The notes below the pieces were generated by a model, which had not been told where the DNA came from, did not search any database, and saw nothing but the letters and a program-made list of their open reading frames with translations. DNA of 64,000 bases from contig JAUCGL010000003.1 in NCBI GenBank assembly GCA_030378105.1, positions 1 through 64,000 of the forward strand, in the 5' to 3' direction. Shown piece by piece: positions 1 through 64,000 of this stretch. How positions within the stretch are numbered: position 1 is the stretch's first letter; each line of letters opens with the position of its first letter. Position numbers and translations under genes: made by a program. The stretch comes from Candidatus Halobeggiatoa sp. HSG11. GTDB lineage: Bacteria; Pseudomonadota; Gammaproteobacteria; Beggiatoales; Beggiatoaceae.

Positions 1-2
1 TA

Positions 3-896
3 TCGTTAGATGATTTAGGTGATGATTCATCAGATGACTTATCATTGGATGCCGATTCATCAGAAGAAGATTTATCTTTAGATGATGATGACCTATCTTT
101 AGATGATTTAGGTGACGATTCATCAGATGACTTATCCTTAGGAGATGATGACGACTTATCACTGGATGCTGATTCTTCAGAAGATGATTTATCTTTAGAT
201 AATGATGACCTATCTTTAGATGATTTAGGTGATGATTCATCAGATGACTTATCCTTAGGAGATGATGACGACTTGTCATTAGATGCTGATTCTTCAGAAG
301 ATGATTTATCTTTGGATGATTTAGGTGATGATTCATCAGATGACTTATCCTTAGGAGATGATGACGACTTATCATTGGATGCTGATTCCTCAGAAGAAGA
401 TTTATCTTTAGATGATGACCTATCATTAGATGATTTAGGTGATGATTTGTCCTTAGGAGATGATGACGACTTATCATTGGATGCCGATTCTCCAGAAGAA
501 GATTTATCTTTAGATGATGACCTATCATTAGATGATTTAGATGATGATTCATCAGGAGATAATGAGTTATTATTAGATAATTTGGATGACTCAGAACCAC
601 AAGGTATAGAAGATGATGATCTAGATTTGAGTGCTTTAGGATTAGATGATGATGCAGAACCTAATGATGACAACTTAGATGCTTTATTAGGTCAATTAGA
701 TACCAGCGAAATGTCAGATGAAACAGGAACTGATAATACAAGTTCTGGAGATGAAATCAACAGTCAGTTTGATCTAGCTCAAATGTTTATAGATATGGAT
801 GATAATGATACAGCTCGTGGTATTCTTGATGAAATAATACAAAATGGTAATGATGAACAAAAGCAAAAAGCTCAAACAATGATGGCAACTATTTAA
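3..896 (+). CDS. fimV: FimV-like protein, C-terminal part (5' end outside window)
   Basis: The frame is open from the left edge, so 297 C-terminal residues are present and the true start lies outside; the TTG at 45 is only the first start-like codon. Residues 1-180 are an extremely acidic repeat built from DDLSL, LGDDSSDD and DADSSE blocks, encoded by tandem DNA units of about 93-117 bp. The last 45 residues (QFDLAQMFIDMDDNDTARGI, ending EQKQKAQTMMATI) match the FimV C-terminal domain, a TPR-like helical module. FimV proteins are inner-membrane proteins with a periplasmic LysM and an acidic cytoplasmic tail; they support type IV pili, type II secretion and polar organisation. The family call rests on the C-terminus and the acidic tail only. 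Confidence 0.8.
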   Translation, partial: SLDDLGDDSSDDLSLDADSSEEDLSLDDDDLSLDDLGDDSSDDLSLGDDDDLSLDADSSEDDLSLDNDDLSLDDLGDDSSDDLSLGDDDDLSLDADSSEDDLSLDDLGDDSSDDLSLGDDDDLSLDADSSEEDLSLDDDLSLDDLGDDLSLGDDDDLSLDADSPEEDLSLDDDLSLDDLDDDSSGDNELLLDNLDDSEPQGIEDDDLDLSALGLDDDAEPNDDNLDALLGQLDTSEMSDETGTDNTSSGDEINSQFDLAQMFIDMDDNDTARGILDEIIQNGNDEQKQKAQTMMATI

Positions 897-900
897 TAAA

Positions 901-1491
901 TTGCATCCAGTTATACGTCTTCTTTGCTTCTTGTTATTGGTTGTTGGATTAATGACAGCCAATAACATTTTGTTTATTATTTTAGTAATATCACTATTTT
1001 TTATTTATAAATGTTCTTTAATCTCTGTTTTTCCTACTTTAAAACGCTTACGATGGCTATTTTTTTCTATATTAATTCTAAATTTATTTTTTAATTCTAG
1101 TAGTGGTATTGTTAACTTATTGATAGCAATTGAAAAAGTAATTGTATTAATAACTATAGTATTAGCAGCTCATTTATTTATAATTATCACCAAAACTCAA
1201 GAAATTATTGCCGCCCTACAATGGTGGTTATTACCACTAACTATGCTAGGTTTTCCAACCGAAAAACTGTCAGTACGCATTGCCTTAGTGCTTGATACCG
1301 TTAAAACAGTACAAAGTTTTTATAACAATACAACTTCAACTATCACCAATAAAATAACTGAATTATTTGCAGAAATATTAGAACACGCAAATACAGTTCC
1401 TTTACAAACTTTAGAAATTCCTGAGTTACCACAACCACCATTATGGCAGTGGATTTATCCATTAACCATGCTAGTTTTAATATTTAAATAA
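901..1491 (+). CDS. EcfT/CbiQ-like transmembrane protein
   Basis: A 196-residue, very hydrophobic protein with about four to five membrane segments. The centre (TKTQEIIAALQWWLLPLTML, then GFPTEKLSVRIALVLDTV) resembles the coupling region of EcfT/CbiQ, the transmembrane subunit of energy-coupling-factor vitamin and metal transporters, which contacts the ATPases. No ATPase or substrate-binding subunit is nearby, so the substrate is unknown. The start is a TTG four bases after the fimV stop, without a clear ribosome binding site; an ATG at 951 is an alternative. Its stop overlaps the hemH start by one base (TAATG), which suggests translational coupling with heme synthesis. Confidence 0.6.
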   Translation: MHPVIRLLCFLLLVVGLMTANNILFIILVISLFFIYKCSLISVFPTLKRLRWLFFSILILNLFFNSSSGIVNLLIAIEKVIVLITIVLAAHLFIIITKTQEIIAALQWWLLPLTMLGFPTEKLSVRIALVLDTVKTVQSFYNNTTSTITNKITELFAEILEHANTVPLQTLEIPELPQPPLWQWIYPLTMLVLIFK

Positions 1492-2567
1492 TGACTATTT
1501 ATAACAATTTTAATTACGATCATAAAACAGAAGCAAAAATTGGAATTTTATTAGTAAATTTAGGTACTCCAGAGGCTCCAACTCCATCAGCATTACGAAA
1601 TTATTTAAATGAATTTTTGGCAGACCCTAGAATAACTGAATTACCGCGTTGGTTATGGTGGCTGATTTTACACGGAATCATTTTACGGACTCGCCCTAAA
1701 CATTCAGCAAAAAAATATCAGAATATTTGGACGGAATCTGGTTCGCCTCTATTAGAAATTAGTAAAATCCAATTACAGGAGCTTCGACAAGCAATACAGG
1801 CAAATTTTGAAATACCTACCAAAATTGTATTAGGTATGCGATATGGAAATCCTTCAATAGCAACCGGCTTAGAAGAATTACGACAAGCCAATGCAAGATA
1901 TATTTTAATATTACCATTATATCCACAATATTCCTCTACTAGTTCTGGTTCAGTTTTTGATGCAGTAAGCAAAGCTTTAAAAGGTTGGCGTTGGATACCC
2001 GATATAAGATTTATTTCTCATTACCATGATCATCCAACTTACATCCAGACTTTAGTTATCCAAATCAAAAAATATTGGACTGAACATGGAACACCGGATA
2101 AATTACTATTTTCCTTTCATGGCATCCCTAAACGATTCTTTTTAAATGGTGATCCTTATTATTGTGAATGCCAAAAAACTGCTAGATTAGTAGCAGAGCA
2201 ACTTGATATACCATCGCAAGTAGTATTTCAATCAAGATTTGGTCGAGAAGAATGGCTTAAACCTTATACTGACGAAACATTAATTGCACTTGGTAAGGCC
2301 GGATTAAAAAGGGTGGATGTGGTATGTCCTGGTTTTGCAACGGATTGTTTAGAAACTTTAGAAGAAATTGATAAAGAAAATAGACAGAATTTTTTACAGG
2401 CTGGAGGTAAGGAATTTCACTATATTCCTGCGTTGAATGATAGTTCTGGACATATTCAGCTATTGTTAGAATTAATAACTCAACATACTCAAGGCTGGAA
2501 TCCTACAACAAATACTAATCAGCAATTTGAAATATTTACCAAACATAAAAAAACCTCGCAAATTTAA
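1491..2567 (+). CDS. hemH: Ferrochelatase
   Basis: 358 residues, the usual length for HemH, which inserts Fe2+ into protoporphyrin IX as the last step of protoheme synthesis. The start GILLVNLGTPEAPTPSALRN and the motif SGSPLLE are typical. LLFSFHGIPKRF carries the catalytic histidine, and VVCPGFATDCLETLEEI is the conserved acidic C-terminal motif. The ATG overlaps the upstream EcfT-like gene by one base. The gene ends just before an inverted repeat shared with the convergent porin gene. Heme supply fits the cytochrome genes of this region. Assignment is secure. Confidence 0.96.
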   Translation: MTIYNNFNYDHKTEAKIGILLVNLGTPEAPTPSALRNYLNEFLADPRITELPRWLWWLILHGIILRTRPKHSAKKYQNIWTESGSPLLEISKIQLQELRQAIQANFEIPTKIVLGMRYGNPSIATGLEELRQANARYILILPLYPQYSSTSSGSVFDAVSKALKGWRWIPDIRFISHYHDHPTYIQTLVIQIKKYWTEHGTPDKLLFSFHGIPKRFFLNGDPYYCECQKTARLVAEQLDIPSQVVFQSRFGREEWLKPYTDETLIALGKAGLKRVDVVCPGFATDCLETLEEIDKENRQNFLQAGGKEFHYIPALNDSSGHIQLLLELITQHTQGWNPTTNTNQQFEIFTKHKKTSQI

Positions 2568-2577
2568 TTACGAGGTT
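2545..2577 (-). terminator. Intrinsic terminator of the porin gene, possibly bidirectional
   Basis: The arms AACCTCG (2552-2558) and CGAGGTT (2571-2577) form a hairpin with a 12-base loop. Read on the minus strand it is followed at once by seven T residues, the classic intrinsic terminator layout for the porin gene. On the plus strand it overlaps the last codons of hemH and has a weaker T run, so it may also end hemH transcripts. Confidence 0.75.
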
Positions 2578-2611
2578 CTTTAATAAAAAATATTTACAGT
2601 ATAAAATCAAA

Positions 2612-3865
2612 TTAGAAAGATTGTCTAATACCTAATACAGCGATATCTTCATCACGATAGTCATTATCACTATCAGTTTGACGATAACCTAAGTAAACTT
2701 GTGAACGTTTGCTAAAGTTGTATTTAACACCAACAGCCCAACTTAAAGCATCTTCATCCATAGAAGTACCATCAACATCTACCATTCTGTTCTTATCATC
2801 TATATCAGAACTATAAGCACCAATCCATGCAGCAAGAGTCATGTTATTCATGGTAGCTTGAATAGAACCAATGATGTAATTACCACCATCTGGATTGTTA
2901 TCAAAATGACCCATTTCAGCTTCTTCGTATTGAAGACCAACTTTCAATCTGTTATCAAGCTTAAATTGACCACCAACTTTCCAGTTACCAAGACCATCAT
3001 CTTCTTCTCTAGCGGCCTCTCTAGCATCTGCTTCATCGCTTGTAATATCATCTTGAATTTCATCTACAGCATCTTTAACATCATCAATAGCATCATCAAA
3101 GGTATCTTTAATATCTAAATCAGTGTAAGAAGCACTAGCCCACATAGCAAAACTTGGAGCTTCATATCTTAATTCAAGTAAACCAGCACCATCCATATCA
3201 GCTGCGTCATCAACTACGCCTTGGATTTTAAATACAAAACCACCAAAATGAACGCCTAATTCAAGAGCACCATCAACGAAACCTTCATTAGTCAAACCAT
3301 TGCTATCAGAAACTTTTGCATTAGTATTAACCAAGAATTTTCCATTTTGCCCTTCAGTTACACTGTGATAACGATTACCACTCATACCACCAGCAGTACC
3401 ACTAGCTTGTAAGGAAGTATAAGACCATGGGTCAATAAGTGTACGAGATGATTTATAAGCACCAGATAGGGTTCCATAACGGAAATAAAAATTTTGACTC
3501 TTTAAGCCTACCCAAACTGGTTTTTTACCGGTCAAACCTTTGTTATTGGAAGTATTGAAACCAACTTGATACTGTCCATTAGCTGTTATACCACTAGTAC
3601 CTAATTTTTCGTCAAATTGAAGCAATATGTTGCTAGGACCATAATTAGTGATAGCACCACCTTCATCGTAAGTACGGGTTTGACGGCTCATATCATTAGT
3701 TTCTTGTGAACCATCAGTACGATAAGCATTGGTCTCGTCACCACCTGCAACTTCCCAACTACCAATTTCAGCTTGAATTAAACCTGACAATCTGACATCA
3801 GCTTGGGATGCCATAGGCACTACTAAAGCAGTAGCAACTGCTAATGTAAGTATTTTCCGATTCAT
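2612..3865 (-). CDS. Outer-membrane porin (Gram-negative porin type)
   Basis: 417 residues with a clear signal peptide (MNRKILTLAVATALVVPMASQA, cleavage before DVRLSG) and a C-terminal phenylalanine (VLGIRQSF), the outer-membrane beta-barrel signature recognised by the Bam complex. Alternating strands such as LGVQLR-like, WKVGGQFKLDN and LKVGLQYEEAEMG fit a 16-strand general porin. An unusual acidic, helix-prone insertion at about residues 255-290 (DDAIDDVKDAVDEIQDD, then EADAREAAREEDDG) probably forms an external loop. A GGAGA ribosome binding site precedes the ATG and a strong terminator follows the gene. Solute specificity cannot be read from the sequence. Confidence 0.85.
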   Translation of the reverse strand: MNRKILTLAVATALVVPMASQADVRLSGLIQAEIGSWEVAGGDETNAYRTDGSQETNDMSRQTRTYDEGGAITNYGPSNILLQFDEKLGTSGITANGQYQVGFNTSNNKGLTGKKPVWVGLKSQNFYFRYGTLSGAYKSSRTLIDPWSYTSLQASGTAGGMSGNRYHSVTEGQNGKFLVNTNAKVSDSNGLTNEGFVDGALELGVHFGGFVFKIQGVVDDAADMDGAGLLELRYEAPSFAMWASASYTDLDIKDTFDDAIDDVKDAVDEIQDDITSDEADAREAAREEDDGLGNWKVGGQFKLDNRLKVGLQYEEAEMGHFDNNPDGGNYIIGSIQATMNNMTLAAWIGAYSSDIDDKNRMVDVDGTSMDEDALSWAVGVKYNFSKRSQVYLGYRQTDSDNDYRDEDIAVLGIRQSF

Positions 3866-4691
3866 TTAAAAATCTCCGATTTTGTTTAGCACTATAATCA
3901 ATTATTCATATTGAAGTTATATTCTTCAAATATGCCATAACTTTTCAAACTTAAGAACTTGAATTCTAAATAGTTTATTAATTAAGTAAAACTGAAGTCT
4001 TAGACCCCTTAAACCTTAACATAGCTGTTTGAACTAGATATATTAAGTTATTGTTCAATATGTTGAAACACTTTAACCCAAAAAGAATAAAAATGCAACA
4101 CTTTGTAGAAAAAAAACAACAAATATTTTTTTGTGGTAAAAATAACACAGTTTTTTATTTAACTGATTTTATCGGTGGTTATTCATATTCAATTCTTTCA
4201 AAATTAAAACAACTTCAACATGGTATAATGTGAAAAACCATCTGTTTCGCTGAAAAATTGATTAGCTAACGGAATATGAGCGTTTCGTGGACATCATAAA
4301 ATTTCCGTGAAATTCCTTAAAAAAACTTGCAGAATTAACAATTCAATATATGCTTTCATACTATACTTTTTCAGATAAATAATTTCACTTAAAACCTACG
4401 AGGTTTCTAAAACCTCGCAGGTTTCACACGAATGTATTTTTATGAATGTCTATATAGATATATTTTCCTGTGGAAAGTATCTGTCTTTAAATTGAATTAA
4501 AAAACCATATAAATTTATAATTAATCTTGTGATTGGCATGTATAATTCAACTATCAAATTTTTTGCCTCAACAATAAATTAACTTTGCTACCAACATTCA
4601 GTTATATAATATAGTTAAAATAACTCTGAATACCTATCAAATGTTCTTATCATTCATCAAGTCACATAATTTCTTATTAGCTATTTAAATA
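3866..4691. other. 826-bp AT-rich intergenic region between divergent genes
   Basis: This region separates the porin (minus) from the cation transporter (plus) and must hold both promoters, but no strong sigma-70 pair stands out. An ATG-started frame of 60 codons at 4051-4233 has no recognisable content and I do not call it a gene. The only clear structure is the palindrome at 4392-4424. Confidence 0.5.
4392..4424. repeat. Short palindrome (AAACCT-type hairpin)
   Basis: Two 15-base arms (4392-4406 and 4410-4424) are inverted copies with one mismatch and only a three-base loop. The arm sequence AAACCTRCGAGGTTT resembles the hairpins at 2552-2577 and 7349-7381. It lies far from both flanking genes, so it looks like a dispersed palindromic repeat rather than a gene-specific terminator. 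Confidence 0.6.
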
Positions 4692-5813
4692 ATGTCCAAA
4701 TATCAAAAACGTTATATAACAATACGTAATGTTACTTTAGTTGGAGTGCTTGGTAATGTTCTGATGACTATTATTAAATTAGGAGCCGGTTTTTATGGCA
4801 AATCACAAGCTTTAATAGCAGATGGATTACATTCATTATCAGATTTGATAAGTGATGGAGTTGTATTAGTTGCCGCCAAATATGGAACCGCTAATGCTGA
4901 TATAGATCATCCTTACGGTCACGCCCGTTTTGAAACCTTAGCAACGGTAATAATTGGGGCTTTATTAATTATGGTGGCAATTGGCATGTTCATAGATGCA
5001 AGTAGGCGTTTGATAGCTCCAGATTTATTACTGCATCCCAGTAAAATAACTCTTTTTGTTGCCACTTTATCAATTTTAGTCAAAGAAGCTCTGTACCAAT
5101 ATACCACGCATATCGCTAAAAAAATCAATTCTAATTTGTTACAGGCTAATGCTTGGCATCATCGTAGCGATGCTATTTCGTCAGTTATTGTTTTAATAGG
5201 TATAGCTGGTAGTATTTATGGTTTTCCTTGGTTAGATGCGGTGGCAGCAATTGGAGTTAGTTTTATGATTGCTCATGTTGGTTGGTCATTAGGTTGGGGA
5301 GGCGTAAGCGAGTTAGTTGATACTGGTTTAGATAGTCAGCAATTGGCTAATATTAAACAAATAATTAAGTCTACTGATGGCGTTGTGGCATTACACGAAT
5401 TACGCACTCGTAAAATGGGTGGGACTAATATTTTAATTGATGTGCATATAATAGTTAATTCACGTATAACTGTATCTGAAGGTCATCAAATTGGTGAAAA
5501 AGTACGTAGTAATTTAGAGAATGAAATAAAAAATATTAAGGATGTATTGGTACATATTGACCCAGAAAATGATGAAAGGACAAGCAATACCAATTTGAAT
5601 TTGCCATCACGAGCTGAAATAATGAAACGTTTGCAGCAGGAAATAGTTTCTATTGAATATATTAACTTACATTACTTATCTGGCAAAATTATAGTAGATG
5701 TCTATGTAGCTTTGCCAACAAATATACAAGATATCCAAGCTATATCTCTGCATTTTACCAAATTAGTTGCCAATGAACCGGATATTGAAGCTGTTAATGT
5801 TTATTATCATTAA
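4692..5813 (+). CDS. Cation diffusion facilitator family transporter
   Basis: 373 residues. The N-terminal half has about six membrane segments, with the two metal-binding HxxxD/DxxxD-type motifs of CDF transporters in segment 2 (ADGLHSLSDLISDG) and segment 5 (AWHHRSDAISSVI), plus the DHPYGHARFE signature. The family exports Zn2+, Fe2+, Mn2+ or Co2+ from the cytoplasm in exchange for protons. The C-terminal cytoplasmic part (from about 200, SELVDTGLD onward) is longer than in FieF and appears to contain two ferredoxin-like dimerisation modules. The gene stands alone; metal specificity is unknown. Confidence 0.9.
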   Translation: MSKYQKRYITIRNVTLVGVLGNVLMTIIKLGAGFYGKSQALIADGLHSLSDLISDGVVLVAAKYGTANADIDHPYGHARFETLATVIIGALLIMVAIGMFIDASRRLIAPDLLLHPSKITLFVATLSILVKEALYQYTTHIAKKINSNLLQANAWHHRSDAISSVIVLIGIAGSIYGFPWLDAVAAIGVSFMIAHVGWSLGWGGVSELVDTGLDSQQLANIKQIIKSTDGVVALHELRTRKMGGTNILIDVHIIVNSRITVSEGHQIGEKVRSNLENEIKNIKDVLVHIDPENDERTSNTNLNLPSRAEIMKRLQQEIVSIEYINLHYLSGKIIVDVYVALPTNIQDIQAISLHFTKLVANEPDIEAVNVYYH

Positions 5814-5867
5814 TGAGTTTGGTAGAAATTTCATGATGCAAACGGAAAGTCCATATTCATTGAAACT

Positions 5868-5943
5868 CTTTGGTAACTAGACTGAAGATAAAATATTGAA
5901 AATCACAATAGATAAACTTGCCGCTTATTAATGGATGCTCTTT
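5868..5943 (+). pseudogene. IS1-like transposase fragment
   Basis: About 76 bp closely match the minus strand of 41874-41950, inside the other IS1-like remnant of this window, differing by a few substitutions and small indels. The shared stretch encodes, in the better-preserved copy, KILKVTTDKLATYYGC. Here the frame is broken. It is a relic only, joined directly to an unrelated transposase fragment on the opposite strand. Confidence 0.55.
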
Positions 5944-5944
5944 T

Positions 5945-6178
5945 ATCCTTGCATCAGAAATTATTAGTTTACCAACAAGGGAGCTTAAATTTGGAAAGCA
6001 TTTTCGGTCATGTGTTGAACCAGAAGTTATATCAAAATAGTAAAGCTTTCCGGTTAAAATATCAAAGCAAATATGAAGTTTCACACTTGCAATTGTACTT
6101 GCCACTAAGAAAATCATCTGTTACGAACCATCCCAAAGAGTAAAAGAACTTGAATCTATTACTTGCAATTCCTGTTAT
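5945..6178 (-). pseudogene. IS4-like transposase remnant
   Basis: On the minus strand the fragment reads LQVIDSSSFTLWDGS, a stop, then ASVKLHICFDILTGKL, FDITSGSTHDRKCFP and NLSSLVGKLIISD. These are the central DDE-region motifs of IS4-type transposases (first catalytic Asp region, then the KLHVCFDLLTG-like block). Both ends and at least one codon are lost, so it is a dead fragment of perhaps a fifth of the original gene. Confidence 0.65.
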
Positions 6179-6465
6179 ATTTAATTGTTATAATACTCGA
6201 CTATCAAGTTTTTTAAACTACTCTATATTGTACAATGCAGAGCGTTGTGGCAGGCATTTCCAACCAGAGGTCTCATCGTTATACACAAGTATTTAAGTGC
6301 TTGATTTTATGTAGGGTGGGTATTGAAATTTCAGACTCGTAGTGATAGAATTATAATTAATTTAATAGGAATGATGGTATCAATGAGTATTGTAGTCAAA
6401 TTATTCTTGACAGTTTAAAAAAAATTTTAGTGGGATTTCAATTACTTTAAAATAAGGTTAAATCA

Positions 6466-7314
6466 ATGGCAAAAAATTTTCTTACTCCGGCAGAAACGGC
6501 TCAATCGTTTATTGTAATTGGCGATTATAAAACTAAAATGCCAGTTTCTAAAATATTGGTATCATCATTTTTAGCTGGAGCATATATTGCTTTTGCAGCT
6601 CAGTTGATGACTACAGTCACTCACGATATGGCTGGATATTTTGGAGTTGGCTTTAGCAGTTTTATTGGAGGTAGCGTATTCGGTATAGCTCTCGTACTTG
6701 TTCTGGTAGCTGGTTCCGACCTCTTTACAGGTAATACTTTACTTTCTATGGGATGGTTAAACAATAATTTAACTACCGGCCAAGTTTTGAATAACTGGTT
6801 TTTAGTATATGTTGGTAATTTTATTGGAGCATTATTTTTGCTTTGGATGATGTTTTCCAGCGATATTTGGTCAGGGCATGATGGTCAAATAGGAGCTCAT
6901 GCGGTAGCTATAGCGTATAAGAAGACGCATCTCACCTTTATGGAAGCATTTACAAGGGGAATTGGTTGTAACTGGTTAGTTTGTTTAGCTGTAGTTATTG
7001 TTGCTGCTGGACAAGATACTGTTGGTAAAATTCTTGGGGCATGGTTCCCAGTTATGGCGTTTATTGCCAGTGGTTTTGAGCATTGCGTGGCTAACATGTT
7101 TATTATTCCGGCTGGTTTGGTTGCTAAATTAGACCCTAAAGTCGCAGAAACTGTTATAGCTAATCATCCAACTTGGGATTTAAATTCTTTAAATTTCTAT
7201 TCATTTTTTGTAAATAATTTAGTTCCAGTTACTTTGGGTAATATATTTAGCGGAGCTGTATTAGTTGGTGGAATTTACTGGTACTTATATGTTAAAGATG
7301 CCAAAGCAAGCTAG
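6466..7314 (+). CDS. Formate/nitrite transporter (FNT family)
   Basis: 282 residues with six predicted membrane segments, the standard size of FocA/NirC pentameric anion channels. Family signatures are visible: AGAYIAFAA early on, AGSDLFTGNTL, GIGCNWLVCLAV and GFEHCVANMFIIP, the last holding the central-pore histidine. Members move formate, nitrite or hydrosulfide across the inner membrane. The next gene, on the opposite strand, encodes a multiheme cytochrome, which would suit nitrite or formate metabolism, but substrate cannot be fixed from sequence. An AAGGT ribosome binding site precedes the ATG, and a repeat-borne hairpin lies just downstream. Confidence 0.92.
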   Translation: MAKNFLTPAETAQSFIVIGDYKTKMPVSKILVSSFLAGAYIAFAAQLMTTVTHDMAGYFGVGFSSFIGGSVFGIALVLVLVAGSDLFTGNTLLSMGWLNNNLTTGQVLNNWFLVYVGNFIGALFLLWMMFSSDIWSGHDGQIGAHAVAIAYKKTHLTFMEAFTRGIGCNWLVCLAVVIVAAGQDTVGKILGAWFPVMAFIASGFEHCVANMFIIPAGLVAKLDPKVAETVIANHPTWDLNSLNFYSFFVNNLVPVTLGNIFSGAVLVGGIYWYLYVKDAKAS

Positions 7315-7320
7315 TGGGTA

Positions 7321-7407
7321 ATCCTAGATAAAGTAGTGATAACTCCAAAAACCTGCTAAGTATCAAGTACCTAGCAGGTTTAATACTACATGTTGTGAGT
7401 ACTATCC
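7321..7407. repeat. Dispersed repeat, copy 1 (with hairpin 7349-7381)
   Basis: This roughly 87-bp sequence recurs in direct orientation at 9986-10074, with around 80-85% identity by eye. It contains perfect 10-base arms AAACCTGCTA (7349-7358) and TAGCAGGTTT (7372-7381). Here the hairpin could end transcription of the FNT gene, although no T tract follows. The two copies bracket the cytochrome gene and its small partner. Confidence 0.7.
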
Positions 7408-7444
7408 ATAATCCTTCCTTAACATAACTGTTCTTCAAAAATTT

Positions 7445-7570
7445 TCAATGCAACAGCCAGTATCCAATCAGCAAGATAACTACCAACAGATTAATAAATC
7501 CACCCAAAATAACAAACATATCAAAGCCATTTAAACGTTGCCACCATTTTGCTTCAGTTGTATCAACCAT
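7445..7570 (-). CDS. 41-residue single-span membrane protein
   Basis: A short frame starts two bases after the stop of the cytochrome gene. It encodes a soluble N-terminus (MVDTTEAKWWQRLNGFD) followed by one hydrophobic helix (MFVILGGFINLLVVILLIGY) and ends WLLH. Its layout recalls the small accessory subunits of respiratory complexes (CydX- or CcoQ-like in form, not in sequence). The tight spacing suggests co-translation with the cytochrome, and a role in anchoring or stabilising that complex is a reasonable inference. The gene is shorter than usual annotation cut-offs. Confidence 0.6.
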   Translation of the reverse strand: MVDTTEAKWWQRLNGFDMFVILGGFINLLVVILLIGYWLLH

Positions 7571-7572
7571 AA

Positions 7573-9969
7573 TTATTTTCGCTCCGAACGTTGACCCCTA
7601 ACCACTATTATTCCTAGAAAAAAGGTTAAGAAACCAATCCCTAAGGGTAGCCCATACAATTTACCGTAATTAATTTCCGGCGGTAATACCAACCAATACC
7701 AACTAGTTAATGTATGTTTAGAACCAATTTCACCATTATTACCATCCCAATTGGCAAAAGAAATCGGTACAAACTGTCCATTAGTTAATATCACATCACC
7801 AACATCACCACCACCACCACCAGTTAAAGGCCGTTTCATCAAAATTTTCCACTGACCATTGAGCCATTTACCATTTGCTGTCAATGTCTTATCCTCTGAA
7901 CGTGGTTGAAGTTTTTTATCAGGCCCAGTTCCATCAAAAATCATAGATTTAGCAGCAATTTCTGGCTCAATACTACCAGCATTCCAATAATAAATTGTGG
8001 TTGGATGTTTGCTGTCACCGTGTCGATATAAAGGTTTTTCTACCATTGGTACTGTTGCAAATGCTCCTGCTTTAGGAACCTGAATTGCAAACGCATCTGA
8101 GTACATCTCCAAGTATTCATCATGAATCTGCGTAGCAACTGGTTCACCGGGCCGACTATCAGTTCTATCATCCACTTCTAACAGAAAAGCTATCTCTTGC
8201 TCATTATACAAAACTCGCACCGTAACAGTTTCATTTAATGGCGTAAATAATCGCTCGTCTTTGATAAGATTTGGAACTAAACGTAATGTAGTTGCTGTTG
8301 CATTATCCCAAGCTGGATTACTGGTATCAGTCGGCAAAGCTCCTGCAATCTTAAGTCCTTTAATAACTTCACCTTTTGAATCTTCTCGCAATGAATAAAC
8401 ATAATTAGCAATATGCCAACGATCTTCTAAACTCACTGGGTCTGTATCGCCACTAGTTGAACGATGAGCTGGCATAGGAGTACTGAAAATACCAATGGAC
8501 AGCCGTCGATAAATATTGCGGATGGTTTCTGTGCGACTCTCTTCATCAGTACCTTCAACATAACTGGCTCGCCAAGTCCATGGTTGGGTTAAATTACGTG
8601 GCCAAATTCTATTACCCCAGTCATCGGCCAATTGTTTACCAGAAGTTATGTTGCCTCGGCCAGTTTCACCATGACATTGAGTACAGGTTTTCTCAAAAGC
8701 TACCTTACCTTTCGCAATAGATTCCTCAGAATAAGCCACCTGTCCAGTTATTGGTTCTTCCTCAGTTATACGAATAAAATTATCCTTGAGATAATGCCCA
8801 TCATCATCAAAGTCTTCATCTTCATCAGCATCTTCTGGAGTCCAAGTGCCGGCAATATCAAAACGTTTGATAACCGGAATCAAAGCGGCTATTTGTTCAT
8901 CACTAAGTAGACTTGCCCAACCCGGCATTCCAGTACCTTGCAAGCCATGTTTGATAGTGCTTATTAAATCTTCATCACGAGCTGGCATTTCACCGGGAGA
9001 AGTCTTATATTTGAACGCTCCCAATGTAAAATCACGTGGTCTTGGATATAGAAAATCAGCCGCTGGTCCGTCACCAGCACCTTCTTCACCATGACAGATT
9101 GCACAACGAAACTGGTAAATTTCCGTTCCATCCATCTTGGTACGTTGAATTTGAATTTTGTCTTTCATGTTAGTCACTTGCTTGGAAATATCCGGGTCCC
9201 ACATACGTGGCACTTGTCCAACATAGTCATAGAGAAAAGTTATAATTTGCCATACTTCAGTTTCATTCAACATTTCATGCCAAACTGGCATTGCCGAATT
9301 CCAAGGTGTTCCTTCTTTTGGTAAGCCGGGACCACCAGTTGTGATACGCCAAAATAGGAAAGCTTCTTGTAACTGGGCAATAGTACCAACATCTTGAAAA
9401 TTAGCTGGAATAGGATTAAAACCAGTTGCAAACGGCCCATCGCCATCTAACAAATCACCATGACAATAAAAACAGTTTTTAAAATATGCTTCTTGGCCAG
9501 ATTGTACTGCTGTTTGATATAGTTCATCTGCTTGCTTGGTATCAGTTTGAGCTAATACTTCAGTCCGAATTGGATTTTCCAGAGTAGTTAAATTATAGGA
9601 TTTATTATAGACTTTAAGATTTGATGGTGGAGCTGGATGCACTTGCCGCAATTCCACTGGTGATTCAAGCGATGGTTTGAATATGTTGTAAGTTGTGTAG
9701 CCAACTAATACTGGAATTGATAGCAAAAAAAACCAGCGAATCAACCATTTGTTATCGTCTCGAACTACCGCCGCAATTGGGGCTTTAAATTCATTCCAAC
9801 GCCGTTCTTCAAACGAAAAATATAGCAACACTCCAATAATGGTGATGAGCATAAACTCAATCATTAATGATTTGGGTAATAATGGTGGAAAGGCATTGTC
9901 AAATATAAGGTAAGCTCCAACAATTACTAAAACTGCCTGCCAAAATGCTGTGATTTTTAATTTATTCAT
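7573..9969 (-). CDS. Membrane-anchored triheme cytochrome c with ethylbenzene-dehydrogenase-like heme domain
   Basis: 798 residues from the ATG at 9969; an upstream ATG at 10014 lies inside a dispersed repeat and is unlikely. Two or three membrane segments occupy residues 1-95. Three c-type heme sites follow: CFYCH (about 165), CAICH (about 288) and CTQCH (about 427). From about 540 (GALPTDTSNPAWDNA) the sequence resembles the heme-binding gamma-subunit domain of ethylbenzene dehydrogenase/DMSO-reductase-type enzymes, and a final membrane helix ends at the C-terminus. The hemes face the periplasm. It probably passes electrons between the quinone pool and a periplasmic oxidoreductase. No catalytic subunit is adjacent; the FNT channel nearby hints at nitrite or formate. 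Confidence 0.8.
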   Translation of the reverse strand: MNKLKITAFWQAVLVIVGAYLIFDNAFPPLLPKSLMIEFMLITIIGVLLYFSFEERRWNEFKAPIAAVVRDDNKWLIRWFFLLSIPVLVGYTTYNIFKPSLESPVELRQVHPAPPSNLKVYNKSYNLTTLENPIRTEVLAQTDTKQADELYQTAVQSGQEAYFKNCFYCHGDLLDGDGPFATGFNPIPANFQDVGTIAQLQEAFLFWRITTGGPGLPKEGTPWNSAMPVWHEMLNETEVWQIITFLYDYVGQVPRMWDPDISKQVTNMKDKIQIQRTKMDGTEIYQFRCAICHGEEGAGDGPAADFLYPRPRDFTLGAFKYKTSPGEMPARDEDLISTIKHGLQGTGMPGWASLLSDEQIAALIPVIKRFDIAGTWTPEDADEDEDFDDDGHYLKDNFIRITEEEPITGQVAYSEESIAKGKVAFEKTCTQCHGETGRGNITSGKQLADDWGNRIWPRNLTQPWTWRASYVEGTDEESRTETIRNIYRRLSIGIFSTPMPAHRSTSGDTDPVSLEDRWHIANYVYSLREDSKGEVIKGLKIAGALPTDTSNPAWDNATATTLRLVPNLIKDERLFTPLNETVTVRVLYNEQEIAFLLEVDDRTDSRPGEPVATQIHDEYLEMYSDAFAIQVPKAGAFATVPMVEKPLYRHGDSKHPTTIYYWNAGSIEPEIAAKSMIFDGTGPDKKLQPRSEDKTLTANGKWLNGQWKILMKRPLTGGGGGDVGDVILTNGQFVPISFANWDGNNGEIGSKHTLTSWYWLVLPPEINYGKLYGLPLGIGFLTFFLGIIVVRGQRSERK

Positions 9970-9985
9970 ATTTTGAAAATTTGAT

Positions 9986-10074
9986 AGTCCTAAATAAAGT
10001 AGTGATAGCTCCAAAAAAACTGCTAGGTCTCAAATACATAGAAGATTTAACACTACATATTGTGGAACTACTCC
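9986..10074. repeat. Dispersed repeat, copy 2
   Basis: Direct repeat of 7321-7407. The hairpin arms have decayed in this copy. It overlaps the most upstream possible start of the cytochrome gene, which argues for the downstream start at 9969. Confidence 0.7.
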
Positions 10075-10095
10075 TTTTTGTACCATAGAAGATTC

Positions 10096-10124
10096 GGTGG
10101 GTTTCCACTTCGTTTCTACCCACC
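10096..10124. repeat. GGTGGGT/ACCCACC hairpin
   Basis: Arms GGTGGGT (10096-10102) and ACCCACC (10118-10124) flank a 15-base loop. Related text (GTAGGGTGGGTA) occurs near 6.31 kb. It lies 120-170 bp downstream of gspE and looks like part of a dispersed intergenic repeat. Confidence 0.5.
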
Positions 10125-10136
10125 CTACATAATCAT

Positions 10137-10236
10137 TGCCATTTACGTTAAGAAAATTGATTGGGGTAACCACAAGATATTGTCCTTACAAACCATCATT
10201 TAACGTAGGGGCAATCCTTTATGGTTGCCCTTAACA
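10137..10236. repeat. MITE-like repeat, copy 1 (inverted partner at 61063-61160)
   Basis: About 100 bp that match the reverse complement of 61063-61160 over nearly the whole length with some substitutions and small indels. It starts with TGCCATT and contains the blocks GGGGTAACCACAAG, CATCATTTAACGTAGGGGCA and TTTATGGTTGCCCTTAAC. The distant copy has 10-base terminal inverted repeats, partly lost here. It has no coding capacity. Confidence 0.75.
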
Positions 10237-10294
10237 CACTAAAGCGATAAATAAAGTGTTACCCACCTCCAAATAACTATTTAAATAAGGAAAA

Positions 10295-11728
10295 TTACCT
10301 TTCTTTTGTTACTCGCAATAATTCATCAAATGTAGTATCTCCAGCAAGTAAACGCCTAACTCCATCTTGATATATAGATTGATTATTAACATAATTTTCT
10401 AATTCATGCTGCCCAACATTATCATGGATCATATTGCGTAAAGTAGTATCCACATTAACCAGTTCATAAATTCCAGTTCGACCTTTATAACCAATTGAAT
10501 TACAATCAGAACAACCTTGAGATTTATAGAGTTCAGGAACTGTTGTTAAATTTAATTCTGCTATTTCCACCGAATTTGGGATATATGTTTGTTTACAATT
10601 TGGGCATAATAAACGAATTAAACGTTGAGCCATCAAACCAATCACACTTGATGCAAGTAGGAAAGGTTCAACTCCCATGTCTCGCAACCGAGTTATAGCA
10701 CCTATGGCAGTATTGGTATGCAAAGTTGACAGGACTAAATGACCGGTTAGGCTGGCTTGGATAGCTATTTGGGCAGTTTCCACATCTCTTATTTCTCCAA
10801 CCATAACCACATCCGGGTCTTGCCGTAATATAGCTCGCAAACCTCTTGCAAAGGTCATGTTCACCTTAGTATTAACTTGAGTCTGTGCGATTCCATCCAG
10901 ATAATATTCAATTGGGTCTTCAACCGTCATTATGTTACGGCTACGGTCATTTAAATGGTTAAGCATGGCATACAAGCTAGTTGTTTTACCAGAACCAGTG
11001 GGCCCAGTTACCATAAGCACACCATAAACTTTTTGCAATAAAATCTGTAAATTAGCTAATATTTCCTCCGACATACCAATCTGTTTTAAATCCAAGCGGC
11101 CAGCTTGCTTATCTAATAAACGTAAAACCACTCGTTCTCCATGTCCAGATGGAATTGTTGACACTCGCACATCAACCGCCCGACCAGCTATTCGCAGTGA
11201 GATACGTCCATCCTGAGGTAATCTCTTTTCTGCAATATCTAATTTAGCCATAACTTTGATACGGGAAATTAATAGTGGAGCTAAAACTCGTCGAGGCTGC
11301 AATACTTCTCGCAAAACTCCATCAGTCCGAAATCGTACCACTAACCTTGATTCAAATGGCTCAATATGAATATCAGAAGCATTTTCTTTAATCGCTTCAG
11401 ACAATAAGGCATTGATTAAGCGAATTATCGGAGCATCGTCAGCAGTTTCCAACAAATCCTCTGGTTCGGCAAGCTGTTTAGCAACCTGAGATAAATCTAG
11501 TTCATCTCCTAAACCTTCCATCATTTGGCTGGAAGTTGCTTCATAATTTTTAGTTAGCAAGAGATCAAATTTTTTGGAAGAAATTGCTTGTAAATTTAAT
11601 GGTATACTTAAAAAACGCCGTACTTCAGTTAAAGTTTGATGAGTTATATTAGGACGATAATATATAGTATTTGGCTGAGAAAATATAACACCATGCCGTT
11701 TAGCAAAGCTGAATGGAATTGAATTCAT
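10295..11728 (-). CDS. gspE: Type II secretion ATPase GspE
   Basis: 477 residues. GspE is the cytoplasmic hexameric ATPase that powers pseudopilus assembly in type II secretion. An N-terminal GspL-binding domain (about 1-110) is followed by DAPIIRLINALLSEAI and SDIHIEP, Walker A GPTGSGKTT, the Asp box (IMTVEDPIEYYL), Walker B (RQDPDVVMVGEIRD), the His box (TGHLVLSTLHTN) and a zinc motif CPNCKQ plus CSDC, all diagnostic of GspE/PilB. It begins 11 bp after truB. Other gsp genes lie 47 kb away (gspI-L), so the secretion genes are dispersed. PilB is less likely because the N-terminal domain is short. Confidence 0.88.
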   Translation of the reverse strand: MNSIPFSFAKRHGVIFSQPNTIYYRPNITHQTLTEVRRFLSIPLNLQAISSKKFDLLLTKNYEATSSQMMEGLGDELDLSQVAKQLAEPEDLLETADDAPIIRLINALLSEAIKENASDIHIEPFESRLVVRFRTDGVLREVLQPRRVLAPLLISRIKVMAKLDIAEKRLPQDGRISLRIAGRAVDVRVSTIPSGHGERVVLRLLDKQAGRLDLKQIGMSEEILANLQILLQKVYGVLMVTGPTGSGKTTSLYAMLNHLNDRSRNIMTVEDPIEYYLDGIAQTQVNTKVNMTFARGLRAILRQDPDVVMVGEIRDVETAQIAIQASLTGHLVLSTLHTNTAIGAITRLRDMGVEPFLLASSVIGLMAQRLIRLLCPNCKQTYIPNSVEIAELNLTTVPELYKSQGCSDCNSIGYKGRTGIYELVNVDTTLRNMIHDNVGQHELENYVNNQSIYQDGVRRLLAGDTTFDELLRVTKER

Positions 11729-11739
11729 ATTATATTAAC

Positions 11740-12627
11740 TTAATTATAATTAATCAAACGTTTAGGGGTTACTTTACCATCTTCTAAAACTTGTCCAATT
11801 CCTAAAAATAGTTCTCCACTAAATAATTGTACCCAACCATCGGCAGGAGCTTGGGAAGTTTGGACTGCTTGACCTTGTTTAATATAATAAGCAAGTTCTG
11901 TTGATAAATCGACTTTGGGCCAGTGTGAAATTGCTGTTTGCATAGGAATTAATAGTTTATCCAGTTCTTCCATACTGGTTTGCTGTTCTAAAGTGGCATA
12001 GTCCACCATATCCCAATAATTACCTACTCCAATTCGATGTAAACGACTAACAAAAGCTCCACAACCCAGTGCTTCACCTATGTCTTCTGCTAAAGTACGA
12101 ATATAAGTTCCTTTAGAACAATGGACTTTTATGGACAGGTAGTTGTCAATTAAGCTTTGAATTTCAATATCATAAATCGTTATAATACGAGCTTTACGTT
12201 CTATGGTTTTGCCTTGTCTAGCTAATTTATACAAAGGTTGTCCTTGATGTTTCAAAGCCGAATACATAGGAGGAATTTGTTCACTTGAACCAAGGAATGA
12301 CTGGACAGCTTTTTCAATTTGCTCATGGGTTATGTTGTCGGTGGGTCGGGTCTGTAAAATTTCACCTTCACTATCTCCGGTTAATGTTGTTGCACCTAAT
12401 GTTAAGGTGGTTTCATAATATTTGTCAGCCATTAATAGAAAGTTGGATATTTTGGTTGCCTCGCCTAAACAAATGGGCAATAAGCCACTTGCGAGTTTGT
12501 CTAAGCTACCTGTATGGCCAGCTTTGCGAGCTTGAAATAAACGTTTAACTCGCTGTAAAGCGGCGTTTGAGCTAACATCAATTGGTTTGTTGAATAGTAG
12601 AATTCCATTAACATTTCTTTTAAGCAT
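11740..12627 (-). CDS. truB: tRNA pseudouridine(55) synthase
   Basis: 295 residues. TruB isomerises U55 in the T-psi-C loop of nearly all tRNAs. The N-terminal GILLFNKPIDVSSN block and the active-site motif GHTGSLDKLASGLLPICLGE, with its catalytic aspartate, are clear, although HTGTLDPLA is commoner. YETTLTLGATTLTGDSEGE and CSKGTYIRTLAEDIGEALG are also conserved. The usual partners rbfA, infB or rpsO are not adjacent; gspE follows instead, which points to a local rearrangement. Confidence 0.95.
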   Translation of the reverse strand: MLKRNVNGILLFNKPIDVSSNAALQRVKRLFQARKAGHTGSLDKLASGLLPICLGEATKISNFLLMADKYYETTLTLGATTLTGDSEGEILQTRPTDNITHEQIEKAVQSFLGSSEQIPPMYSALKHQGQPLYKLARQGKTIERKARIITIYDIEIQSLIDNYLSIKVHCSKGTYIRTLAEDIGEALGCGAFVSRLHRIGVGNYWDMVDYATLEQQTSMEELDKLLIPMQTAISHWPKVDLSTELAYYIKQGQAVQTSQAPADGWVQLFSGELFLGIGQVLEDGKVTPKRLINYN

Positions 12628-13043
12628 TATTGGATTGGTAGTTTATTAAAATTTTATACATAATGTTTAAGTGTAGGTTTTGATGTGTTTTGTGGTTGAT
12701 TTTCTGAAATTAATAGTTTGAAATTTATAACAAATATGTCGTGTGCAATTTTCAAAAAACAACTATTGTTTCGTGAAGTTGTTATTATTTGGTGAAATGT
12801 TACTATTATCAGAGGTAAGTTGCAAATATTTCAGTTCATTTGTTGATTTAAATAACTTTTAATTGTCAGACACAAGGCTGCTCAAACTCACTGTTAAGCA
12901 GAGAAATTAAATAGCTAACGTGATTGTGATGTTTGTTTGGATGATTTTGAAATTGCTTGTATTTAAGGTACAATATATATTTACGTTGTAATTAAATCGG
13001 TAGATACTTTAAATTAGTAAAGTTAATTTTTAAGGAAAACAAT
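12628..13043. other. 416-bp intergenic region between divergent genes
   Basis: It separates truB (minus) from the PEGA-PDZ-TPR gene (plus). Apart from the promoter-like element at 12947-12974 it is AT-rich and without frames or repeats that I can support. Confidence 0.5.
12947..12974 (+). promoter_or_regulatory. Likely sigma-70 promoter of the PEGA-PDZ-TPR gene
   Basis: TTGAAA (12947-12952) and TACAAT (12969-12974) are separated by 16 bases, close to consensus. Transcription would start near 12981, leaving a leader of about 60 bases that contains an AAGGAAAA ribosome binding site just before the ATG at 13044. Confidence 0.55.
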
Positions 13044-15443
13044 ATGCACATAATCAAAACTATATTAGCAATTCTATTGACCACAGCTTTTATCACAATT
13101 GCTAACGCTGAAGAAAATAAATATCATCTTACTATAAATGTCATTCCTTCTGATGCCAAAATAAGAGTGATGAATATTAAACCAAAATATCAGCATGGTA
13201 TTATGCTTAAATCTGGTAAATATGATGTTAAAGTAACTCGTTCTGGTTATGAATCAAAACGGTGGTGGATAGAAATTGAAGCTACTGATTTAACAGTGGA
13301 TGTCGTTCTGAATAAGTTAGGAACAAAGAAAAATATTAATTCTAATAAAGATGATGTAGGTAACTTTGCCTTATGGGAGTATGCCTTACAATTGCGGAAA
13401 AGTAAGCCAGATTTATTTGCAGAAGCACAAGGTGTTTTATTATTGAAAATAGAAGCTGATTCACAGGCTGAAAAAAGAGGATTACGAAGTGGAGATATTA
13501 TTATTGCCTACGCTGGGCAAAAAATTAATTCGATTAGTCAACTTAATAATTTAATTTATACCAATGCTGATAAAAAGAGGGTGAAATTACGCTTTATTCG
13601 TGCTAATACTGTTAAAACTGTGAAGTTACACGGTGGTAAATTTGGTGTTAAGTTAGCGACTAGCATAACAGAAACTTTTTCTCTGGTTGAATGGTTTGAA
13701 ACTGAATTTCTTATAGCTTTACAACAAACTCAAAATGGTGAAAAAATTAATCAACTATTTATAGATAATCCTCATTTAGTTGAACTATATCAAATTTTAT
13801 TAACCAGTTTAGTTGAAATAGGTAATAAAGAAGATGCAGAATGGGCTGGTAATATGATAAAAGTAACAGAAGAAGTTTTTAAAAATCTGTACTTACCACC
13901 TTCTTATCTTACTGTTGTTCAATTATTTGAAGAAAGTGCAAAAGCTTCTTTGTCTGGTGACAATACCAAAGCTTTAAAAAAACTCCAATTGGGACTAAAA
14001 AAAGCACAAGAATTAAACCATCAATTTTATATCACTCAATTTCTAAAAGGTATTGGATTATTTCACTATACACTAGAACAATATCAAAAATCTTTAGAAT
14101 ATTTTGAAAAAGCATCAATTGCTAGTCGTGATATTGATAACATAAATATTTTTGGAGATAGCTTATATTTTATTGGTGGTATTTATAAAAATTGGGGACA
14201 ATATTCAAATGCTTTAGAGTATTACCAACGAGCTTTAGCTATTAAACATAGTATTGGTGACAAATTTATGGAATCATCTTGTTTGACTGGTTTAGGTATT
14301 ATTTATCGTGATTTAGGTAATTATGAAAAGGCTTTGGAATATTTACAACAGGCATTAACACTTGATCGTGAGTTTAAGGATAAACGTAGTGAAGGTTCTG
14401 ACTTAAGTGACATTGGTACTGTCTATTATGCTTTGAGTCAATATCAAAAATCTCTAAATTATTTAGAGAAAGCATTAAAAATTAGACGTGAACTTGGTGA
14501 TAAAAATGGAGAACTCACTAATTTGGATGGTATTGGTGTAGTCTATCAAGATTTAGGTGAATTTCAAAAAGCTTTAAATTATTCGCAACAAGCTATGAAA
14601 ATTGCTCATGATATTGGTAATAAATTTAGTATTGGAAAAATATCGAATAATATTGGCAGTATTTATAGGGAGTGGAAACAATACCAAACAGCTTTGGACT
14701 ATTATCAAAAGGCTTTAGCTATTTACGAACAAATTGATTCTACTCAAATTGATAACATGCGTGGAAAAGCTATAGCTTTAAGCAATATTGGAATTGTTTA
14801 TTCAAATTTAGATAAAACTCAAGAAGCTTTGGAATATTTGCAACAAGCTTTGATTATTGATAAAAAACTTAGTGATAAAGCTGGAATTGGTGCAGATTTA
14901 ATGAATATTGGTACAATTTATGTTATGTTTAAGCAATACACAACTGCTTTAGATTATTTTCACCAGTCTTTAAAAATTATGCGTGAAATTAATCAAAAGC
15001 TAGGGGAAGCAAATAATCTTGGAAACATTGCCAATGTTTATAAACACCGAGGGCAATATCAAAAAGCTTTGGATTACTACCAACAAACTTTGGCAATACA
15101 TCAAGAAATTGGTAGTCAACACGAAATAGAAAAAGATTTAAATGATATCCGTCATATTAATAATAAACTGAATATGCCTACATATGATAATTCTGTTGAC
15201 CAAAATATACAGAATGTACCTTCGTATAATAATATTTTTGAACAAAAAATAGAGACTAATAAAAATTTAAATAATGATGGAATTAGTCAAGAAGAAATTG
15301 CTAGAGCAGGAAGCAAATTTATAGCATGGTTTATAATTATTACAATTATTGTTGCCATAATTGGCCTGATCACAAGAGTGAATCACAGAAAAAAACAAGC
15401 TTCTGAGATAGCATCTGAAGTTAAACAGAAATTTGGTAAATAA
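13044..15443 (+). CDS. Secreted, membrane-anchored PEGA-PDZ-TPR protein
   Basis: 799 residues, function unknown. A signal peptide (MHIIKTILAILLTTAFITIANA) is followed by a PEGA-like domain (about 28-95: LTINVIPSDAKI, GKYDVKVTRSGYESK), a PDZ domain (about 120-200: GVLLLKIEADSQAEKRGLRS with GDIIIAYAGQKI), and nine 40-residue kinesin-light-chain-type TPRs (about 330-690, for example YRDLGNYEKALEYLQQA). A C-terminal membrane helix (FIAWFIIITIIVAIIGLI) and a short basic tail end the protein. The layout suggests a periplasmic scaffold or peptide-binding adaptor tethered to the inner membrane. The next gene, 38 bp downstream, encodes another tail-anchored protein and may be its partner. Domain calls are from motif reading. 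Confidence 0.8.
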   Translation: MHIIKTILAILLTTAFITIANAEENKYHLTINVIPSDAKIRVMNIKPKYQHGIMLKSGKYDVKVTRSGYESKRWWIEIEATDLTVDVVLNKLGTKKNINSNKDDVGNFALWEYALQLRKSKPDLFAEAQGVLLLKIEADSQAEKRGLRSGDIIIAYAGQKINSISQLNNLIYTNADKKRVKLRFIRANTVKTVKLHGGKFGVKLATSITETFSLVEWFETEFLIALQQTQNGEKINQLFIDNPHLVELYQILLTSLVEIGNKEDAEWAGNMIKVTEEVFKNLYLPPSYLTVVQLFEESAKASLSGDNTKALKKLQLGLKKAQELNHQFYITQFLKGIGLFHYTLEQYQKSLEYFEKASIASRDIDNINIFGDSLYFIGGIYKNWGQYSNALEYYQRALAIKHSIGDKFMESSCLTGLGIIYRDLGNYEKALEYLQQALTLDREFKDKRSEGSDLSDIGTVYYALSQYQKSLNYLEKALKIRRELGDKNGELTNLDGIGVVYQDLGEFQKALNYSQQAMKIAHDIGNKFSIGKISNNIGSIYREWKQYQTALDYYQKALAIYEQIDSTQIDNMRGKAIALSNIGIVYSNLDKTQEALEYLQQALIIDKKLSDKAGIGADLMNIGTIYVMFKQYTTALDYFHQSLKIMREINQKLGEANNLGNIANVYKHRGQYQKALDYYQQTLAIHQEIGSQHEIEKDLNDIRHINNKLNMPTYDNSVDQNIQNVPSYNNIFEQKIETNKNLNNDGISQEEIARAGSKFIAWFIIITIIVAIIGLITRVNHRKKQASEIASEVKQKFGK

Positions 15444-15481
15444 TAATATTCTGCATAAAGATTTAGAACACAAGGAAAAAC

Positions 15482-16264
15482 ATGAGATATTCTTTCCAAC
15501 CTGATACTTCTGATAAAATACTAGAAAATAATCAAGTAATTAAACACACATCACTCAATGGGTATATTGAAGTAACCTATTCAAATGAAAGCATAATCTA
15601 CTATATTCCATCAGGTGAAAATACATTCCTAATTGGAACATGTTGGAATGACAAATTTGATTTTATTGAAAAAACAGGACTTAACTTATGCAAAGGAAAC
15701 CTTCAAGAAGAAAATGGAATGTTATTAGCAATGATATATAACCTTTATGAAGATGTTATAGATCAAAAATTATTAGCTGAAATATCAAAAACATGGCCTA
15801 CTCTTGGTACATTTATTAACAATGCCATGTATTCAAATTATCAAGAAGGAGCATTGATAAAACTAATAGATGTTGAAGATAGGAATTATAAGTGGTTTCT
15901 TGCATATAAAGTAGAAATATTTGGTGAAATTACTATAGATAATATTTTATTAGAGACTAAATTAGTAGCCAAACAAATTTTACAAAATAGTATTAAACTT
16001 TTGTATGAAATGCAAAATAAAGATTTTCATCCTGTATCTTATTTTATAAAAACTTCACTACATGAATTAGATAACTCAATAGAACCACCAAATTTAATTC
16101 CACCAATTAATCCAATTAAAAAAATACAAGGTAAATTCAATCCCTTAAAAAAAGTATCAAAAATGAGTTCATTAATTTCGATGTTTGCACTAATATTTAC
16201 TTTTCCTTTTGTATTTATATATGGAATTATTTCTCTTTTAACATCGAATAAAGATAAACATTAA
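15482..16264 (+). CDS. Tail-anchored protein of unknown function
   Basis: 260 residues, not recognised. The first about 225 residues are soluble (starting MRYSFQPDTSDKILENNQVI) and mix beta and helical segments. A proline-rich linker (PPNLIPPINPIKK) leads to one C-terminal membrane helix (LISMFALIFTFPFVFIYGII) and a short polar tail, so the domain is probably cytoplasmic. AAGGAAAA precedes the ATG. It lies 38 bp after the PEGA-PDZ-TPR gene on the same strand, suggesting one transcript. Confidence 0.65.
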   Translation: MRYSFQPDTSDKILENNQVIKHTSLNGYIEVTYSNESIIYYIPSGENTFLIGTCWNDKFDFIEKTGLNLCKGNLQEENGMLLAMIYNLYEDVIDQKLLAEISKTWPTLGTFINNAMYSNYQEGALIKLIDVEDRNYKWFLAYKVEIFGEITIDNILLETKLVAKQILQNSIKLLYEMQNKDFHPVSYFIKTSLHELDNSIEPPNLIPPINPIKKIQGKFNPLKKVSKMSSLISMFALIFTFPFVFIYGIISLLTSNKDKH

Positions 16265-16281
16265 TCGGCAAGAGTGTACGT

Positions 16282-16404
16282 CTTGCTTAACTCATAGGTT
16301 ATTGATAAAATATTTAAAATCTTAACCATAAGGATAAAACCTATGACAACTAAACAAGCAGTATATTACGGCCAAATTGAGCTTATTCCCGGCATTATCT
16401 GTGA
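16282..16404 (+). repeat. Duplicated leader plus gene start, copy 1
   Basis: About 120 bp covering the upstream region and first codons of the DUF559-type gene are repeated in direct orientation at 17490-17606. The leader part (to the ATG) is almost identical between copies, while the coding part has diverged. An 8-base inverted repeat CATAGGTT (16293-16300) and AACCTATG (16338-16345) encloses the ribosome binding site and includes the start codon, so it could be an operator or an RNA structure that controls translation. Confidence 0.8.
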
Positions 16405-17470
16405 TGGCTATGTGCTTAATGATGGCACAGCAGTTATGAGTGAACGTGGAACTGCCGACTTGTTGGGAATGGATCAAAAAACTCTTAAGGCCATGAGGGG
16501 AAACTGGCCTCCAAAAACACTTAAACCCTTTATTGATAAGGGACAGACCATGAGGGGAAACTTCGTTAATGTAGATACAAAAAATAGCCCTTATTATGGT
16601 AGACAAATTGTAGTTTATCCAACTAAAACAATACAATTGTTAATACATTCTTATGCTTCGGCATTTATTAATGATGGATTACGTAAAAATCAGATTCATA
16701 TTGGCAAAAGGTCTGTTACTATTCTAATGTCTTTAGTACAAACTGCTCTTGATGTAGCCATTAAACAAGCCTGCGGTTTATCTCCAAACATCCAACAAAC
16801 AGCCCAACAAAACTACGTTGAACTTGTTAAACAATTCGGCTTCACCTGTTCCTTTGAAAATGAAATAGCCACCAAGAAAGACATCATCAACTTCCTTAAT
16901 ATTCCAGCAAGCACCCTCAACAGCTTCCTCAAAAAACGCCAAGATGACATCCAACCAATTAAACTCGACTACCAAACTATCAAAGCCAATGGCGGCACAG
17001 CTAGTCGAATGAATGGTTACGGTTTGGAAGATGTCAGTAAAATAGCTTTGGGCATGGACTCTGTTATTGGAATTGAACTTAAGAAGCAAGCTTTTGGAAA
17101 TATCGGAACCATAGTTAAACCAAATACCAAAGGTGAAATTGAATGGCAACAAGTTTTAGCCAAAGTATTCAAAGGTTTCGGTTTTCAGCATAACTACACT
17201 ATTGGCAAGTACCGAGTTGATTTCTTCGTCAAAGATTTAATGTTAGTTTTGGAATGCAATGGTTATGATAATCATCAAAATTATGACCAAATTGAAGAAG
17301 CTCAACGAGAGAAATATTTGACCAGAAATTACAACATAGTTCGCTTCCACCATAAAATCGGCTTAGAAGCTTTATTCAACGGTATCTTACAAGCTAAATT
17401 GGGTAAGGTTGTTAGACTTTATGATGTTGAACATATATGTCCAAACAACATATATCAATGTTCTACATAA
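16343..17470 (+). CDS. DUF559-type nuclease-fold protein with antirepressor-like N-terminus
   Basis: 375 residues. The N-terminal part (CDGYVLNDGTAVMSERGTAD, then LLGMDQKTLKAM) resembles phage antirepressor/P63C-type modules. The C-terminal about 100 residues (VLAKVFKGFGFQHNYTIGKY, RVDFFVKDLMLVLECNG, NIVRFHH) match the DUF559/very-short-patch-repair-like endonuclease fold, with D and ExN in the positions of a PD-(D/E)XK core. Enzymatic activity is not certain. The leader carries an inverted repeat over the start codon and the 5' end is duplicated downstream, so the gene is probably autoregulated and once existed as a tandem pair. A mobile or phage-derived origin is likely. Confidence 0.65.
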   Translation: MTTKQAVYYGQIELIPGIICDGYVLNDGTAVMSERGTADLLGMDQKTLKAMRGNWPPKTLKPFIDKGQTMRGNFVNVDTKNSPYYGRQIVVYPTKTIQLLIHSYASAFINDGLRKNQIHIGKRSVTILMSLVQTALDVAIKQACGLSPNIQQTAQQNYVELVKQFGFTCSFENEIATKKDIINFLNIPASTLNSFLKKRQDDIQPIKLDYQTIKANGGTASRMNGYGLEDVSKIALGMDSVIGIELKKQAFGNIGTIVKPNTKGEIEWQQVLAKVFKGFGFQHNYTIGKYRVDFFVKDLMLVLECNGYDNHQNYDQIEEAQREKYLTRNYNIVRFHHKIGLEALFNGILQAKLGKVVRLYDVEHICPNNIYQCST

Positions 17471-17489
17471 TTCCTTCCCCCAAAACCAA

Positions 17490-17606
17490 CTTGCTTAACT
17501 CATAGGTTATTGATAAAATATTTAAAATCTTAACCATAAGGATAAAACCTATGACAAAAGCAATCAACTACGGCAAAGTTGAACTTATTCCCTGCATTAT
17601 CTGTTA
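17490..17606 (+). repeat. Duplicated leader plus gene start, copy 2
   Basis: Direct repeat of 16282-16404. It keeps the CATAGGTT/AACCTATG inverted repeat and ribosome binding site, but the gene behind it stops after 18 codons. The MNT toxin-antitoxin gene begins 14 bp after that stop and could be transcribed from this leader. Confidence 0.8.
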
Positions 17607-17607
17607 A
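17551..17607 (+). pseudogene. 18-codon remnant of a second DUF559-type gene
   Basis: The frame MTKAINYGKVELIPCIIC aligns with MTTKQAVYYGQIELIPGIIC, the start of the gene at 16343, then hits TAA. The substitutions show that it was a diverged paralogue rather than a fresh duplicate. The rest was replaced by the MNT/HEPN pair. Confidence 0.65.
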
Positions 17608-17620
17608 TCATACATAAATT

Positions 17621-17947
17621 ATGGCAATGCAATCAGTTGATACATCTAATTATAGTCCGTCTTTGGCTGAAATTATCACAACTTTACGCAAACACAAAAC
17701 ACAATTACAGAATCGCTATGGAATTCTTCAATTAGCAGTATTTGGTTCTTGTGCTAGAGGTGAACAACGACCTGACAGTGATATTGATATTCTCGTACAA
17801 TTGGGAGATGAACCACTAGGGTTGCGTTATTTTTCTTTAGTACGTGATATTGATGCTTTATTTACAGTTAAAACAGATGTGGTATCACAAGGTGCACTTA
17901 AACCACGTTATCTTGCGGCAATTCAAAAAGATTTACATAATGTCTAA
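17621..17947 (+). CDS. MNT-domain nucleotidyltransferase (MntA-type antitoxin)
   Basis: 108 residues of the minimal nucleotidyltransferase family. The motif VFGSCARGEQRPDSDIDILV has the GSxARG...DxD signature of DNA polymerase-beta-type nucleotidyltransferases. MntA proteins act as antitoxins that AMPylate the HEPN toxin HepT. The gene overlaps the following HEPN frame by 8 bp, the usual arrangement. Since that partner is truncated, the pair is probably inactive as a toxin system. An ATG at 17627 is an alternative start. Confidence 0.85.
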   Translation: MAMQSVDTSNYSPSLAEIITTLRKHKTQLQNRYGILQLAVFGSCARGEQRPDSDIDILVQLGDEPLGLRYFSLVRDIDALFTVKTDVVSQGALKPRYLAAIQKDLHNV

Positions 17948-18098
17948 AAGAGATGCACAATTACTAATAGCTGATATTTTGGAAGCAATAGAAAAAATTG
18001 AGCGTTATCTAGCAAATATGTCTTATGAAACTTTCATTAGTGATGAAAAGACTATTGATGCTGTTGTCAGACCTTTCTTCAACTATTCCACACATTAA
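17940..18098 (+). pseudogene. Truncated HEPN-domain toxin (HepT-like)
   Basis: The 52-codon frame begins MSKRDAQLLIADILEAIEKI and continues to EKTIDAVVR, exactly the N-terminal half of HepT-type HEPN proteins, then ends in eight unrelated residues. The RxxxxH active-site motif, which lies later in full-length proteins of about 115 residues, is missing. The start overlaps mntA by 8 bp. Confidence 0.75.
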
Positions 18099-18157
18099 CT
18101 ATTATTTATTTTTAGGTATTATATTTTTTAACAAGAATTGCTGATTCAGATACAGTA

Positions 18158-18694
18158 TCAACTTTTCATCATTAAAGTTCCTAATACTTGTCCTACTTTT
18201 TTTTGACGGATAATTTGCCAATTATTAAATGAAGCAATAATATTTGCATTAGTTTCTAAATATATATATGCTGATTTATTAAGCCAAGGTTCTAACAAAT
18301 TGCTACAAGGAATAAGTAAATTTTGCTCAAAAGGAGGGTCTAAAAAAACAATATCAAATGTTTCAGTAGTTTCTTTTTGTAAAAATGTGATTGCATCCAT
18401 TTGTTTAATCTTTATATTTTTTGAATTAAGAGTTATAATATGTTGATGCAAATTTTTAATAATATCAAATTCTTTTTCTACTAATAATACTTGTTCAGCA
18501 CCACGAGAGGCTGCCTCTATACCCAATGCTCCAGAACCAGCAAATAAATCTAAACATTTACTACCGGGCAAATATGGAGTTAGCCAATTAAATAAGGTTT
18601 CTCGTAGTCTATTTGGAGTTGGACGTAATCCCGGTTTATCTAAAACTGATATTTTACGACCTCGCCATTGTCCGGCTATAATTCTAATTTTCAT
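18158..18694 (-). CDS. rsmD: 16S rRNA (guanine(966)-N2)-methyltransferase
   Basis: 178 residues from the ATG at 18694 (a TTG two codons earlier is possible). RsmD methylates G966 of 16S rRNA using S-adenosylmethionine. The sequence RIIAGQWRGRKISV and LRPTPNRLRETLFNWL at the N-terminus, the SAM-binding CLDLFAGSGALGIEAASRGA, and the catalytic FDIVFLDPPFEQ are diagnostic. It stands alone; the frequent neighbours ftsY and coaD are absent. Confidence 0.93.
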   Translation of the reverse strand: MKIRIIAGQWRGRKISVLDKPGLRPTPNRLRETLFNWLTPYLPGSKCLDLFAGSGALGIEAASRGAEQVLLVEKEFDIIKNLHQHIITLNSKNIKIKQMDAITFLQKETTETFDIVFLDPPFEQNLLIPCSNLLEPWLNKSAYIYLETNANIIASFNNWQIIRQKKVGQVLGTLMMKS

Positions 18695-18930
18695 TGGCAA
18701 ATTCTACTAAGAATATCATATTTTTGTACCTCAATTTTTATTAAAGTTGAGACAACTATACTATTTTTATAAATATATAATTTATATCAAATTAATACTA
18801 GTTACCTTTTGCCGACATCTAACTTTTATAAGAATTATTACTTGAAAATAAAACAAGGTTATATTACACTACATGTGAAATTGTTGCCAATACACAAAAA
18901 TTAAGTGACTAGCAATATAGGAATAATCTT

Positions 18931-19497
18931 ATGTCATTTTTAAAAAAAATATATATATTATGGATACTTATAGTTGTAGCTAGTTGTCAAACTATGCCTC
19001 CACATAAAAACTGTCATGTGGCAGATTTTAAACTGCGTGGTTATTACAATGGAGACTGTCAAAATGCTAAAGCTCATGGTAAAGGTATAGCAATTGGTAA
19101 AGATAAATATGAAGGACAATTTGTTAACGGATATGCTCATGGACAAGGAACCTACTCTTGGGGTGATGAAGCTAATTTTAAAGGACAATTTATAAATGGT
19201 GTACCGCAAGTACCACATGTAGGCTGTTATATTGCTGACCCTCGTTTACGAGGCAAATATAGTGGTGAATGTAGAAGTGGCAAAGCTTATGGTCATGGTA
19301 AAGCGATTGGGATAGATGTTTATGAAGGTGCTTTTTTAAATGGAGTTCTTGATGGTAATGGAACCTATATTTGGTATAACAAAGATCGTTATATTGGTCA
19401 ATTTAAAAACGGTAAAGCTCATGGACGTGGTGTCATGAAATTTATAGATGGCACTGAAAAAGCTGGTGAATGGATTAACAATCAACCAATTAATTGA
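18931..19497 (+). CDS. MORN-repeat lipoprotein
   Basis: 188 residues. The N-terminus (MSFLKKIYILWILIVVASC) is a lipoprotein signal peptide with lipid attachment at Cys19. The mature part consists of MORN motifs (YEGQFVNGYAHGQGTYSW, YIGQFKNGKAHGRGVMKF). It is an internal duplication: residues about 28-95 and 97-165 align, each starting with a Cys-containing block (CHVADFKLRGYYNGDC versus CYIADPRLRGKYSGEC). The two cysteines in each half could form disulfides. Such proteins probably sit on the outer membrane as binding scaffolds. The lysozyme gene starts 13 bp downstream, so a joint cell-wall role is plausible. Confidence 0.75.
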   Translation: MSFLKKIYILWILIVVASCQTMPPHKNCHVADFKLRGYYNGDCQNAKAHGKGIAIGKDKYEGQFVNGYAHGQGTYSWGDEANFKGQFINGVPQVPHVGCYIADPRLRGKYSGECRSGKAYGHGKAIGIDVYEGAFLNGVLDGNGTYIWYNKDRYIGQFKNGKAHGRGVMKFIDGTEKAGEWINNQPIN

Positions 19498-19510
19498 TGA
19501 GATTTTAACT

Positions 19511-20230
19511 ATGGATAGACCTGATAAAAAAAGTTCTCGTTATTCTTGGTTTTTTAGAATATTTGGTAAACCTAAGCAAGATGCTTCACCATCTGTTCCG
19601 GTACCGATTAAACCAGAGAAAAAAATAGAAAAGCCTATTGAAAATCCTATTGTTGGAGGTTTTAAAACAACATTTAGCAGAAATAACCGAACTATGCTAG
19701 AACAACTTAATGAAGCTCGTAAATATAATGATATTATTAAGGATGTTGCTAGGCGTTATAATATTAAACCATCAGTTATTTGTGGTATAGGTTCTCGTGA
19801 ATCACATTGGGGTATAGCTCTTAGACCCAAAGGTCCAAGTGGAAGAGGAGATTTTGCTCGTCGACGACCAAGAGGTAAGCGTCGGAGTGCAGAACCACCA
19901 GATGGTGGAGGTTATGGACGTGGTTTGATGCAAATAGACTACGACTGGCATGAATTTGCTCGTACCGGCAAATGGTATGACCCAAGAGAAAACCTTATCT
20001 ATGCTTGTACAGTATTAGATAGAGCTAGAAAATATTTTGATAGAAAAGCTCAAAGTTTAGATGAAGAACAAAAATTACGTGCTATGCTTGCTGCTTATAA
20101 TAGTGGTGCAGCAGCAACTTTGCGTTCTATAAGAGCTGGAGATGATATTGATGCTAGAACCACTGGTCATGATTATTCTAAAGATGTACTTGACCGTAGT
20201 GGTTGGTTTCAATTACATGACTGGGAATAG
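19511..20230 (+). CDS. Goose-type lysozyme-like transglycosylase
   Basis: 239 residues from the ATG at 19511; a TTG at 19448 would overlap the MORN gene and is unlikely. The catalytic domain (about 75-235) shows IGSRESHWG with the catalytic glutamate, GYGRGLMQIDYDWHEFARTG and LRAMLAAYNSGAA, the signatures of the SLT/goose-lysozyme fold that cleaves peptidoglycan glycan strands. The N-terminal about 70 residues are basic and proline/lysine-rich (PVPIKPEKKIEKPIENP). There is no classical signal peptide, so export may need another route or the protein may act during lysis. A basic insertion (RRRPRGKRRS) lies between active-site motifs. Confidence 0.75.
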   Translation: MDRPDKKSSRYSWFFRIFGKPKQDASPSVPVPIKPEKKIEKPIENPIVGGFKTTFSRNNRTMLEQLNEARKYNDIIKDVARRYNIKPSVICGIGSRESHWGIALRPKGPSGRGDFARRRPRGKRRSAEPPDGGGYGRGLMQIDYDWHEFARTGKWYDPRENLIYACTVLDRARKYFDRKAQSLDEEQKLRAMLAAYNSGAAATLRSIRAGDDIDARTTGHDYSKDVLDRSGWFQLHDWE

Positions 20231-20325
20231 TTTTAATATAGTGTATAATAACGTGTGGATAATAAATTAATGATATTTGAAATTAAATATGTGGTGGAAG
20301 TTTTAATAATTATGGAGAATAACCT

Positions 20326-20586
20326 ATGAGTAACAAAGGGCAGTCTATACAAGACCCTTTTTTAAATATTTTACGCAAGGAACATATTGCTGTTTCGATT
20401 TATTTGGTGAATGGTATTAAATTGCAAGGCTATGTTGAATCATTTGATCAGTTTGTATTACTGCTAAAAAATTCAGTTAATCAAATGGTATATAAACATG
20501 CTATATCAACCATTGTGCCAACTCGTCAAGTAAAAGTTCCTTATGAAAATGAGCCAAGTGACAATAATAAAGCCGATAATTCATAG
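20326..20586 (+). CDS. hfq: RNA chaperone Hfq
   Basis: 86 residues. Hfq forms hexameric rings that pair small RNAs with mRNAs. The Sm1 motif ([38 protein letters not shown]) and Sm2 motif ([15 protein letters not shown]) are intact, including the proximal-face YKHA residues. The C-terminal tail is short and acidic/asparagine-rich. A GGAGAATAA ribosome binding site precedes it. miaA, the usual upstream neighbour, is replaced by the lysozyme gene; hflX follows after 8 bp. Confidence 0.97.
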
Positions 20587-20594
20587 CCGATAAT

Positions 20595-21869
20595 ATGTTC
20601 GAAAGACCACATGGTGGTGAACGTGCTATTTTAGTATCTGTTAATTTAGTCAGTTCAGATGATCAAAATTCGTCAGAAGAATTCACTGAATTGGCTTGTT
20701 CTGCCGGAGTTATTGTAGTCTTTGAATTAACAGCAACTCGTAAAAAACCTGAACCTCATTCTTTTATTGGTAGTGGTAAACTACAAGAATTAAGTGAATT
20801 AGTAATAGCACATCAGGTTGAAGTAGTATTATTTAATCATATATTGAGTCCCGGCCAAGAACGTAATTTAGAACGAGTATTACAATGTAAGGTGTTAGAT
20901 CGGACTGGGGTAATTTTAGATATTTTTGCTCAAAGAGCTTCCTCTTTTGAAGGCAAATTACAAGTTGAATTGGCTCAGCTCAAACATTTAAGTACTCGTT
21001 TAATCCGAGGTTGGACTCATCTGGAAAGACAAAAAGGTGGAATTGGTTTACGAGGCCCGGGAGAAACTCAGTTAGAAACAGATCGGAGATTAATTGGTAA
21101 TCGAATAAAATCTATTAATAAACGTTTGGGTAAAGTTACCCAACAACGTGAATTAAGTAGGAAAGCTCGCCTACAAGCCCAATTGCCTATTGTATCGTTG
21201 GTTGGTTATACCAATGCAGGTAAATCAACTTTATTTAATCTTCTTACTAAATCAGATGTTCTTGTTGCAGATCAATTATTTGCTACCTTAGACGCTACTT
21301 TACGGCGTTTAGTTTTACCTAATAAAATGCGGTTAGTTTTAGCAGATACAGTTGGTTTTGTACAAAATTTACCACATGATTTGATCGCTGCATTTCGAGC
21401 TACTTTAGAAGAAACTCGACAAGCTAGTTTGCTTTTGCATGTTGTTGATGCTAGTGACCCAGAACGTCAACTACGAATTGAACAAGTTAATCAGGTATTG
21501 GCCGACATTGGTGCTGCTGATATACCTCAAATTATGGTCTATAATAAAATAGACCGTTTGTTTGACTGTCAAAGTCGTTGTAATCAAGTTGAAAATAGAA
21601 TTACAGTATGGTTATCAGCATTAGATAACATAGGAATTGGGTACCTGTATGAAATATTGGCAAAACAATTAAGTTTAGGAACAACTCATTGTCAAGTACG
21701 TATACCTGTGAATGCAGGAGATTTACGAGCTTCTTTGTTTAAAGATGCAGTTGTACTACAAGAACAGTATACAGATAATGGCGACAGTTTATTAGAAATT
21801 CAGATAGCAACTCAACTTTTTAATCATTTAACTAAAACAGATTTGAGATTGCAATTAATTAAATCATAG
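20595..21869 (+). CDS. hflX: Ribosome-rescue GTPase HflX
   Basis: 424 residues. HflX binds the 50S subunit and splits stalled or heat-damaged ribosomes. The N-terminal domain holds the HflX glycine-rich segment (KGGIGLRGPGETQLETDRRL). The G domain shows G1 GYTNAGKSTLFN, G3 DTVGF and G4 NKID. The order hfq-hflX-hflK-hflC is the typical gammaproteobacterial cluster. The length is standard. Confidence 0.96.
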   Translation: MFERPHGGERAILVSVNLVSSDDQNSSEEFTELACSAGVIVVFELTATRKKPEPHSFIGSGKLQELSELVIAHQVEVVLFNHILSPGQERNLERVLQCKVLDRTGVILDIFAQRASSFEGKLQVELAQLKHLSTRLIRGWTHLERQKGGIGLRGPGETQLETDRRLIGNRIKSINKRLGKVTQQRELSRKARLQAQLPIVSLVGYTNAGKSTLFNLLTKSDVLVADQLFATLDATLRRLVLPNKMRLVLADTVGFVQNLPHDLIAAFRATLEETRQASLLLHVVDASDPERQLRIEQVNQVLADIGAADIPQIMVYNKIDRLFDCQSRCNQVENRITVWLSALDNIGIGYLYEILAKQLSLGTTHCQVRIPVNAGDLRASLFKDAVVLQEQYTDNGDSLLEIQIATQLFNHLTKTDLRLQLIKS

Positions 21870-21902
21870 ATATTCAACGGATATTAAAATTAGGGAGTAA
21901 AT

Positions 21903-23039
21903 ATGGCTTGGAATGAACCAGGTGATAATAATAAAGACCCTTGGGGTAAACAAGGACCACCAGATTTGGACGAAGTTATTCAAAAAATCCAAGATAAACT
22001 GGGAGGTATTTTTGGTGGTGGTGGTAGTAGTAATGATGATGGAAAAAGTGATAATGGAGGAAATTATAATCCGCCTATAGGGTTGATATTGTTATTTATA
22101 GTATTAATTTGGGGGATGTTTGGTATCTATACAGTACAACCGGCAGAAGTTGGTGTAGTAACCAGATTTGGAAAATATCATGAAACCACTCAACAAGGTT
22201 TAAACTGGCGTATACCTTATCCTATTGAACAAGTTCAAAAAGTTAATGTTCAAGAAGTTCGGCCTGTTACTCATAAAGCACTGATGTTGACAGAAGATGA
22301 AAATATTGTTGAAATTGAAGTGATTGTTCAATATCGAGTTGTTAGTGCGAAAGACTACTTGTTTAATGTTACTGATCCAGATGACACTTTACGACAAGCC
22401 ACTGAAAGTTCTTTGCGAGAAGTAGTTGGTACTAGTAAAATGGATGGAGTTTTAACTAGTGAACGAACAAGAGTTTCTGCTGATACTAAAAAACTAATTC
22501 AAGAAATTGTTGACCGTTATGAAACTGGTTTAACAGTGATTAATGTTAATATGCAAAATGCTCAACCTCCAGCCGAAGTACAAAGTGCTTTTGAAGATGT
22601 TATTAAGGCACGGGAAGATCAAGAACGAAGCAAAAATAAAGCTCAAGCCTATTCTAATGAAGTGATAGAAAAAGTTAAAGGTGCGGCAGATAAACTACGT
22701 CAAGAAGCTCAAGCTTATAAAGCTCAGGTTATAGCTCGTTCTGAAGGTGAAACTAAACGTTTCTTAAGTGTTTTAACTGAATATGAAAAAGCACCAGAGG
22801 TTACTCGCCAACGTTTGTACTTAGAAACTATGGAATCTGTTTTATCCAAAACAAGTAAAGTTATATTGGATGTTAATAGTAGTAATAATTTAATGGTATT
22901 ACCATTAGACAAATTAATAGGCAATAGAGTCAATAATTCACAAATTCCTCTACTTCCTAATTCACAAAAAACAACTAGGAATCAACAATCTAGAAACAAT
23001 GTTCGTAATAATGATGCACGCAATAGAGGAGGACGCTAA
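21903..23039 (+). CDS. hflK: FtsH regulator HflK
   Basis: 378 residues. With HflC it forms a large periplasm-facing cage around the membrane protease FtsH. A glycine-rich, cytoplasmic N-terminus (WGKQGPPDLDEVIQKIQDKL) precedes one membrane helix (about 60-80, IGLILLFIVLIWGMFGIYTV) and an SPFH/prohibitin domain (YTVQPAEVGVVTRFGKYH; QATESSLREVVGTSKMDGVL). A GGGAG ribosome binding site lies before the ATG, and the stop overlaps hflC by one base. Confidence 0.96.
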   Translation: MAWNEPGDNNKDPWGKQGPPDLDEVIQKIQDKLGGIFGGGGSSNDDGKSDNGGNYNPPIGLILLFIVLIWGMFGIYTVQPAEVGVVTRFGKYHETTQQGLNWRIPYPIEQVQKVNVQEVRPVTHKALMLTEDENIVEIEVIVQYRVVSAKDYLFNVTDPDDTLRQATESSLREVVGTSKMDGVLTSERTRVSADTKKLIQEIVDRYETGLTVINVNMQNAQPPAEVQSAFEDVIKAREDQERSKNKAQAYSNEVIEKVKGAADKLRQEAQAYKAQVIARSEGETKRFLSVLTEYEKAPEVTRQRLYLETMESVLSKTSKVILDVNSSNNLMVLPLDKLIGNRVNNSQIPLLPNSQKTTRNQQSRNNVRNNDARNRGGR

Positions 23040-24061
23040 TGTATAAAGCAATTGCTTTTGTGTTATTACCAATTATAGCAATAGTTGGCTCTTTATCTAT
23101 ATTTACCGTTCAAGAAACTGAATTAGCTTTGATGTTACGATTTAAGAAAATTGTTGGAGCTGATTTTGGACCTGGATTACATTTTAAAAGTCCAATTCAT
23201 AATGTCATGACTTTTGATAAACGTATTCAAACTCTTGATTCTTCACCAGAACAATTTTTAACTGTCGAGAAAAAGAATTTGATCGTTGATTCTTTTATCA
23301 AATGGCGTATTATTGATATCACTACTTACTACAAAGCAGTCAGCGGTAACCAACAACGAGCTAGAGATCGTTTGGGAGAAATTATTGCTGATGGACTAAG
23401 AAGCGAATTTGGTAAACGTACAATCAAAGAAGTGGTGTCTGGTGATAGGGTAAAAATTATGGGCATCATAACCAAAGAAGCTAACATAAATGTTCCTAAA
23501 CTATTAGGAATTGAAATTGTTGATGTACGGATTAAGCGGATAGAACTACCGACTGAAGTTAGCTCTTCAGTATATCAACGTATGGAGGCAGAGCGAGAGC
23601 GAGTTGCTAAAAAATGGCGTTCTCAAGGTGAAGCTGATGCTGTACGAATTCGAGCTAGTGCTGACCGACAACGAATAGAAGTTATCTCAGAAGCAGAAAG
23701 AGATTCCGAACAAATTCGAGGTGAAGGTGAAGCTATTTCAGCTGATACTTATGCTAAGGCATATAATAAAAACAGAGAGTTTTATGCTTTATATCGTAGT
23801 TTAAATGCTTATAAGAAAACTTTCAAAAATCGTAATGATGTAATGATATTACAACCTGATTCAGATTTTTTTGGTTATTTTAATAACTTGAATGGAAAAA
23901 AAACAATTTACCCAATAGATAATGCTTCTTTAACAAAAGATATTATTTCAACTTCACCAAAAGCTTCATCTGAAGTGGTAGATATTGAGAATAATAGTTC
24001 GTCAAAAGATGTAGTTTTACCAAAAGCTCCAGTTCAAATAATGAATAATGAATTAGACTAA
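23039..24061 (+). CDS. hflC: FtsH regulator HflC
   Basis: 340 residues with one N-terminal membrane helix and an SPFH domain (FTVQETELALMLRFKKIVG; RDRLGEIIADGLRSEFGKRT; VYQRMEAERERVAKKWRSQG). Partner of HflK in the FtsH complex. Its start overlaps the hflK stop (TAATG). The C-terminal tail of about 45 residues after FFGYFNN is serine-rich and variable. Confidence 0.95.
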   Translation: MYKAIAFVLLPIIAIVGSLSIFTVQETELALMLRFKKIVGADFGPGLHFKSPIHNVMTFDKRIQTLDSSPEQFLTVEKKNLIVDSFIKWRIIDITTYYKAVSGNQQRARDRLGEIIADGLRSEFGKRTIKEVVSGDRVKIMGIITKEANINVPKLLGIEIVDVRIKRIELPTEVSSSVYQRMEAERERVAKKWRSQGEADAVRIRASADRQRIEVISEAERDSEQIRGEGEAISADTYAKAYNKNREFYALYRSLNAYKKTFKNRNDVMILQPDSDFFGYFNNLNGKKTIYPIDNASLTKDIISTSPKASSEVVDIENNSSSKDVVLPKAPVQIMNNELD

Positions 24062-24065
24062 TTTT

Positions 24066-24251
24066 ATGTGGGAAGAACTTGGAATTGCGATTTCTTTGAT
24101 TTTTATAATTGAGGGAATGTTGCCTTTCTTAAATCCAACCGGGTGGCGTAAAACTTTACGAAATATTAGTGAAATGGATGATAGTACCTTACGCACAACT
24201 GGTTTTTTAAGTATGATATTCGGTGTTGTATTGTTATATTTAGTACATTAA
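24066..24251 (+). CDS. DUF2065 family membrane protein (YjeT-like)
   Basis: 61 residues with two membrane helices around the conserved core EGMLPFLNPTGWRKTL and RTTGFLSMIFGVVLLY. This small family regularly follows hflC in gammaproteobacteria; its function is unknown. It starts four bases after hflC and is probably in the same transcript. The common next gene, purA, is absent; a promoter and two tRNA genes follow instead. Confidence 0.88.
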   Translation: MWEELGIAISLIFIIEGMLPFLNPTGWRKTLRNISEMDDSTLRTTGFLSMIFGVVLLYLVH

Positions 24252-24309
24252 AACATACACACTTTTTGATACTGTTATTTTGAAAAAAATTATCAGTCAA
24301 AAAAAATGC

Positions 24310-24338
24310 TTGACATATTTAATAAACAAAGTTAGAAT
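24310..24338 (+). promoter_or_regulatory. Strong sigma-70 promoter for the tRNA and str genes
   Basis: A perfect -35 box TTGACA (24310-24315) and TAGAAT (24333-24338) are separated by the optimal 17 bases. The start point would fall near 24345, about 80 bp before tRNA-Ser. No other promoter of this quality lies before rpsL. Confidence 0.75.
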
Positions 24339-24423
24339 GGACAATTCTGTATGTATAAAGGTTAAAAAAATCTTTTACTAAAAATAAAAAGTTAAGTTTT
24401 TATCACAGATAACAGTTTATTTG

Positions 24424-24511
24424 GGAGAGATGGCCGAGTGGCTGAAGGCGCTCCCCTGCTAAGGGAGTATGGGTTAATAGCTCATCGAGGGTTCGAATCC
24501 CTCTTTCTCCG
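24424..24511 (+). tRNA. tRNA-Ser (GCU anticodon)
   Basis: An 88-base class II tRNA. The acceptor arm GGAGAGA pairs with TTTCTCC (one G-U), followed by discriminator G. The D-arm TGGCCGAGTGGCTGAAGGC, the anticodon loop CTGCTAA with GCT, a long variable arm and the T loop GGTTCGAATCC are all present. CCA is not encoded. Confidence 0.95.
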
Positions 24512-24538
24512 TTGTTCGAAAAAATTTAGTATGACTAT

Positions 24539-24616
24539 GCGCCCGTAGCTCAGTTTGGATAGAGTACCTGGCTACGAACTAGGGGGTCGGGAGTTCGAAT
24601 CTCTCCGGGCGCGCCA
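24539..24616 (+). tRNA. tRNA-Arg (ACG anticodon)
   Basis: The acceptor arm GCGCCCG pairs with CGGGCGC, then discriminator G and an encoded CCA. The D arm TAGCTCAGTTTGGATAGAG, the anticodon loop CTACGAA and the T arm GGGAGTTCGAATCTCTC are standard. The ACG anticodon is the substrate for A34-to-inosine editing. It ends 24 bp before rpsL and is probably cut from the same transcript. Confidence 0.95.
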
Positions 24617-24640
24617 TTTATTATTTATAAAATATCCATA

Positions 24641-25015
24641 ATGACGACAATTAACCAATTAGTGCGTAAGTCACGTAAGAGGCAAGTTAGTAAAAGTAAT
24701 ACACCAGCTTTGGAAGGATGTCCTCAGAGGCGTGGGGTTTGTACTAGAGTTTATACTACAACACCAAAGAAACCTAATTCAGCTATGCGTAAAGTGGCTC
24801 GTGTACGGCTCACTAATGGGATGGAAGTGACGACTTATATAGGTGGTGAAGGTCATAATTTGCAAGAGCATTCAGTGGTATTGATTCGTGGTGGTCGTGT
24901 TAAAGATTTACCCGGTGTTCGTTATCATACTGTACGGGGTTCATTGGATACTTCTGGTGTTAATGCAAGGAATCAAGGCCGATCTAAGTATGGTACTAAA
25001 AAGCCTAAATCTTAA
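24641..25015 (+). CDS. rpsL: 30S ribosomal protein S12
   Basis: 124 residues, standard length. S12 sits at the decoding centre and controls accuracy. [17 protein letters not shown] contains the wild-type lysine of the streptomycin site, and [17 protein letters not shown] includes the aspartate that RimO methylthiolates in many bacteria. It is the first protein gene after the tRNA pair and starts the str set; rpoC, its frequent upstream neighbour, is not here. The leader is only 24 bp. Confidence 0.97.
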
Positions 25016-25033
25016 TTTGAATGGATACATTTA

Positions 25034-25504
25034 ATGTCAAGAAGAAGAGTTGTTGCTAAACGTGTTATTCTACCTGACCCTAAATTTGGGGATGAAACAG
25101 TTGCAAAATTCATCAATACAGTGATGAAAAATGGTAAAAAGTCAGTAGCAGAGCGAATTGTGTATGGTGCTTTAGACAGAGTGGCAGAAAAAAGTAAAGG
25201 TGAAGCTTTAGAAATTTTTGGTAAAGCTCTCGAAAATGTTCGCCCTGTTGTTGAGGTAAAATCACGTCGAGTTGGTGGTTCAACTTATCAAGTTCCTATA
25301 GAGGTACGCCCTTCACGTCGAACTACTCTTGCTATGAGATGGTTAGTAGACTCAGCACGGAAGCGAGGTGAAAAAACTATGGGTTTACGTTTAGCGGGAG
25401 AAATTCTTGATGCCCATGAGAATAAGGGTACCGCAATTAAAAAACGTGATGATGTTCACCGTATGGCAGAAGCCAATAAAGCATTTTCTCATTTTCGGTG
25501 GTAA
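25034..25504 (+). CDS. rpsG: 30S ribosomal protein S7
   Basis: 156 residues. S7 nucleates assembly of the 16S 3' domain and lines the E-site; in E. coli it also represses translation of the str operon. [20 protein letters not shown], the beta-hairpin region [17 protein letters not shown] and the C-terminal [13 protein letters not shown] are typical. It follows rpsL by 18 bp. A 109-bp gap before fusA is long for this operon and could hold the S7 control site or a minor promoter. Confidence 0.97.
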
Positions 25505-25613
25505 GATTCTTATGTCCAGTTAGTTCAGTTAAAGCAATGTTCGGTAATGTTTGTTTGGATTGCTGGATATTGTAAAATAACTTAAATAACTGATATATTA
25601 ATTAAACTGAATT

Positions 25614-27716
25614 ATGATGGTACGTAAAACCCCCATTGAGCATTATAGAAATATTGGTATCATGGCACATATTGATGCAGGTAAGACGACTGCAACAGAA
25701 CGTATTTTATATTATACTGGAGTGTCACATAAAATTGGGGAAGTTCATGATGGTGCGGCAACAATGGATTGGATGCCATTGGAGCAGGAAAGAGGTATTA
25801 CTATAACCTCTGCAGCAACTACCTGTTTTTGGAATGGAATGGAACAACAATATCCAGAACATCGTATTAATATTATTGATACTCCTGGTCATGTTGATTT
25901 TACTATTGAAGTAGAGCGTTCATTGCGAGTACTGGATGGTACTTGTGCAGTATTTTGTGCGGTTGGCGGTGTAGAACCTCAATCAGAAACGGTTTGGCGG
26001 CAAGCAAATAAATATGGTGTCCCAAGATTAGCTTTTATCAATAAAATGGATAGAGCGGGAGCTAACTTTTTGCGTGTAGTTTCACAAATTAAAAGCCGTT
26101 TAGCAGCAAATCCTGTTCCATTGCAATTACCTATAGGGGCAGAAGATGGGTTTGTTGGTATAGTTGATTTAGTAAAAATGCGAGCAATTTATTGGGATGA
26201 TGATAGTCGAGGAGTAAATTTTTCAGAAGCAGATATCCCATCAGATATGCAAGATGAATGCTCAAAATGGAGAGAAGTTTTATTAGAAGCAGTTGCAGAA
26301 GCAAACGATGACTTGATGGAAAAGTACTTAGATGAAGGTGATTTGTCTGTATCAGAGATTCGTGCTGGAATTCGGCAGCGAACATTAGCTAATGAAATAA
26401 TTCCTGCATTGTGTGGTTCTGCTTTCAAAAATAAAGGTGTGCAAGCAATGTTGGATGCCGTTATTGAGTATTTACCTGCACCTTGTGATGTACCAGCTAT
26501 AAAAGGAGTGCTGGATGATGATAAGGATACAGAGGCTGAACGAGCTTCTAGTGATGAAGAGCCATTTGCTGCATTAGCATTTAAAGTTGCAACTGATCCA
26601 TTTGTAGGGTCATTGACTTATTTTAGAGTTTATTCTGGGGTATTAAATTCCGGTGATAGTGTGTATAATCCGTTAAAAAGAAAAAGAGAACGGGTTGGTA
26701 GAATTTTACAAATGCATGCTAATACTCGCGAAGAGATAAAAGAAGTTAGGGCTGGAGATATAGCAGCTGCGGTAGGGTTAAAGGACGTTACTACTGGTGA
26801 AACATTATGTGATAAAAATCATGTAATTACTTTAGAAAAAATGGAATTTCCAGAACCTGTTATATCCATTGCAGTAGAACCAAAAACTCGTGCTGATCAG
26901 GAAAAAATGGGATTATCGTTATCCAAATTAGCAGCCGAAGATCCATCTTTTCGAGTTCATACTGATGAAGAAACTAGCCAAACTATAATATCTGGAATGG
27001 GTGAACTTCATCTGGAAGTTATTATAGACCGTTTGAAACGTGAATTTGGAGTTGAGGCTAATGTTGGAGCTCCACAGGTTGCTTATCGAGAAACAATTAG
27101 AAAGCAAATTGAACAAGAAGGTAAATTTGTTCGTCAATCAGGTGGTAGAGGTCAATATGGTCATGTGTGGCTTAAAATAGAACCACTTAAACCAGGTTCA
27201 GGTTATGAGTTTATAAGTGAAATTGTTGGTGGTGTTATTCCAAAAGAATATATTCCTGCAGTCGACAAAGGAATTCAAGAACAAATGCAAAATGGTATTG
27301 TTGCTGGGTTTCCGATGGTTGATGTTAAAGTAACTTTATTTGATGGTTCATATCACGAAGTTGATTCCAATGAAATGGCATTTAAAATTGCTGGTTCTAT
27401 GGGTTTTAAAGAAGGTGCTAGAAAGGCTGATGCGGTGTTATTAGAACCAATTATGGCTGTTGAAGTAGTAACTCCTGAAGAGTATATGGGAGACGTAATG
27501 GGAGACTTGAATCGTCGGCGTGGTATTCTACAGGGTATGGATGATTTACCAACAGGTAAAGTTATTCAAGCAGAAGTTCCTTTAGCTGAAATGTTTGGTT
27601 ATGCTACAGATTTACGTTCTTTAACACAAGGACGTGCCAGCTACACCATGCAGTTTAATTGTTACAATGAAGCTCCAGCTAGTATTGCAGAAGCAGTGAT
27701 TAAAAAGATAAATTAA
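25614..27716 (+). CDS. fusA: Elongation factor G
   Basis: 700 residues, full length. EF-G drives GTP-dependent translocation and ribosome recycling. G1 [16 protein letters not shown]2 [12 protein letters not shown]3 DTPGHVDF and G4 NKMDRAGA are intact, as are domain IV motifs ([15 protein letters not shown]). The tandem ATGs (MMVRKT) leave the start ambiguous by one codon. rpsJ begins 11 bp after the stop; the tuf gene usually found here in gammaproteobacteria is missing. Confidence 0.97.
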
Positions 27717-27727
27717 AGAGAAGAATT

Positions 27728-28048
27728 ATGGCCACAATGGTAAATCAACGTATTAGAATTCGTTTGAAAGCCTTTGATTATAAGTTAATTGACCAATCAG
27801 CACGAGAGATTGTGGAAACAGCAAGGCGTACCGGAGCTAGATTACGTGGGCCTATTCCATTGCCTACTAAAAAAGAAAAGTTTACTGTTTTGATTTCACC
27901 ACATGTTAATAAGGATGCTCGTGATCAGTATGAAATTCGAACCCATAAACGCTTATTAGATATCATTGATCCAACTGATAAAACAGTTGATTCTTTAATG
28001 AAATTAGATTTGGCGGCTGGGGTTGAAGTACAAATAAAACTTAATTAA
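27728..28048 (+). CDS. rpsJ: 30S ribosomal protein S10 (NusE)
   Basis: 106 residues from the ATG at 27728, which has AGAGAAG upstream; the in-frame ATG at 27737 would give the common 103-residue form. S10 belongs to the 30S head and also joins NusB in antitermination. [20 protein letters not shown] and [15 protein letters not shown] are typical. It opens the S10 set but sits only 11 bp after fusA, so str and S10 genes may form one transcript. Confidence 0.96.
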
Positions 28049-28079
28049 TGGTGTTTAGATTTCATAAAGGATATAAATT

Positions 28080-28721
28080 ATGATGCTTGTGGGGCAGAAA
28101 CGTGGGATGACTCGAATTTTTTCTGAAGATGGTCAATCTATACCAGTGTCAGTTATTGCAGTTTCACTTAACCGTGTAACTCAAATTAAGTCAATTGCCA
28201 AAGAAGGTTATAATGCAGTGCAAGTTACTTGTGGAGTTCATAAAGTTGCCAAGCTTAATAAACCAGTTAAAGGACATTTAGCTAAAGCAAATGTGGAAAG
28301 TGGTCGCCATTTTTGGGAATTTCGAACAGATAGTGATAAATTGTTTGAAGTAGGTCAGTCAATTGGGGTTGATGTTTTTACTCAGGGTCAAAAAGTTGAT
28401 GTGACAGGTTTAACTAAAGGTAAAGGATTTGCTGGAGTTATTAAGCGACATAATTTTAAGATGCAAGATGCTACTCATGGTAATTCATTATCTCATAGAT
28501 CTGCTGGTTCTATTGGTCAAAATCAAACACCAGGTCGGGTTTTTAAAGGTAAAAAAATGGCTGGTCATATGGGAAATTCTCGTTGTACCACCTTAAATCT
28601 AGAAGTTATACGGATAGATTTAGATAGGCAGTTACTATTAATTAAAGGTGCAATACCTGGTGCTCCAGGTGGCGATGTGTTTATTCGCCCTGCTATTAAA
28701 ATGAAAAATGCTAAAGCATAA
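28080..28721 (+). CDS. rplC: 50S ribosomal protein L3
   Basis: 213 residues. L3 is an early assembly protein with a long loop reaching toward the peptidyl transferase centre. The loop segment [20 protein letters not shown] contains the glutamine context methylated by PrmB in E. coli. [20 protein letters not shown] marks the N-terminus. It lies 31 bp after rpsJ in the conserved order. Confidence 0.96.
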
Positions 28722-28750
28722 ATATTCACTAAATTGAAAGAATCAAGACA

Positions 28751-29368
28751 ATGCAGTTAAGTTTAAGTGGGACACAAGATAGTATCATAGATGTATCTGA
28801 TGAAGTGTTTAACAAAGAATTTAATGAACCTTTAGTACATCAAGCAGTGACATGTTATTTAGCTGGTAGTCGTGCTGGTACAAAAGCTCAGAAAAGCCGT
28901 TCTCAGGTAAAAGCAACTGGTAGTAAACCTTGGCGACAGAAAGGTACAGGACGTGCCAGAGCTGGTACTGTTGCTAGTCCATTATGGAAAGGTGGTGGTG
29001 TTACTTTTGCTGCTAAACCAAGAAATTATTCTCAGAAAATAAATAAAAAAATGTATCAAGGTGCATTACGTTCTATTTTATCTGAATTAGCACGACAGAA
29101 GCGTTTACTGGTAGTTGAAGATTTTGATGTTGATAATTCTAAAACTGCATCGTTATTGGAATATTTAAAAAAACTTAAGTTGGATAATCAACAGATGTTA
29201 ATTGTTACTGCGGAAGAAGATGTAAACTTAAGTTTGGCAGCTCGTAATATTCATTATTTAAATGTGACTAAAGCTGCTGCTATTAATCCTGTTAATTTGA
29301 TTCAGTCAAAACAAGTATTGATAAGTGTTGCAACAATCAGGAAAATAGAAGAGAGGTTGTCAATATGA
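28751..29368 (+). CDS. rplD: 50S ribosomal protein L4
   Basis: 205 residues. L4 lines the exit-tunnel constriction through its extended loop (KPWRQKGTGRARAGTVASPL, WKGGG). In E. coli it also represses the S10 operon by transcription attenuation and translation control; whether that leader control exists here is unknown because rpsJ has almost no leader. The stop overlaps rplW by four bases (ATGA). Confidence 0.96.
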   Translation: MQLSLSGTQDSIIDVSDEVFNKEFNEPLVHQAVTCYLAGSRAGTKAQKSRSQVKATGSKPWRQKGTGRARAGTVASPLWKGGGVTFAAKPRNYSQKINKKMYQGALRSILSELARQKRLLVVEDFDVDNSKTASLLEYLKKLKLDNQQMLIVTAEEDVNLSLAARNIHYLNVTKAAAINPVNLIQSKQVLISVATIRKIEERLSI

Positions 29369-29661
29369 ATCAAGCACGTTTGATGAAGGTGTTGATAACT
29401 CCACATATTTCTGAAAAAGCTACTCTTCTTGCAGATAGTAACCAGCAGTTTGTATTTAAGATATTACCAGATGCTACTAAGCAAGAAGTTAAACAAGCAG
29501 TAGAATTATTATTTAATGTTAAAGTTAAGGCAGTACGGATCTGTAATGTTAAAGGTAAACGTAAAACCTTTGGTAGAATTCAAGGAAAACGTACAGATTG
29601 GAAAAAAGCTTATGTTGGTTTGATGTCTGGGTTTGATATTAGCTTTAGAGATGCTGAATAA
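29365..29661 (+). CDS. rplW: 50S ribosomal protein L23
   Basis: 98 residues. L23 sits at the tunnel exit and docks trigger factor and SRP. ITPHISEKATLLADSNQQFV and the C-terminal loop KGKRKTFGRIQGKRTDWKKA fit the family. Its ATG overlaps the rplD stop (ATGA), so the two genes are translationally coupled. Confidence 0.96.
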   Translation: MNQARLMKVLITPHISEKATLLADSNQQFVFKILPDATKQEVKQAVELLFNVKVKAVRICNVKGKRKTFGRIQGKRTDWKKAYVGLMSGFDISFRDAE

Positions 29662-29697
29662 CATTAAAAATTAAACTTTAAAATAAAACTATACATT

Positions 29698-30516
29698 ATG
29701 GCTCTCATTAAGACTAACCCAACTTCACCCGGACGTAGATTCGTAGTTAAAGCAAATAATTCTGAGCTTTATAAAGGTTCACCACATAAATCTTTACTTA
29801 GTAAAAAAATAAGGACAGGTGGACGTAATAATAATGGCCGCATTACAGTTCGTCATCGTGGTGGGGGACATAAAAAGCACTATCGTATGATTGATTTTAG
29901 ACGTAATAAAGACGGTATTCAAGCTAAAGTAGAACGAATAGAATATGATCCTAATCGAAGTGCAAATATAGCCTTATTGCTGTATAATGATGGTGAACGG
30001 CGTTATATTATTGCTCCAAAAGATATTAAAACTGATGATATAATTATATCTGGTAATCATGTGCCTGTAAAATCTGGTAATTGTATGCCTTTACGTAGTA
30101 TCCCATTGGGAACTTTAGTTCATTGCATAGAATTAAAACCAGGTAAAGGTGCACAGATAGCTCGTAGTGCTGGTAGTTATGCTCAAATTGTTGCTCGTGA
30201 AGATCGTTATGCAACATTACGTTTACGTTCAGGTGAAGTTCGTAAAATATCAGTTGATTGTAGAGCAACCCTTGGTGAAGTTGGTAACTCGACTCATAGT
30301 CTTATTTCATTAGGTAAAGCTGGTGCAAAAAGATGGCGTGGTATTCGACCTACAGTTCGTGGTGTTGCCATGAATCCAGTAGATCATCCGCATGGTGGTG
30401 GTGAAGGGCGTAGTTCTGGTGGAAGACATCCTGTTACCCCTTGGGGATTTCCCACTAAAGGGGCTAAAACTCGTAGTAATAAACGTACTTCTAAAATGAT
30501 TATTCGTCATCGCTAA
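29698..30516 (+). CDS. rplB: 50S ribosomal protein L2
   Basis: 272 residues. L2 is required for subunit association and peptidyl transfer. The conserved [18 protein letters not shown] motif contains the key histidine, and the basic N-terminus ([20 protein letters not shown]) is typical. It lies 36 bp after rplW. Confidence 0.97.
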
Positions 30517-30546
30517 TCATTAAAATATTTAAGGTTTAAGTAAAAT

Positions 30547-30825
30547 ATGCCACGTTCAATTAAAAAAGGACCTTTTGTTGACTTACATTTGTTAAAAAAA
30601 GTTGAAAAAGCCATAACAGTTAAAAGTAAACGACCAATAAAAACTTGGTCTCGTCGTTCTATGATTATTCCTGAAATGGTTGGTTTGACTATGGCTATTC
30701 ATAATGGTCGTCAACATGTCCCTGTATTTGTTACTGAAAATATGGTTGGGCATAAATTAGGAGAATTTGCGATAACTCGTACATATCGGGGTCATCAGGC
30801 TGGTGATAAAAAGAGTAAAAGATAA
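30547..30825 (+). CDS. rpsS: 30S ribosomal protein S19
   Basis: 92 residues. S19 forms the head of the 30S subunit with S13. [18 protein letters not shown] and the C-terminal [20 protein letters not shown] are diagnostic. The last base of its stop is the first base of the rplV ATG (TAATG). Confidence 0.97.
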
Positions 30826-31160
30826 TGGAAACCGTTTCTTTACATAAAGATATACGTATGTCTGCTCAAAAGGGCCGTTTAGTTGCTAACCAAATTCGTG
30901 GATTGCCAGTTGAGCGAGCTTTGAACTTATTAAAATTTAGTAACCAAAAAGCAGCTAAATTAGTCAAAAAAACTTTAGATAGTGCTATTGCCAATGCCGA
31001 AAATAATCAAGGCATAGATATAGACGAACTATATGTATCTGCAATATATATTGATGAAGGGGCAACCCTTAAACGTATGCGACCACGTGCTAAAGGACGT
31101 GGTAATCGTATTCTTAAACGTACCAGTCACATTACAGTTATAGTCTCAGATTTGAGTTGA
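30825..31160 (+). CDS. rplV: 50S ribosomal protein L22
   Basis: 111 residues. L22 runs along the exit tunnel; its hairpin ([20 protein letters not shown]) reaches the macrolide-site constriction and is wild-type in appearance. It is coupled to rpsS by a one-base overlap and followed by rpsC after 7 bp. Confidence 0.97.
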
Positions 31161-31167
31161 GTTTATT

Positions 31168-31806
31168 ATGGGTCAAAAAGTACATCCAACCGGAATCCGC
31201 CTCGGAATTATAAAGGATTGGTCATCAAAATGGTATGCTAACGGCAGAAATTATGCTGATTACCTAAATACTGATTTAAAAGTCAGAAACTTCATCAAAC
31301 AAGAATTAAAACAAGCTTCAGTTGGTGAAGTACGTATTGAACGTCCAGCTAGAAATGCTCGTATTATAATTCATACTGCACGCCCTGGTATAGTTATTGG
31401 TAAAAAAGGTGAAGACATTGATAAGTTACGTACTAAGGTAACCAAAATGATGGGTATACCAGTACATATTAGTGTAGAAGAAATTCGTAAGCCTGAAATT
31501 GATGCTCATTTGGTAGCTATGAATATAGCTCAACAGTTAGAACGGCGTATAATGTTCAGACGTGCTATGAAACGAGCAGTAGGTAATGCTATGCGGCTAG
31601 GTGCTCAAGGTATTCGTATCAATGTAAGTGGTCGTTTAAATGGTGCTGAGATAGCTAGACAAGAATGGTATCGAGAAGGGCGAGTACCTTTGCATACTTT
31701 ACGTGCAAATATAGATTATGGATTTGCTGAATCTAATACAACTTATGGTATTATTGGTATCAAGGTGTGGATTTTTAAAGGCGAAATTATTGGTAAACAA
31801 GATTAA
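31168..31806 (+). CDS. rpsC: 30S ribosomal protein S3
   Basis: 212 residues, about 20 fewer than E. coli S3, the difference lying in the variable C-terminal tail, which ends [13 protein letters not shown]3 lines the mRNA entry tunnel. The KH domain motif [16 protein letters not shown] and the N-terminal [17 protein letters not shown] are intact. Confidence 0.97.
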
Positions 31807-31808
31807 TT

Positions 31809-32222
31809 ATGTTACAACCTAAACGAACAAAATTTAGAAAACAAATGAAAGGCCACAATAGAGGTAATGCTCAACGTGGCAATAAAATAAGTTTTGGTGA
31901 ATTTGGCCTTAAAGCAACTGGTCATGGAAGGATTACAGCACGACAGATTGAAGCAGCTCGTAGAACTATTACCCGACATGTTAAACGTGGTGGTAAACTA
32001 TGGATTCGTATGTTTCCAGACAAACCAATCAGTAAAAAACCTCTAGAAGTCCGCATGGGTAAAGGGAAAGGTAATGTTGAATACTGGGTAGCTTTAGTTC
32101 AACCTGGTAGTGTATTATATGAAATTGAAGGTGTTAGCGAAAAAGTAGCTAGAGAAGCATTTCGTTTAGCGGCTGCTAAGTTATCTGTGCCAACTACCTT
32201 TGCAACTAGAGTAATAATGTGA
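31809..32222 (+). CDS. rplP: 50S ribosomal protein L16
   Basis: 137 residues. L16 organises the A-site region of the 50[41 protein letters not shown] and [18 protein letters not shown] are typical; the arginine in the GRITARQ region is near the site hydroxylated by YcfD in E. coli. It starts 2 bp after rpsC and overlaps rpmC by four bases. Confidence 0.97.
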
Positions 32223-32413
32223 TGCGAGCTATAGAGTTACGTACTAAGTCTATTAATGAACTTGATAAAGAGTTGTTGGAATTATTGCGAGAACATTTTA
32301 GTTTACGAGTACAAAAAGCTAATGGTCAACTTAACCGACATACTAGAATGCGCAGTGTACGACGTGATATTGCTAGAGTAAAAACGGTTATCAATGAAAA
32401 AAGGGCAGCCTAA
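32219..32413 (+). CDS. rpmC: 50S ribosomal protein L29
   Basis: 64 residues, two helices. L29 sits next to L23 at the tunnel exit. The pattern [20 protein letters not shown] and [19 protein letters not shown] matches the family. Tandem ATGs overlap the rplP stop, so the start may be one codon later. Confidence 0.95.
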
Positions 32414-32415
32414 GT

Positions 32416-32688
32416 ATGGATAAGCAAAAGGTAAAGGTATCTCATGTTGGCTATGTTACCAGTAATTCGATGGATAAAACTATCACCGTATTAGTGGAAC
32501 GCAAAGTAAAACATCCTAAGTATGGAAAATATATTAAGCGTTCAACCAAATTGCATGCTCATGATGAAGAACAAGTATGCGGAATTGGTGATATTGTTGA
32601 GATTATTCAATGTCGTCCTTTATCCAAGACTAAAAGCTGGCAATTGGAGCAAATAGTTAGAAAAAATTCTCCAGTAATTGATAGATAA
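32416..32688 (+). CDS. rpsQ: 30S ribosomal protein S17
   Basis: 90 residues, an OB-fold primary 16S binder. [19 protein letters not shown] and the conserved C-terminal block [20 protein letters not shown] are clear. It begins 2 bp after rpmC and closes the S10 gene set; the next gene, rplN, starts 68 bp later, a natural place for an spc-operon promoter, although none is obvious. Confidence 0.97.
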
Positions 32689-32756
32689 ATAAATTAATAG
32701 CTTATTGTCTACAGAAGCTCAATTGAAGCATATTAAAAAATATTGAGAAAAAACTT

Positions 32757-33125
32757 ATGATACAAATGCAAACTATATTGGATGCTGCTGATAATAGTGG
32801 AGCAAAAAAACTTAAATGTATTAAAATTTTAGGTGGCTCGCATCGACGTTATGCTAATATAGGAGACGTTGTTAAAGTTAGTGTGAAAGAAGCAATTCCA
32901 CGTAGTAAAGTTAAAAAAGGTGAAATTTATCAAGCATTAATAGTAAGAACTAGTAAAGGGGTTAGACGACCAGATGGTTCTTTGATTCGTTTTGATGGCA
33001 ATGCCGCAGTTTTACTTAATAATCAATCTCAACCTATAGGTACTCGTATTTTTGGACCTGTTACCCGTGAATTGAGAAGTGAGAAATTTATGCGAATTGT
33101 TTCTCTTGCCCCAGAAGTACTTTAA
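32757..33125 (+). CDS. rplN: 50S ribosomal protein L14
   Basis: 122 residues. L14 contributes to intersubunit bridges and is the docking site of the silencing factor Rsf[21 protein letters not shown] and the C-terminal [20 protein letters not shown] are diagnostic. It is the first gene of the spc set. Confidence 0.97.
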
Positions 33126-33137
33126 ATGAGGTGACCG

Positions 33138-33455
33138 ATGAGAAAAATAAAACAAGGCGATGAAGTAATAGTTATTACTGGTAAAGATAAAGATAAACTT
33201 GGGAAAATTGTTAGGGTTGTTAAAAATGAACGAGTTATAGTTGAAAATATAAATTTAGCTAAACGACATACCCGACCTAACCCAATGCAAAATATTGCTG
33301 GAGGCATTATAGACAAAGAAATGCCTATTCATATTTCTAACGTTGCCTTAGTTAACCCAACCACTAATAAAGCAGATCGAGTTGGTTTTAAGTATCTTGA
33401 GGATGGTACTAAAGTGCGTTATTTCAAATCAACCGGTGAAGTTATTACTGAATAA
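33138..33455 (+). CDS. rplX: 50S ribosomal protein L24
   Basis: 105 residues with the KOW motif near the N-terminus ([20 protein letters not shown]). L24 starts 50S assembly. A GAGGTGA ribosome binding site precedes it. The stop overlaps the rplE start by one base. Confidence 0.97.
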
Positions 33456-33991
33456 TGGCAAGATTACATAAATATTATAAAGAAACTATTGTACCAAATA
33501 TGATGCAACAGTTTGAATATAAAAGTATTATGCAGGTTCCTGAGTTAATTCAGATTACTATAAATATGGGTTTAGGAACTGCTATTTCAGATAAAAAGAT
33601 AATTGAACGAGCAGTGGCTGATATGACCAGTATTGCAGGTCAAAAACCTGTGGTTACTAAGGCTAGAAAATCTATTTCTAATTTTAAAGTACGTGAAGGT
33701 TGGCCGATTGGTTGTAAGGTCAACTTACGACGAGCTTATATGTATGAATTCTTAGATAGACTTATCAGTATTGCTATTCCACGGATTCGGGATTTTCGTG
33801 GATTTTCTGGCAAAGCATTTGATGGACGAGGTAATTATACATTGGGAATCAAAGAGCAAATTATTTTTCCAGAAATTGATTATGATAAAATTGATACTAT
33901 TCGTGGAATGGATATAACACTTACTACTTCGGCCCGTACAAATGAAGAAGGACATGCCTTATTAAAGGCTTTTAATTTCCCATTAAAATAA
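33455..33991 (+). CDS. rplE: 50S ribosomal protein L5
   Basis: 178 residues. L5 binds 5S rRNA and contacts the P-site t[43 protein letters not shown] and [20 protein letters not shown] are typical. The start overlaps the rplX stop. Confidence 0.97.
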
Positions 33992-34003
33992 TCAATAATT
34001 ACT

Positions 34004-34309
34004 ATGGCAAAACTTTCTGTTATTAATCGAGAAGCGAAGCGTTTACGGACGGTAAAAAAATATGCTGCTAAAAGAGCAGAGTTAAAAAAACTTATAAATG
34101 ATCAAAGCATAAGTTTTAACGAGCGAGAAGTTGCAAAATACAAATTTCAAGCTTTACCTCGCAATGCTAGTCCATGTCGTCTTCGTAACCGATGTCAAAT
34201 AACTGGGCGTCCTCATGGTTATTATAGAAAATTTGGCTTAGGCCGTAATAAACTACGAGAAGCTGCGATGCAAGGGTTTGTACCTGGTTTAACTAAATCC
34301 AGTTGGTAG
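34004..34309 (+). CDS. rpsN: 30S ribosomal protein S14 (zinc-free type)
   Basis: 101 residues, the long form without the CxxC zinc motifs, as usual in gammaproteobacteria. The C-terminal [20 protein letters not shown] and [20 protein letters not shown] are diagnostic. It lies 12 bp after rplE; a 54-bp gap separates it from rpsH. Confidence 0.97.
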
Positions 34310-34363
34310 TTTGATCATATGGAATTGTATAGCGTAAATTATATAGACTAGAGAATTTTAAGT

Positions 34364-34756
34364 ATGAGTATGTCAGATCCTATTGCCGATATGTTAACTC
34401 GTATTCGCAATGCACAGGCTTGTAATTTTAAACAAGTAACAATGCCGACCTCTAAAATAAAAGTAGCAATTGCAAAATTATTACAAGAAGAAGGTTACAT
34501 TACTAGTTTTAGTGTCAATGATGAAGTTAAATCTGTGTTGACGATAGATTTAAAGTATTATGAAGGTAAACCAGTTATAAATTTGTTAAAACGGTTTAGT
34601 AGACCCGGTTTACGTATTTATAAGAAAGCAGGAGAATTGCCTCAGGTATTGGGCGGATTGGGGATTGCGGTTATTTCTACTAGTAAAGGAATAATGACAG
34701 ATCGACAAGCGCGTAACCTTAATCAAGGTGGTGAAATTTTGTGTTTGATCGCTTAA
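34364..34756 (+). CDS. rpsH: 30S ribosomal protein S8
   Basis: 130 residues. S8 is a primary 16S binder and, in E. coli, the translational repressor of the spc operon acting near rpl[17 protein letters not shown] and the C-terminal [20 protein letters not shown] match the family. Two ATGs (MSMSDP) make the start uncertain by two codons. Confidence 0.97.
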
Positions 34757-34775
34757 TTGATAGGAATTAATAAAA

Positions 34776-35303
34776 ATGTCGAGAATTGCAAAAAAACCAA
34801 TTATTTTTCCTACAGGAGTTGAAGTATCTTTAACTAACCTGACTCTTTTAGTTAAAGGTAAAAAAGGTCAGTTAGAACAAAGTATTCATACAGATGTAGA
34901 GATTAATTTAACTGATAATGTTTTAACTTTTGTACCACAGACAAAAAACTCTGCCGCCATGGCGGGAACTATGAGAGCTATAGTTAATAATATGGTAGAA
35001 GGAGTAAATAGTGGATTTGAAAAGAAACTTAATTTAGTTGGAGTTGGATATAGAGCTCAAGTTGAAGGTAAAAATCTTAATCTTACTTTAGGTTTTTCTC
35101 ATCCAATTACATTTGCTATTCCAGATGGAATTAATATAGAAACTCCAATTCAGACTGAAATATTAGTAAAAGGGATGGATAAACAACAAGTTGGGCAAGT
35201 TGCTGCTAATATTCGTGCTTTTCGTCCACCAGAGCCATATAAAGGCAAAGGCGTTAAGTATGCGGATGAAATTATTATAAGAAAAGAAGCTAAGAAGAAA
35301 TAA
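34776..35303 (+). CDS. rplF: 50S ribosomal protein L6
   Basis: 175 residues with the duplicated L6 fold. [17 protein letters not shown] and the RNA-binding C-terminal [20 protein letters not shown] are typical. It lies 19 bp after rpsH and one base before rplR. Confidence 0.97.
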
Positions 35304-35304
35304 T

Positions 35305-35658
35305 ATGAATAAAAAGAATGTTCGTTTACGGCGAGGTCGCCGTACTCGTGCCAGAATTAAAGCTCAAGGAGCTACTAGATTATGTGTTCATAAAACGCCT
35401 AAGCATATCTATGCACAGATTATCACACCAGACGGTTCCAAGGTGCTTGCAAGTGCTTCTACTTTAGATAAAGAAGTTAAAGAAACTATCACTTTTGGTG
35501 GTAATAAAGTAGCTGCAACTGAAGTGGGAAAGATTGTTGCTCTTAGAGCTAAATCAATGGATATTGAACAAGTAAGTTTTGATCGTTCTGGTTTTAAATT
35601 TCATGGTCGAATAAAAGCTTTGGCCGATGCTGCTCGTGAAAATGGTTTAAAGTTCTAA
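35305..35658 (+). CDS. rplR: 50S ribosomal protein L18
   Basis: 117 residues. L18 binds 5S rRNA with L5 and L25. The basic N-terminus ([20 protein letters not shown]), [20 protein letters not shown] and the C-terminal [18 protein letters not shown] are diagnostic. It starts one base after rplF. Confidence 0.97.
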
Positions 35659-35677
35659 TTATAAAACAAAATATATT

Positions 35678-36202
35678 ATGGCAAATTACGAATTTCAACG
35701 GACTAAAAACGATGAGTTTTTAGAAAAATTGGTGGCAGTAAATCGGGTAGCCAAGGTAGTTAAGGGTGGACGAATTTTTAGTTTTACTGCACTGACAGTT
35801 GTAGGAGATGGCAAAGGAAGAGCTGGTTTTGGTTATGGTAAAGCTCGTGAAGTTCCCTTAGCTATTTCTAAAGCAATGGAAAATGCTCGTAAAAATATGC
35901 ATAATGTCCACCTTGATGGAATTACTTTACAGTATCCTATTGTGGCTGAACATGGTGCTGCTAAAATTTATATGCAACCTGCTTCTAGTGGTACAGGAGT
36001 TATAGCTGGTGGTGCAATGCGAGCAGTTTTTGATGTTTTAGGAGTACGTGATGTATTAGCTAAAACTATTGGTAGCTCTAATCCTAAAAATGTGGTTCAA
36101 GCCATGTTTAAAGGTTTAACTAGAATGGCTAGTCCAGAATCAGTAGCAGCTAAACGTGGTAAAACGGTTGAAGAGATCTTAGGTTATGACAAAAAAGATT
36201 AA
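35678..36202 (+). CDS. rpsE: 30S ribosomal protein S5
   Basis: 174 residues. S5 contributes to decoding fidelity and mRNA unwinding. [38 protein letters not shown] and [19 protein letters not shown] are typical. Its last 17 bases overlap the start of rpmD, an unusually long overlap for this operon. Confidence 0.97.
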
Positions 36203-36374
36203 AATTACCCAATTAGGTAGTTCACATGGTAAACTTCCTAAACATAAAGCTTGTATTATTGGGCTTGGATTACGACGAAGACATCATACAGTTTATGTTG
36301 AAGATACTCCGGCTAATCGTGGTATGATTAATAAAGTGGCTTATTTATTGAAGGTAGAAGAAGAATGTATCTAA
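36186..36374 (+). CDS. rpmD: 50S ribosomal protein L30
   Basis: 62 residues. [20 protein letters not shown] and [20 protein letters not shown] match the short bacterial L30. It overlaps rpsE by 17 bp upstream and rplO by 10 bp downstream, so three genes are translationally chained. Confidence 0.95.
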
Positions 36375-36802
36375 ATACAATAAAACCTGCAATTGGAGCT
36401 AAAAAAACTGCTAAACGTGTAGGGCGTGGTATTGGTAGTGGGTTAGGTAAGACTTGTGGAAGAGGTCATAAAGGACAACATTCTCGATCTGGTGGTTTTC
36501 ATAAAGTTGGATTTGAAGGTGGTCAAATGCCTTTGCAAAGACGTTTGCCAAAAGTTGGATTTGCTTCTCGTACTGCTAAATTAACTACTGAAATACGTTT
36601 GCATGAGTTAGAAAGTATTAAAAGTGATAGTATTTCTTTAGAAACTCTTAAAGCAGCTCGTGTTATTAAACAGCATTTTAAATATGCTAAAATCATTGCT
36701 ACTGGTAAAATAAATCGGGCTTTAAAAATTAATAAAGGTATAGCTTGTACTGCTGGAGCTCGTACGGCAATTTTAAATGCTGGTGGTTCAATTGAGGAAT
36801 AA
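36365..36802 (+). CDS. rplO: 50S ribosomal protein L15
   Basis: 145 residues. The glycine-rich N-terminus ([28 protein letters not shown]) and [17 protein letters not shown] are diagnostic; the latter contains the arginine hydroxylation-type site known in related L27/L16 context only, so nothing is inferred here. It overlaps rpmD by 10 bp and is followed by secY after 6 bp. A long frame on the opposite strand is a shadow. Confidence 0.97.
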
Positions 36803-36808
36803 AGCTGT

Positions 36809-38125
36809 ATGAATAATGCGTTGGAACTTGGAAAGTTTGGACGTTTAACTGAACTCAAACAACGGCTCTTATTTGTCTTAGGAGCTATTGTAGTATTTAG
36901 GATTGGTACATTTATACCCGTACCAGGTATCGATCCAGTGGCTTTAGCAGCTATGTTTGAGGAACAACGTGGTACTATTTTAGACATGTTTAACATGTTT
37001 TCAGGTGGTGCGTTAGAACGTTTTTCTGTATTTGCTATTGGTATCATGCCATATATTTCAGCCGCTATTATAATGCAGTTGATGACAGCAGTACACCCTA
37101 AACTAGAACAGTTAAAGAAAGAAGGGGAGTCAGGACGACGCAAGATAACTCAATATACTCGTTATGGTACTCTCGGACTGGCTACTTTTCAAGCTACAGG
37201 AGTTGCTATTGCTATGGAAAGTCAAAGTGTAGTTATTGACCCAGGGATTGCATTTCGGGTTACAGCTATTATGACACTTGTTACTGGAGCTATGTTTATC
37301 ATGTGGTTAGGGGAACAAGTAACAGAAAGAGGTATTGGCAATGGTATTTCTATCATCATCTATGCTGGTATTGTGGCTGGATTGCCTTCTGCAATTGGTG
37401 GTTCATTAGAGTTAGCTCGTACTGGACAATTACATATTTTGACTGTTTTAGTTTTATTTACAGTAATTCTTATGGTGACTGCATTTGTAGTATTCGTGGA
37501 ACGTGGTCAGAGACGTATTACAGTTAATTATGCTAAACGACAGGTTGGAAATAAATTATATGCTGGGCAAAGTAGTCATTTACCATTAAAAATGAATATG
37601 GCTGGAGTTATTCCACCAATTTTTGCTTCTAGTATTATTCTGTTTCCAGCAACTTTAGCAGGTTGGTTTGGTAGTGCCGAAAGTATGACTTGGTTAAAAG
37701 ATGTATCACAAGCCATGTCACCAGGTCAACCTTTATATGTAATGTTTTATGCAGTTGCTATCATATTTTTCTGCTTTTTTTACACTGCGTTGACCTTTAA
37801 TCCAAGAGATATTGCAGATAATTTAAAAAAATCAGGAGCTTTTGTTCCTGGAGTTAGACCAGGATTACAAACTGCAGAATATTTAGATACAGTTATGTCA
37901 CGTCTGACTTTAGCTAGTGCTATTTATGTGACTGCTGTATGTTTATTGCCAGAATTCTTGATTCTTAAATGGAATGTACCTTTCTATTTTGGAGGTACTT
38001 CTTTATTGATTATTGTAGTTGTTACAATGGATTTTATGTCCCAAGTACAAGCTCATCTAATGTCACATCAATATGAAGGACTGATGAAAAAAGCTAATTT
38101 AAAAGGACATGGACGTGGTTTATAA
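36809..38125 (+). CDS. secY: Protein translocase subunit SecY
   Basis: 438 residues with ten membrane helices. SecY is the central pore of the SecYEG translocon. Typical blocks are [38 protein letters not shown], the C4 loop [19 protein letters not shown] and C5 loop [20 protein letters not shown] with the SecA-binding arginine region. It lies in the usual place between rplO and rpmJ. Confidence 0.97.
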
Positions 38126-38128
38126 ATT

Positions 38129-38242
38129 ATGAAAGTAAGAGCTTCTGTTAAAAAAATTTGTCGAAATTGTAAAATTATTCGTCGTCATGGCAAAGTTAGA
38201 GTTATCTGTGTAGATAAACGACATAAACAACGCCAAGGCTGA
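38129..38242 (+). CDS. rpmJ: 50S ribosomal protein L36
   Basis: 37 residues starting 3 bp after sec[15 protein letters not shown], then [13 protein letters not shown], gives the zinc-ribbon C-x2-C...C...H pattern of the zinc-containing L36 form. It is too short for most gene finders but is unambiguous by sequence and position. Confidence 0.96.
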
Positions 38243-38245
38243 GAT

Positions 38246-38324
38246 AATTCTTAATGCTTTAATTTTTCTTAATTAAAGACAAACTGTTAGAAACTTTTTA
38301 GAATTTTAATAAGCATTAAGAATT
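38246..38324. repeat. 79-bp element with 14-bp perfect inverted ends between rpmJ and rpsM
   Basis: AATTCTTAATGCTT (38246-38259) and AAGCATTAAGAATT (38311-38324) are perfect inverted copies that frame 51 AT-rich bases. It begins 3 bp after rpmJ and ends 27 bp before rpsM, filling almost the whole gap between the spc and alpha gene sets. It could be a palindromic mobile repeat or a regulatory hairpin for the alpha genes. Confidence 0.75.
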
Positions 38325-38351
38325 CATAATTAACAATTAAATAGGATTATT

Positions 38352-38711
38352 ATGGCTCGTATTGCTGGTATTAACATTCCAGTACACAAACATATAGTTA
38401 TTGCTTTAACTTCCATTTATGGAATTGGTTCAGTTTTAGCTCAACGTATTTGTGATGCAACTAAAGTTGCTCCTAATACTAAGGTTAAAAATTTAAAGGA
38501 TAAAGAGCTTGAACGTTTGCGTACTGAGGTTGCCAAATATAATATAGAAGGTGATTTGCGTCGTGAGATAGCAATGAACATAAAACGATTAAAAGACTTA
38601 GGCTGTTATCGTGGTATAAGACATAGGCGTGGTTTACCATTACATGGTCAACGTACTCGTACTAATGCTCGTACTCGTAAAGGGCCTAGAAGACCCATTA
38701 AGAAGAAATAA
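38352..38711 (+). CDS. rpsM: 30S ribosomal protein S13
   Basis: 119 residues. S13 forms intersubunit bridges and contacts the P-site t[23 protein letters not shown] and the C-terminal [20 protein letters not shown] are typical. It starts the alpha set, 109 bp after rpmJ across a palindromic element. Confidence 0.97.
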
Positions 38712-38724
38712 GTCGGATTAAAAT

Positions 38725-39111
38725 ATGCCAAAAGCACAACGACAACGTAAAAAAGTTAAAAAGAATGTTACGGACGGTATTGCCCATGTACATGCTTCTT
38801 TTAATAATACCATTATCACTATTACTGACCGCCAAGGTAATGCATTAGGTTGGGCAACATCTGGTGGTAGTGGTTTTCGTGGTTCTCGTAAAAGTACCCC
38901 TTTTGCTGCTCAAATTGCAGCAGAAAAAGTTGGTAATATTGTTAAAGATTTTGGTGTCAAAAATTTGGATGTACGAATTAAAGGGCCGGGGCCAGGACGT
39001 GAATCAGCAGTGCGTTCTCTCAATGCAAATGGATTTAAAATTACTTCCATTACTGATGTTACTCCGATCCCACATAATGGATGTCGTCCTCCCAAAAGAC
39101 GTAGAGTATAA
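38725..39111 (+). CDS. rpsK: 30S ribosomal protein S11
   Basis: 128 residues. S11 lines the platform near the E-site. [38 protein letters not shown] and the C-terminal [16 protein letters not shown] are diagnostic; the asparagine-glycine context is the known isoaspartate site in other bacteria. It lies 13 bp after rpsM. Confidence 0.97.
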
Positions 39112-39129
39112 TAATTTTAGAGAGATAAT

Positions 39130-39750
39130 ATGGCAAGATATCTTGGCCCTAAATGTAAATTAAGTCGGCGTGAACAAACCGATTTATTACTTAAAAGTCG
39201 TGCTCGTAGCCTTGATTCAAAATGTAAATCAGAAAAATTACCTGGGCAACATGGTGATAAACGACAACGTTTATCAGATTATGCGACTCAGTTACGTGAA
39301 AAACAAAAATTACGTCGCTTGTATGGAATTTTAGAAAAACAATTTCATGGTTATTATGTTAAAGCTAATCAAAAGTCTGGTTCAACAGGTGAAAATTTGT
39401 TGAAATTGCTTGAATGTCGTTTAGATAATGTAGTTTATCGGATGGGATTTGGGGTTACTAGAGCAGAAGCCAGACAGTTGGTCAGTCATAAAACTATTTT
39501 GGTTAACGAGAAATCAGTTAATATACCATCATATCAGGTTAGTCCTAGTGATGTAGTTAGAATTAAAGACAAAAGTCGTGAACAATTGCGTATTAAAGCC
39601 TCTTTAACTAGTTCTAAGGAATATGGTTTTCCAGAATGGGTTGAAGTTGATATTAATAAAATGAGCGGTATTTTCAAAGCAGCTCCAGAACGTAATGAAT
39701 TACCAAGTGACATTAATGAACAGCTTGTTGTAGAGTTGTATTCTAAGTAA
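39130..39750 (+). CDS. rpsD: 30S ribosomal protein S4
   Basis: 206 residues. S4 is a primary 16S binder and, in E. coli, the repressor of the alpha operon. [40 protein letters not shown] and the S4 RNA-binding block [20 protein letters not shown] are present. It lies 18 bp after rpsK. Confidence 0.97.
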
Positions 39751-39767
39751 ATTTTGGATACGCAAGT

Positions 39768-40766
39768 ATGCTAATGGATTTCTTAAAACCTCGTATAGTT
39801 GATGTTGAGTACATCAGCGATACAATTGCTAAAATAACATTAGAACCTTTAGACCGAGGTTTCGGATACACTTTAGGCAATGCATTGAGGAGAGTTTTAC
39901 TATCTTCTTTACCGGGTGCTGCTATAACTGATGTAAAAATTGATGGTGTATTACATGAGTATTCTAGCATTGAAGGTGTGCAGGAAGATGTGACCGATAT
40001 CTTGTTAAACCTAAAGGGTGTTGCTTTTCGTATGTTGGGAGAGCGTTCTCAAGTATCTTTGCAATTAAGTAGTCATGGACCTGGTGTTGTATGTGCAGAT
40101 GATATAGCCATAGAACATGATGTCGAAATTGTAAATCCAGAACATGTTATTGCTAACTTGACCAAATCTAATAAATTAGATATAACTTTAAAAGTTATGC
40201 AAGGTCGTGGTTATCAACCAGCTAATCAGCGTTCTGCTACCGATGAAGATAGCGATAATCCAATTGGTACTTTGAAATTGGACGCATCTTTTAGTCCTGT
40301 TTTGCGAGTTGCTTATCAAGTAGAAAGTGCTAGAGTTGAACAACGTACTAATTTAGATAAACTTATCGTTGAATTGGAAACTGATGGTTCTATTGAACCG
40401 GAAACAGCGATTAAAACTGCGGCTGCTATTTTACAAGATCAATTGGCAGTAATCGTTGATTTAGAAAATCATACTGAACCGGAAGAAGATACTGAAAAAA
40501 ATGAGATCGATCCGGTTTTATTGCGACCAGTTGATGAATTAGATTTAACTGTACGTTCTGCTAATTGCTTAAAAGCAGAAAGTATTTTTTATATAGGTGA
40601 TTTAATTCAAAAAACTGAGTCTGATTTATTAAAAACGCCTAACCTTGGTAAAAAATCTTTAACTGAGATTAAAGATATATTAGCATCTCGAGGGTTATCG
40701 CTTGGTATGCGTTTAGAAGATTGGCCGCCTCCTAATCTTCATAATGAAGAATCAGATGGTTCTTGA
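39768..40766 (+). CDS. rpoA: RNA polymerase subunit alpha
   Basis: 332 residues. The N-terminal assembly domain shows [20 protein letters not shown] and the C-terminal domain shows [20 protein letters not shown] and [19 protein letters not shown], the part that binds UP elements and activators. The start ATG at 39768 has a second in-frame ATG two codons later. Gene order rpsD-rpoA-rplQ is standard. Confidence 0.97.
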
Positions 40767-40788
40767 TTATTAATTATAGGATAAAATT

Positions 40789-41172
40789 ATGCGTCATCGT
40801 CATTCCGGAAGACATTTAAACCGGACTAGCAGTCATAGAAAGGCAATGTTTAAAAATATGTCAGTCTCTTTGTTGCACCATGAGCTTATTAAAACTACTT
40901 TGCCCAAAGCTAAGGAATTGCGTCGTGTGGTTGAACCATTGATTACTCTATCTAAAGAAGATAGTGTCGCCAAACGTCGCCTTGCTTTTGCGAGATTACG
41001 TGACCGAGCAATAGTTACTAAATTGTTTAATGAGTTAGGTCCTCGTTATAAAGATCGTCCAGGAGGATATTTACGAGTTCTAAAGTGTGGTTTTAGAACT
41101 GGAGATTGTGCTCCTATGGCTATTGTAGAGTTGATAGATCGGCCTCAGTTGGAAGAAGAAACTGAAATATAA
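40789..41172 (+). CDS. rplQ: 50S ribosomal protein L17
   Basis: 127 residues. [40 protein letters not shown] and [14 protein letters not shown] are diagnostic. It is the last gene of the ribosomal cluster, 22 bp after rpoA, and two hairpins follow. Confidence 0.97.
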
Positions 41173-41187
41173 ATTTATGTTTTTTTT

Positions 41188-41243
41188 AGAGGGAAGATGT
41201 TTTTTTATATCTCTCCCTTAACCTGGGGTGAGAAAATACCCCA
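41188..41243 (+). terminator. Two hairpins after rplQ, possible end of the ribosomal transcript
   Basis: The first hairpin (about 41188-41219) pairs AGAGGGAAGAT with ATCT-TCCCTT across a T-rich loop, with one bulged base. The second pairs TGGGGT (41224-41229) with ACCCCA (41238-41243). Neither has a full T tract behind it, so termination strength is uncertain, but coding density ends here. Confidence 0.45.
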
Positions 41244-42190
41244 AATTTCAATAAATCATTAAGTTGACTTTTATCCCGTTTTTATGGTAAGATTTATAGT
41301 AACTTAACCGAAGCCTGCAAACTATCTTTAAAAACTCTTGTTGCCATTGTGTTACTTATTAATCGGGTGTACTTTCCATTGCTGTTTTAATGACCTAGCT
41401 ACTCAAATTACTTACCCATACTTAATATTAATCCACTGAATCCTCTGTTTTCTTGTTCATCTTCTTACATGTTTTTGTCTGCCGAGCAACGATTCCAAAA
41501 CTTCACTGCTGTTGGGTAAACATTTATTTTTTGACAAGCTTTCGATTGTTGCTTAATAAAACTTTTCAATGATTCTTGAAGTTGGATAGTCCCTACAAAC
41601 CAATGCGGTTTCTGTTAAATCAATATCTTATAGGTATAGGAACAGTCAGCAAAAATCTCCAATTAAGTAATTTATGAGTTAAACTCATTTTCATAGCAGG
41701 GATATAATGTTGGTAACATTTTGTGAATTTTTTTGTAGGAGATATTTTAACTTGTAATGGAATTGAACATAATTATATAGCTAATCCATAACGTATGATT
41801 AAAATTAGTTTTCTTTGTAGCAATAGCCAAGCGTTTTCCTTTACATACGGTATATTTGTTAAATGTTTGGAAAGAGCATCCATAATAAGTAGCAAGTTTA
41901 TCTGTTGTGACTTTCAATATTTTTCCTTCAGTGTCCACAGTTACCAAATAGTTTTTCCGTATTAGTACCTACCTAAAAATTAATCCAAAACTTTCGTTGG
42001 TACATCAAGGGCAGCAAATACCCATAATTGATGTTTTTTGCTCTGTAAAATATGACCATAATTCATCCATTTGTACAAATATTAAATGTAAGGCCAATTG
42101 TTATGCAAAGAAATCTATGAAATACTTTACTTTTTTTCGCCAATAGCTTCGACCCACTGTTCAATAGTTCTGACATCATGTCCTATAATA
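41244..42190. other. Degenerate region between ribosomal cluster and defence island
   Basis: No intact gene is supported. The right part (from about 41747) is the IS1-like remnant listed separately; the left part (41244-41740) is AT-rich and unrecognised. This marks the junction where the conserved core ends and the accessory island begins. Confidence 0.5.
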
Positions 42191-42235
42191 TTACATGATC
42201 TGTCCTACACAGATAATCCACAGGAACACATTCAA
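41747..42235 (-). pseudogene. IS1-like transposase remnant
   Basis: In several frames on the minus strand I read IIGHDVRTIEQWVEAIGEK (helix-turn-helix end), an out-of-phase VQMDELWS-like block, KKHQLWVFAALDVPTK (DDE region), then TVDTEGKILKVTTDKLATYY and later YTVCKGKRLAIATKK. Order and wording fit an IS1-type transposase, interrupted by stops and frameshifts. Its 5' end runs into the truncated cas3 gene, so this IS probably disrupted it. A 76-bp part recurs at 5868-5943. Confidence 0.65.
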
Positions 42236-43045
42236 GGTTTGAATTCCATGTGGCATATTTATTTTGGGAAAAATGTGCATTCCACCATGTAAAAGTGGTT
42301 TGTAAAATAACCCAAAATCTTGTAGAGCTTTTTTAGCATTTCGATGGCGAGATTTAAGATAATCATCTAGCTCTTTATCATCTGAATCATAAGGAAAGAA
42401 GTCTTGATTAGAACCTATCCAATCGGAGATACTACAAAATCCAGCTACTAGGTGTTGAGCAGATTCAGATAATTTAGGTGGTTCATCGCCGGTTTGAATA
42501 CCGACTGGAGCTAACAATAATTCACGTAATGCTATTACCCATTGTTGTCTGGCTTGAGAATCATATTGGATAACTATTGGGTCAGCAAATTTACCTAGCC
42601 ATCTTTCTGCATTGACCCAAATACCATGATGGGAAGCTACAGGTAACATCCATTCTAATTCATGTTCATGGGAATAATTATCAAATCCATATTTTCTACA
42701 TTCTATCTCAAACCAACTGTAACCCCATACACCATGATGAAATTTACATGAAGAAGATTGATTAGCTTTGGCAAATGAAGGCTGTAATTCAAGGGCAATT
42801 TTTCTAGATTTTAGTTGAAATCGGACATCAAATTTTCCCAAATCATGCAGAGCAATGAAGAATAATAACCAAGCTCGAAGTTGATCTGGTTCAATTTTTA
42901 TAGCACGCTGAAATGTTTGTTGTAGAGCTAAATCTTGTTGCCACCAGCAATCAGCAACCGCCGCAACATCCAAACAATGATTGATTAATAGGTGATATTG
43001 ACCATCTTTGTCAGCTTTACCCCAGTATTTTTTATAGGTTTTCAT
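42191..43045 (-). pseudogene. Cas3 HD-nuclease domain, truncated by an IS
   Basis: 284 codons. The N-terminus (YHLLINHCLDVAAVADCWW), the metal-binding HDLGKFD and the ASHHGIW block are the HD-nuclease signature of Cas3, and WGKADKDGQYH recalls type I-E Cas3. Full Cas3 proteins are about 850-900 residues; here the sequence breaks just as the helicase domain should begin (FPKINMPHGIQTL) and continues into the IS1-like remnant. No other cas gene or CRISPR array is in the window. It could still encode a stand-alone HD protein, but a dead fragment is more likely. Confidence 0.75.
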
Positions 43046-43434
43046 TTTAAATTACGATGTAAACAAACTTATTAAGGCGTACAAGCGAAGCATCACACAC
43101 CAATTTCATGGTGCATGACACTATCGTTTATGCAGCTACCAAATAACAGTTTATTCATCAGACATATACGGCTTAACGAGTTTTAAGTTAACCATAATTA
43201 TTAATTAATGGTCGGTTTTATTTCATTACACTGACCCTACATGGCTAGATTAGAAGAAACATCTGGTATACCTGAATCTCTCATTGCCATAGCATATCCT
43301 GCAAGTCATAATGTTTTCCAATTTAACATCACCTACATACATTCCAGGGCGTTTTTTTATTATATTTAATCATATAAACTGTATTTTTTATTATGATTAA
43401 CCATCTAACACCGCTCTTCTCTCGCACGGCTTTG
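43046..43434. other. 389-bp intergenic stretch with partial repeat A
   Basis: It holds a partial copy of the island repeat (43110-43182) and a short attC-like site at its right edge. Between them (43190-43400) I see no supported gene; a 40-odd-codon frame from about 43241 on the plus strand is unrecognised. Confidence 0.5.
43110..43182 (-). repeat. Island repeat, partial copy A
   Basis: About 73 bp match the inner and left part of copies B and C: the palindrome GGTGCATGACACTATCG, then TACCAAATAACAGTTTATT and ATATACGGCTTAACGAGTT. The half carrying the GTTAG-type end is missing and replaced by unrelated sequence. Confidence 0.75.
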
Positions 43435-43440
43435 TTAGGT
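43403..43440 (-). other. Short attC-like site at the end of the PD-(D/E)XK-like gene
   Basis: Read on the minus strand it starts with ACCTAAC (43440-43434), which fits the integron R'' consensus RYYYAAC, and ends with GTTAGAT (43409-43403), which fits R' GTTRRRY. At 38 bp it is shorter than known attC sites (about 57-141 bp), so it would be a deleted or minimal form. The stop codon of the upstream gene lies inside the R''-like box. Confidence 0.4.
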
Positions 43441-44178
43441 TTTTACCATACTTATTATTTCATTCTTAACAAATAATAGGTTTTTATATATCAATTTTAA
43501 ATCACCTATTTTTGTAGAATCGAAATTTTGCGATATAAAATATTGATATTTATCAGTATCTAACTTTTCTAAAATAGCAAAATGCCAACTTCCACCTATG
43601 ATGTAAGCACCTTTTATAAGTTTCCAATGATTTAATTCAACAGCACTTATGAGTTCGGCTAAAAGTTGTGGTCTTGGATTTCCATAGTCTTCACTTCTTT
43701 TAAACTCTTGAATAAAAAAATAAGGTTTTTTGCTATCTACCAATCCTTCAGAAACGACAAAATCTACTGTACCACTTAGTTTAAACTGATTAGTTTGATA
43801 ACTCATTGGCAATTCATAAAAATCTCTAATTTTCTTTTCAAATGATTTAAACTTTACTTTATTCAGAATTGGAGCAATAAAGTTGATTTTTAAATCTTCT
43901 TCACTATAACTTTCAATCAAATATTTATTTTCTTCTATTAAACTTTTTAAAAATACCTCTATTGAGTTATCTATTTCAATTTTATTATTTAACCATTCAT
44001 CAAAAATACTATCATCTAGATTCTTTTCAATGGTAAACAATTTTTTTAAATCAACATCTCTTATTTTGCTGTATTGATAAGTAGGAATCTGATTTGTATC
44101 TTTACCTTCTAGAATATCAAATTTCCTCTTTAATTCTTCTATCTCTTTTAACAATTTTAATTCAATTTCAGTATTCAT
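43435..44178 (-). CDS. PD-(D/E)XK-like nuclease-fold protein of unknown function
   Basis: 247 residues, no named family recognised. A coiled N-terminus (IELKLLKEIEELKRKFDILE) is followed by a helical part and a region with SGTVDFVVSEGL and, a strand later, YFFIQEFKRS. The spaced D...QxK pattern and the following helix (PRPQLLAELISAVEL) suggest a PD-(D/E)XK restriction-like fold. It starts 20 bp after a GTTAGAC box and its stop overlaps ACCTAAC, as if carried on a gene cassette. It is even richer in AT and lysine than its neighbours, suggesting recent transfer, perhaps from Bacteroidota-like donors (inference). Confidence 0.6.
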   Translation of the reverse strand: MNTEIELKLLKEIEELKRKFDILEGKDTNQIPTYQYSKIRDVDLKKLFTIEKNLDDSIFDEWLNNKIEIDNSIEVFLKSLIEENKYLIESYSEEDLKINFIAPILNKVKFKSFEKKIRDFYELPMSYQTNQFKLSGTVDFVVSEGLVDSKKPYFFIQEFKRSEDYGNPRPQLLAELISAVELNHWKLIKGAYIIGGSWHFAILEKLDTDKYQYFISQNFDSTKIGDLKLIYKNLLFVKNEIISMVKT

Positions 44179-44197
44179 AAAATATCCTGTTTTTTTT

Positions 44198-44332
44198 GTC
44201 TAACATCATTCTTGAGCCGCCGATAGGTCGGCCTCCAAGATTTAGTTAAGAGATAAGGTGCATGACGCTATCGCTTAGCACCCTACCAAATAACAGTTTA
44301 TTAATTAGACGTATACGGCTTACGAGTTATGC
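44198..44332 (-). repeat. Island repeat copy B (attC-like, 135 bp)
   Basis: On the minus strand it begins GCATAAC (44332-44326; one mismatch to RYYYAAC), continues CGTAAGCCG, and ends CGGCTCAAG...GTTAGAC (44204-44198; perfect GTTRRRY). The ends can pair imperfectly as R''/R' and L''/L' arms, and an inner hairpin GGTGC...GCACC fills the middle. Copy C (45097-45232) is collinear with roughly 80-85% identity by eye. The next gene starts 20 bp beyond the GTTAGAC end. Confidence 0.7.
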
Positions 44333-44406
44333 GACTTTTTGTGTTGGGAGCAAGGCAAAGTTAGAATTAAATTTTAATCTGCACCCAATTATTCATTCGA
44401 GCCTGT

Positions 44407-44571
44407 TTACTTTTTACGAGCAAATTGTTTATTCTTATCTATTTCTGATGCTTCATATAATTTATTTTGATATTTCCTTAGGTCATCACAAATGGCATGA
44501 ATATCAAAATTAAACTTTTTTGAATGCTCTGCTCTGTACTTCCTTATTTCTGAAATAAATGGCTCTTTCAT
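44407..44571 (-). CDS. Small partner (putative antitoxin) of the VapC-like gene
   Basis: 54 residues from the ATG at 44571: MKEPFISEIRKYRAEHSKKF, then NFDIHAICDDLRKYQ. This charged, helical protein resembles the small proteins that regularly follow PIN-domain toxins in cyanobacteria and sulfur bacteria. Its ATG overlaps the TGA of the upstream vapC reading frame (ATGA). Upstream in-frame ATGs (to 44616) lie inside vapC and are unlikely starts. Confidence 0.65.
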   Translation of the reverse strand: MKEPFISEIRKYRAEHSKKFNFDIHAICDDLRKYQNKLYEASEIDKNKQFARKK

Positions 44572-45048
44572 AATTCTTCTCCTAATAATTCTTCTGGAGA
44601 GGCTAAGACTGGGCATATATACCCAGCATCCTCTATTATTTTTGTAATTTTATTTTTTGTAAATGGATTGTTTATGTGTTTAAAATTCCAAGTCGCTATA
44701 AAATCTATTTTTTCAACCGATGCTATTGCAATATGTTAAAGCATCTTCTGGACAGTTATTTGGCACTCCTCTTTGCTCAATAATTAACTCAGATAAATCT
44801 TCTGCTTCTGTTGAGATATCAAGAACGGTAAAACCTTGAATAGCATCTATCCGTTTTCTTGCTTGTTCTTCATTTCCTTGTGATGCTTCCCTAATAACTA
44901 AAACGGAAATAATAGGTTTTAATTCATCTTCAGTTATTTTTTCCCAAAAATCTTTAGTTGCCACTTGATGACCAGCAACTACAATATTACGACTCATTTT
45001 GCCAGTATAATAACTGATAACACTTGTTTCTATATAAACTTGTTGCAT
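44568..45048 (-). pseudogene. VapC-like PIN-domain toxin, single-base frameshift
   Basis: The frame starting at 45048 (MQQVYIETSVISYYTGK) carries the first PIN-domain acidic residue and runs to CPEDAL, then one extra A in a TTAA run shifts it into an early stop after TYCNSIG. Removing that base restores HIAIASVEKIDFIATWNFKH and a C-terminus ending LASPEELLGEEL, the normal end of this family, with the stop overlapping the next ATG. PIN toxins are Mg-dependent RNases. The lesion could be real decay or a sequencing error. The earlier ATG at 45105 lies inside the repeat boundary. Confidence 0.75.
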
Positions 45049-45096
45049 ATTGTTATATCCAATTTTATCAAATCTTAAACAATAATTTATCTGTTT

Positions 45097-45232
45097 TACT
45101 AACACCGTTCTTGAGCTGCCGATAGGTCGGTTTCCAAGATTAAGTTAAGAGATAAGGTGCATGACACTATCGTTTATGCACCCTACCAAATTACAATTTA
45201 TTAATCAGATATATACGGCTTACGAGTTATTC
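45097..45232 (-). repeat. Island repeat copy C (attC-like, 136 bp)
   Basis: Collinear with copy B. On the minus strand it starts GAATAAC (45232-45226) and ends AGCTCAAGAACGGTGTTAG (to about 45099); the last box GTTAGTA departs from GTTRRRY in its final bases. The inner palindrome GGTGCATAAACGATAG...TGCACC is nearly perfect. The vapC start lies about 50 bp beyond the GTTAG end and the methyltransferase stop about 120 bp before the other end. Confidence 0.7.
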
Positions 45233-45354
45233 TATCCACACAGAAACCGCACACTATGATTGTCAAATACACCCATTTCCATAAAAACAACCAAAAAAAG
45301 TCACCAGCACATTGGTTGGACTGACGATAGGAAATCCAACTATGAACTCAAAGT

Positions 45355-46323
45355 TTACCGAAGTACCTTGTTAGGCATTTCAAATATTTCATCCAAGTCA
45401 AACAATGCCGGTTGTTTGAATGTCCCATTTTTACAATAAATAGCAACACTTTCAGCTAAATACTTTGCTTGGTTAATAGGAACAGCATTGCCGATCATCT
45501 GTTCTAAATTTGTTTTTGTACCATGAAACCAAAACGTCTTGGGGAAAGTTTGTAAATAACTTCTTTCAATTGTAGTTAATGGTCGTACATCTTTTATATC
45601 TACACCATTTGGATCACATTTATTGATTTTATAACCAGCCGGAACCGGGCGATTCACACCACGAATCGTTGGACTTGGCTCATCAATTGAAAAAATACCT
45701 CGTCGGTTATAATTCCTTGGATGTCTATAGTAATAATCAGTTCCTAATGAATCACCAAGATAGTCTCTAATCGTCATAGACTTATTTGATAGCCTAGCAC
45801 TAATTATTGCATTTAGTTGATTGTGTCTGTCTCCAATATGACCTACTAAAAAAAATCTAGTTCTTGCTTGAGGTACATCACAATAGGAAGCATCTAATAT
45901 TACAGATGATAAACCATACCCTTCATGATTAAACTGACAAATAATATCTTGTAAAATTTGACTTTTTTTAATTTGTTCTACGTTTTCCATTACAAACCAT
46001 TCTGGCTTAACAGCACACACAATATTAGCAAAATGATATGTTAAACTAGCACGACCAAGAGAAGTATCACGCTTTCCAGCACTTGAAAAATCTTGGCATG
46101 GAGGACCACCCATTATTAAGTCTGGGTTATAAAAATGTATATTTTCAATCGCTTCATTTTCATTTGTTAAATCAATATTATTAATCGGATGGGTAAAATT
46201 GTTTTTATAAACATCAATTGCTGGTTGCCAATTATCATAGGCTGATACAATATCAAATCCAGCCTTTTCAAAGCCTAAAGATAATCCCCCACATCCTGAA
46301 AATAAATCAACACATTTCATCAT
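45355..46323 (-). CDS. DNA (cytosine-5-)-methyltransferase
   Basis: 322 residues with the ordered C5-methyltransferase motifs: I DLFSGCGGLSLGFEKAG (SAM binding), IV GGPPCQDFSSAGKRD with the catalytic cysteine, VI MENVEQ, VIII QARTRFFLVG and X IGNAVPINQAKYLAES. It protects DNA from the partner restriction enzyme, whose gene ends at its start (TAATG overlap). HindVP-type systems recognise GRCGYC; that specificity is only a guess here. The protein is intact. Confidence 0.93.
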   Translation of the reverse strand: MMKCVDLFSGCGGLSLGFEKAGFDIVSAYDNWQPAIDVYKNNFTHPINNIDLTNENEAIENIHFYNPDLIMGGPPCQDFSSAGKRDTSLGRASLTYHFANIVCAVKPEWFVMENVEQIKKSQILQDIICQFNHEGYGLSSVILDASYCDVPQARTRFFLVGHIGDRHNQLNAIISARLSNKSMTIRDYLGDSLGTDYYYRHPRNYNRRGIFSIDEPSPTIRGVNRPVPAGYKINKCDPNGVDIKDVRPLTTIERSYLQTFPKTFWFHGTKTNLEQMIGNAVPINQAKYLAESVAIYCKNGTFKQPALFDLDEIFEMPNKVLR

Positions 46324-47372
46324 TAAAATAACTCCGGTGAGTTATAAATGATGGCATCAAATCTACGTTCTGGACTAAGCATATTTTGACCTCCACCAAG
46401 AATAATATTTTTGATTTCAGTTTTAGAAATTATTGGATTTTTTAATCTGGGGCATGACATATACTGATTGGTTACATTTCCAGCAGACGCAAATGCTTTA
46501 TCATTTTTTGTATTGTACGAGAGATTGTCTATAATACTTTCATGGTTGAATTTTCCGTGATTTTTAATCTCCAACAACATTTTAAATAGCCAAATAGCCG
46601 TTCTTGTTTGCCTTGTTATTTTATTAGCATTTGGATTATTATTAGCTATTTTAGAAATAAAATGACTAAAACCTGCATCACTCCAAACAAAAACATCTAA
46701 ACATTGGGAGGCCAATTTTGGAGATTTTCCTTGTGTTTTCCAAATTGGTTGCAGTAAAAAAGGAGATTGATTTTTTTCTAGTACAAATGATATGGATTGG
46801 ATTGTTTCAATAATTTGTTCAATATTGGCTAATACTTGTTTTGGCTCACTCCAATCATTAATTTCAATCTGATGAATATATTTTCCTATCTGATTTGGAA
46901 TATTAGATGCGATACTACAAGCTAAATACGCAATTGTATCTGGTCTAACTACAATTTCACTTCCATAACCGTCATCATTCAACTCACAGGTCGTATTATC
47001 AGGAAGAGCTGTTAATTTTACCTCAAGACCTGATAAACATTCTCCCGTACTCTCTTTTTGAACAACTAAATCTGTTCTTGGTAATGCTCCCACCACATAC
47101 TTTTGATAAGGTGTATGTTGTGATTCAAAGGCGAAATACAAATCATTACTATCAGCAGGAATTTTGAAAATACTTTCAATAGGTATTGAAGTTGGACAAA
47201 AACTATTTTTTTGTATAGATAAATAATTTGCTTCAAATCCTTTTGATGCAAGATAACAGCACAGTGAAGCGGGAAAGGATGAGTTAAATTGATTCTTTCC
47301 CCAAGCTTCCTTGCTATTAAAATCTCTATTTGTTTTTTTCAAACCAAATAAACTTGGTATTTTTATATCCAT
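46323..47372 (-). CDS. HindVP-like type II restriction endonuclease
   Basis: 349 residues. The blocks LYFAFESQHTPYQKYVVGAL, PRTDLVVQ, CLSGLEVKLTALPDNTTCEL and GYGSEIVVRPDTIAYLACSI match what I recall of the HindVP family; D...ExK (LGLEVK-like) is a plausible PD-(D/E)XK catalytic core. It is coupled to the methyltransferase by a one-base overlap, with the restriction gene first. Its ATG follows directly after the stop of a DUF2188 remnant. The family call is from memory of motifs, without a search. Confidence 0.72.
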   Translation of the reverse strand: MDIKIPSLFGLKKTNRDFNSKEAWGKNQFNSSFPASLCCYLASKGFEANYLSIQKNSFCPTSIPIESIFKIPADSNDLYFAFESQHTPYQKYVVGALPRTDLVVQKESTGECLSGLEVKLTALPDNTTCELNDDGYGSEIVVRPDTIAYLACSIASNIPNQIGKYIHQIEINDWSEPKQVLANIEQIIETIQSISFVLEKNQSPFLLQPIWKTQGKSPKLASQCLDVFVWSDAGFSHFISKIANNNPNANKITRQTRTAIWLFKMLLEIKNHGKFNHESIIDNLSYNTKNDKAFASAGNVTNQYMSCPRLKNPIISKTEIKNIILGGGQNMLSPERRFDAIIYNSPELF

Positions 47373-47530
47373 TTAATTCATCCGAGCCAACAAAATATTA
47401 ACTTTTTGTTTTTTTAGGGTCATTTCCATAGCTATTTTTTGCTCTTATTTTGTTATTGTCTTCCCTATGAACCGAAACTTCCGAACCTGCTTTTTTTGCA
47501 AGTTCACGAGTAGCTTGAAATACTTTATCC
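47373..47530 (-). pseudogene. DUF2188 protein remnant
   Basis: The minus-strand frame reads QDKVFQATRELAKKAGSEVS, VHREDNNKIRAKNSYGNDP and KKQKVNILLARMN, the C-terminal half of DUF2188 proteins (ending typically SYGNDP plus a basic tail). Its stop TAA touches the ATG of the restriction gene. The N-terminal half is cut off by a GC-rich 67-bp insertion at 47527-47593. Confidence 0.7.
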
Positions 47531-47593
47531 TGAGTGCAGCCCGACCGTAGCGACTTGGAGAAGTGTAGGGAAGGGCGGACGTTTCATCAGGAT
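47527..47593. repeat. 67-bp GC-rich insertion with inverted ends
   Basis: ATCCTGA (47527-47533) and TCAGGAT (47587-47593) frame a segment (GTGCAGCCCGACCGTAGCG...) clearly richer in GC than its surroundings. It interrupts the DUF2188 frame. It may be a tiny non-autonomous element; no second copy is in the window. The rest of the gap to 47743 is AT-rich without a supported gene. Confidence 0.5.
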
Positions 47594-47743
47594 AACTAGT
47601 TATTATCAGGCATACTGGCCTTAATATTCACAGTTAAATCAGGTATATCAAAAAATATCCAACATACCTTATAAACAACATAATAATCCCTTTCAAATTA
47701 TAAATCAAGATTCGTTAAGGTGTATTAAGCAAAGTATCACACA

Positions 47744-50700
47744 TCAATGCCGAGCCATATTTTCCACCCGAAATTGCAATGGCGAAGTTCCCGAAATCAC
47801 TTGCAAAGTTGCACTGAAAGTCTCCGAACCAATTGCTATCGAAGGAATTTGTACTTTACCAATATCAGGATTAAATTGAAGTAAATCAATATTTTCAGTT
47901 ACTATCGCTGGTTTAACCGAATCCAATACAAGAATTATTTCCGGCTCAATACTTAACAAAGTTAAATAAGCTTGATAAGTCTCTGTTCCAACTCCAATAG
48001 CTGGAATGTGAAGTGTATTTGAACTAAAAGAGACATGTTGACCTTGAACAGTCAAAATAATTGGTTGTGCTTCCGTAACAAAACCACTATTATCTTCCGC
48101 TTTAAAAGTCACCACATACTCGCCGGGAGTCGTTAACTGATTAAAATTACCTTGCCATTGATTATCATCTTTTCTACGCAATCCAAACGATGGTGAAAGA
48201 TGCAAAATAGGTGTTGGTAATAGCGAATAACCCTGCTCATTACGTTGACCAGCAACTTCAGGCGTTATAACGGAAGCCCAAACATTACGCACACTGCCAC
48301 CCATTATATTGGATTGTACACTGAAATCAATTGATTGCCCCATATTGAAAAAACCACCCGGCATTTGAGGAATCAGCGTCAATACACCCGGCAATCCACC
48401 CCAACAACCATTTAAACATAAATTCTGAGCCAAACTACCATCAGCAAAATCATTTAACTGTGGACGTTGTTGATTCAACGGTGCATGGTAAGTAGATATA
48501 TTGTCTGTTACTTCATTAAAAGCTTGCCAAAAACTATCACCTCGCCGCAAATTATCAAAATAGCGTTTCAAGAAAGAAGTACGACCCAAATCACTGTAAT
48601 AAGCTAAGTTTTCATCGGTACTACTTATTATTAACCGATCCTGACCAGCCAACGTTGGTACAAGCGTACCGGTGTGACAAGCTTCCAACAGAACCACAAT
48701 TTTATTCTGCGTAGCATCCTGATAATCATCTAACAAAGTTTTTAAGGCTTCGGCTGAAAGAGTTTCAGTTCCTAATGGATTGAGAAGTAACTCTCCGGGT
48801 AAACCATGATCAATAAAAACTACGATTAACGGTTGATCAAGAGAACCTTTATTTTTCGCCCAATTAAAAGCTAGTTGAATATCTGCAACAGTCACATCAC
48901 GAGGTTGTTTAGTACCATCACGCAACTCTCTTAAACTAACTGGAGCATCAATAACATTAAAATCAGCCTGTGCATCAGCATTAAAATCTAAATCCGGTTT
49001 GTAAGATAAAAAGTAAATTTCATCGTTATCATAACCTCTTGCATGAAGATTGTGATAAGCATAAGTTGCCATAAAATCAACAGCTAACGCCTGATTATAA
49101 CCACTTCCAGCCCCGTTTGGATGAATTATGATAGCTGCCCGAGTATTATTGAGCAATTCCGTTTGAATATTTTCATCATCTATGGTTTGGATTAAAGATT
49201 GTTTTTGACCAAAATTTAAATGAGCCAATCCACCATCAGTACTTACCCATAGTCCACCTTTATCATCAAAATCAAGAGAATAGATAAAATTGCTTGGCAA
49301 TCCAGAGTTATTGGTATTAAATGTTGTCCATTTACCACTTGCATCAAGATGTAATAAACCACGTTTTGTCCATGATAATGCGGCTTTTTCTTGAATAGAA
49401 GCTGTACCTATCCAAATACCTCCACTATCATCAGGAAGCAAAGCATTAATCCAATTACTTGATAATGTTGTGTTATCCATATCAAAAACTGTCCATTGGC
49501 CTTTTGCATCCACACGAGCCAAACCACCTTTATTTCCTATACCACTTGTTCCAATCCAAATATTATCTTGCTTATCAACTACAAGAGCCGTTATGAAAAA
49601 ACTTGGTAATTCTGAATTAGTTACGTTAAAAACTTTTCCACTACCATCGTCCTCAAGACGGGTCAAACCACCAGCAGTACCAACCAAAAGACGGTCATCA
49701 GCATCAAAACTAAGTGCAAAAATTTGGCTATTTGGTAGTATTGAATTGTCAGGATTAAAAATCTCCCAGTTACCATCAGCATCAAGCCGAGCTAAACCAC
49801 TATCAGTACCTATCCAAAGATGCTCTTTGCCGTACAAAGAATAGACGGTATTATCTGGTAATGGTGAATTGTCAGTATTAAACACTACCCAGTTACCTTC
49901 AACGTCAAGCTGGGACAATCCGCCTCCATCAGTACCTATCCAAAGATTATTTTTCTCATCAAAAAACAAGGAAATAACTTTATTGTTGGGTAGCGGTGAA
50001 TTGTCAGTATTAAATACGTTCCAATTACCAACTGAATCAAGATAACCAAGGCCAGCATTAGTTCCCATCCAAAGATTATTTGTTGAATCAAAAGTAACAT
50101 AATTAATACCACTACTTGGTAAACCTGATTCAAAATTGGTTTTATTGTTGTCATTATCAAGGTGAACCAAACCACCATCGTTAGTACCAACCCAAACTCC
50201 ACTGGCATTATCAGAATGTAAGGAAGTTACCCAATTATCAGGTAATTTAGAGTTGGCTTGATTAAAAACTGCTCCTTTACCATTAATATCAAGATGGCTT
50301 AAACCACCATTTTTTGTACCAACCCAAATACCATTTTGACCATCTGGCTGTAAGGACTCAATTTCATCATCCAATAAGTCCGAGTTATAAGTATAAAATA
50401 CCTTCCAATTGCCATCAGCATCAAGATGAGCTAAACCTCTTTTGTGCCGCTTTGCCCATAAACCACCACTACCGTCAGAAAATGTTGGAGGGACTATTTT
50501 ATTTAAACCAGTGTTGTATGTGCTTAAATTAGTCCAGTTACCTTCAGCATCAAAATGAGCTAAACCATGCATATAAGTACCAATCCACAGCCCATCTTTA
50601 CCGTCAGATAGAAGGGTTTGTATTTGATTATTTGGTAATTCGGTTTGATTTTCATCAAAGATTGTCCACTGCCCATCAGCATCAAGATGAGCTAAACCAC

Positions 50701-52756
50701 CTCCATTAGTACCAATCCAAATACCACCCTGATTATCAGCAAGTTGGGCTTCAATAAAATTATGTGGCAAATCTGAGTTATCTTGGTTAAAGATAGTCCA
50801 TTGACCTTTAGCATCAAGGTGAGCTAAACCACCTCCATTAGTACCAATCCAAATACCATCCTGATTGTCAGTAAGTAGAGATGTAACTCGATTATTTGGT
50901 AAAGCTGAATTATCTTGATTAAAGATAGTCCACTGACCTGTAGCATCCAGATGAGCTAAACCGATATCGGTTCCTGCCCATACACCACCCTTGCCATCAA
51001 CTTGTAGTGCGAGTACAGAATTGCCGGGTAACTCTGAGTTATTGGGGTTAAAGATGTTCCAATTACCACCATTGTCCAGATGAATTAGATTATTTATTTC
51101 TATAATATTATTATCACGATCTGATAAACTTGGTGTGCCGATCCAAACACCACCTTGTTGATCCGAAATAAGGGAGTGAATATATTTGTTGGGTAATTTT
51201 GAATTAGCTGGATTAAAAACGCTCCAGTTACCGTCAACATTTCGGTGAGCTAAACCTTCACTATTAGTAGCTATCCAAAGACCTCCGTTATTATCGGGAG
51301 CTAAAGAAATTATATAATTTTCAGGCAATTGTGAATTATCTTGATTCAGAACTGTCCATTGTTCTTTACTATCAAAGTGGGCTAAACCGTCACCACGAGT
51401 GCCGACCCAAATACCATTTTGACCATCAGAAAGTATGGAATTAATAGTATCTTGTGGTAATCCGGATATATTTGGCTCAAAACTAGTCCAATTATTATCT
51501 GCATCCAAATGGACAACTGTGTTCCAATATTGCTCATAGCTTGAATAGTTTTCTCCCATCCAAATACCACCGTTATTGTCGGAAAAAAGAGAGGAAATAT
51601 AATTGCTTGGTATTTTTGAGTTGTCTTGGTTCAAGATAGTCCAATTATTATCAGTATCAAAATGAACTAAACCACTAGTTTTAGTACCAACCCAAAGTCC
51701 ATTTTTTTCATCTGAAAGTAGGAAATTAACTTGATCTTCTGGCAATTGTGAGTTGAATGCGTTAAAAATAGTTGCATTACCATCAACATCTAAATGGATT
51801 AAACCTTGATTGTTACTTCCGGCCCAAATTCCACCTTGCTGATCAGAAATTAAGGATTTAACTTCATTATATGGCAGTTCTGAATTAGTTGAATTAAAAG
51901 TAGTTAAAGTGCCATTGGCTTTTATGTGAACCAAACCGAAGTGACTCCAACTATCAGTATAATATTCATCACTTGTTGTTCCTATCCAAACTCCACCATT
52001 ATTATCGGAGTGAAGAGATTTAATTTTATTAGACGGTAATCCATCAATACTTGTATAAATACGAATTAATTGACCAGTATTTGCTTCTCGCTGCTCCAAT
52101 CCACCAGTTGTTCCCACCCAAAGATTAGTTTTTCCTAATAGGGTTGTTGTTATGGTACGCCGGCTGGTAAAGACTTCCCAAGTAGCGTTGTCAGCAGTTT
52201 GAGTTTGGGTAGCCATTCCTTCGGCTAATACTGTGATCTTAACTACTCTCAAATTACCGGCTTCATCTAATATTGTCACCACATCTGCACCTGTTTCGGC
52301 TGGTGCAAGGTAAGTTACCCGATGGCCTATTCCTTGAATTTGACCTCTTATTGGAGTCCAAGTAACCTCGCCATTGGTGCCGGATACTGATAGAGTTATT
52401 TGCTTATTAACGGCAACCATTGCATTTGTTGGTTGGACTATTAGGGGGGATATTGTGATTTTGATAGCTCCGAAGTTGCCAGCTTCGTCTAATACCACAA
52501 CGGCATCTGTACTTGCTCCTGTTGGTGCGATGTAGTTAACTTGATTACCACCAATTCCTTGAATCTGTCCTTTGGTTGATGTCCATGTCACCTTGCCACT
52601 TGTACCAGAAACTGATAAAACGATTTGTCCACCACTTTCAACAACTGGTGTTGGTGGTTCGATTGTTAAATCTGCGGCGTGAACTATTTTATTCCAGCCA
52701 ATGAATGCCATGCAGACAGTCAAAACGATAATTAAATTTTGGAAGTTGTATTTCAT
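47744..52756 (-). CDS. Giant secreted propeller protein with C13-type (legumain-like) peptidase domain
   Basis: 1670 residues from the ATG at 52756 (an ATG 19 codons earlier lacks a signal-peptide fit). A signal peptide (MKYNFQNLIIVLTVCMAFIG...HAAD) is followed by two Ig-like/bacterial surface domains (about 30-180). Roughly two dozen 40-45-residue two-component-regulator-propeller repeats follow (about 190-1200), each like LPNNRVTSLLTDNQDGIWIG, then GGLAHLD and W-FN. A caspase-clan peptidase domain comes next (about 1205-1450) with catalytic His in VFIDHGLPGEL (about 1316) and Cys in LLEACHTGTL (about 1358), then C-terminal beta domains. Exported; substrate unknown. The gene stands alone between the island and a divergent lipoprotein gene. 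Confidence 0.85.
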   Translation of the reverse strand: MKYNFQNLIIVLTVCMAFIGWNKIVHAADLTIEPPTPVVESGGQIVLSVSGTSGKVTWTSTKGQIQGIGGNQVNYIAPTGASTDAVVVLDEAGNFGAIKITISPLIVQPTNAMVAVNKQITLSVSGTNGEVTWTPIRGQIQGIGHRVTYLAPAETGADVVTILDEAGNLRVVKITVLAEGMATQTQTADNATWEVFTSRRTITTTLLGKTNLWVGTTGGLEQREANTGQLIRIYTSIDGLPSNKIKSLHSDNNGGVWIGTTSDEYYTDSWSHFGLVHIKANGTLTTFNSTNSELPYNEVKSLISDQQGGIWAGSNNQGLIHLDVDGNATIFNAFNSQLPEDQVNFLLSDEKNGLWVGTKTSGLVHFDTDNNWTILNQDNSKIPSNYISSLFSDNNGGIWMGENYSSYEQYWNTVVHLDADNNWTSFEPNISGLPQDTINSILSDGQNGIWVGTRGDGLAHFDSKEQWTVLNQDNSQLPENYIISLAPDNNGGLWIATNSEGLAHRNVDGNWSVFNPANSKLPNKYIHSLISDQQGGVWIGTPSLSDRDNNIIEINNLIHLDNGGNWNIFNPNNSELPGNSVLALQVDGKGGVWAGTDIGLAHLDATGQWTIFNQDNSALPNNRVTSLLTDNQDGIWIGTNGGGLAHLDAKGQWTIFNQDNSDLPHNFIEAQLADNQGGIWIGTNGGGLAHLDADGQWTIFDENQTELPNNQIQTLLSDGKDGLWIGTYMHGLAHFDAEGNWTNLSTYNTGLNKIVPPTFSDGSGGLWAKRHKRGLAHLDADGNWKVFYTYNSDLLDDEIESLQPDGQNGIWVGTKNGGLSHLDINGKGAVFNQANSKLPDNWVTSLHSDNASGVWVGTNDGGLVHLDNDNNKTNFESGLPSSGINYVTFDSTNNLWMGTNAGLGYLDSVGNWNVFNTDNSPLPNNKVISLFFDEKNNLWIGTDGGGLSQLDVEGNWVVFNTDNSPLPDNTVYSLYGKEHLWIGTDSGLARLDADGNWEIFNPDNSILPNSQIFALSFDADDRLLVGTAGGLTRLEDDGSGKVFNVTNSELPSFFITALVVDKQDNIWIGTSGIGNKGGLARVDAKGQWTVFDMDNTTLSSNWINALLPDDSGGIWIGTASIQEKAALSWTKRGLLHLDASGKWTTFNTNNSGLPSNFIYSLDFDDKGGLWVSTDGGLAHLNFGQKQSLIQTIDDENIQTELLNNTRAAIIIHPNGAGSGYNQALAVDFMATYAYHNLHARGYDNDEIYFLSYKPDLDFNADAQADFNVIDAPVSLRELRDGTKQPRDVTVADIQLAFNWAKNKGSLDQPLIVVFIDHGLPGELLLNPLGTETLSAEALKTLLDDYQDATQNKIVVLLEACHTGTLVPTLAGQDRLIISSTDENLAYYSDLGRTSFLKRYFDNLRRGDSFWQAFNEVTDNISTYHAPLNQQRPQLNDFADGSLAQNLCLNGCWGGLPGVLTLIPQMPGGFFNMGQSIDFSVQSNIMGGSVRNVWASVITPEVAGQRNEQGYSLLPTPILHLSPSFGLRRKDDNQWQGNFNQLTTPGEYVVTFKAEDNSGFVTEAQPIILTVQGQHVSFSSNTLHIPAIGVGTETYQAYLTLLSIEPEIILVLDSVKPAIVTENIDLLQFNPDIGKVQIPSIAIGSETFSATLQVISGTSPLQFRVENMARH

Positions 52757-53167
52757 GATAAATATTGCTTTGGTTAATGGTTTATTAAATCTGTATTTTT
52801 TTAAGTATAGCAAATATTAATGGTAATCTTAACGCAAATGTTGTATTCGTTTTAAAAATTTATTAAGTATCAAAAAGTTAAGGAACGACTCAAAGACTAA
52901 AGATTGATGGTCTTGTTGAAAATTATTCTCTGAAAGCTTAAGTTTTTAAGTATTGCAAAAATATTGTATCATCCTTTATTTTTTAAGAAATATATTTTAT
53001 AATTAATAATTTACAGTAATTTAATTTCTAAATATTTGCTTAACTTATTAATAAATAAGTATTTTAGAAATACTCTTGAAATAATTTAGTTAGTTATTAT
53101 TTTAAATGATAATTACTTAAATTTTGAATATTTAATTTGAAAATTATATTTTTTAACTGGAGACATT
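52757..53167. other. 411-bp AT-rich divergent promoter region
   Basis: It lies between the propeller gene (minus) and the LEA14-like gene (plus). It is extremely AT-rich with many TAATTT-like tracts; I can point to no single reliable promoter, frame or repeat. CTGGAGA before 53168 is the ribosome binding site of the plus-strand gene. Confidence 0.5.
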
Positions 53168-53632
53168 ATGTATAAGTTATTTAAATTTAGTACTTCCTTA
53201 ATTATAATAGGTATATTAACAGCTTGTGGCAATATGCCGTTAAAAACTTTTACCCCTGAAGTTAGTTTGCAAGGGTTTAAATTAATGAACTTAGGTTTGT
53301 TAAAACAAGACTATCGGCTTAAATTACAGCTTAAAAATCCAAATCCAGTCCCAATTCCCATAAATGGTTTGAATTATAAATTGGAACTTAATGGTCAAGA
53401 ATTCACTAATGGTAGCAGCGATAAATCTGTTACTATTCCTGCTAATGGAGAGGAATTTTTAGAAATTGACGTGACTAGTAATTTATTAAGTACAATTGGC
53501 CAATTCAAAGATTTGAAAAGTTTGCTCAATAGAAATTTTGAATATAACTTATCCGGTGATATAAATGTGATAGATGGAACTACTGCAATTCCTTTCACAT
53601 ATAAAGGCGATATTTCTTTGTTGCGAAATTAA
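53168..53632 (+). CDS. LEA14-like lipoprotein (WHy/LEA type 2 domain)
   Basis: 154 residues. A lipoprotein signal (LIIIGILTACGNM) places lipid on Cys20. The domain LQGFKLMNLGLLKQDYRLKL, QLKNPNPVPIPINGLNYKLE and NGQEFTNGSS with IPANGEEFLEIDV fits the LEA type 2/WHy fold, whose NPNP motif is diagnostic. Bacterial members are envelope proteins of unclear function, linked to stress or desiccation only by homology. A good GGAGA site precedes it; no operon partner. Confidence 0.85.
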   Translation: MYKLFKFSTSLIIIGILTACGNMPLKTFTPEVSLQGFKLMNLGLLKQDYRLKLQLKNPNPVPIPINGLNYKLELNGQEFTNGSSDKSVTIPANGEEFLEIDVTSNLLSTIGQFKDLKSLLNRNFEYNLSGDINVIDGTTAIPFTYKGDISLLRN

Positions 53633-53717
53633 AAATATTAAGGAAACAGTTCTTAATTATTTTATCTACTGTTTAAGTTAAGCAGGTAGCTGTAATTAAT
53701 TTAAGAAAATAAAGTTT

Positions 53718-53793
53718 TTGGAGTTCAAAGCGTTAGCTTTGTTAAGATTTAATTTATAATTCAATAATATCAAAGCTTCGCTTTGGACTCCAA
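53718..53793. repeat. 76-bp palindromic repeat
   Basis: TTGGAGTTCAAAGCG (from 53718) and CGCTTTGGACTCCAA (to 53793) are inverted copies with one extra base, and smaller AAAGC/GCTTT arms nest inside. It lies between the LEA14-like and OmpA-family genes, which point the same way, and could end transcription of the former or be a dispersed palindrome. Confidence 0.7.
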
Positions 53794-53881
53794 TAAATTT
53801 TTTTGGTTTAAGTGGAGCAAAAAATGTTAATATACCTTTGTGTACCTACTTAATAATCTGGTTTTTTGAAAGGAGAGACAA

Positions 53882-54448
53882 ATGCGTTTTAATATTTTAT
53901 TAGGACTACTGACAATTTTATCGTTAAATACAACAATGGCTAACGATTGGAATAATAATTGGGATAATCATTATTTAATTGATTCTCAAGGAAATCCGGT
54001 TGTGACACGATATTATGAATGTGTTAAAACCCCTCAATCACCTAATACAACTTTTATGTGGCCAGATAGATGTTATAGCTATAGTCAAGCTGGAGGTAAT
54101 ATTAACATTCAGACAGTTAATTTATCTGGGGATATATTATTTGCTTTTAATAGAGCAGTCTTAAGTCCGCAAGCCGGAGATATTTTAAGAAGCTTCGTTA
54201 CTCAAACCAATATATATGCTCTGCAAAGTATGACAGTCATTGGTCATACAGATAGTATTGGTTCAGAAGCATATAATCAGAGATTATCTACTAGACGAGC
54301 AGCTAATGTGACTAATTATTTAATGAGATTAGGGGTTCCTAGAAATAAGATTGGTTATTATGGTGCGGGTGAATTAAATCCAATTATGTCAAATAATAAT
54401 GAAATGGGACGAGCCCAAAATCGTAGGGTGACAATCCAAATTCAATAA
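53882..54448 (+). CDS. OmpA-family peptidoglycan-associated protein
   Basis: 188 residues with a signal peptide (MRFNILLGLLTILSLNTTMA). The C-terminal OmpA domain (about 75-188) includes GDILFAFNRAVLSPQAGDIL, MTVIGHTDSIGSEAYNQRLS, TRRAANVTNYLM and ENNR-like GRAQNRRVTIQI, which bind peptidoglycan diaminopimelate. The N-terminal part is short and asparagine/tryptophan-rich (NDWNNNWDNHY), too small for a barrel. AGGAGAG precedes the ATG. Its stop overlaps ftsE by one base, so it may work with the FtsEX division complex in the periplasm. Confidence 0.88.
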   Translation: MRFNILLGLLTILSLNTTMANDWNNNWDNHYLIDSQGNPVVTRYYECVKTPQSPNTTFMWPDRCYSYSQAGGNINIQTVNLSGDILFAFNRAVLSPQAGDILRSFVTQTNIYALQSMTVIGHTDSIGSEAYNQRLSTRRAANVTNYLMRLGVPRNKIGYYGAGELNPIMSNNNEMGRAQNRRVTIQIQ

Positions 54449-55119
54449 TGATTATCTTTAATGAAGTAAGTAAGCGTTATACAAATAACTATCAAGCATT
54501 ACAAGGGGTTAATTTCCATTTAAAGCGTGGTGAATTAGCTTTTTTGACTGGCCATTCTGGAGCTGGTAAAACCACATTATTACGTTTAATAGCACTGATT
54601 GAACGTAACGTTGGTGGACAAATTTTAATCAATGGCCAAAACTTAAATCGTTTATCTAATCAACATATTCCTTATCTAAGAAGACGGATAGGAGTTACCT
54701 TTCAGGATCATAGGTTATTATTTGATCGCACAGTTTTTGACAATGTAGCTTTACCATTGGTAGTTGTTGGTTATGGACATAAAGAAATCCGTCGTAGAGT
54801 TAGGGCAGCACTGGACAAAGTAGGTCTACTTAACAAGGAAAAAAGCTATCCAATAACCTTATCTGGTGGACAACAGCAACGAGTTGGTATTGCACGAGCT
54901 GTAGTGAATAAACCACCGATTTTATTAGCCGATGAACCAACTGGTAATCTTGATCCGGCTTTAGCAAAAGAAATTATGAATCTATTTTTACAATTTAATC
55001 AAGTTGGCGTGACAGTGTTAATTGCTTCACATGCTTTAGGATTGATCAAAAGTATGGGACATCGTACTCTCATTTTACAACAGGGACATTTGGTTGGAGA
55101 TACCTATCCAATAAAATGA
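54448..55119 (+). CDS. ftsE: Cell division ATP-binding protein FtsE
   Basis: 223 residues. FtsE is the ABC ATPase that, with FtsX, activates septal amidases. Walker [10 protein letters not shown], signature [16 protein letters not shown] and Walker [14 protein letters not shown] are intact; [20 protein letters not shown] is FtsE-specific. Overlaps of one base upstream (OmpA) and four bases downstream (ftsX) show tight coupling. ftsY, often upstream, is absent. Confidence 0.95.
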
Positions 55120-56045
55120 AAAGGTCTCAAAAATCATCACAGGGTAGTGCTTGGCTGTCATATCAACTTTATATATTGCTTTCTAGCCTCGGAAATATTG
55201 TACGTACTCCTTTACCAAGTTTAATGATGGTAGGAGTTATTGGAATTGCTCTTGCTTTGCCAACTGGTTTGTATTTATTGCTGGAAAATGTACAGTATAT
55301 AAGTCGTGATTGGGGTGGAGCGGCTCAAATATCTTTATTTCTTAGACATGATTTAGGTGAAAATGAGATTGAAGATTTAGCGGATAGACTATATCAGCAT
55401 CCGGATATTTCTAATGTTCGCCTTATTACTCCAGCAGATGCGTTAAAAGAATATCAAACTTTTTCTGGAGATGCTTTACAAACTTTAAGTGAAAATCCCT
55501 TACCAACAGTTTTAGTTATTCAGCCGGCTTCCAGTGATAATGCAATCAATCAAATTTTATTAGAAAAGTTACAAGAATTAGCAGAAGTGGAGGTTGCTCA
55601 ATTCGACATGCTGTGGGCTAAACGTTTATTTGCAATGTTGGAAATTGTTCAGCGTGGGACTTTAATTTTGGCCATATTATTATCGTTGGCTGTATTATTA
55701 ATAGTTGGCAATACTATTCGTCTAGCTGTTCAAAGTCGCCGCAAGGAAATAGAAATTAATAAATTAGTTGGAGCAACGGACGCATTTATTAGACAACCTT
55801 TTTTATATACTGGTTTTTGGTATGGTTTGTTAGGAGGAACAATTGCTTGGTTGTTAATAACTATATCTTTATGGTCATTACAAGGCCCAGTTAAAAAGCT
55901 AACTGCCTTATATTATAGTAAATTTGAACTAATAACCTTAGGAATGTTACCAAGTGCGACATTATTATTAGTTGGGATTTTATTAGGTTTAATTGGAGCA
56001 TGGATATCTGTCAATCGGCATTTACGAGATATACAACCAAGCTAA
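55116..56045 (+). CDS. ftsX: Cell division protein FtsX
   Basis: 309 residues with four membrane helices and a periplasmic domain after helix 1 (QISLFLRHDLGENEIEDLAD; LSENPLPTVLVIQP). LAVLLIVGNTIRLAVQSRRK and EIEINKLVGATDAFIRQPFL are the conserved FtsX core. Its last 24 bases overlap the convergent HAD gene. Confidence 0.95.
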   Translation: MKRSQKSSQGSAWLSYQLYILLSSLGNIVRTPLPSLMMVGVIGIALALPTGLYLLLENVQYISRDWGGAAQISLFLRHDLGENEIEDLADRLYQHPDISNVRLITPADALKEYQTFSGDALQTLSENPLPTVLVIQPASSDNAINQILLEKLQELAEVEVAQFDMLWAKRLFAMLEIVQRGTLILAILLSLAVLLIVGNTIRLAVQSRRKEIEINKLVGATDAFIRQPFLYTGFWYGLLGGTIAWLLITISLWSLQGPVKKLTALYYSKFELITLGMLPSATLLLVGILLGLIGAWISVNRHLRDIQPS

Positions 56046-56618
56046 AATTGTAACAAACCAACGTTCTAAAAATCTGAGTGACATAAAAAACATTTCAATA
56101 ATTGGGCGTTTTGATATACAAGTATAAGGTTTAGTTATATAAGTTACTGAAACATTAGCAATACAGGCAGCCAAACTCCCTGTTAACAAACGATCATCAA
56201 CTAACATTAAAGATTTTGGAGGTTTTTTAGTTAAAGAAATGATTTTCTGTAATCCATCTGGATATGGTTTTTTCTTGACCTCCTTAATATAACGTATTCC
56301 GGGATAATGCTGTTCAAAATAAGTTATTCGTTTTGCTAATGGTTTGTTAGATAAAATGAAAATTTGTTCAGCCCCAAATGCTTTAACACAATTGTGTAAC
56401 CACTCATACAATTCTTCAACCGGAAATAAATCACCATGTGATGCTAAAACTCCATCAAAATCAAGAATTAAAACTTCAATGCCTTGTTGCTGAAAATCTT
56501 TTGGTGATATATCACATAATTTTAAATTGTTTGGAGTAGTGCGACAAATCTTGTTCAAATCCTGACAATAACGATATGACATACGTAAACTAAACAATAA
56601 TCGTTTAAATAGTTCCAT
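56022..56618 (-). CDS. YqeG-like HAD-IIIA phosphatase
   Basis: 198 residues. The HAD motifs are I LILDFDGVLASHG (DxD-type nucleophile region), II ILSNKP, a lysine in VKKKPYPDG and IV LMLVDDRLLTG. This matches the YqeG/phosphatidylglycerophosphatase-like group; the exact substrate is unknown. The C-terminus (FFMSLRFLERWFVTILAWL) is hydrophobic and probably associates with the membrane. It converges on ftsX with a 24-bp overlap. Confidence 0.75.
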   Translation of the reverse strand: MELFKRLLFSLRMSYRYCQDLNKICRTTPNNLKLCDISPKDFQQQGIEVLILDFDGVLASHGDLFPVEELYEWLHNCVKAFGAEQIFILSNKPLAKRITYFEQHYPGIRYIKEVKKKPYPDGLQKIISLTKKPPKSLMLVDDRLLTGSLAACIANVSVTYITKPYTCISKRPIIEMFFMSLRFLERWFVTILAWLYIS

Positions 56619-56751
56619 TTTTTGGTTTCGTGAGGATGAGATGAGCTGAAATTGCTACTTTAAGTATTTGGAAAAGGAAATTGAGGTAGGGACAGAAAAA
56701 ATTTTAATAAATCCTACAGATTCAATTGAATCCATAGGATTATTATAAAAA

Positions 56752-57528
56752 CTACATATCATAAACTGCTACTTCTGGCAATCCAACTTGTTGCAGTAAT
56801 CTTGCTCGTAAATCATGTAACGAATTATCAGCTTTAATTCGTTCAGACAATACGTCTAAAGCATTATACCAAAAACCATGTTTAGCATATAAAGCTGCCA
56901 TATCATTATGTTCATTCACCTTTGATAACATAGGTGGAATATCAACACGCTTAATAGTACTGATTGCACTTACGTTCAAAGATGGGTTTTCAGGATCACA
57001 TATTAATGATATAGACCACTCATATTCAACATTTTTCTCTAAGTTTAAATTATAATTACTCAGAGGCAATGTATGTATACCAGCTTTAACAGATTCTAAA
57101 TGAAACGTATCTTTTAACAATGGAGTTTCAGAGAAAACTGTTAATTTATCTGGAGTTTTATCAATAATGAAAGTAAAATCAGCGTTTTCCAAAGATTCTG
57201 ATATTGACCAGTATAAAGTTGGTTGAGCATCAACAGTCTTTCCAGTACGTTTAGGTACTAACAAACGCAAAGCAAAGTCATTTTGAATATTCCAACAACC
57301 ACCTCTCATACCACGCATGCCTCTCATACCACGCATGCCTCTCATACCACGCATGCCTCTCATGCCACGCATGCCTCTCATACCACGTACACCTGATACT
57401 ACATTTCTGGTTATTTCGCCTTCTTCAGCAGGGTTATAAGTAATTTCTTCTACTTGTGCTTGAGAAATTGGACTAGAAATCGTCAGGAAAAAACCAGCTA
57501 CTAAACTAAAAGATTTGAGACTATTCAT
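56752..57528 (-). CDS. DUF928 family exported protein with RGM repeats
   Basis: 258 residues. A signal peptide (MNSLKSFSLVAGFFLTISS...QAQ) leads to an unusual tract of nine RGM triplets (about 47-75) in front of RGGCWNIQNDFALRLLVPK. The rest fits DUF928, best known from cyanobacteria: QPTLYWSISESL, GIHTLPLSNYNLNLEKNVEY and EWSISLICDPENPS. The function is unknown; members are secreted and have a beta-rich fold. The tract is coded by near-identical 18-bp units and should vary in length. Confidence 0.78.
   Translation of the reverse strand: MNSLKSFSLVAGFFLTISSPISQAQVEEITYNPAEEGEITRNVVSGVRGMRGMRGMRGMRGMRGMRGMRGMRGMRGGCWNIQNDFALRLLVPKRTGKTVDAQPTLYWSISESLENADFTFIIDKTPDKLTVFSETPLLKDTFHLESVKAGIHTLPLSNYNLNLEKNVEYEWSISLICDPENPSLNVSAISTIKRVDIPPMLSKVNEHNDMAALYAKHGFWYNALDVLSERIKADNSLHDLRARLLQQVGLPEVAVYDM
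57303..57388 (-). repeat. 18-bp tandem repeat coding for (RGM)n
   Basis: About four and a half copies of an 18-bp unit (coding strand AGAGGCATGCGTGGTATG) with only a few third-position changes. It is in frame within the DUF928 gene; changes of copy number add or remove pairs of RGM without a frameshift. Confidence 0.9.
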
Positions 57529-57994
57529 AACTTTTTCCTTAAATATTTGAAAAAAATATTAAGATATGTTTGGTTTAAATGTAGGAATTTTAAAATCACC
57601 TAATAAATGTTATATTAGTAATTAGCTATTTAATAATTAAATAAATATAATTATTGATATTAAAAACAGTAAATTTAAAATATTGAACATTTATTTTGTT
57701 AAGCAATTTCAATACCATCAAGTATAAATATATTTAAAGTTATATTTGATATTTTATTGAGATATTACAATCAAGTTTTAAAATCCACAACAACCAACAT
57801 TGTATATTGGTGAAAACACTCTCTATAAAGCTAAAAACTAAAGAATATTCTCTAATAACCATTAATAAGTATAGCACAATATGTTAGACAAATATTATTT
57901 ATATGTGATAAAATAATGTAACTAATTATTTAAGTTAAAAAATTAATAATTTAAGAAAATATTTTTATAAATTCCTATAAATACTTAAGTTTTG
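57529..57994. other. 466-bp AT-rich divergent intergenic region
   Basis: It separates the DUF928 gene (minus) and the gspIJKL genes (plus). It is very AT-rich; AAGGAAAA near 57535 is the DUF928 ribosome binding site. No repeat, RNA or frame can be supported. Confidence 0.5.
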
Positions 57995-58402
57995 ATGACT
58001 GCTGAATATCCAAATATAAATCAAAATGGATTTACTTTGCTTGAAGCTATTGTGGCATTGGTATTAATTGCTAGCACTGGTATGGCTCTGTTAAACTGGA
58101 TAAGCACTAATTTAACAACTTTACAACATGTTCAAGCAGCTCAACAACGCAATGATGCTACTCGCAATGCTGTAGCCTTTATAGAAACAGTTAATCCACT
58201 TGAAAAACCACATGGAAAAGAAACAATTGGTGCATATAAATTAACTTGGAAATCCAAAGAAATCGAATTATTAGGCAATACAACTATGTATCAAGTTGGT
58301 TTATATGATATGAATGTTGTTGTTTATTTGGACAAAACTCTGATTGCAAAATTTACGGTAAGGCAAATTGGCTTTAAGCAATATTATAAAGAAGAATTTT
58401 AA
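57995..58402 (+). CDS. gspI: Type II secretion minor pseudopilin GspI
   Basis: 135 residues from the ATG at 57995. A short leader ends in the prepilin peptidase motif NGFTLLEAIVALVLIASTGM, with cleavage after G and the conserved E5. The size and the tail (GLYDMNVVVYLDKTLIAKF) fit GspI, which sits in the tip complex of the pseudopilus with GspJ, K and H. It overlaps gspJ by 35 bp. GspG and GspH are not in the window. Confidence 0.78.
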   Translation: MTAEYPNINQNGFTLLEAIVALVLIASTGMALLNWISTNLTTLQHVQAAQQRNDATRNAVAFIETVNPLEKPHGKETIGAYKLTWKSKEIELLGNTTMYQVGLYDMNVVVYLDKTLIAKFTVRQIGFKQYYKEEF

Positions 58403-58952
58403 CATTGGTTTTACTCTATTAGAAATGTTAGTGGTATTAGTGCTGGTTAGTTTTATAACAGTCTTACTGCTAGAAGGATTTTCTTATGTTTTACATTTGC
58501 GTTCTAGTTTTTTGAATCAATTTGAAAATTTACAACGAGGAGCTTTGCAAGAATATTGGTTTAGAAGCACTACTGCCGGGATAATTGTTGATTATAAAGA
58601 TGGTAAAAATGTTTTTAAAGGCAAGGAACGGCAATTTAGTGGTTTAACTCTTGCGGCTTTAGACCAAAATATAGGAGTGCCAACACCATTTATTTGGAAG
58701 ATGGAATATGCAGATGGAATGACAATATTACGTTATAAAAATAAAAAAACTTGGGATGTATCGCATTGGCTTGGTAAAAACGGCAAATTTCGTTATTTGG
58801 ATAAAGATGGTAAATGGCATAATAAATGGCCACCTAAAATTGGTTTAGATATACCACAAATACCAAAAGTTATTCAATTTCAAGGACAACGTAGAAATCA
58901 GGCTATTACTTGGATAGTTAAATTATCCGACAAAGATGAAGATAAACAATAA
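58368..58952 (+). CDS. gspJ: Type II secretion minor pseudopilin GspJ
   Basis: 194 residues with the prepilin motif IGFTLLEMLVVLVLVSFITV. The soluble domain (LQRGALQEYWFRSTTAGIIV; FSGLTLAALDQNIG) and length suit GspJ, the second tip pseudopilin. The start is a TTG at 58368 inside gspI; no ATG exists before the signal motif, which argues for an unusual start or start by coupling. It overlaps gspK by 17 bp. Confidence 0.75.
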   Translation: MALSNIIKKNFNIGFTLLEMLVVLVLVSFITVLLLEGFSYVLHLRSSFLNQFENLQRGALQEYWFRSTTAGIIVDYKDGKNVFKGKERQFSGLTLAALDQNIGVPTPFIWKMEYADGMTILRYKNKKTWDVSHWLGKNGKFRYLDKDGKWHNKWPPKIGLDIPQIPKVIQFQGQRRNQAITWIVKLSDKDEDKQ

Positions 58953-60024
58953 ATTTTTAAAACATCAAAATGGTTTCGTACTTGTAACCACCTTATGGAT
59001 ATTGGCAGCTTTAACTATTGCAGCAAGCTATTTTGCGTTGTGGACTCAAAAATCAGTTAATATAGTTCAAGATATGCAAGCTGATACTCAAGGTGAAATT
59101 GATATGTATAGTACTCAAACATCCATAACTTATCTTCTCATAACTCAAAAATTAAATGTTGCTGGCTTAACAGTTCCCAAAATAGATGATAACATAGAAG
59201 AAATAGAAGAAATTGAGGTTGATGAGATAAGCAGTGATAGCATTTTACCGGTTGGTGGGGAAATCAAATTAGATGACAGACCTTATGTTGGATATGGAAA
59301 AGCTTTTTTTGCCTTACAAGATAAACGTGGACTTATTGGGATTAATTTTGCCGATAAAAATGTTATATCTAGTTTATTAGGAGTGCTTGGAGTTGAACCA
59401 GAACTACGCGGTCCTTTAGTTGCAAAATTACAAGATTATATCGATTTTGATGATCTGCATCGCCTTAATGGAGCCGAAGATTCACATTATAAACGTCTTA
59501 ATTTACCACCACCTATCAATAATTATCTAACAACTTCAATGGAGTGTAAAAATATACTTGATTGGAGTGAACAAGAAACTTTATGGAAAAATAATGCATT
59601 TGGACAATTAACTAATACCATGTTTGCAACCTATCCTAACTTTAATACTGCACCAGCATTAGTATTACAGGCTGCTTACAATTTAACCACAGAACATGCT
59701 CAACGTATTGTTGCAACAAGAAAAAATTCACCAGTCTTATCAATCGATCAACTTAACCAAATGACTGGAACTATGGTAGATGTTGACCCAGAGGAATTAA
59801 TGATTTTTCCTTCTACTAATTTACGTCTAACTATTTGGTACGAAGGCAGTAAACGTATGCGACAAGTACATATTAATTTGCCTCTGAGTCTCATCAGCGA
59901 TAAAAAACCTTGGGAAATTGATTATTATTTAGACATACCATTGTTACCTATATATACAGAAATACCACCTATACATGCACAAACAACTTTTTTCGACTCA
60001 ACGTTATCTCCAAAAATGCAATGA
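58936..60024 (+). CDS. gspK: Type II secretion minor pseudopilin GspK
   Basis: 362 residues, much larger than other pseudopilins, as expected for GspK, which caps the pseudopilus tip. The N-terminus HQNGFVLVTTLWILAALTIA lacks E5, a GspK hallmark. DKRGLIGINFADKNVISSLL, ending in a GspK-like saposin-type helical region (LVAKLQDYIDFDDLHRLNGA), supports the call. An acidic linker (EEIEEIEVDEISSD) is unusual. It overlaps the next gene by 50 bp. Confidence 0.82.
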   Translation: MKINNKFLKHQNGFVLVTTLWILAALTIAASYFALWTQKSVNIVQDMQADTQGEIDMYSTQTSITYLLITQKLNVAGLTVPKIDDNIEEIEEIEVDEISSDSILPVGGEIKLDDRPYVGYGKAFFALQDKRGLIGINFADKNVISSLLGVLGVEPELRGPLVAKLQDYIDFDDLHRLNGAEDSHYKRLNLPPPINNYLTTSMECKNILDWSEQETLWKNNAFGQLTNTMFATYPNFNTAPALVLQAAYNLTTEHAQRIVATRKNSPVLSIDQLNQMTGTMVDVDPEELMIFPSTNLRLTIWYEGSKRMRQVHINLPLSLISDKKPWEIDYYLDIPLLPIYTEIPPIHAQTTFFDSTLSPKMQ

Positions 60025-60997
60025 AGTAATAGCACCTTCGACCAAAACTAGGGGACGGTGTGAATGGATTATGTCACGCGGACTTTGTTACTATAAGTTA
60101 TTTTCTTTAACTGATATTCCTTCCAATCGTCAGGATAAAGCTTTACAACTCAAAATAAGACAATGGTCTCCTTTTCCAGAATATGAAAGCTATCAAGTTT
60201 GGCGTAATGGCCAAGTACAAGTTTGGTTGTGGAATAAAAAGCAATATGAAGAACAGTATAAAGAATATGAGCTAAAAAAAATCACAGCTATTCCAGAAAA
60301 TGTGTTACATCCATGTCCGGCAGATGATACAGTTAGGTTAATTAATTGTTTAGATGGAGTTGAAGGACAAGTTTGGCAAACTGGTTTGTTAAAAGGTAGC
60401 CGTTGGTGGTCAACAGTTCCGAGCCAAAAGGAATGGATAAATTTTCAAAGAACCAATGGTTTAACAGTTAATCCTGAACTACCAACAATTGTTCAAGATA
60501 AGTTTTTAACTCGTCCTTGGGGACGTAACAAAGTTAATTTTAATACTGGTATTTTGCAAGAACCAATGCTGATTATGGTTGGAATTGCAATTTTTTCTGT
60601 ATTGTTAACTTGGCAAGTAACTAATATTGTCAAATGGAAGTATAAAACTCAACAATTACAGGTTCAAATTGATGAATTAAGTGACCAAATTTCTCCTATT
60701 TTAACAGCTCGTAATCAAGCAATTGCAGATAAACAACTAGCGGAAAAGTTATTGGTATTAAATGCTTCTCCATCTCAATTGAAATTAATGGAAATAATTA
60801 ACAAACAACTATCTTCCAATAAAAAAACTCGTTTAATTAAATGGCTTTATAAAATGGATAAGCTTGATTTCACTATAGAAACTAAACAACTTGACCCTAC
60901 TTTTTATGTTAAATTATTCCAACCTTTGTTTAAAGATGTTAAGGCTAAAATTGGACGTAAATCCAACTATGTGAATATTAGTTTGCGAGTTGATTAA
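59975..60997 (+). CDS. GspL/PilN-like type II secretion inner-membrane protein
   Basis: 340 residues. The cytoplasmic N-terminal half (ending around 190) is weakly similar to parts of GspL or PilM-type domains. One membrane helix (about 196-215, MLIMVGIAIFSVLLTWQVTN) is followed by a coiled coil (KTQQLQVQIDELSDQISPIL) and a C-terminal ferredoxin-like domain (LIKWLYKMDKLDFTIETKQL). This is the bitopic GspL/GspM or PilN layout that links the ATPase GspE to the pseudopilus. Position after gspK supports GspL. It is shorter than typical GspL (about 400), and the long overlap makes the start uncertain. Confidence 0.62.
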   Translation: MHKQLFSTQRYLQKCNEVIAPSTKTRGRCEWIMSRGLCYYKLFSLTDIPSNRQDKALQLKIRQWSPFPEYESYQVWRNGQVQVWLWNKKQYEEQYKEYELKKITAIPENVLHPCPADDTVRLINCLDGVEGQVWQTGLLKGSRWWSTVPSQKEWINFQRTNGLTVNPELPTIVQDKFLTRPWGRNKVNFNTGILQEPMLIMVGIAIFSVLLTWQVTNIVKWKYKTQQLQVQIDELSDQISPILTARNQAIADKQLAEKLLVLNASPSQLKLMEIINKQLSSNKKTRLIKWLYKMDKLDFTIETKQLDPTFYVKLFQPLFKDVKAKIGRKSNYVNISLRVD

Positions 60998-61047
60998 TAA
61001 AGAAGGTGAGCCGGCCTCTGAAGCATCACTGCCATTTGCGTTAAGCA

Positions 61048-61185
61048 GGACGAACACATCATTGCCATTAAGTTAAGGGCAACCATAAAGGATTGCCCCT
61101 ACGTTAAATGATGATTTGTAGGGGTAATCCCTTGTGGTTACCCAAATAATCTTAATGGCAGTGGGGTGAATACGTAGATTCGTCC
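61048..61185. repeat. MITE-like repeat, copy 2, with terminal inverted repeats
   Basis: A 98-bp core (61063-61160) has perfect 10-base ends TGCCATTAAG and CTTAATGGCA, and contains two inner palindromes (GGGCAACC...AGGATTGCCC and GGGGTAAT...GTTACCC). Outer arms GGACGAA (61048-61054) and TTCGTCC (61179-61185) extend the symmetry. The core is inverted relative to 10137-10236. It lies between the gspL-like gene and the convergent SafE-like gene and encodes nothing. Confidence 0.78.
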
Positions 61186-61262
61186 CTATAATATTGAAAT
61201 ATATTGTATTTTGTAGAGGTAGACCTGTGTGTCTGTCCTTATATTCTTAAAAAAACTAAATC

Positions 61263-61943
61263 CTACCCATACGAAGTATACCGAGCTTCATAAACTACTA
61301 TTAACCCAAGTATCACAATCAATATCGCAGTTAATTTACGCACTTGCGAGTTGTTAGTGAAATTAATAATCCATTTTGTTGTCGCTCCTAAAGCTAGTGA
61401 AGTTGGTAAAGTTCCTAACCCAAAAGCCAACATCAGCGTACCACCTTGCCAAGTATTGCATGATGCTAAAGAAAAAGCCAAAATGCTATATACTAAACCA
61501 CATGGTAACCAACCCCAAACCAATCCAAATCCAAATGCTTGCCAAGGTTTTTTAACTGGAATAAGATTTTGTCCCCAAGGTTCTAGTTTACACCATAAAT
61601 GATGCCCCATTTGTTCTAATATCGCCAATCCTTTCCACCAATCCCCCATATATAAACCTAGTATAATCATAAATATACCAGAAAATTGTAGAATCACAAA
61701 ATGATAATCGTGCAAAGATAGTTGCTCGGTGACTGACGCTCCTAAGAAGCCAACTACTAATCCAGCTATAGTGTAACTACTTATTCGACCTAAGTTGTAG
61801 CTAAATAGATATAACCATAGAGATTGATTATTTGGGATGGTTAAAGTCAATGCTCCTACAATGCCTCCACACATACCAATACAGTGGGCAGCACTCAATA
61901 AACCGGCTAAAAAAGCTGACACAATAGTTAATTCGGTCAACAT
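61263..61943 (-). CDS. SafE/DsbD-like membrane protein (TauE/SafE superfamily)
   Basis: 226 residues, six membrane helices. LLSAAHCIGMCGGIVGAL and GLVWGWLPCGLVYSILAF are the paired cysteine-bearing motifs of the DsbD-like family often annotated as sulfite exporter TauE/SafE and found near cbb3 oxidase maturation genes. A role in copper, heme or thiol handling for cytochromes is a family-based inference. The start overlaps the stop of the sigma-54 activator (TAATG), so both are cotranscribed. Confidence 0.78.
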   Translation of the reverse strand: MLTELTIVSAFLAGLLSAAHCIGMCGGIVGALTLTIPNNQSLWLYLFSYNLGRISSYTIAGLVVGFLGASVTEQLSLHDYHFVILQFSGIFMIILGLYMGDWWKGLAILEQMGHHLWCKLEPWGQNLIPVKKPWQAFGFGLVWGWLPCGLVYSILAFSLASCNTWQGGTLMLAFGLGTLPTSLALGATTKWIINFTNNSQVRKLTAILIVILGLIVVYEARYTSYG

Positions 61944-62887
61944 TATTTAATAGCATATTTTTTCATGCGATATAGCAACGTATCTCTGGTTAAACCTAAT
62001 AATCTAGCAGCTTTGGTCTGATTACCATAAGTTTTCTTTAATGCTTGTTTAATCATTGATATTTCTAATTTTTTTAAACAAATTCCATTGTCTGGTAAGT
62101 TGAAAATAGAATCTGGAATTGGAAGAGAATAAAATTCACGAGGCAAATTAGTTGGTTCAATAGTTTTACCACCGTTTAAAATAACCATACGTTCACAAAA
62201 ATTACGCAATTCACGGATATTACCCGGCCAAGTATATGAACGTAATTGTTTAAGTGTAGTTTTAGAATATTTTGGTGGAGATAAATTATAATTTTCAGCT
62301 AATTCCCTAGTAAATTCATGTAATAACATCTTTATATCTGACTCACGTTGCTGAAGAGATGGCAATTCTAATGGTACGATATTTAAGCGATAATATAAAT
62401 CAGCTCTAAATTTTTTCTGTTGAATTTCTGCTTCTAAATTACGGTTGGTTGCTGCCAAAATACGAGTATTAACTATTTCTGTCCTGCTACTACCAAGCAT
62501 TTGACATTCGCCATTTTCTAAAAAACGCAAAAGTTTTGCTTGTACATTAAGTGGTAATTCACCAATTTCATCTAAAAATAAAGTGCCGTTTTTAGCTGCT
62601 TGAATACGACCTTGCTGTTCATTTGCTCCGGTAAAGGCTCCTTTCTTATGCCCAAATAATTCTGATTCAGCTAAAGTTTCTGGCAGAGCTGCACAATTAA
62701 CAGTAGTAAATGAGCCTTGTTTACCGCTATGTTGATGAATTGCCTGTGCTAACAGCTCTTTACCAGTGCCACTTTCACCTAATATTAATACCGTTACATT
62801 TGTTTTCGCAATCAAGCGAGCCGCTCTTATAACAGCAGCAAATTGGCTATTTTTACCTAATAAATTATCAAAAGTCATATAACTCAA
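61943..62887 (-). CDS. Sigma-54-dependent transcriptional activator
   Basis: 314 residues: an AAA+ domain with a C-terminal Fis-type helix-turn-helix and no N-terminal receiver or GAF domain. Walker A GESGTGKE, the sigma-54-contacting GAFTGA loop ([16 protein letters not shown]), Walker [12 protein letters not shown], the sensor R-finger region and [15 protein letters not shown] are intact; the Fis helix is [20 protein letters not shown]. Without a sensory domain it may be controlled by a partner protein, as PspF is. Its targets are unknown; the SafE-like gene is coupled downstream and hypA lies upstream. Confidence 0.92.
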
Positions 62888-63005
62888 AATTATGTGAAAT
62901 CCTTCAATTCTGTTTATCTTAGCACAAGTAAAATTAGATTAAAACTCTTGTCAAATCAGCAATTCTAGTTAAAAAAATATAATATATAAAAATCAATAAC
63001 ATATA

Positions 63006-63086
63006 ATACCATCACCAATTGGATATTTGTTTCGGGAAATCGTACCTCATTCCAGAAACAACGAATTCTGACATTGGCGATGGTAT
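63006..63086. repeat. 81-bp palindromic element between hypA and the sigma-54 activator
   Basis: ATACCATCACCAAT (63006-63019) and ATTGGCGATGGTAT (63073-63086) are 14-base inverted arms with one mismatch around a 53-base centre. It begins 30 bp after hypA on that gene's strand and could end its transcript, or be a MITE-like repeat. Confidence 0.7.
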
Positions 63087-63115
63087 AGCATTTCCCTAGA
63101 AAAAGATAAAGATGT

Positions 63116-63472
63116 CTACTCAATGGTAAGTTCTTGGAACTCTAAGCTGGCTAATAACATTTCATCACCACTTATCAATTTAGTTTGCCAAGCTCCACAT
63201 TTTTGACAGAGCAAACGATTGGGAGGAGTTTTTGATTCAGTATCACATTGTAAACAAAGGATTTTTACTGGTAAATGTTCTATAATTAATTCTGCATTTT
63301 CAGCAATAGTATTAATACTAGCAAGTGGAAAAGCTTGTTCTAATAAAAATGGTTCAACACCTGATAAAGGTCCAATTTTTAATGTAATGCAACTAACTAC
63401 ATGGTTAGGATAACTTTGTCCAATGTCTAGAATTTGTTTAAGTGTGGCTTGACAAATAGATAATTCATGCAT
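63116..63472 (-). CDS. hypA: Hydrogenase nickel incorporation protein HypA
   Basis: 118 residues. HypA delivers nickel to [NiFe]-hydrogenase (with HypB) and sometimes urease. The N-terminal MHELSICQ holds the Ni ligand His2, and the zinc site has two pairs CLQC and CQKC. LKIGPLSGVEPFLLEQAF is conserved. No other hyp or hydrogenase gene is visible, but the gene may be part of a cluster that continues elsewhere. Confidence 0.93.
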   Translation of the reverse strand: MHELSICQATLKQILDIGQSYPNHVVSCITLKIGPLSGVEPFLLEQAFPLASINTIAENAELIIEHLPVKILCLQCDTESKTPPNRLLCQKCGAWQTKLISGDEMLLASLEFQELTIE

Positions 63473-63532
63473 TTGTTATTTCTCATTGACATCGTGGTTT
63501 TAAAAGTTGATAATTTAATTTTGATGAGACTG

Positions 63533-63603
63533 GAGACACAAACATTGCGTCTCTACAAAAAATCAAATAATATGCCCGGTAGAGATGCGATGCTTGCGTC
63601 TAT
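63533..63603. repeat. Pair of related short hairpins
   Basis: GAGACACA...TGCGTCTC (63533-63553) and AGAGATGCGATGC...GCGTCTAT (about 63581-63603) are two similar imperfect hairpins in the gap between hypA and the PhnD-like gene. They look like decayed copies of one dispersed palindrome. Confidence 0.5.
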
Positions 63604-63654
63604 CACGTTTGTTTAAGCTAAATTTGAATTTTATCACAAATAATTTTAAAAAAT

Positions 63655-64000
63655 ATGCAATCAAAATACCTATTAAGTATAGTGGTATCTATATTACTAT
63701 ATTCATCAGTAACAGTTGGTGAAGTAGCACCCATAGGCTCTTCAGCCAATCCATTAAAAATGTTAATAGATAGAGAACAAGCTATCCAATATATTAAACC
63801 ATTATTTGACGCAATAACTAAAGAGTTTGATATTTATTTTAAAGTAAATTCCAATAAAAGTTATGGTGCTGTTATTAACGATTTTTGCACCCAAAAAATT
63901 CACTTTGCAATATTTGGCACATCCAGTTATGGTGAAATCAAAAAAAGATGTTATGATTTTGCGGAAATTTTTGCTGTAGTTATCGAAAAGGGCAGTTCCA
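63655..64000 (+). CDS. PhnD-like periplasmic binding protein (3' end outside window)
   Basis: 115 residues are visible and the frame continues past the right edge. A signal peptide (MQSKYLLSIVVSILLYSSVT) leads into SANPLKMLIDREQAIQYIKP, FKVNSNKSYGAVINDFCTQK and IHFAIFGTSSYGEIKKRC, the opening of PhnD/phosphate-phosphonate substrate-binding proteins. In this group such domains often serve as sensor modules of histidine kinases or cyclases; the missing part will tell. Confidence 0.75.
   Translation, partial: MQSKYLLSIVVSILLYSSVTVGEVAPIGSSANPLKMLIDREQAIQYIKPLFDAITKEFDIYFKVNSNKSYGAVINDFCTQKIHFAIFGTSSYGEIKKRCYDFAEIFAVVIEKGSS

Follow-up and report, generated by a model that had tools for sequence, protein, structure and literature searches.

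A triheme membrane cytochrome with an EB_dh heme domain and a conserved 41-residue micro-protein, probable partners of a cytochrome bd-like subunit in Halobeggiatoa and its relatives

A two-gene unit on the minus strand of a 64,000-nucleotide stretch of Candidatus Halobeggiatoa sp. HSG11 DNA (hereafter the window) encodes a triheme c membrane protein with an EB_dh domain, which we call EB, and a 41-residue micro-protein. We consider it probable that both are components of a membrane complex by which electrons pass between the respiratory chain and a molybdoenzyme in the periplasm. Our observations are of gene content, synteny, co-occurrence, predicted folds and aligned ligand residues, and from these we infer the complex itself, which would consist of a 14-helix bd-like subunit, a diheme cytochrome c, EB and probably the micro-protein. 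The EB_dh domain would face the periplasm, with two histidines probably binding its heme b and three c hemes beside it, so that EB could relay electrons between the molybdoenzyme and the hemes that the bd-like subunit holds in the membrane.

The EB frame (7573-9969, minus strand) starts with ATG and stays open over all 798 codons, and is a genuine gene. An AlphaFold model, built on an alignment of 57 sequences and with a mean pLDDT of 80.7, places three transmembrane helices at the N-terminus (residues 8-25, 33-52 and 72-97, together spanning 9679-9948, minus strand) and a fourth at the C-terminus (residues 768-797; 7579-7668, minus strand). Three cytochrome c stretches are matched by Pfam (PF13442, 2.3e-26), and residues 551-752 (7714-8319, minus strand) pass the cut-off for EB_dh, PF09459 (57.8 against 33.3 bits), a domain of which we found a single copy in the genome. 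The protein scores below the curated cut-off of TIGR03477, the DMSO reductase type II heme b subunit (64.5 against 169.85 bits). Structure comparison, which is informative for residues 279-529 and 536-764 and barely probes residues 1-278, shows that residues 536-764 share the fold of the ethylbenzene dehydrogenase (EBDH) gamma subunit EbdC (2ivf_C; Z 22.6, rmsd 2.3 over 198 residues) and of NXR-C (7b04_C; Z 20.6). Residues 279-529 resemble the diheme cytochrome Kustc0458 (6h5l_B; Z 23.9, rmsd 2.1 over 210 residues, 35% identity), although Kustc0458 belongs to a Kuenenia HAO-like protein complex and its solved chain has no EB_dh domain. The initial annotation had read this gene as a membrane anchor, three CxxCH sites and a gamma-subunit-like heme domain in one chain, and the helices at 8-97, the CxxCH sites and the match to 2ivf_C bear it out. 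Directly after the third helix lies a motif, E-x-R-x-x-HPAPP (containing H111), that is invariant in 57 of 57 EB proteins.

The heme c sites are at residues 166-170 (9460-9474), 289-293 (9091-9105) and 429-433 (8671-8685), all on the minus strand, and their likely distal ligands, judged from conservation, are M227, M348 and M499 respectively. All three CxxCH sites and these methionines, together with H650 (8020-8022, minus strand) and H752 (7714-7716, minus strand), are invariant in the 57 aligned EB homologues. The heme b ligands of NXR-C are given as Met155 and Lys305, 'as in EBDH', in the part of PMC8387239 that describes them. In a domain profile alignment with 7b04_C, with residue numbers counted along the alignment rows, H650 falls on Met155 and H752 on Lys305, and in a full-length profile alignment Lys201 of EbdC likewise falls on H752. 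The Met/Lys axial pair by which type II heme b subunits are recognised is thus replaced in EB by His/His at both positions. Since the two ligand positions align in this way, bis-histidine ligation of the EB heme b is likely. Unlike EbdC and NXR-C, EB joins this domain in one chain to three heme c domains and to membrane helices.

The micro-protein gene (7445-7570, minus strand) begins 2 nt past the EB stop codon, with GGAG 11 nt ahead of its ATG, and encodes a single helix in which N27 is invariant and D17, V30 and W38 are nearly so. A first plain search found it in six further genomes at E ≤ 6.5e-4, as short free-standing frames; ten weak matches of this search (E 0.0014-0.1) were set aside, seven lying in frames of 240-601 residues and three carrying an internal stop. 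A profile search then gave 52 ORFs at E ≤ 1.4e-11 with the next-best match at E = 1.5, values that are optimistic because the profile was iterated on the same loci. Pooled pN/pS over 12 pairs chosen for similarity was 0.21, with no difference between the two rates in two of the 12. The profile matches, the free-standing homologues, the class survey described below and the pN/pS value rule out a chance ORF. Among 42 members there was no accepted Pfam or NCBIfam match, weak matches being scattered over one or two members each, and no match to the Pfam models of CydX or CydZ at E 0.1. Among the titles and abstracts listed, none described it. This conserved family has no accepted model in Pfam or NCBIfam, and the initial annotation was right to call it real and unassigned.

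Free-standing homologues of the micro-protein occur in 7 of 57 related genomes, the window's included, and these are the same seven that encode full-length EB; G005 and G033, with a shorter EB that lacks the first helices, have none. Of the other six genomes, five have the two genes 3-13 kb apart on one contig, and G022 has them on separate contigs. Only in the window's genome does the micro-protein gene directly adjoin EB. The adjacency behind the suggested translational coupling therefore stands for this genome, but does not extend to the others, where the micro-protein gene sits beside a cupredoxin-like gene.

This wider arrangement was seen in a scan of named genomes, in which 80 loci, the best 80 of 113 relatives, were examined. 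They come from Thiomargarita, Venteria, Sedimenticola, Thiodiazotropha, tubeworm symbionts and some Alphaproteobacteria, and partly overlap the 57-genome set (contigs of G020, G021, G029 and G035). In L101, L086, L079, L091 and others one half of the cluster runs radical SAM, PCP_red stress protein, micro-protein, cupredoxin-like, HEAT; facing it, the other half runs CydA-like, diheme c, EB, SCO, two MauG/CCP-like genes, Rieske, AioA/Idr-like. The full set is present in L080, labelled Sedimenticola thiotaurini. Within the best 80 of 113, a CydA-like gene accompanies EB in 61 of the 63 loci having at least 2.7 kb upstream, a diheme c gene in 70 of the 72 having 0.9 kb upstream, and an Idr-like large subunit in 32 of the 46 with 9 kb downstream; the molybdoenzyme that the initial annotation had expected to cluster with homologues is thus found there. 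The micro-protein was seen in 46 of these best 80 loci; of the 54 that extend 7.9 kb or more upstream, 45 show it. It was not in view in the remaining nine of the 54 (L088, L099, L107, L109, L134, L136, L137, L139 and L152): L099 is a contig of G035, whose micro-protein lies beyond the flank, L134 has a short EB, and in the other seven the flanks were searched.

Some features of the accompanying genes may be recorded here. The cupredoxin-like family (P0009) shows by eye a C-D-x-H-D-F-M motif, and Pfam reports for it only a CarboxypepD_reg / fn3_3 / EMC7 sandwich. The radical SAM protein is NirJ2/AhbD-like, with a score under the cut-off. PCP_red, the protochlorophyllide reductase domain, occurs as four stretches in the stress protein (L101 638-2926) and as one in the radical SAM protein (L049 2145-3386), hinting at tetrapyrrole handling.

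Co-occurrence was surveyed in 369 Gammaproteobacteria drawn evenly, with two or three candidates scored per genome for the long queries. EB was found in 14, as one chain in nine, as two adjacent ORFs in four and as fragments in one (G098, where they lie on two contigs and count only towards EB in any form). The micro-protein was found in ten, namely all nine one-chain EB genomes and G127, in which the CydA-like gene is cut by the contig end and EB was not found; a match in G235 (E 7e-4), inside a 477-residue frame, is excluded. As to the co-occurrence that the initial annotation suggested checking, the micro-protein accompanies one-chain EB in 9 of 9 genomes, against 1 of the 360 without it (Fisher's test, related genomes treated as independent). 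CydA-like and Idr-like proteins were each found in 15 of the 369, the latter in 12 of 14 EB genomes against 3 of 355 others (Fisher's test, again treating related genomes as independent). The pairing of EB with IdrA-like is not obligatory, since each occurs without the other in some genomes. EB is missing from 3 of the 15 class-set genomes that have IdrA-like, and likewise from G002 and G004, two IdrA-like carriers in the genus of the window's organism; conversely, G049, G227 and G022 have EB but no IdrA-like. In the split form a monoheme ORF is followed by a diheme/EB_dh ORF, as read directly in G261, G159 and G227 and taken from the survey alone in G359; the survey did not find the micro-protein in these four genomes. 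G261 also carries a second CydA-like / monoheme / diheme set near an Idr-like gene (L161 5893-11642), without the HPAPP motif.

What the micro-protein does can be approached through these associations. The operons of bd oxidases encode the small subunits CydX, CydY or CydZ, according to the part of PMC4325964 that treats them. Like these, the micro-protein has about 40 residues, a single helix and a genetic tie to a CydA-family protein, but it has its own D, N, V, W conservation pattern and does not lie beside cydA. By analogy it is most simply read as a CydX-like small subunit, with a structural or assembly role such as CydX has in canonical bd oxidases, and a cupredoxin partner is a live alternative. 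The micro-protein might instead pair with the cupredoxin-like protein, or act in assembly, and merely travel with the cluster. In all 46 loci showing it among the best 80 of 113, it shares its strand with the cupredoxin-like gene, and their low coordinates are 113-964 bp apart. Against this, G005, G026 and G033 have the cupredoxin-like gene without the micro-protein, which tracks one-chain EB in 9 of 9 and 7 of 7 genomes (two overlapping sets), and in the window's genome it stands beside EB with the cupredoxin-like genes on other contigs. We regard the cupredoxin alternative as possible but doubtful, and retain the micro-protein as a candidate subunit of the bd-like complex.

In the Halobeggiatoa genome the cluster is spread over at least four contigs. 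EB and the micro-protein are on C257, and the CydA-like and diheme c genes on C282; P1, P2, Rieske and the Idr-like large subunit are on C5 (L070 6363-12041) in idr synteny with two CCP-like genes; and a cupredoxin-like gene is on C60, with a second copy (45%), interrupted by a stop, on C293. A direct repeat of about 80 bp flanks the two-gene unit, copy A just downstream (7319-7397, plus strand) and copy B just upstream (9985-10064, plus strand), the two being 84% identical, and C5 has two further copies next to its Idr-like genes (L070 15129-15230 and 15771-15863); this repeat may have helped to scatter the cluster. Elsewhere in the window, the protein encoded at 56752-57528 looks secreted and contains R-G-M triplets repeated in a row. 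A self-contained two-gene operon, as first proposed, can be dismissed, as the CydA-like and diheme c partners that accompany EB elsewhere (61 of 63 and 70 of 72 loci among the best 80 of 113) are here encoded on another contig. Nor does the neighbouring FNT gene (6466-7314, plus strand) give the nitrite or formate link once drawn from it, because it is convergent with the unit and FNT occurs in 0 of 80 homologous loci (the best 80 of 113). The one route to a nitrite link would be the cluster's likeness to those that accompany NXR in nitrite oxidisers.

The CydA-like protein of the window's genome (593 residues) is predicted to form 14 long helices after an N-terminal one, and past residue 56 the model has no loop much longer than 30 residues. 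Its best match is CydA 5doq_A (Z 21.5, rmsd 4.0 over 350 residues); ten bd oxidase CydA entries score Z 18.8-21.5, followed by alternative complex III chains from 14.4 downwards. In the relative P0003, PF01654 covers the N-terminal part only. A phmmer alignment places two histidines of the N-terminal part on CydA histidines. This fold and these histidines would also suit an enzyme of the bd superfamily that reduces O2 as a terminal oxidase fed by cytochrome c, or one that reduces NO. EB and the diheme protein would then do no more than deliver electrons to it, and the molybdoenzyme would stand apart as a donor or acceptor. An SCO-like gene is often the next after EB, which would fit such an oxidase. 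However, in the same alignment the position of the glutamate that we take, from its identity in E. coli, to belong to the canonical bd proton path is occupied by tyrosine, and in most loci the module is tied to a molybdoenzyme. In favour of the oxidase, the OR-N type CydA of nitrite oxidisers has been proposed to be a cytochrome c-oxidising O2 reductase, in the part of PMC10839748 that concerns it. We consider a terminal oxidase or NO-reducing enzyme unlikely, and favour the complex that exchanges electrons with a molybdoenzyme.

The identity of that molybdoenzyme was approached by sequence identity and synteny. The Idr-like large subunit is 50% identical to the large subunit of an Azonexus plasmid locus that carries two CCP genes, small subunit, large subunit, cytochrome c and moaA, and 27-30% identical to plasmid-borne arsenite oxidases among the matches listed. 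The relatives' Idr-like subunits, large and small alike, exceed the arsenite-oxidase cut-offs of TIGR02693 / TIGR02694 (P0008, 421.6 against 359.05 bits; P0007, 121 against 95.65 bits), and the NCBI names of the Azonexus genes are likewise arsenite oxidase. At the position that we take to be the arsenite-site glutamate (Glu203), all 14 large subunits compared, the window genome's included, have another residue (Ser in 12, Ala in one, Asp in one). The P1-P2-B-A order of the IdrABP1P2 cluster is matched on C5, and in relatives these genes are embedded in the large cluster with the bd-like complex. Within its treatment of gene neighbourhoods, PMC8692401 reports that arsenite-oxidase loci lack the CCP (P1P2) genes, that idr surroundings are poorly conserved, and that Sedimenticola thiotaurini and Vibrio count as Idr carriers. 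Among the titles and abstracts listed, none described idr genes beside a bd-like/EB set, and a text-term search of the Venteria and White Sea Beggiatoaceae papers gave no match. By identity and synteny, an IdrABP1P2-like (iodate-reductase-type) enzyme is the likely partner in this organism and most relatives. Because of this likely partner we infer that electrons would usually flow from quinol or cytochrome c through the complex to IdrAB, in this organism probably towards an oxyanion substrate.

In the opposite, oxidising direction, electrons from a periplasmic molybdoenzyme acting on nitrite, arsenite or another donor would enter the chain or, by reverse transport, quinone. This direction has been proposed for NXR-linked bd-like oxidases, and the closest described cluster is from nitrite oxidisers and anammox bacteria. 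It would also fit G049, where, as in L109, a type II-like molybdoenzyme lies near EB in place of the Idr-like one (TIGR03479, 236.6 bits, under the cut-off of 984.75), and G374 and G154 (L170 4980-11956; L171 354-7378), where a more divergent CydA-like gene lies near a protein of about 1177 residues whose start resembles, by eye, the G049 enzyme. The AioA/Idr-family molybdoenzyme with its P1P2 pair in most loci, and the replaced arsenite-site residue, speak against it, and we judge an oxidising direction improbable in comparison with flow towards IdrAB.

The closest described system, compared by its published description, is the bd-like oxidase / alt_NxrC cluster of Nitrospira, Nitrospina and Kuenenia. 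The relevant part of PMC3578206 gives the NXR-linked oxidase of Nitrospina 14 helices, with a CydA-like N-terminal part and three helices replacing the Q-loop, describes it as lacking the quinol-binding residues, and calls its function 'enigmatic'; that paper and PMC6606698, in the parts concerned, place with it an alternative NxrC, mono- and diheme cytochromes c and cupredoxin-like proteins. As far as these descriptions go, both systems have a 14-helix bd-like subunit without the quinol loop (here predicted), a diheme c, a monoheme c and a heme c/heme b membrane protein, a molybdoenzyme nearby and, putatively on our side, cupredoxin-like proteins. They differ in that here a single chain usually unites the monoheme part with the diheme/heme b part, an IdrAB-like enzyme rather than NXR is the neighbour in most cases, and the micro-protein, HEAT, stress-protein and radical SAM genes belong to the cluster. 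Judged from its ORF layout, which PMC3578206 and PMC6606698 also describe close to NXR in nitrite oxidisers, the split EB of G261, G159 and G227 is a bridge between the one-chain and NXR-associated arrangements.

More speculatively, there may be a general bd-superfamily platform, lacking the canonical quinol loop, that works with both Idr- and NXR-type molybdoenzymes by way of c hemes and a bis-His EB_dh heme b. It would depend on a single-helix subunit of its own, from a new family, and its special tetrapyrrole would be made or loaded by two proteins of the cluster, the radical SAM protein (NirJ2/AhbD-like) and the PCP_red stress protein. Taken as a whole, we would call this quite improbable.

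What is new here is a conserved micro-protein that seems not to have been described and a likely His/His version of a heme fold known until now as Met/Lys. For nitrite oxidisers and anammox bacteria the bd-like oxidase / alt_NxrC complex is still a puzzle, its function being called enigmatic in PMC3578206. The same parts, in sulfur oxidisers such as Sedimenticola and beside an Idr-type enzyme, would offer a setting for deletion tests, and the iodate-reduction genes reported for Sedimenticola gain a candidate electron route.
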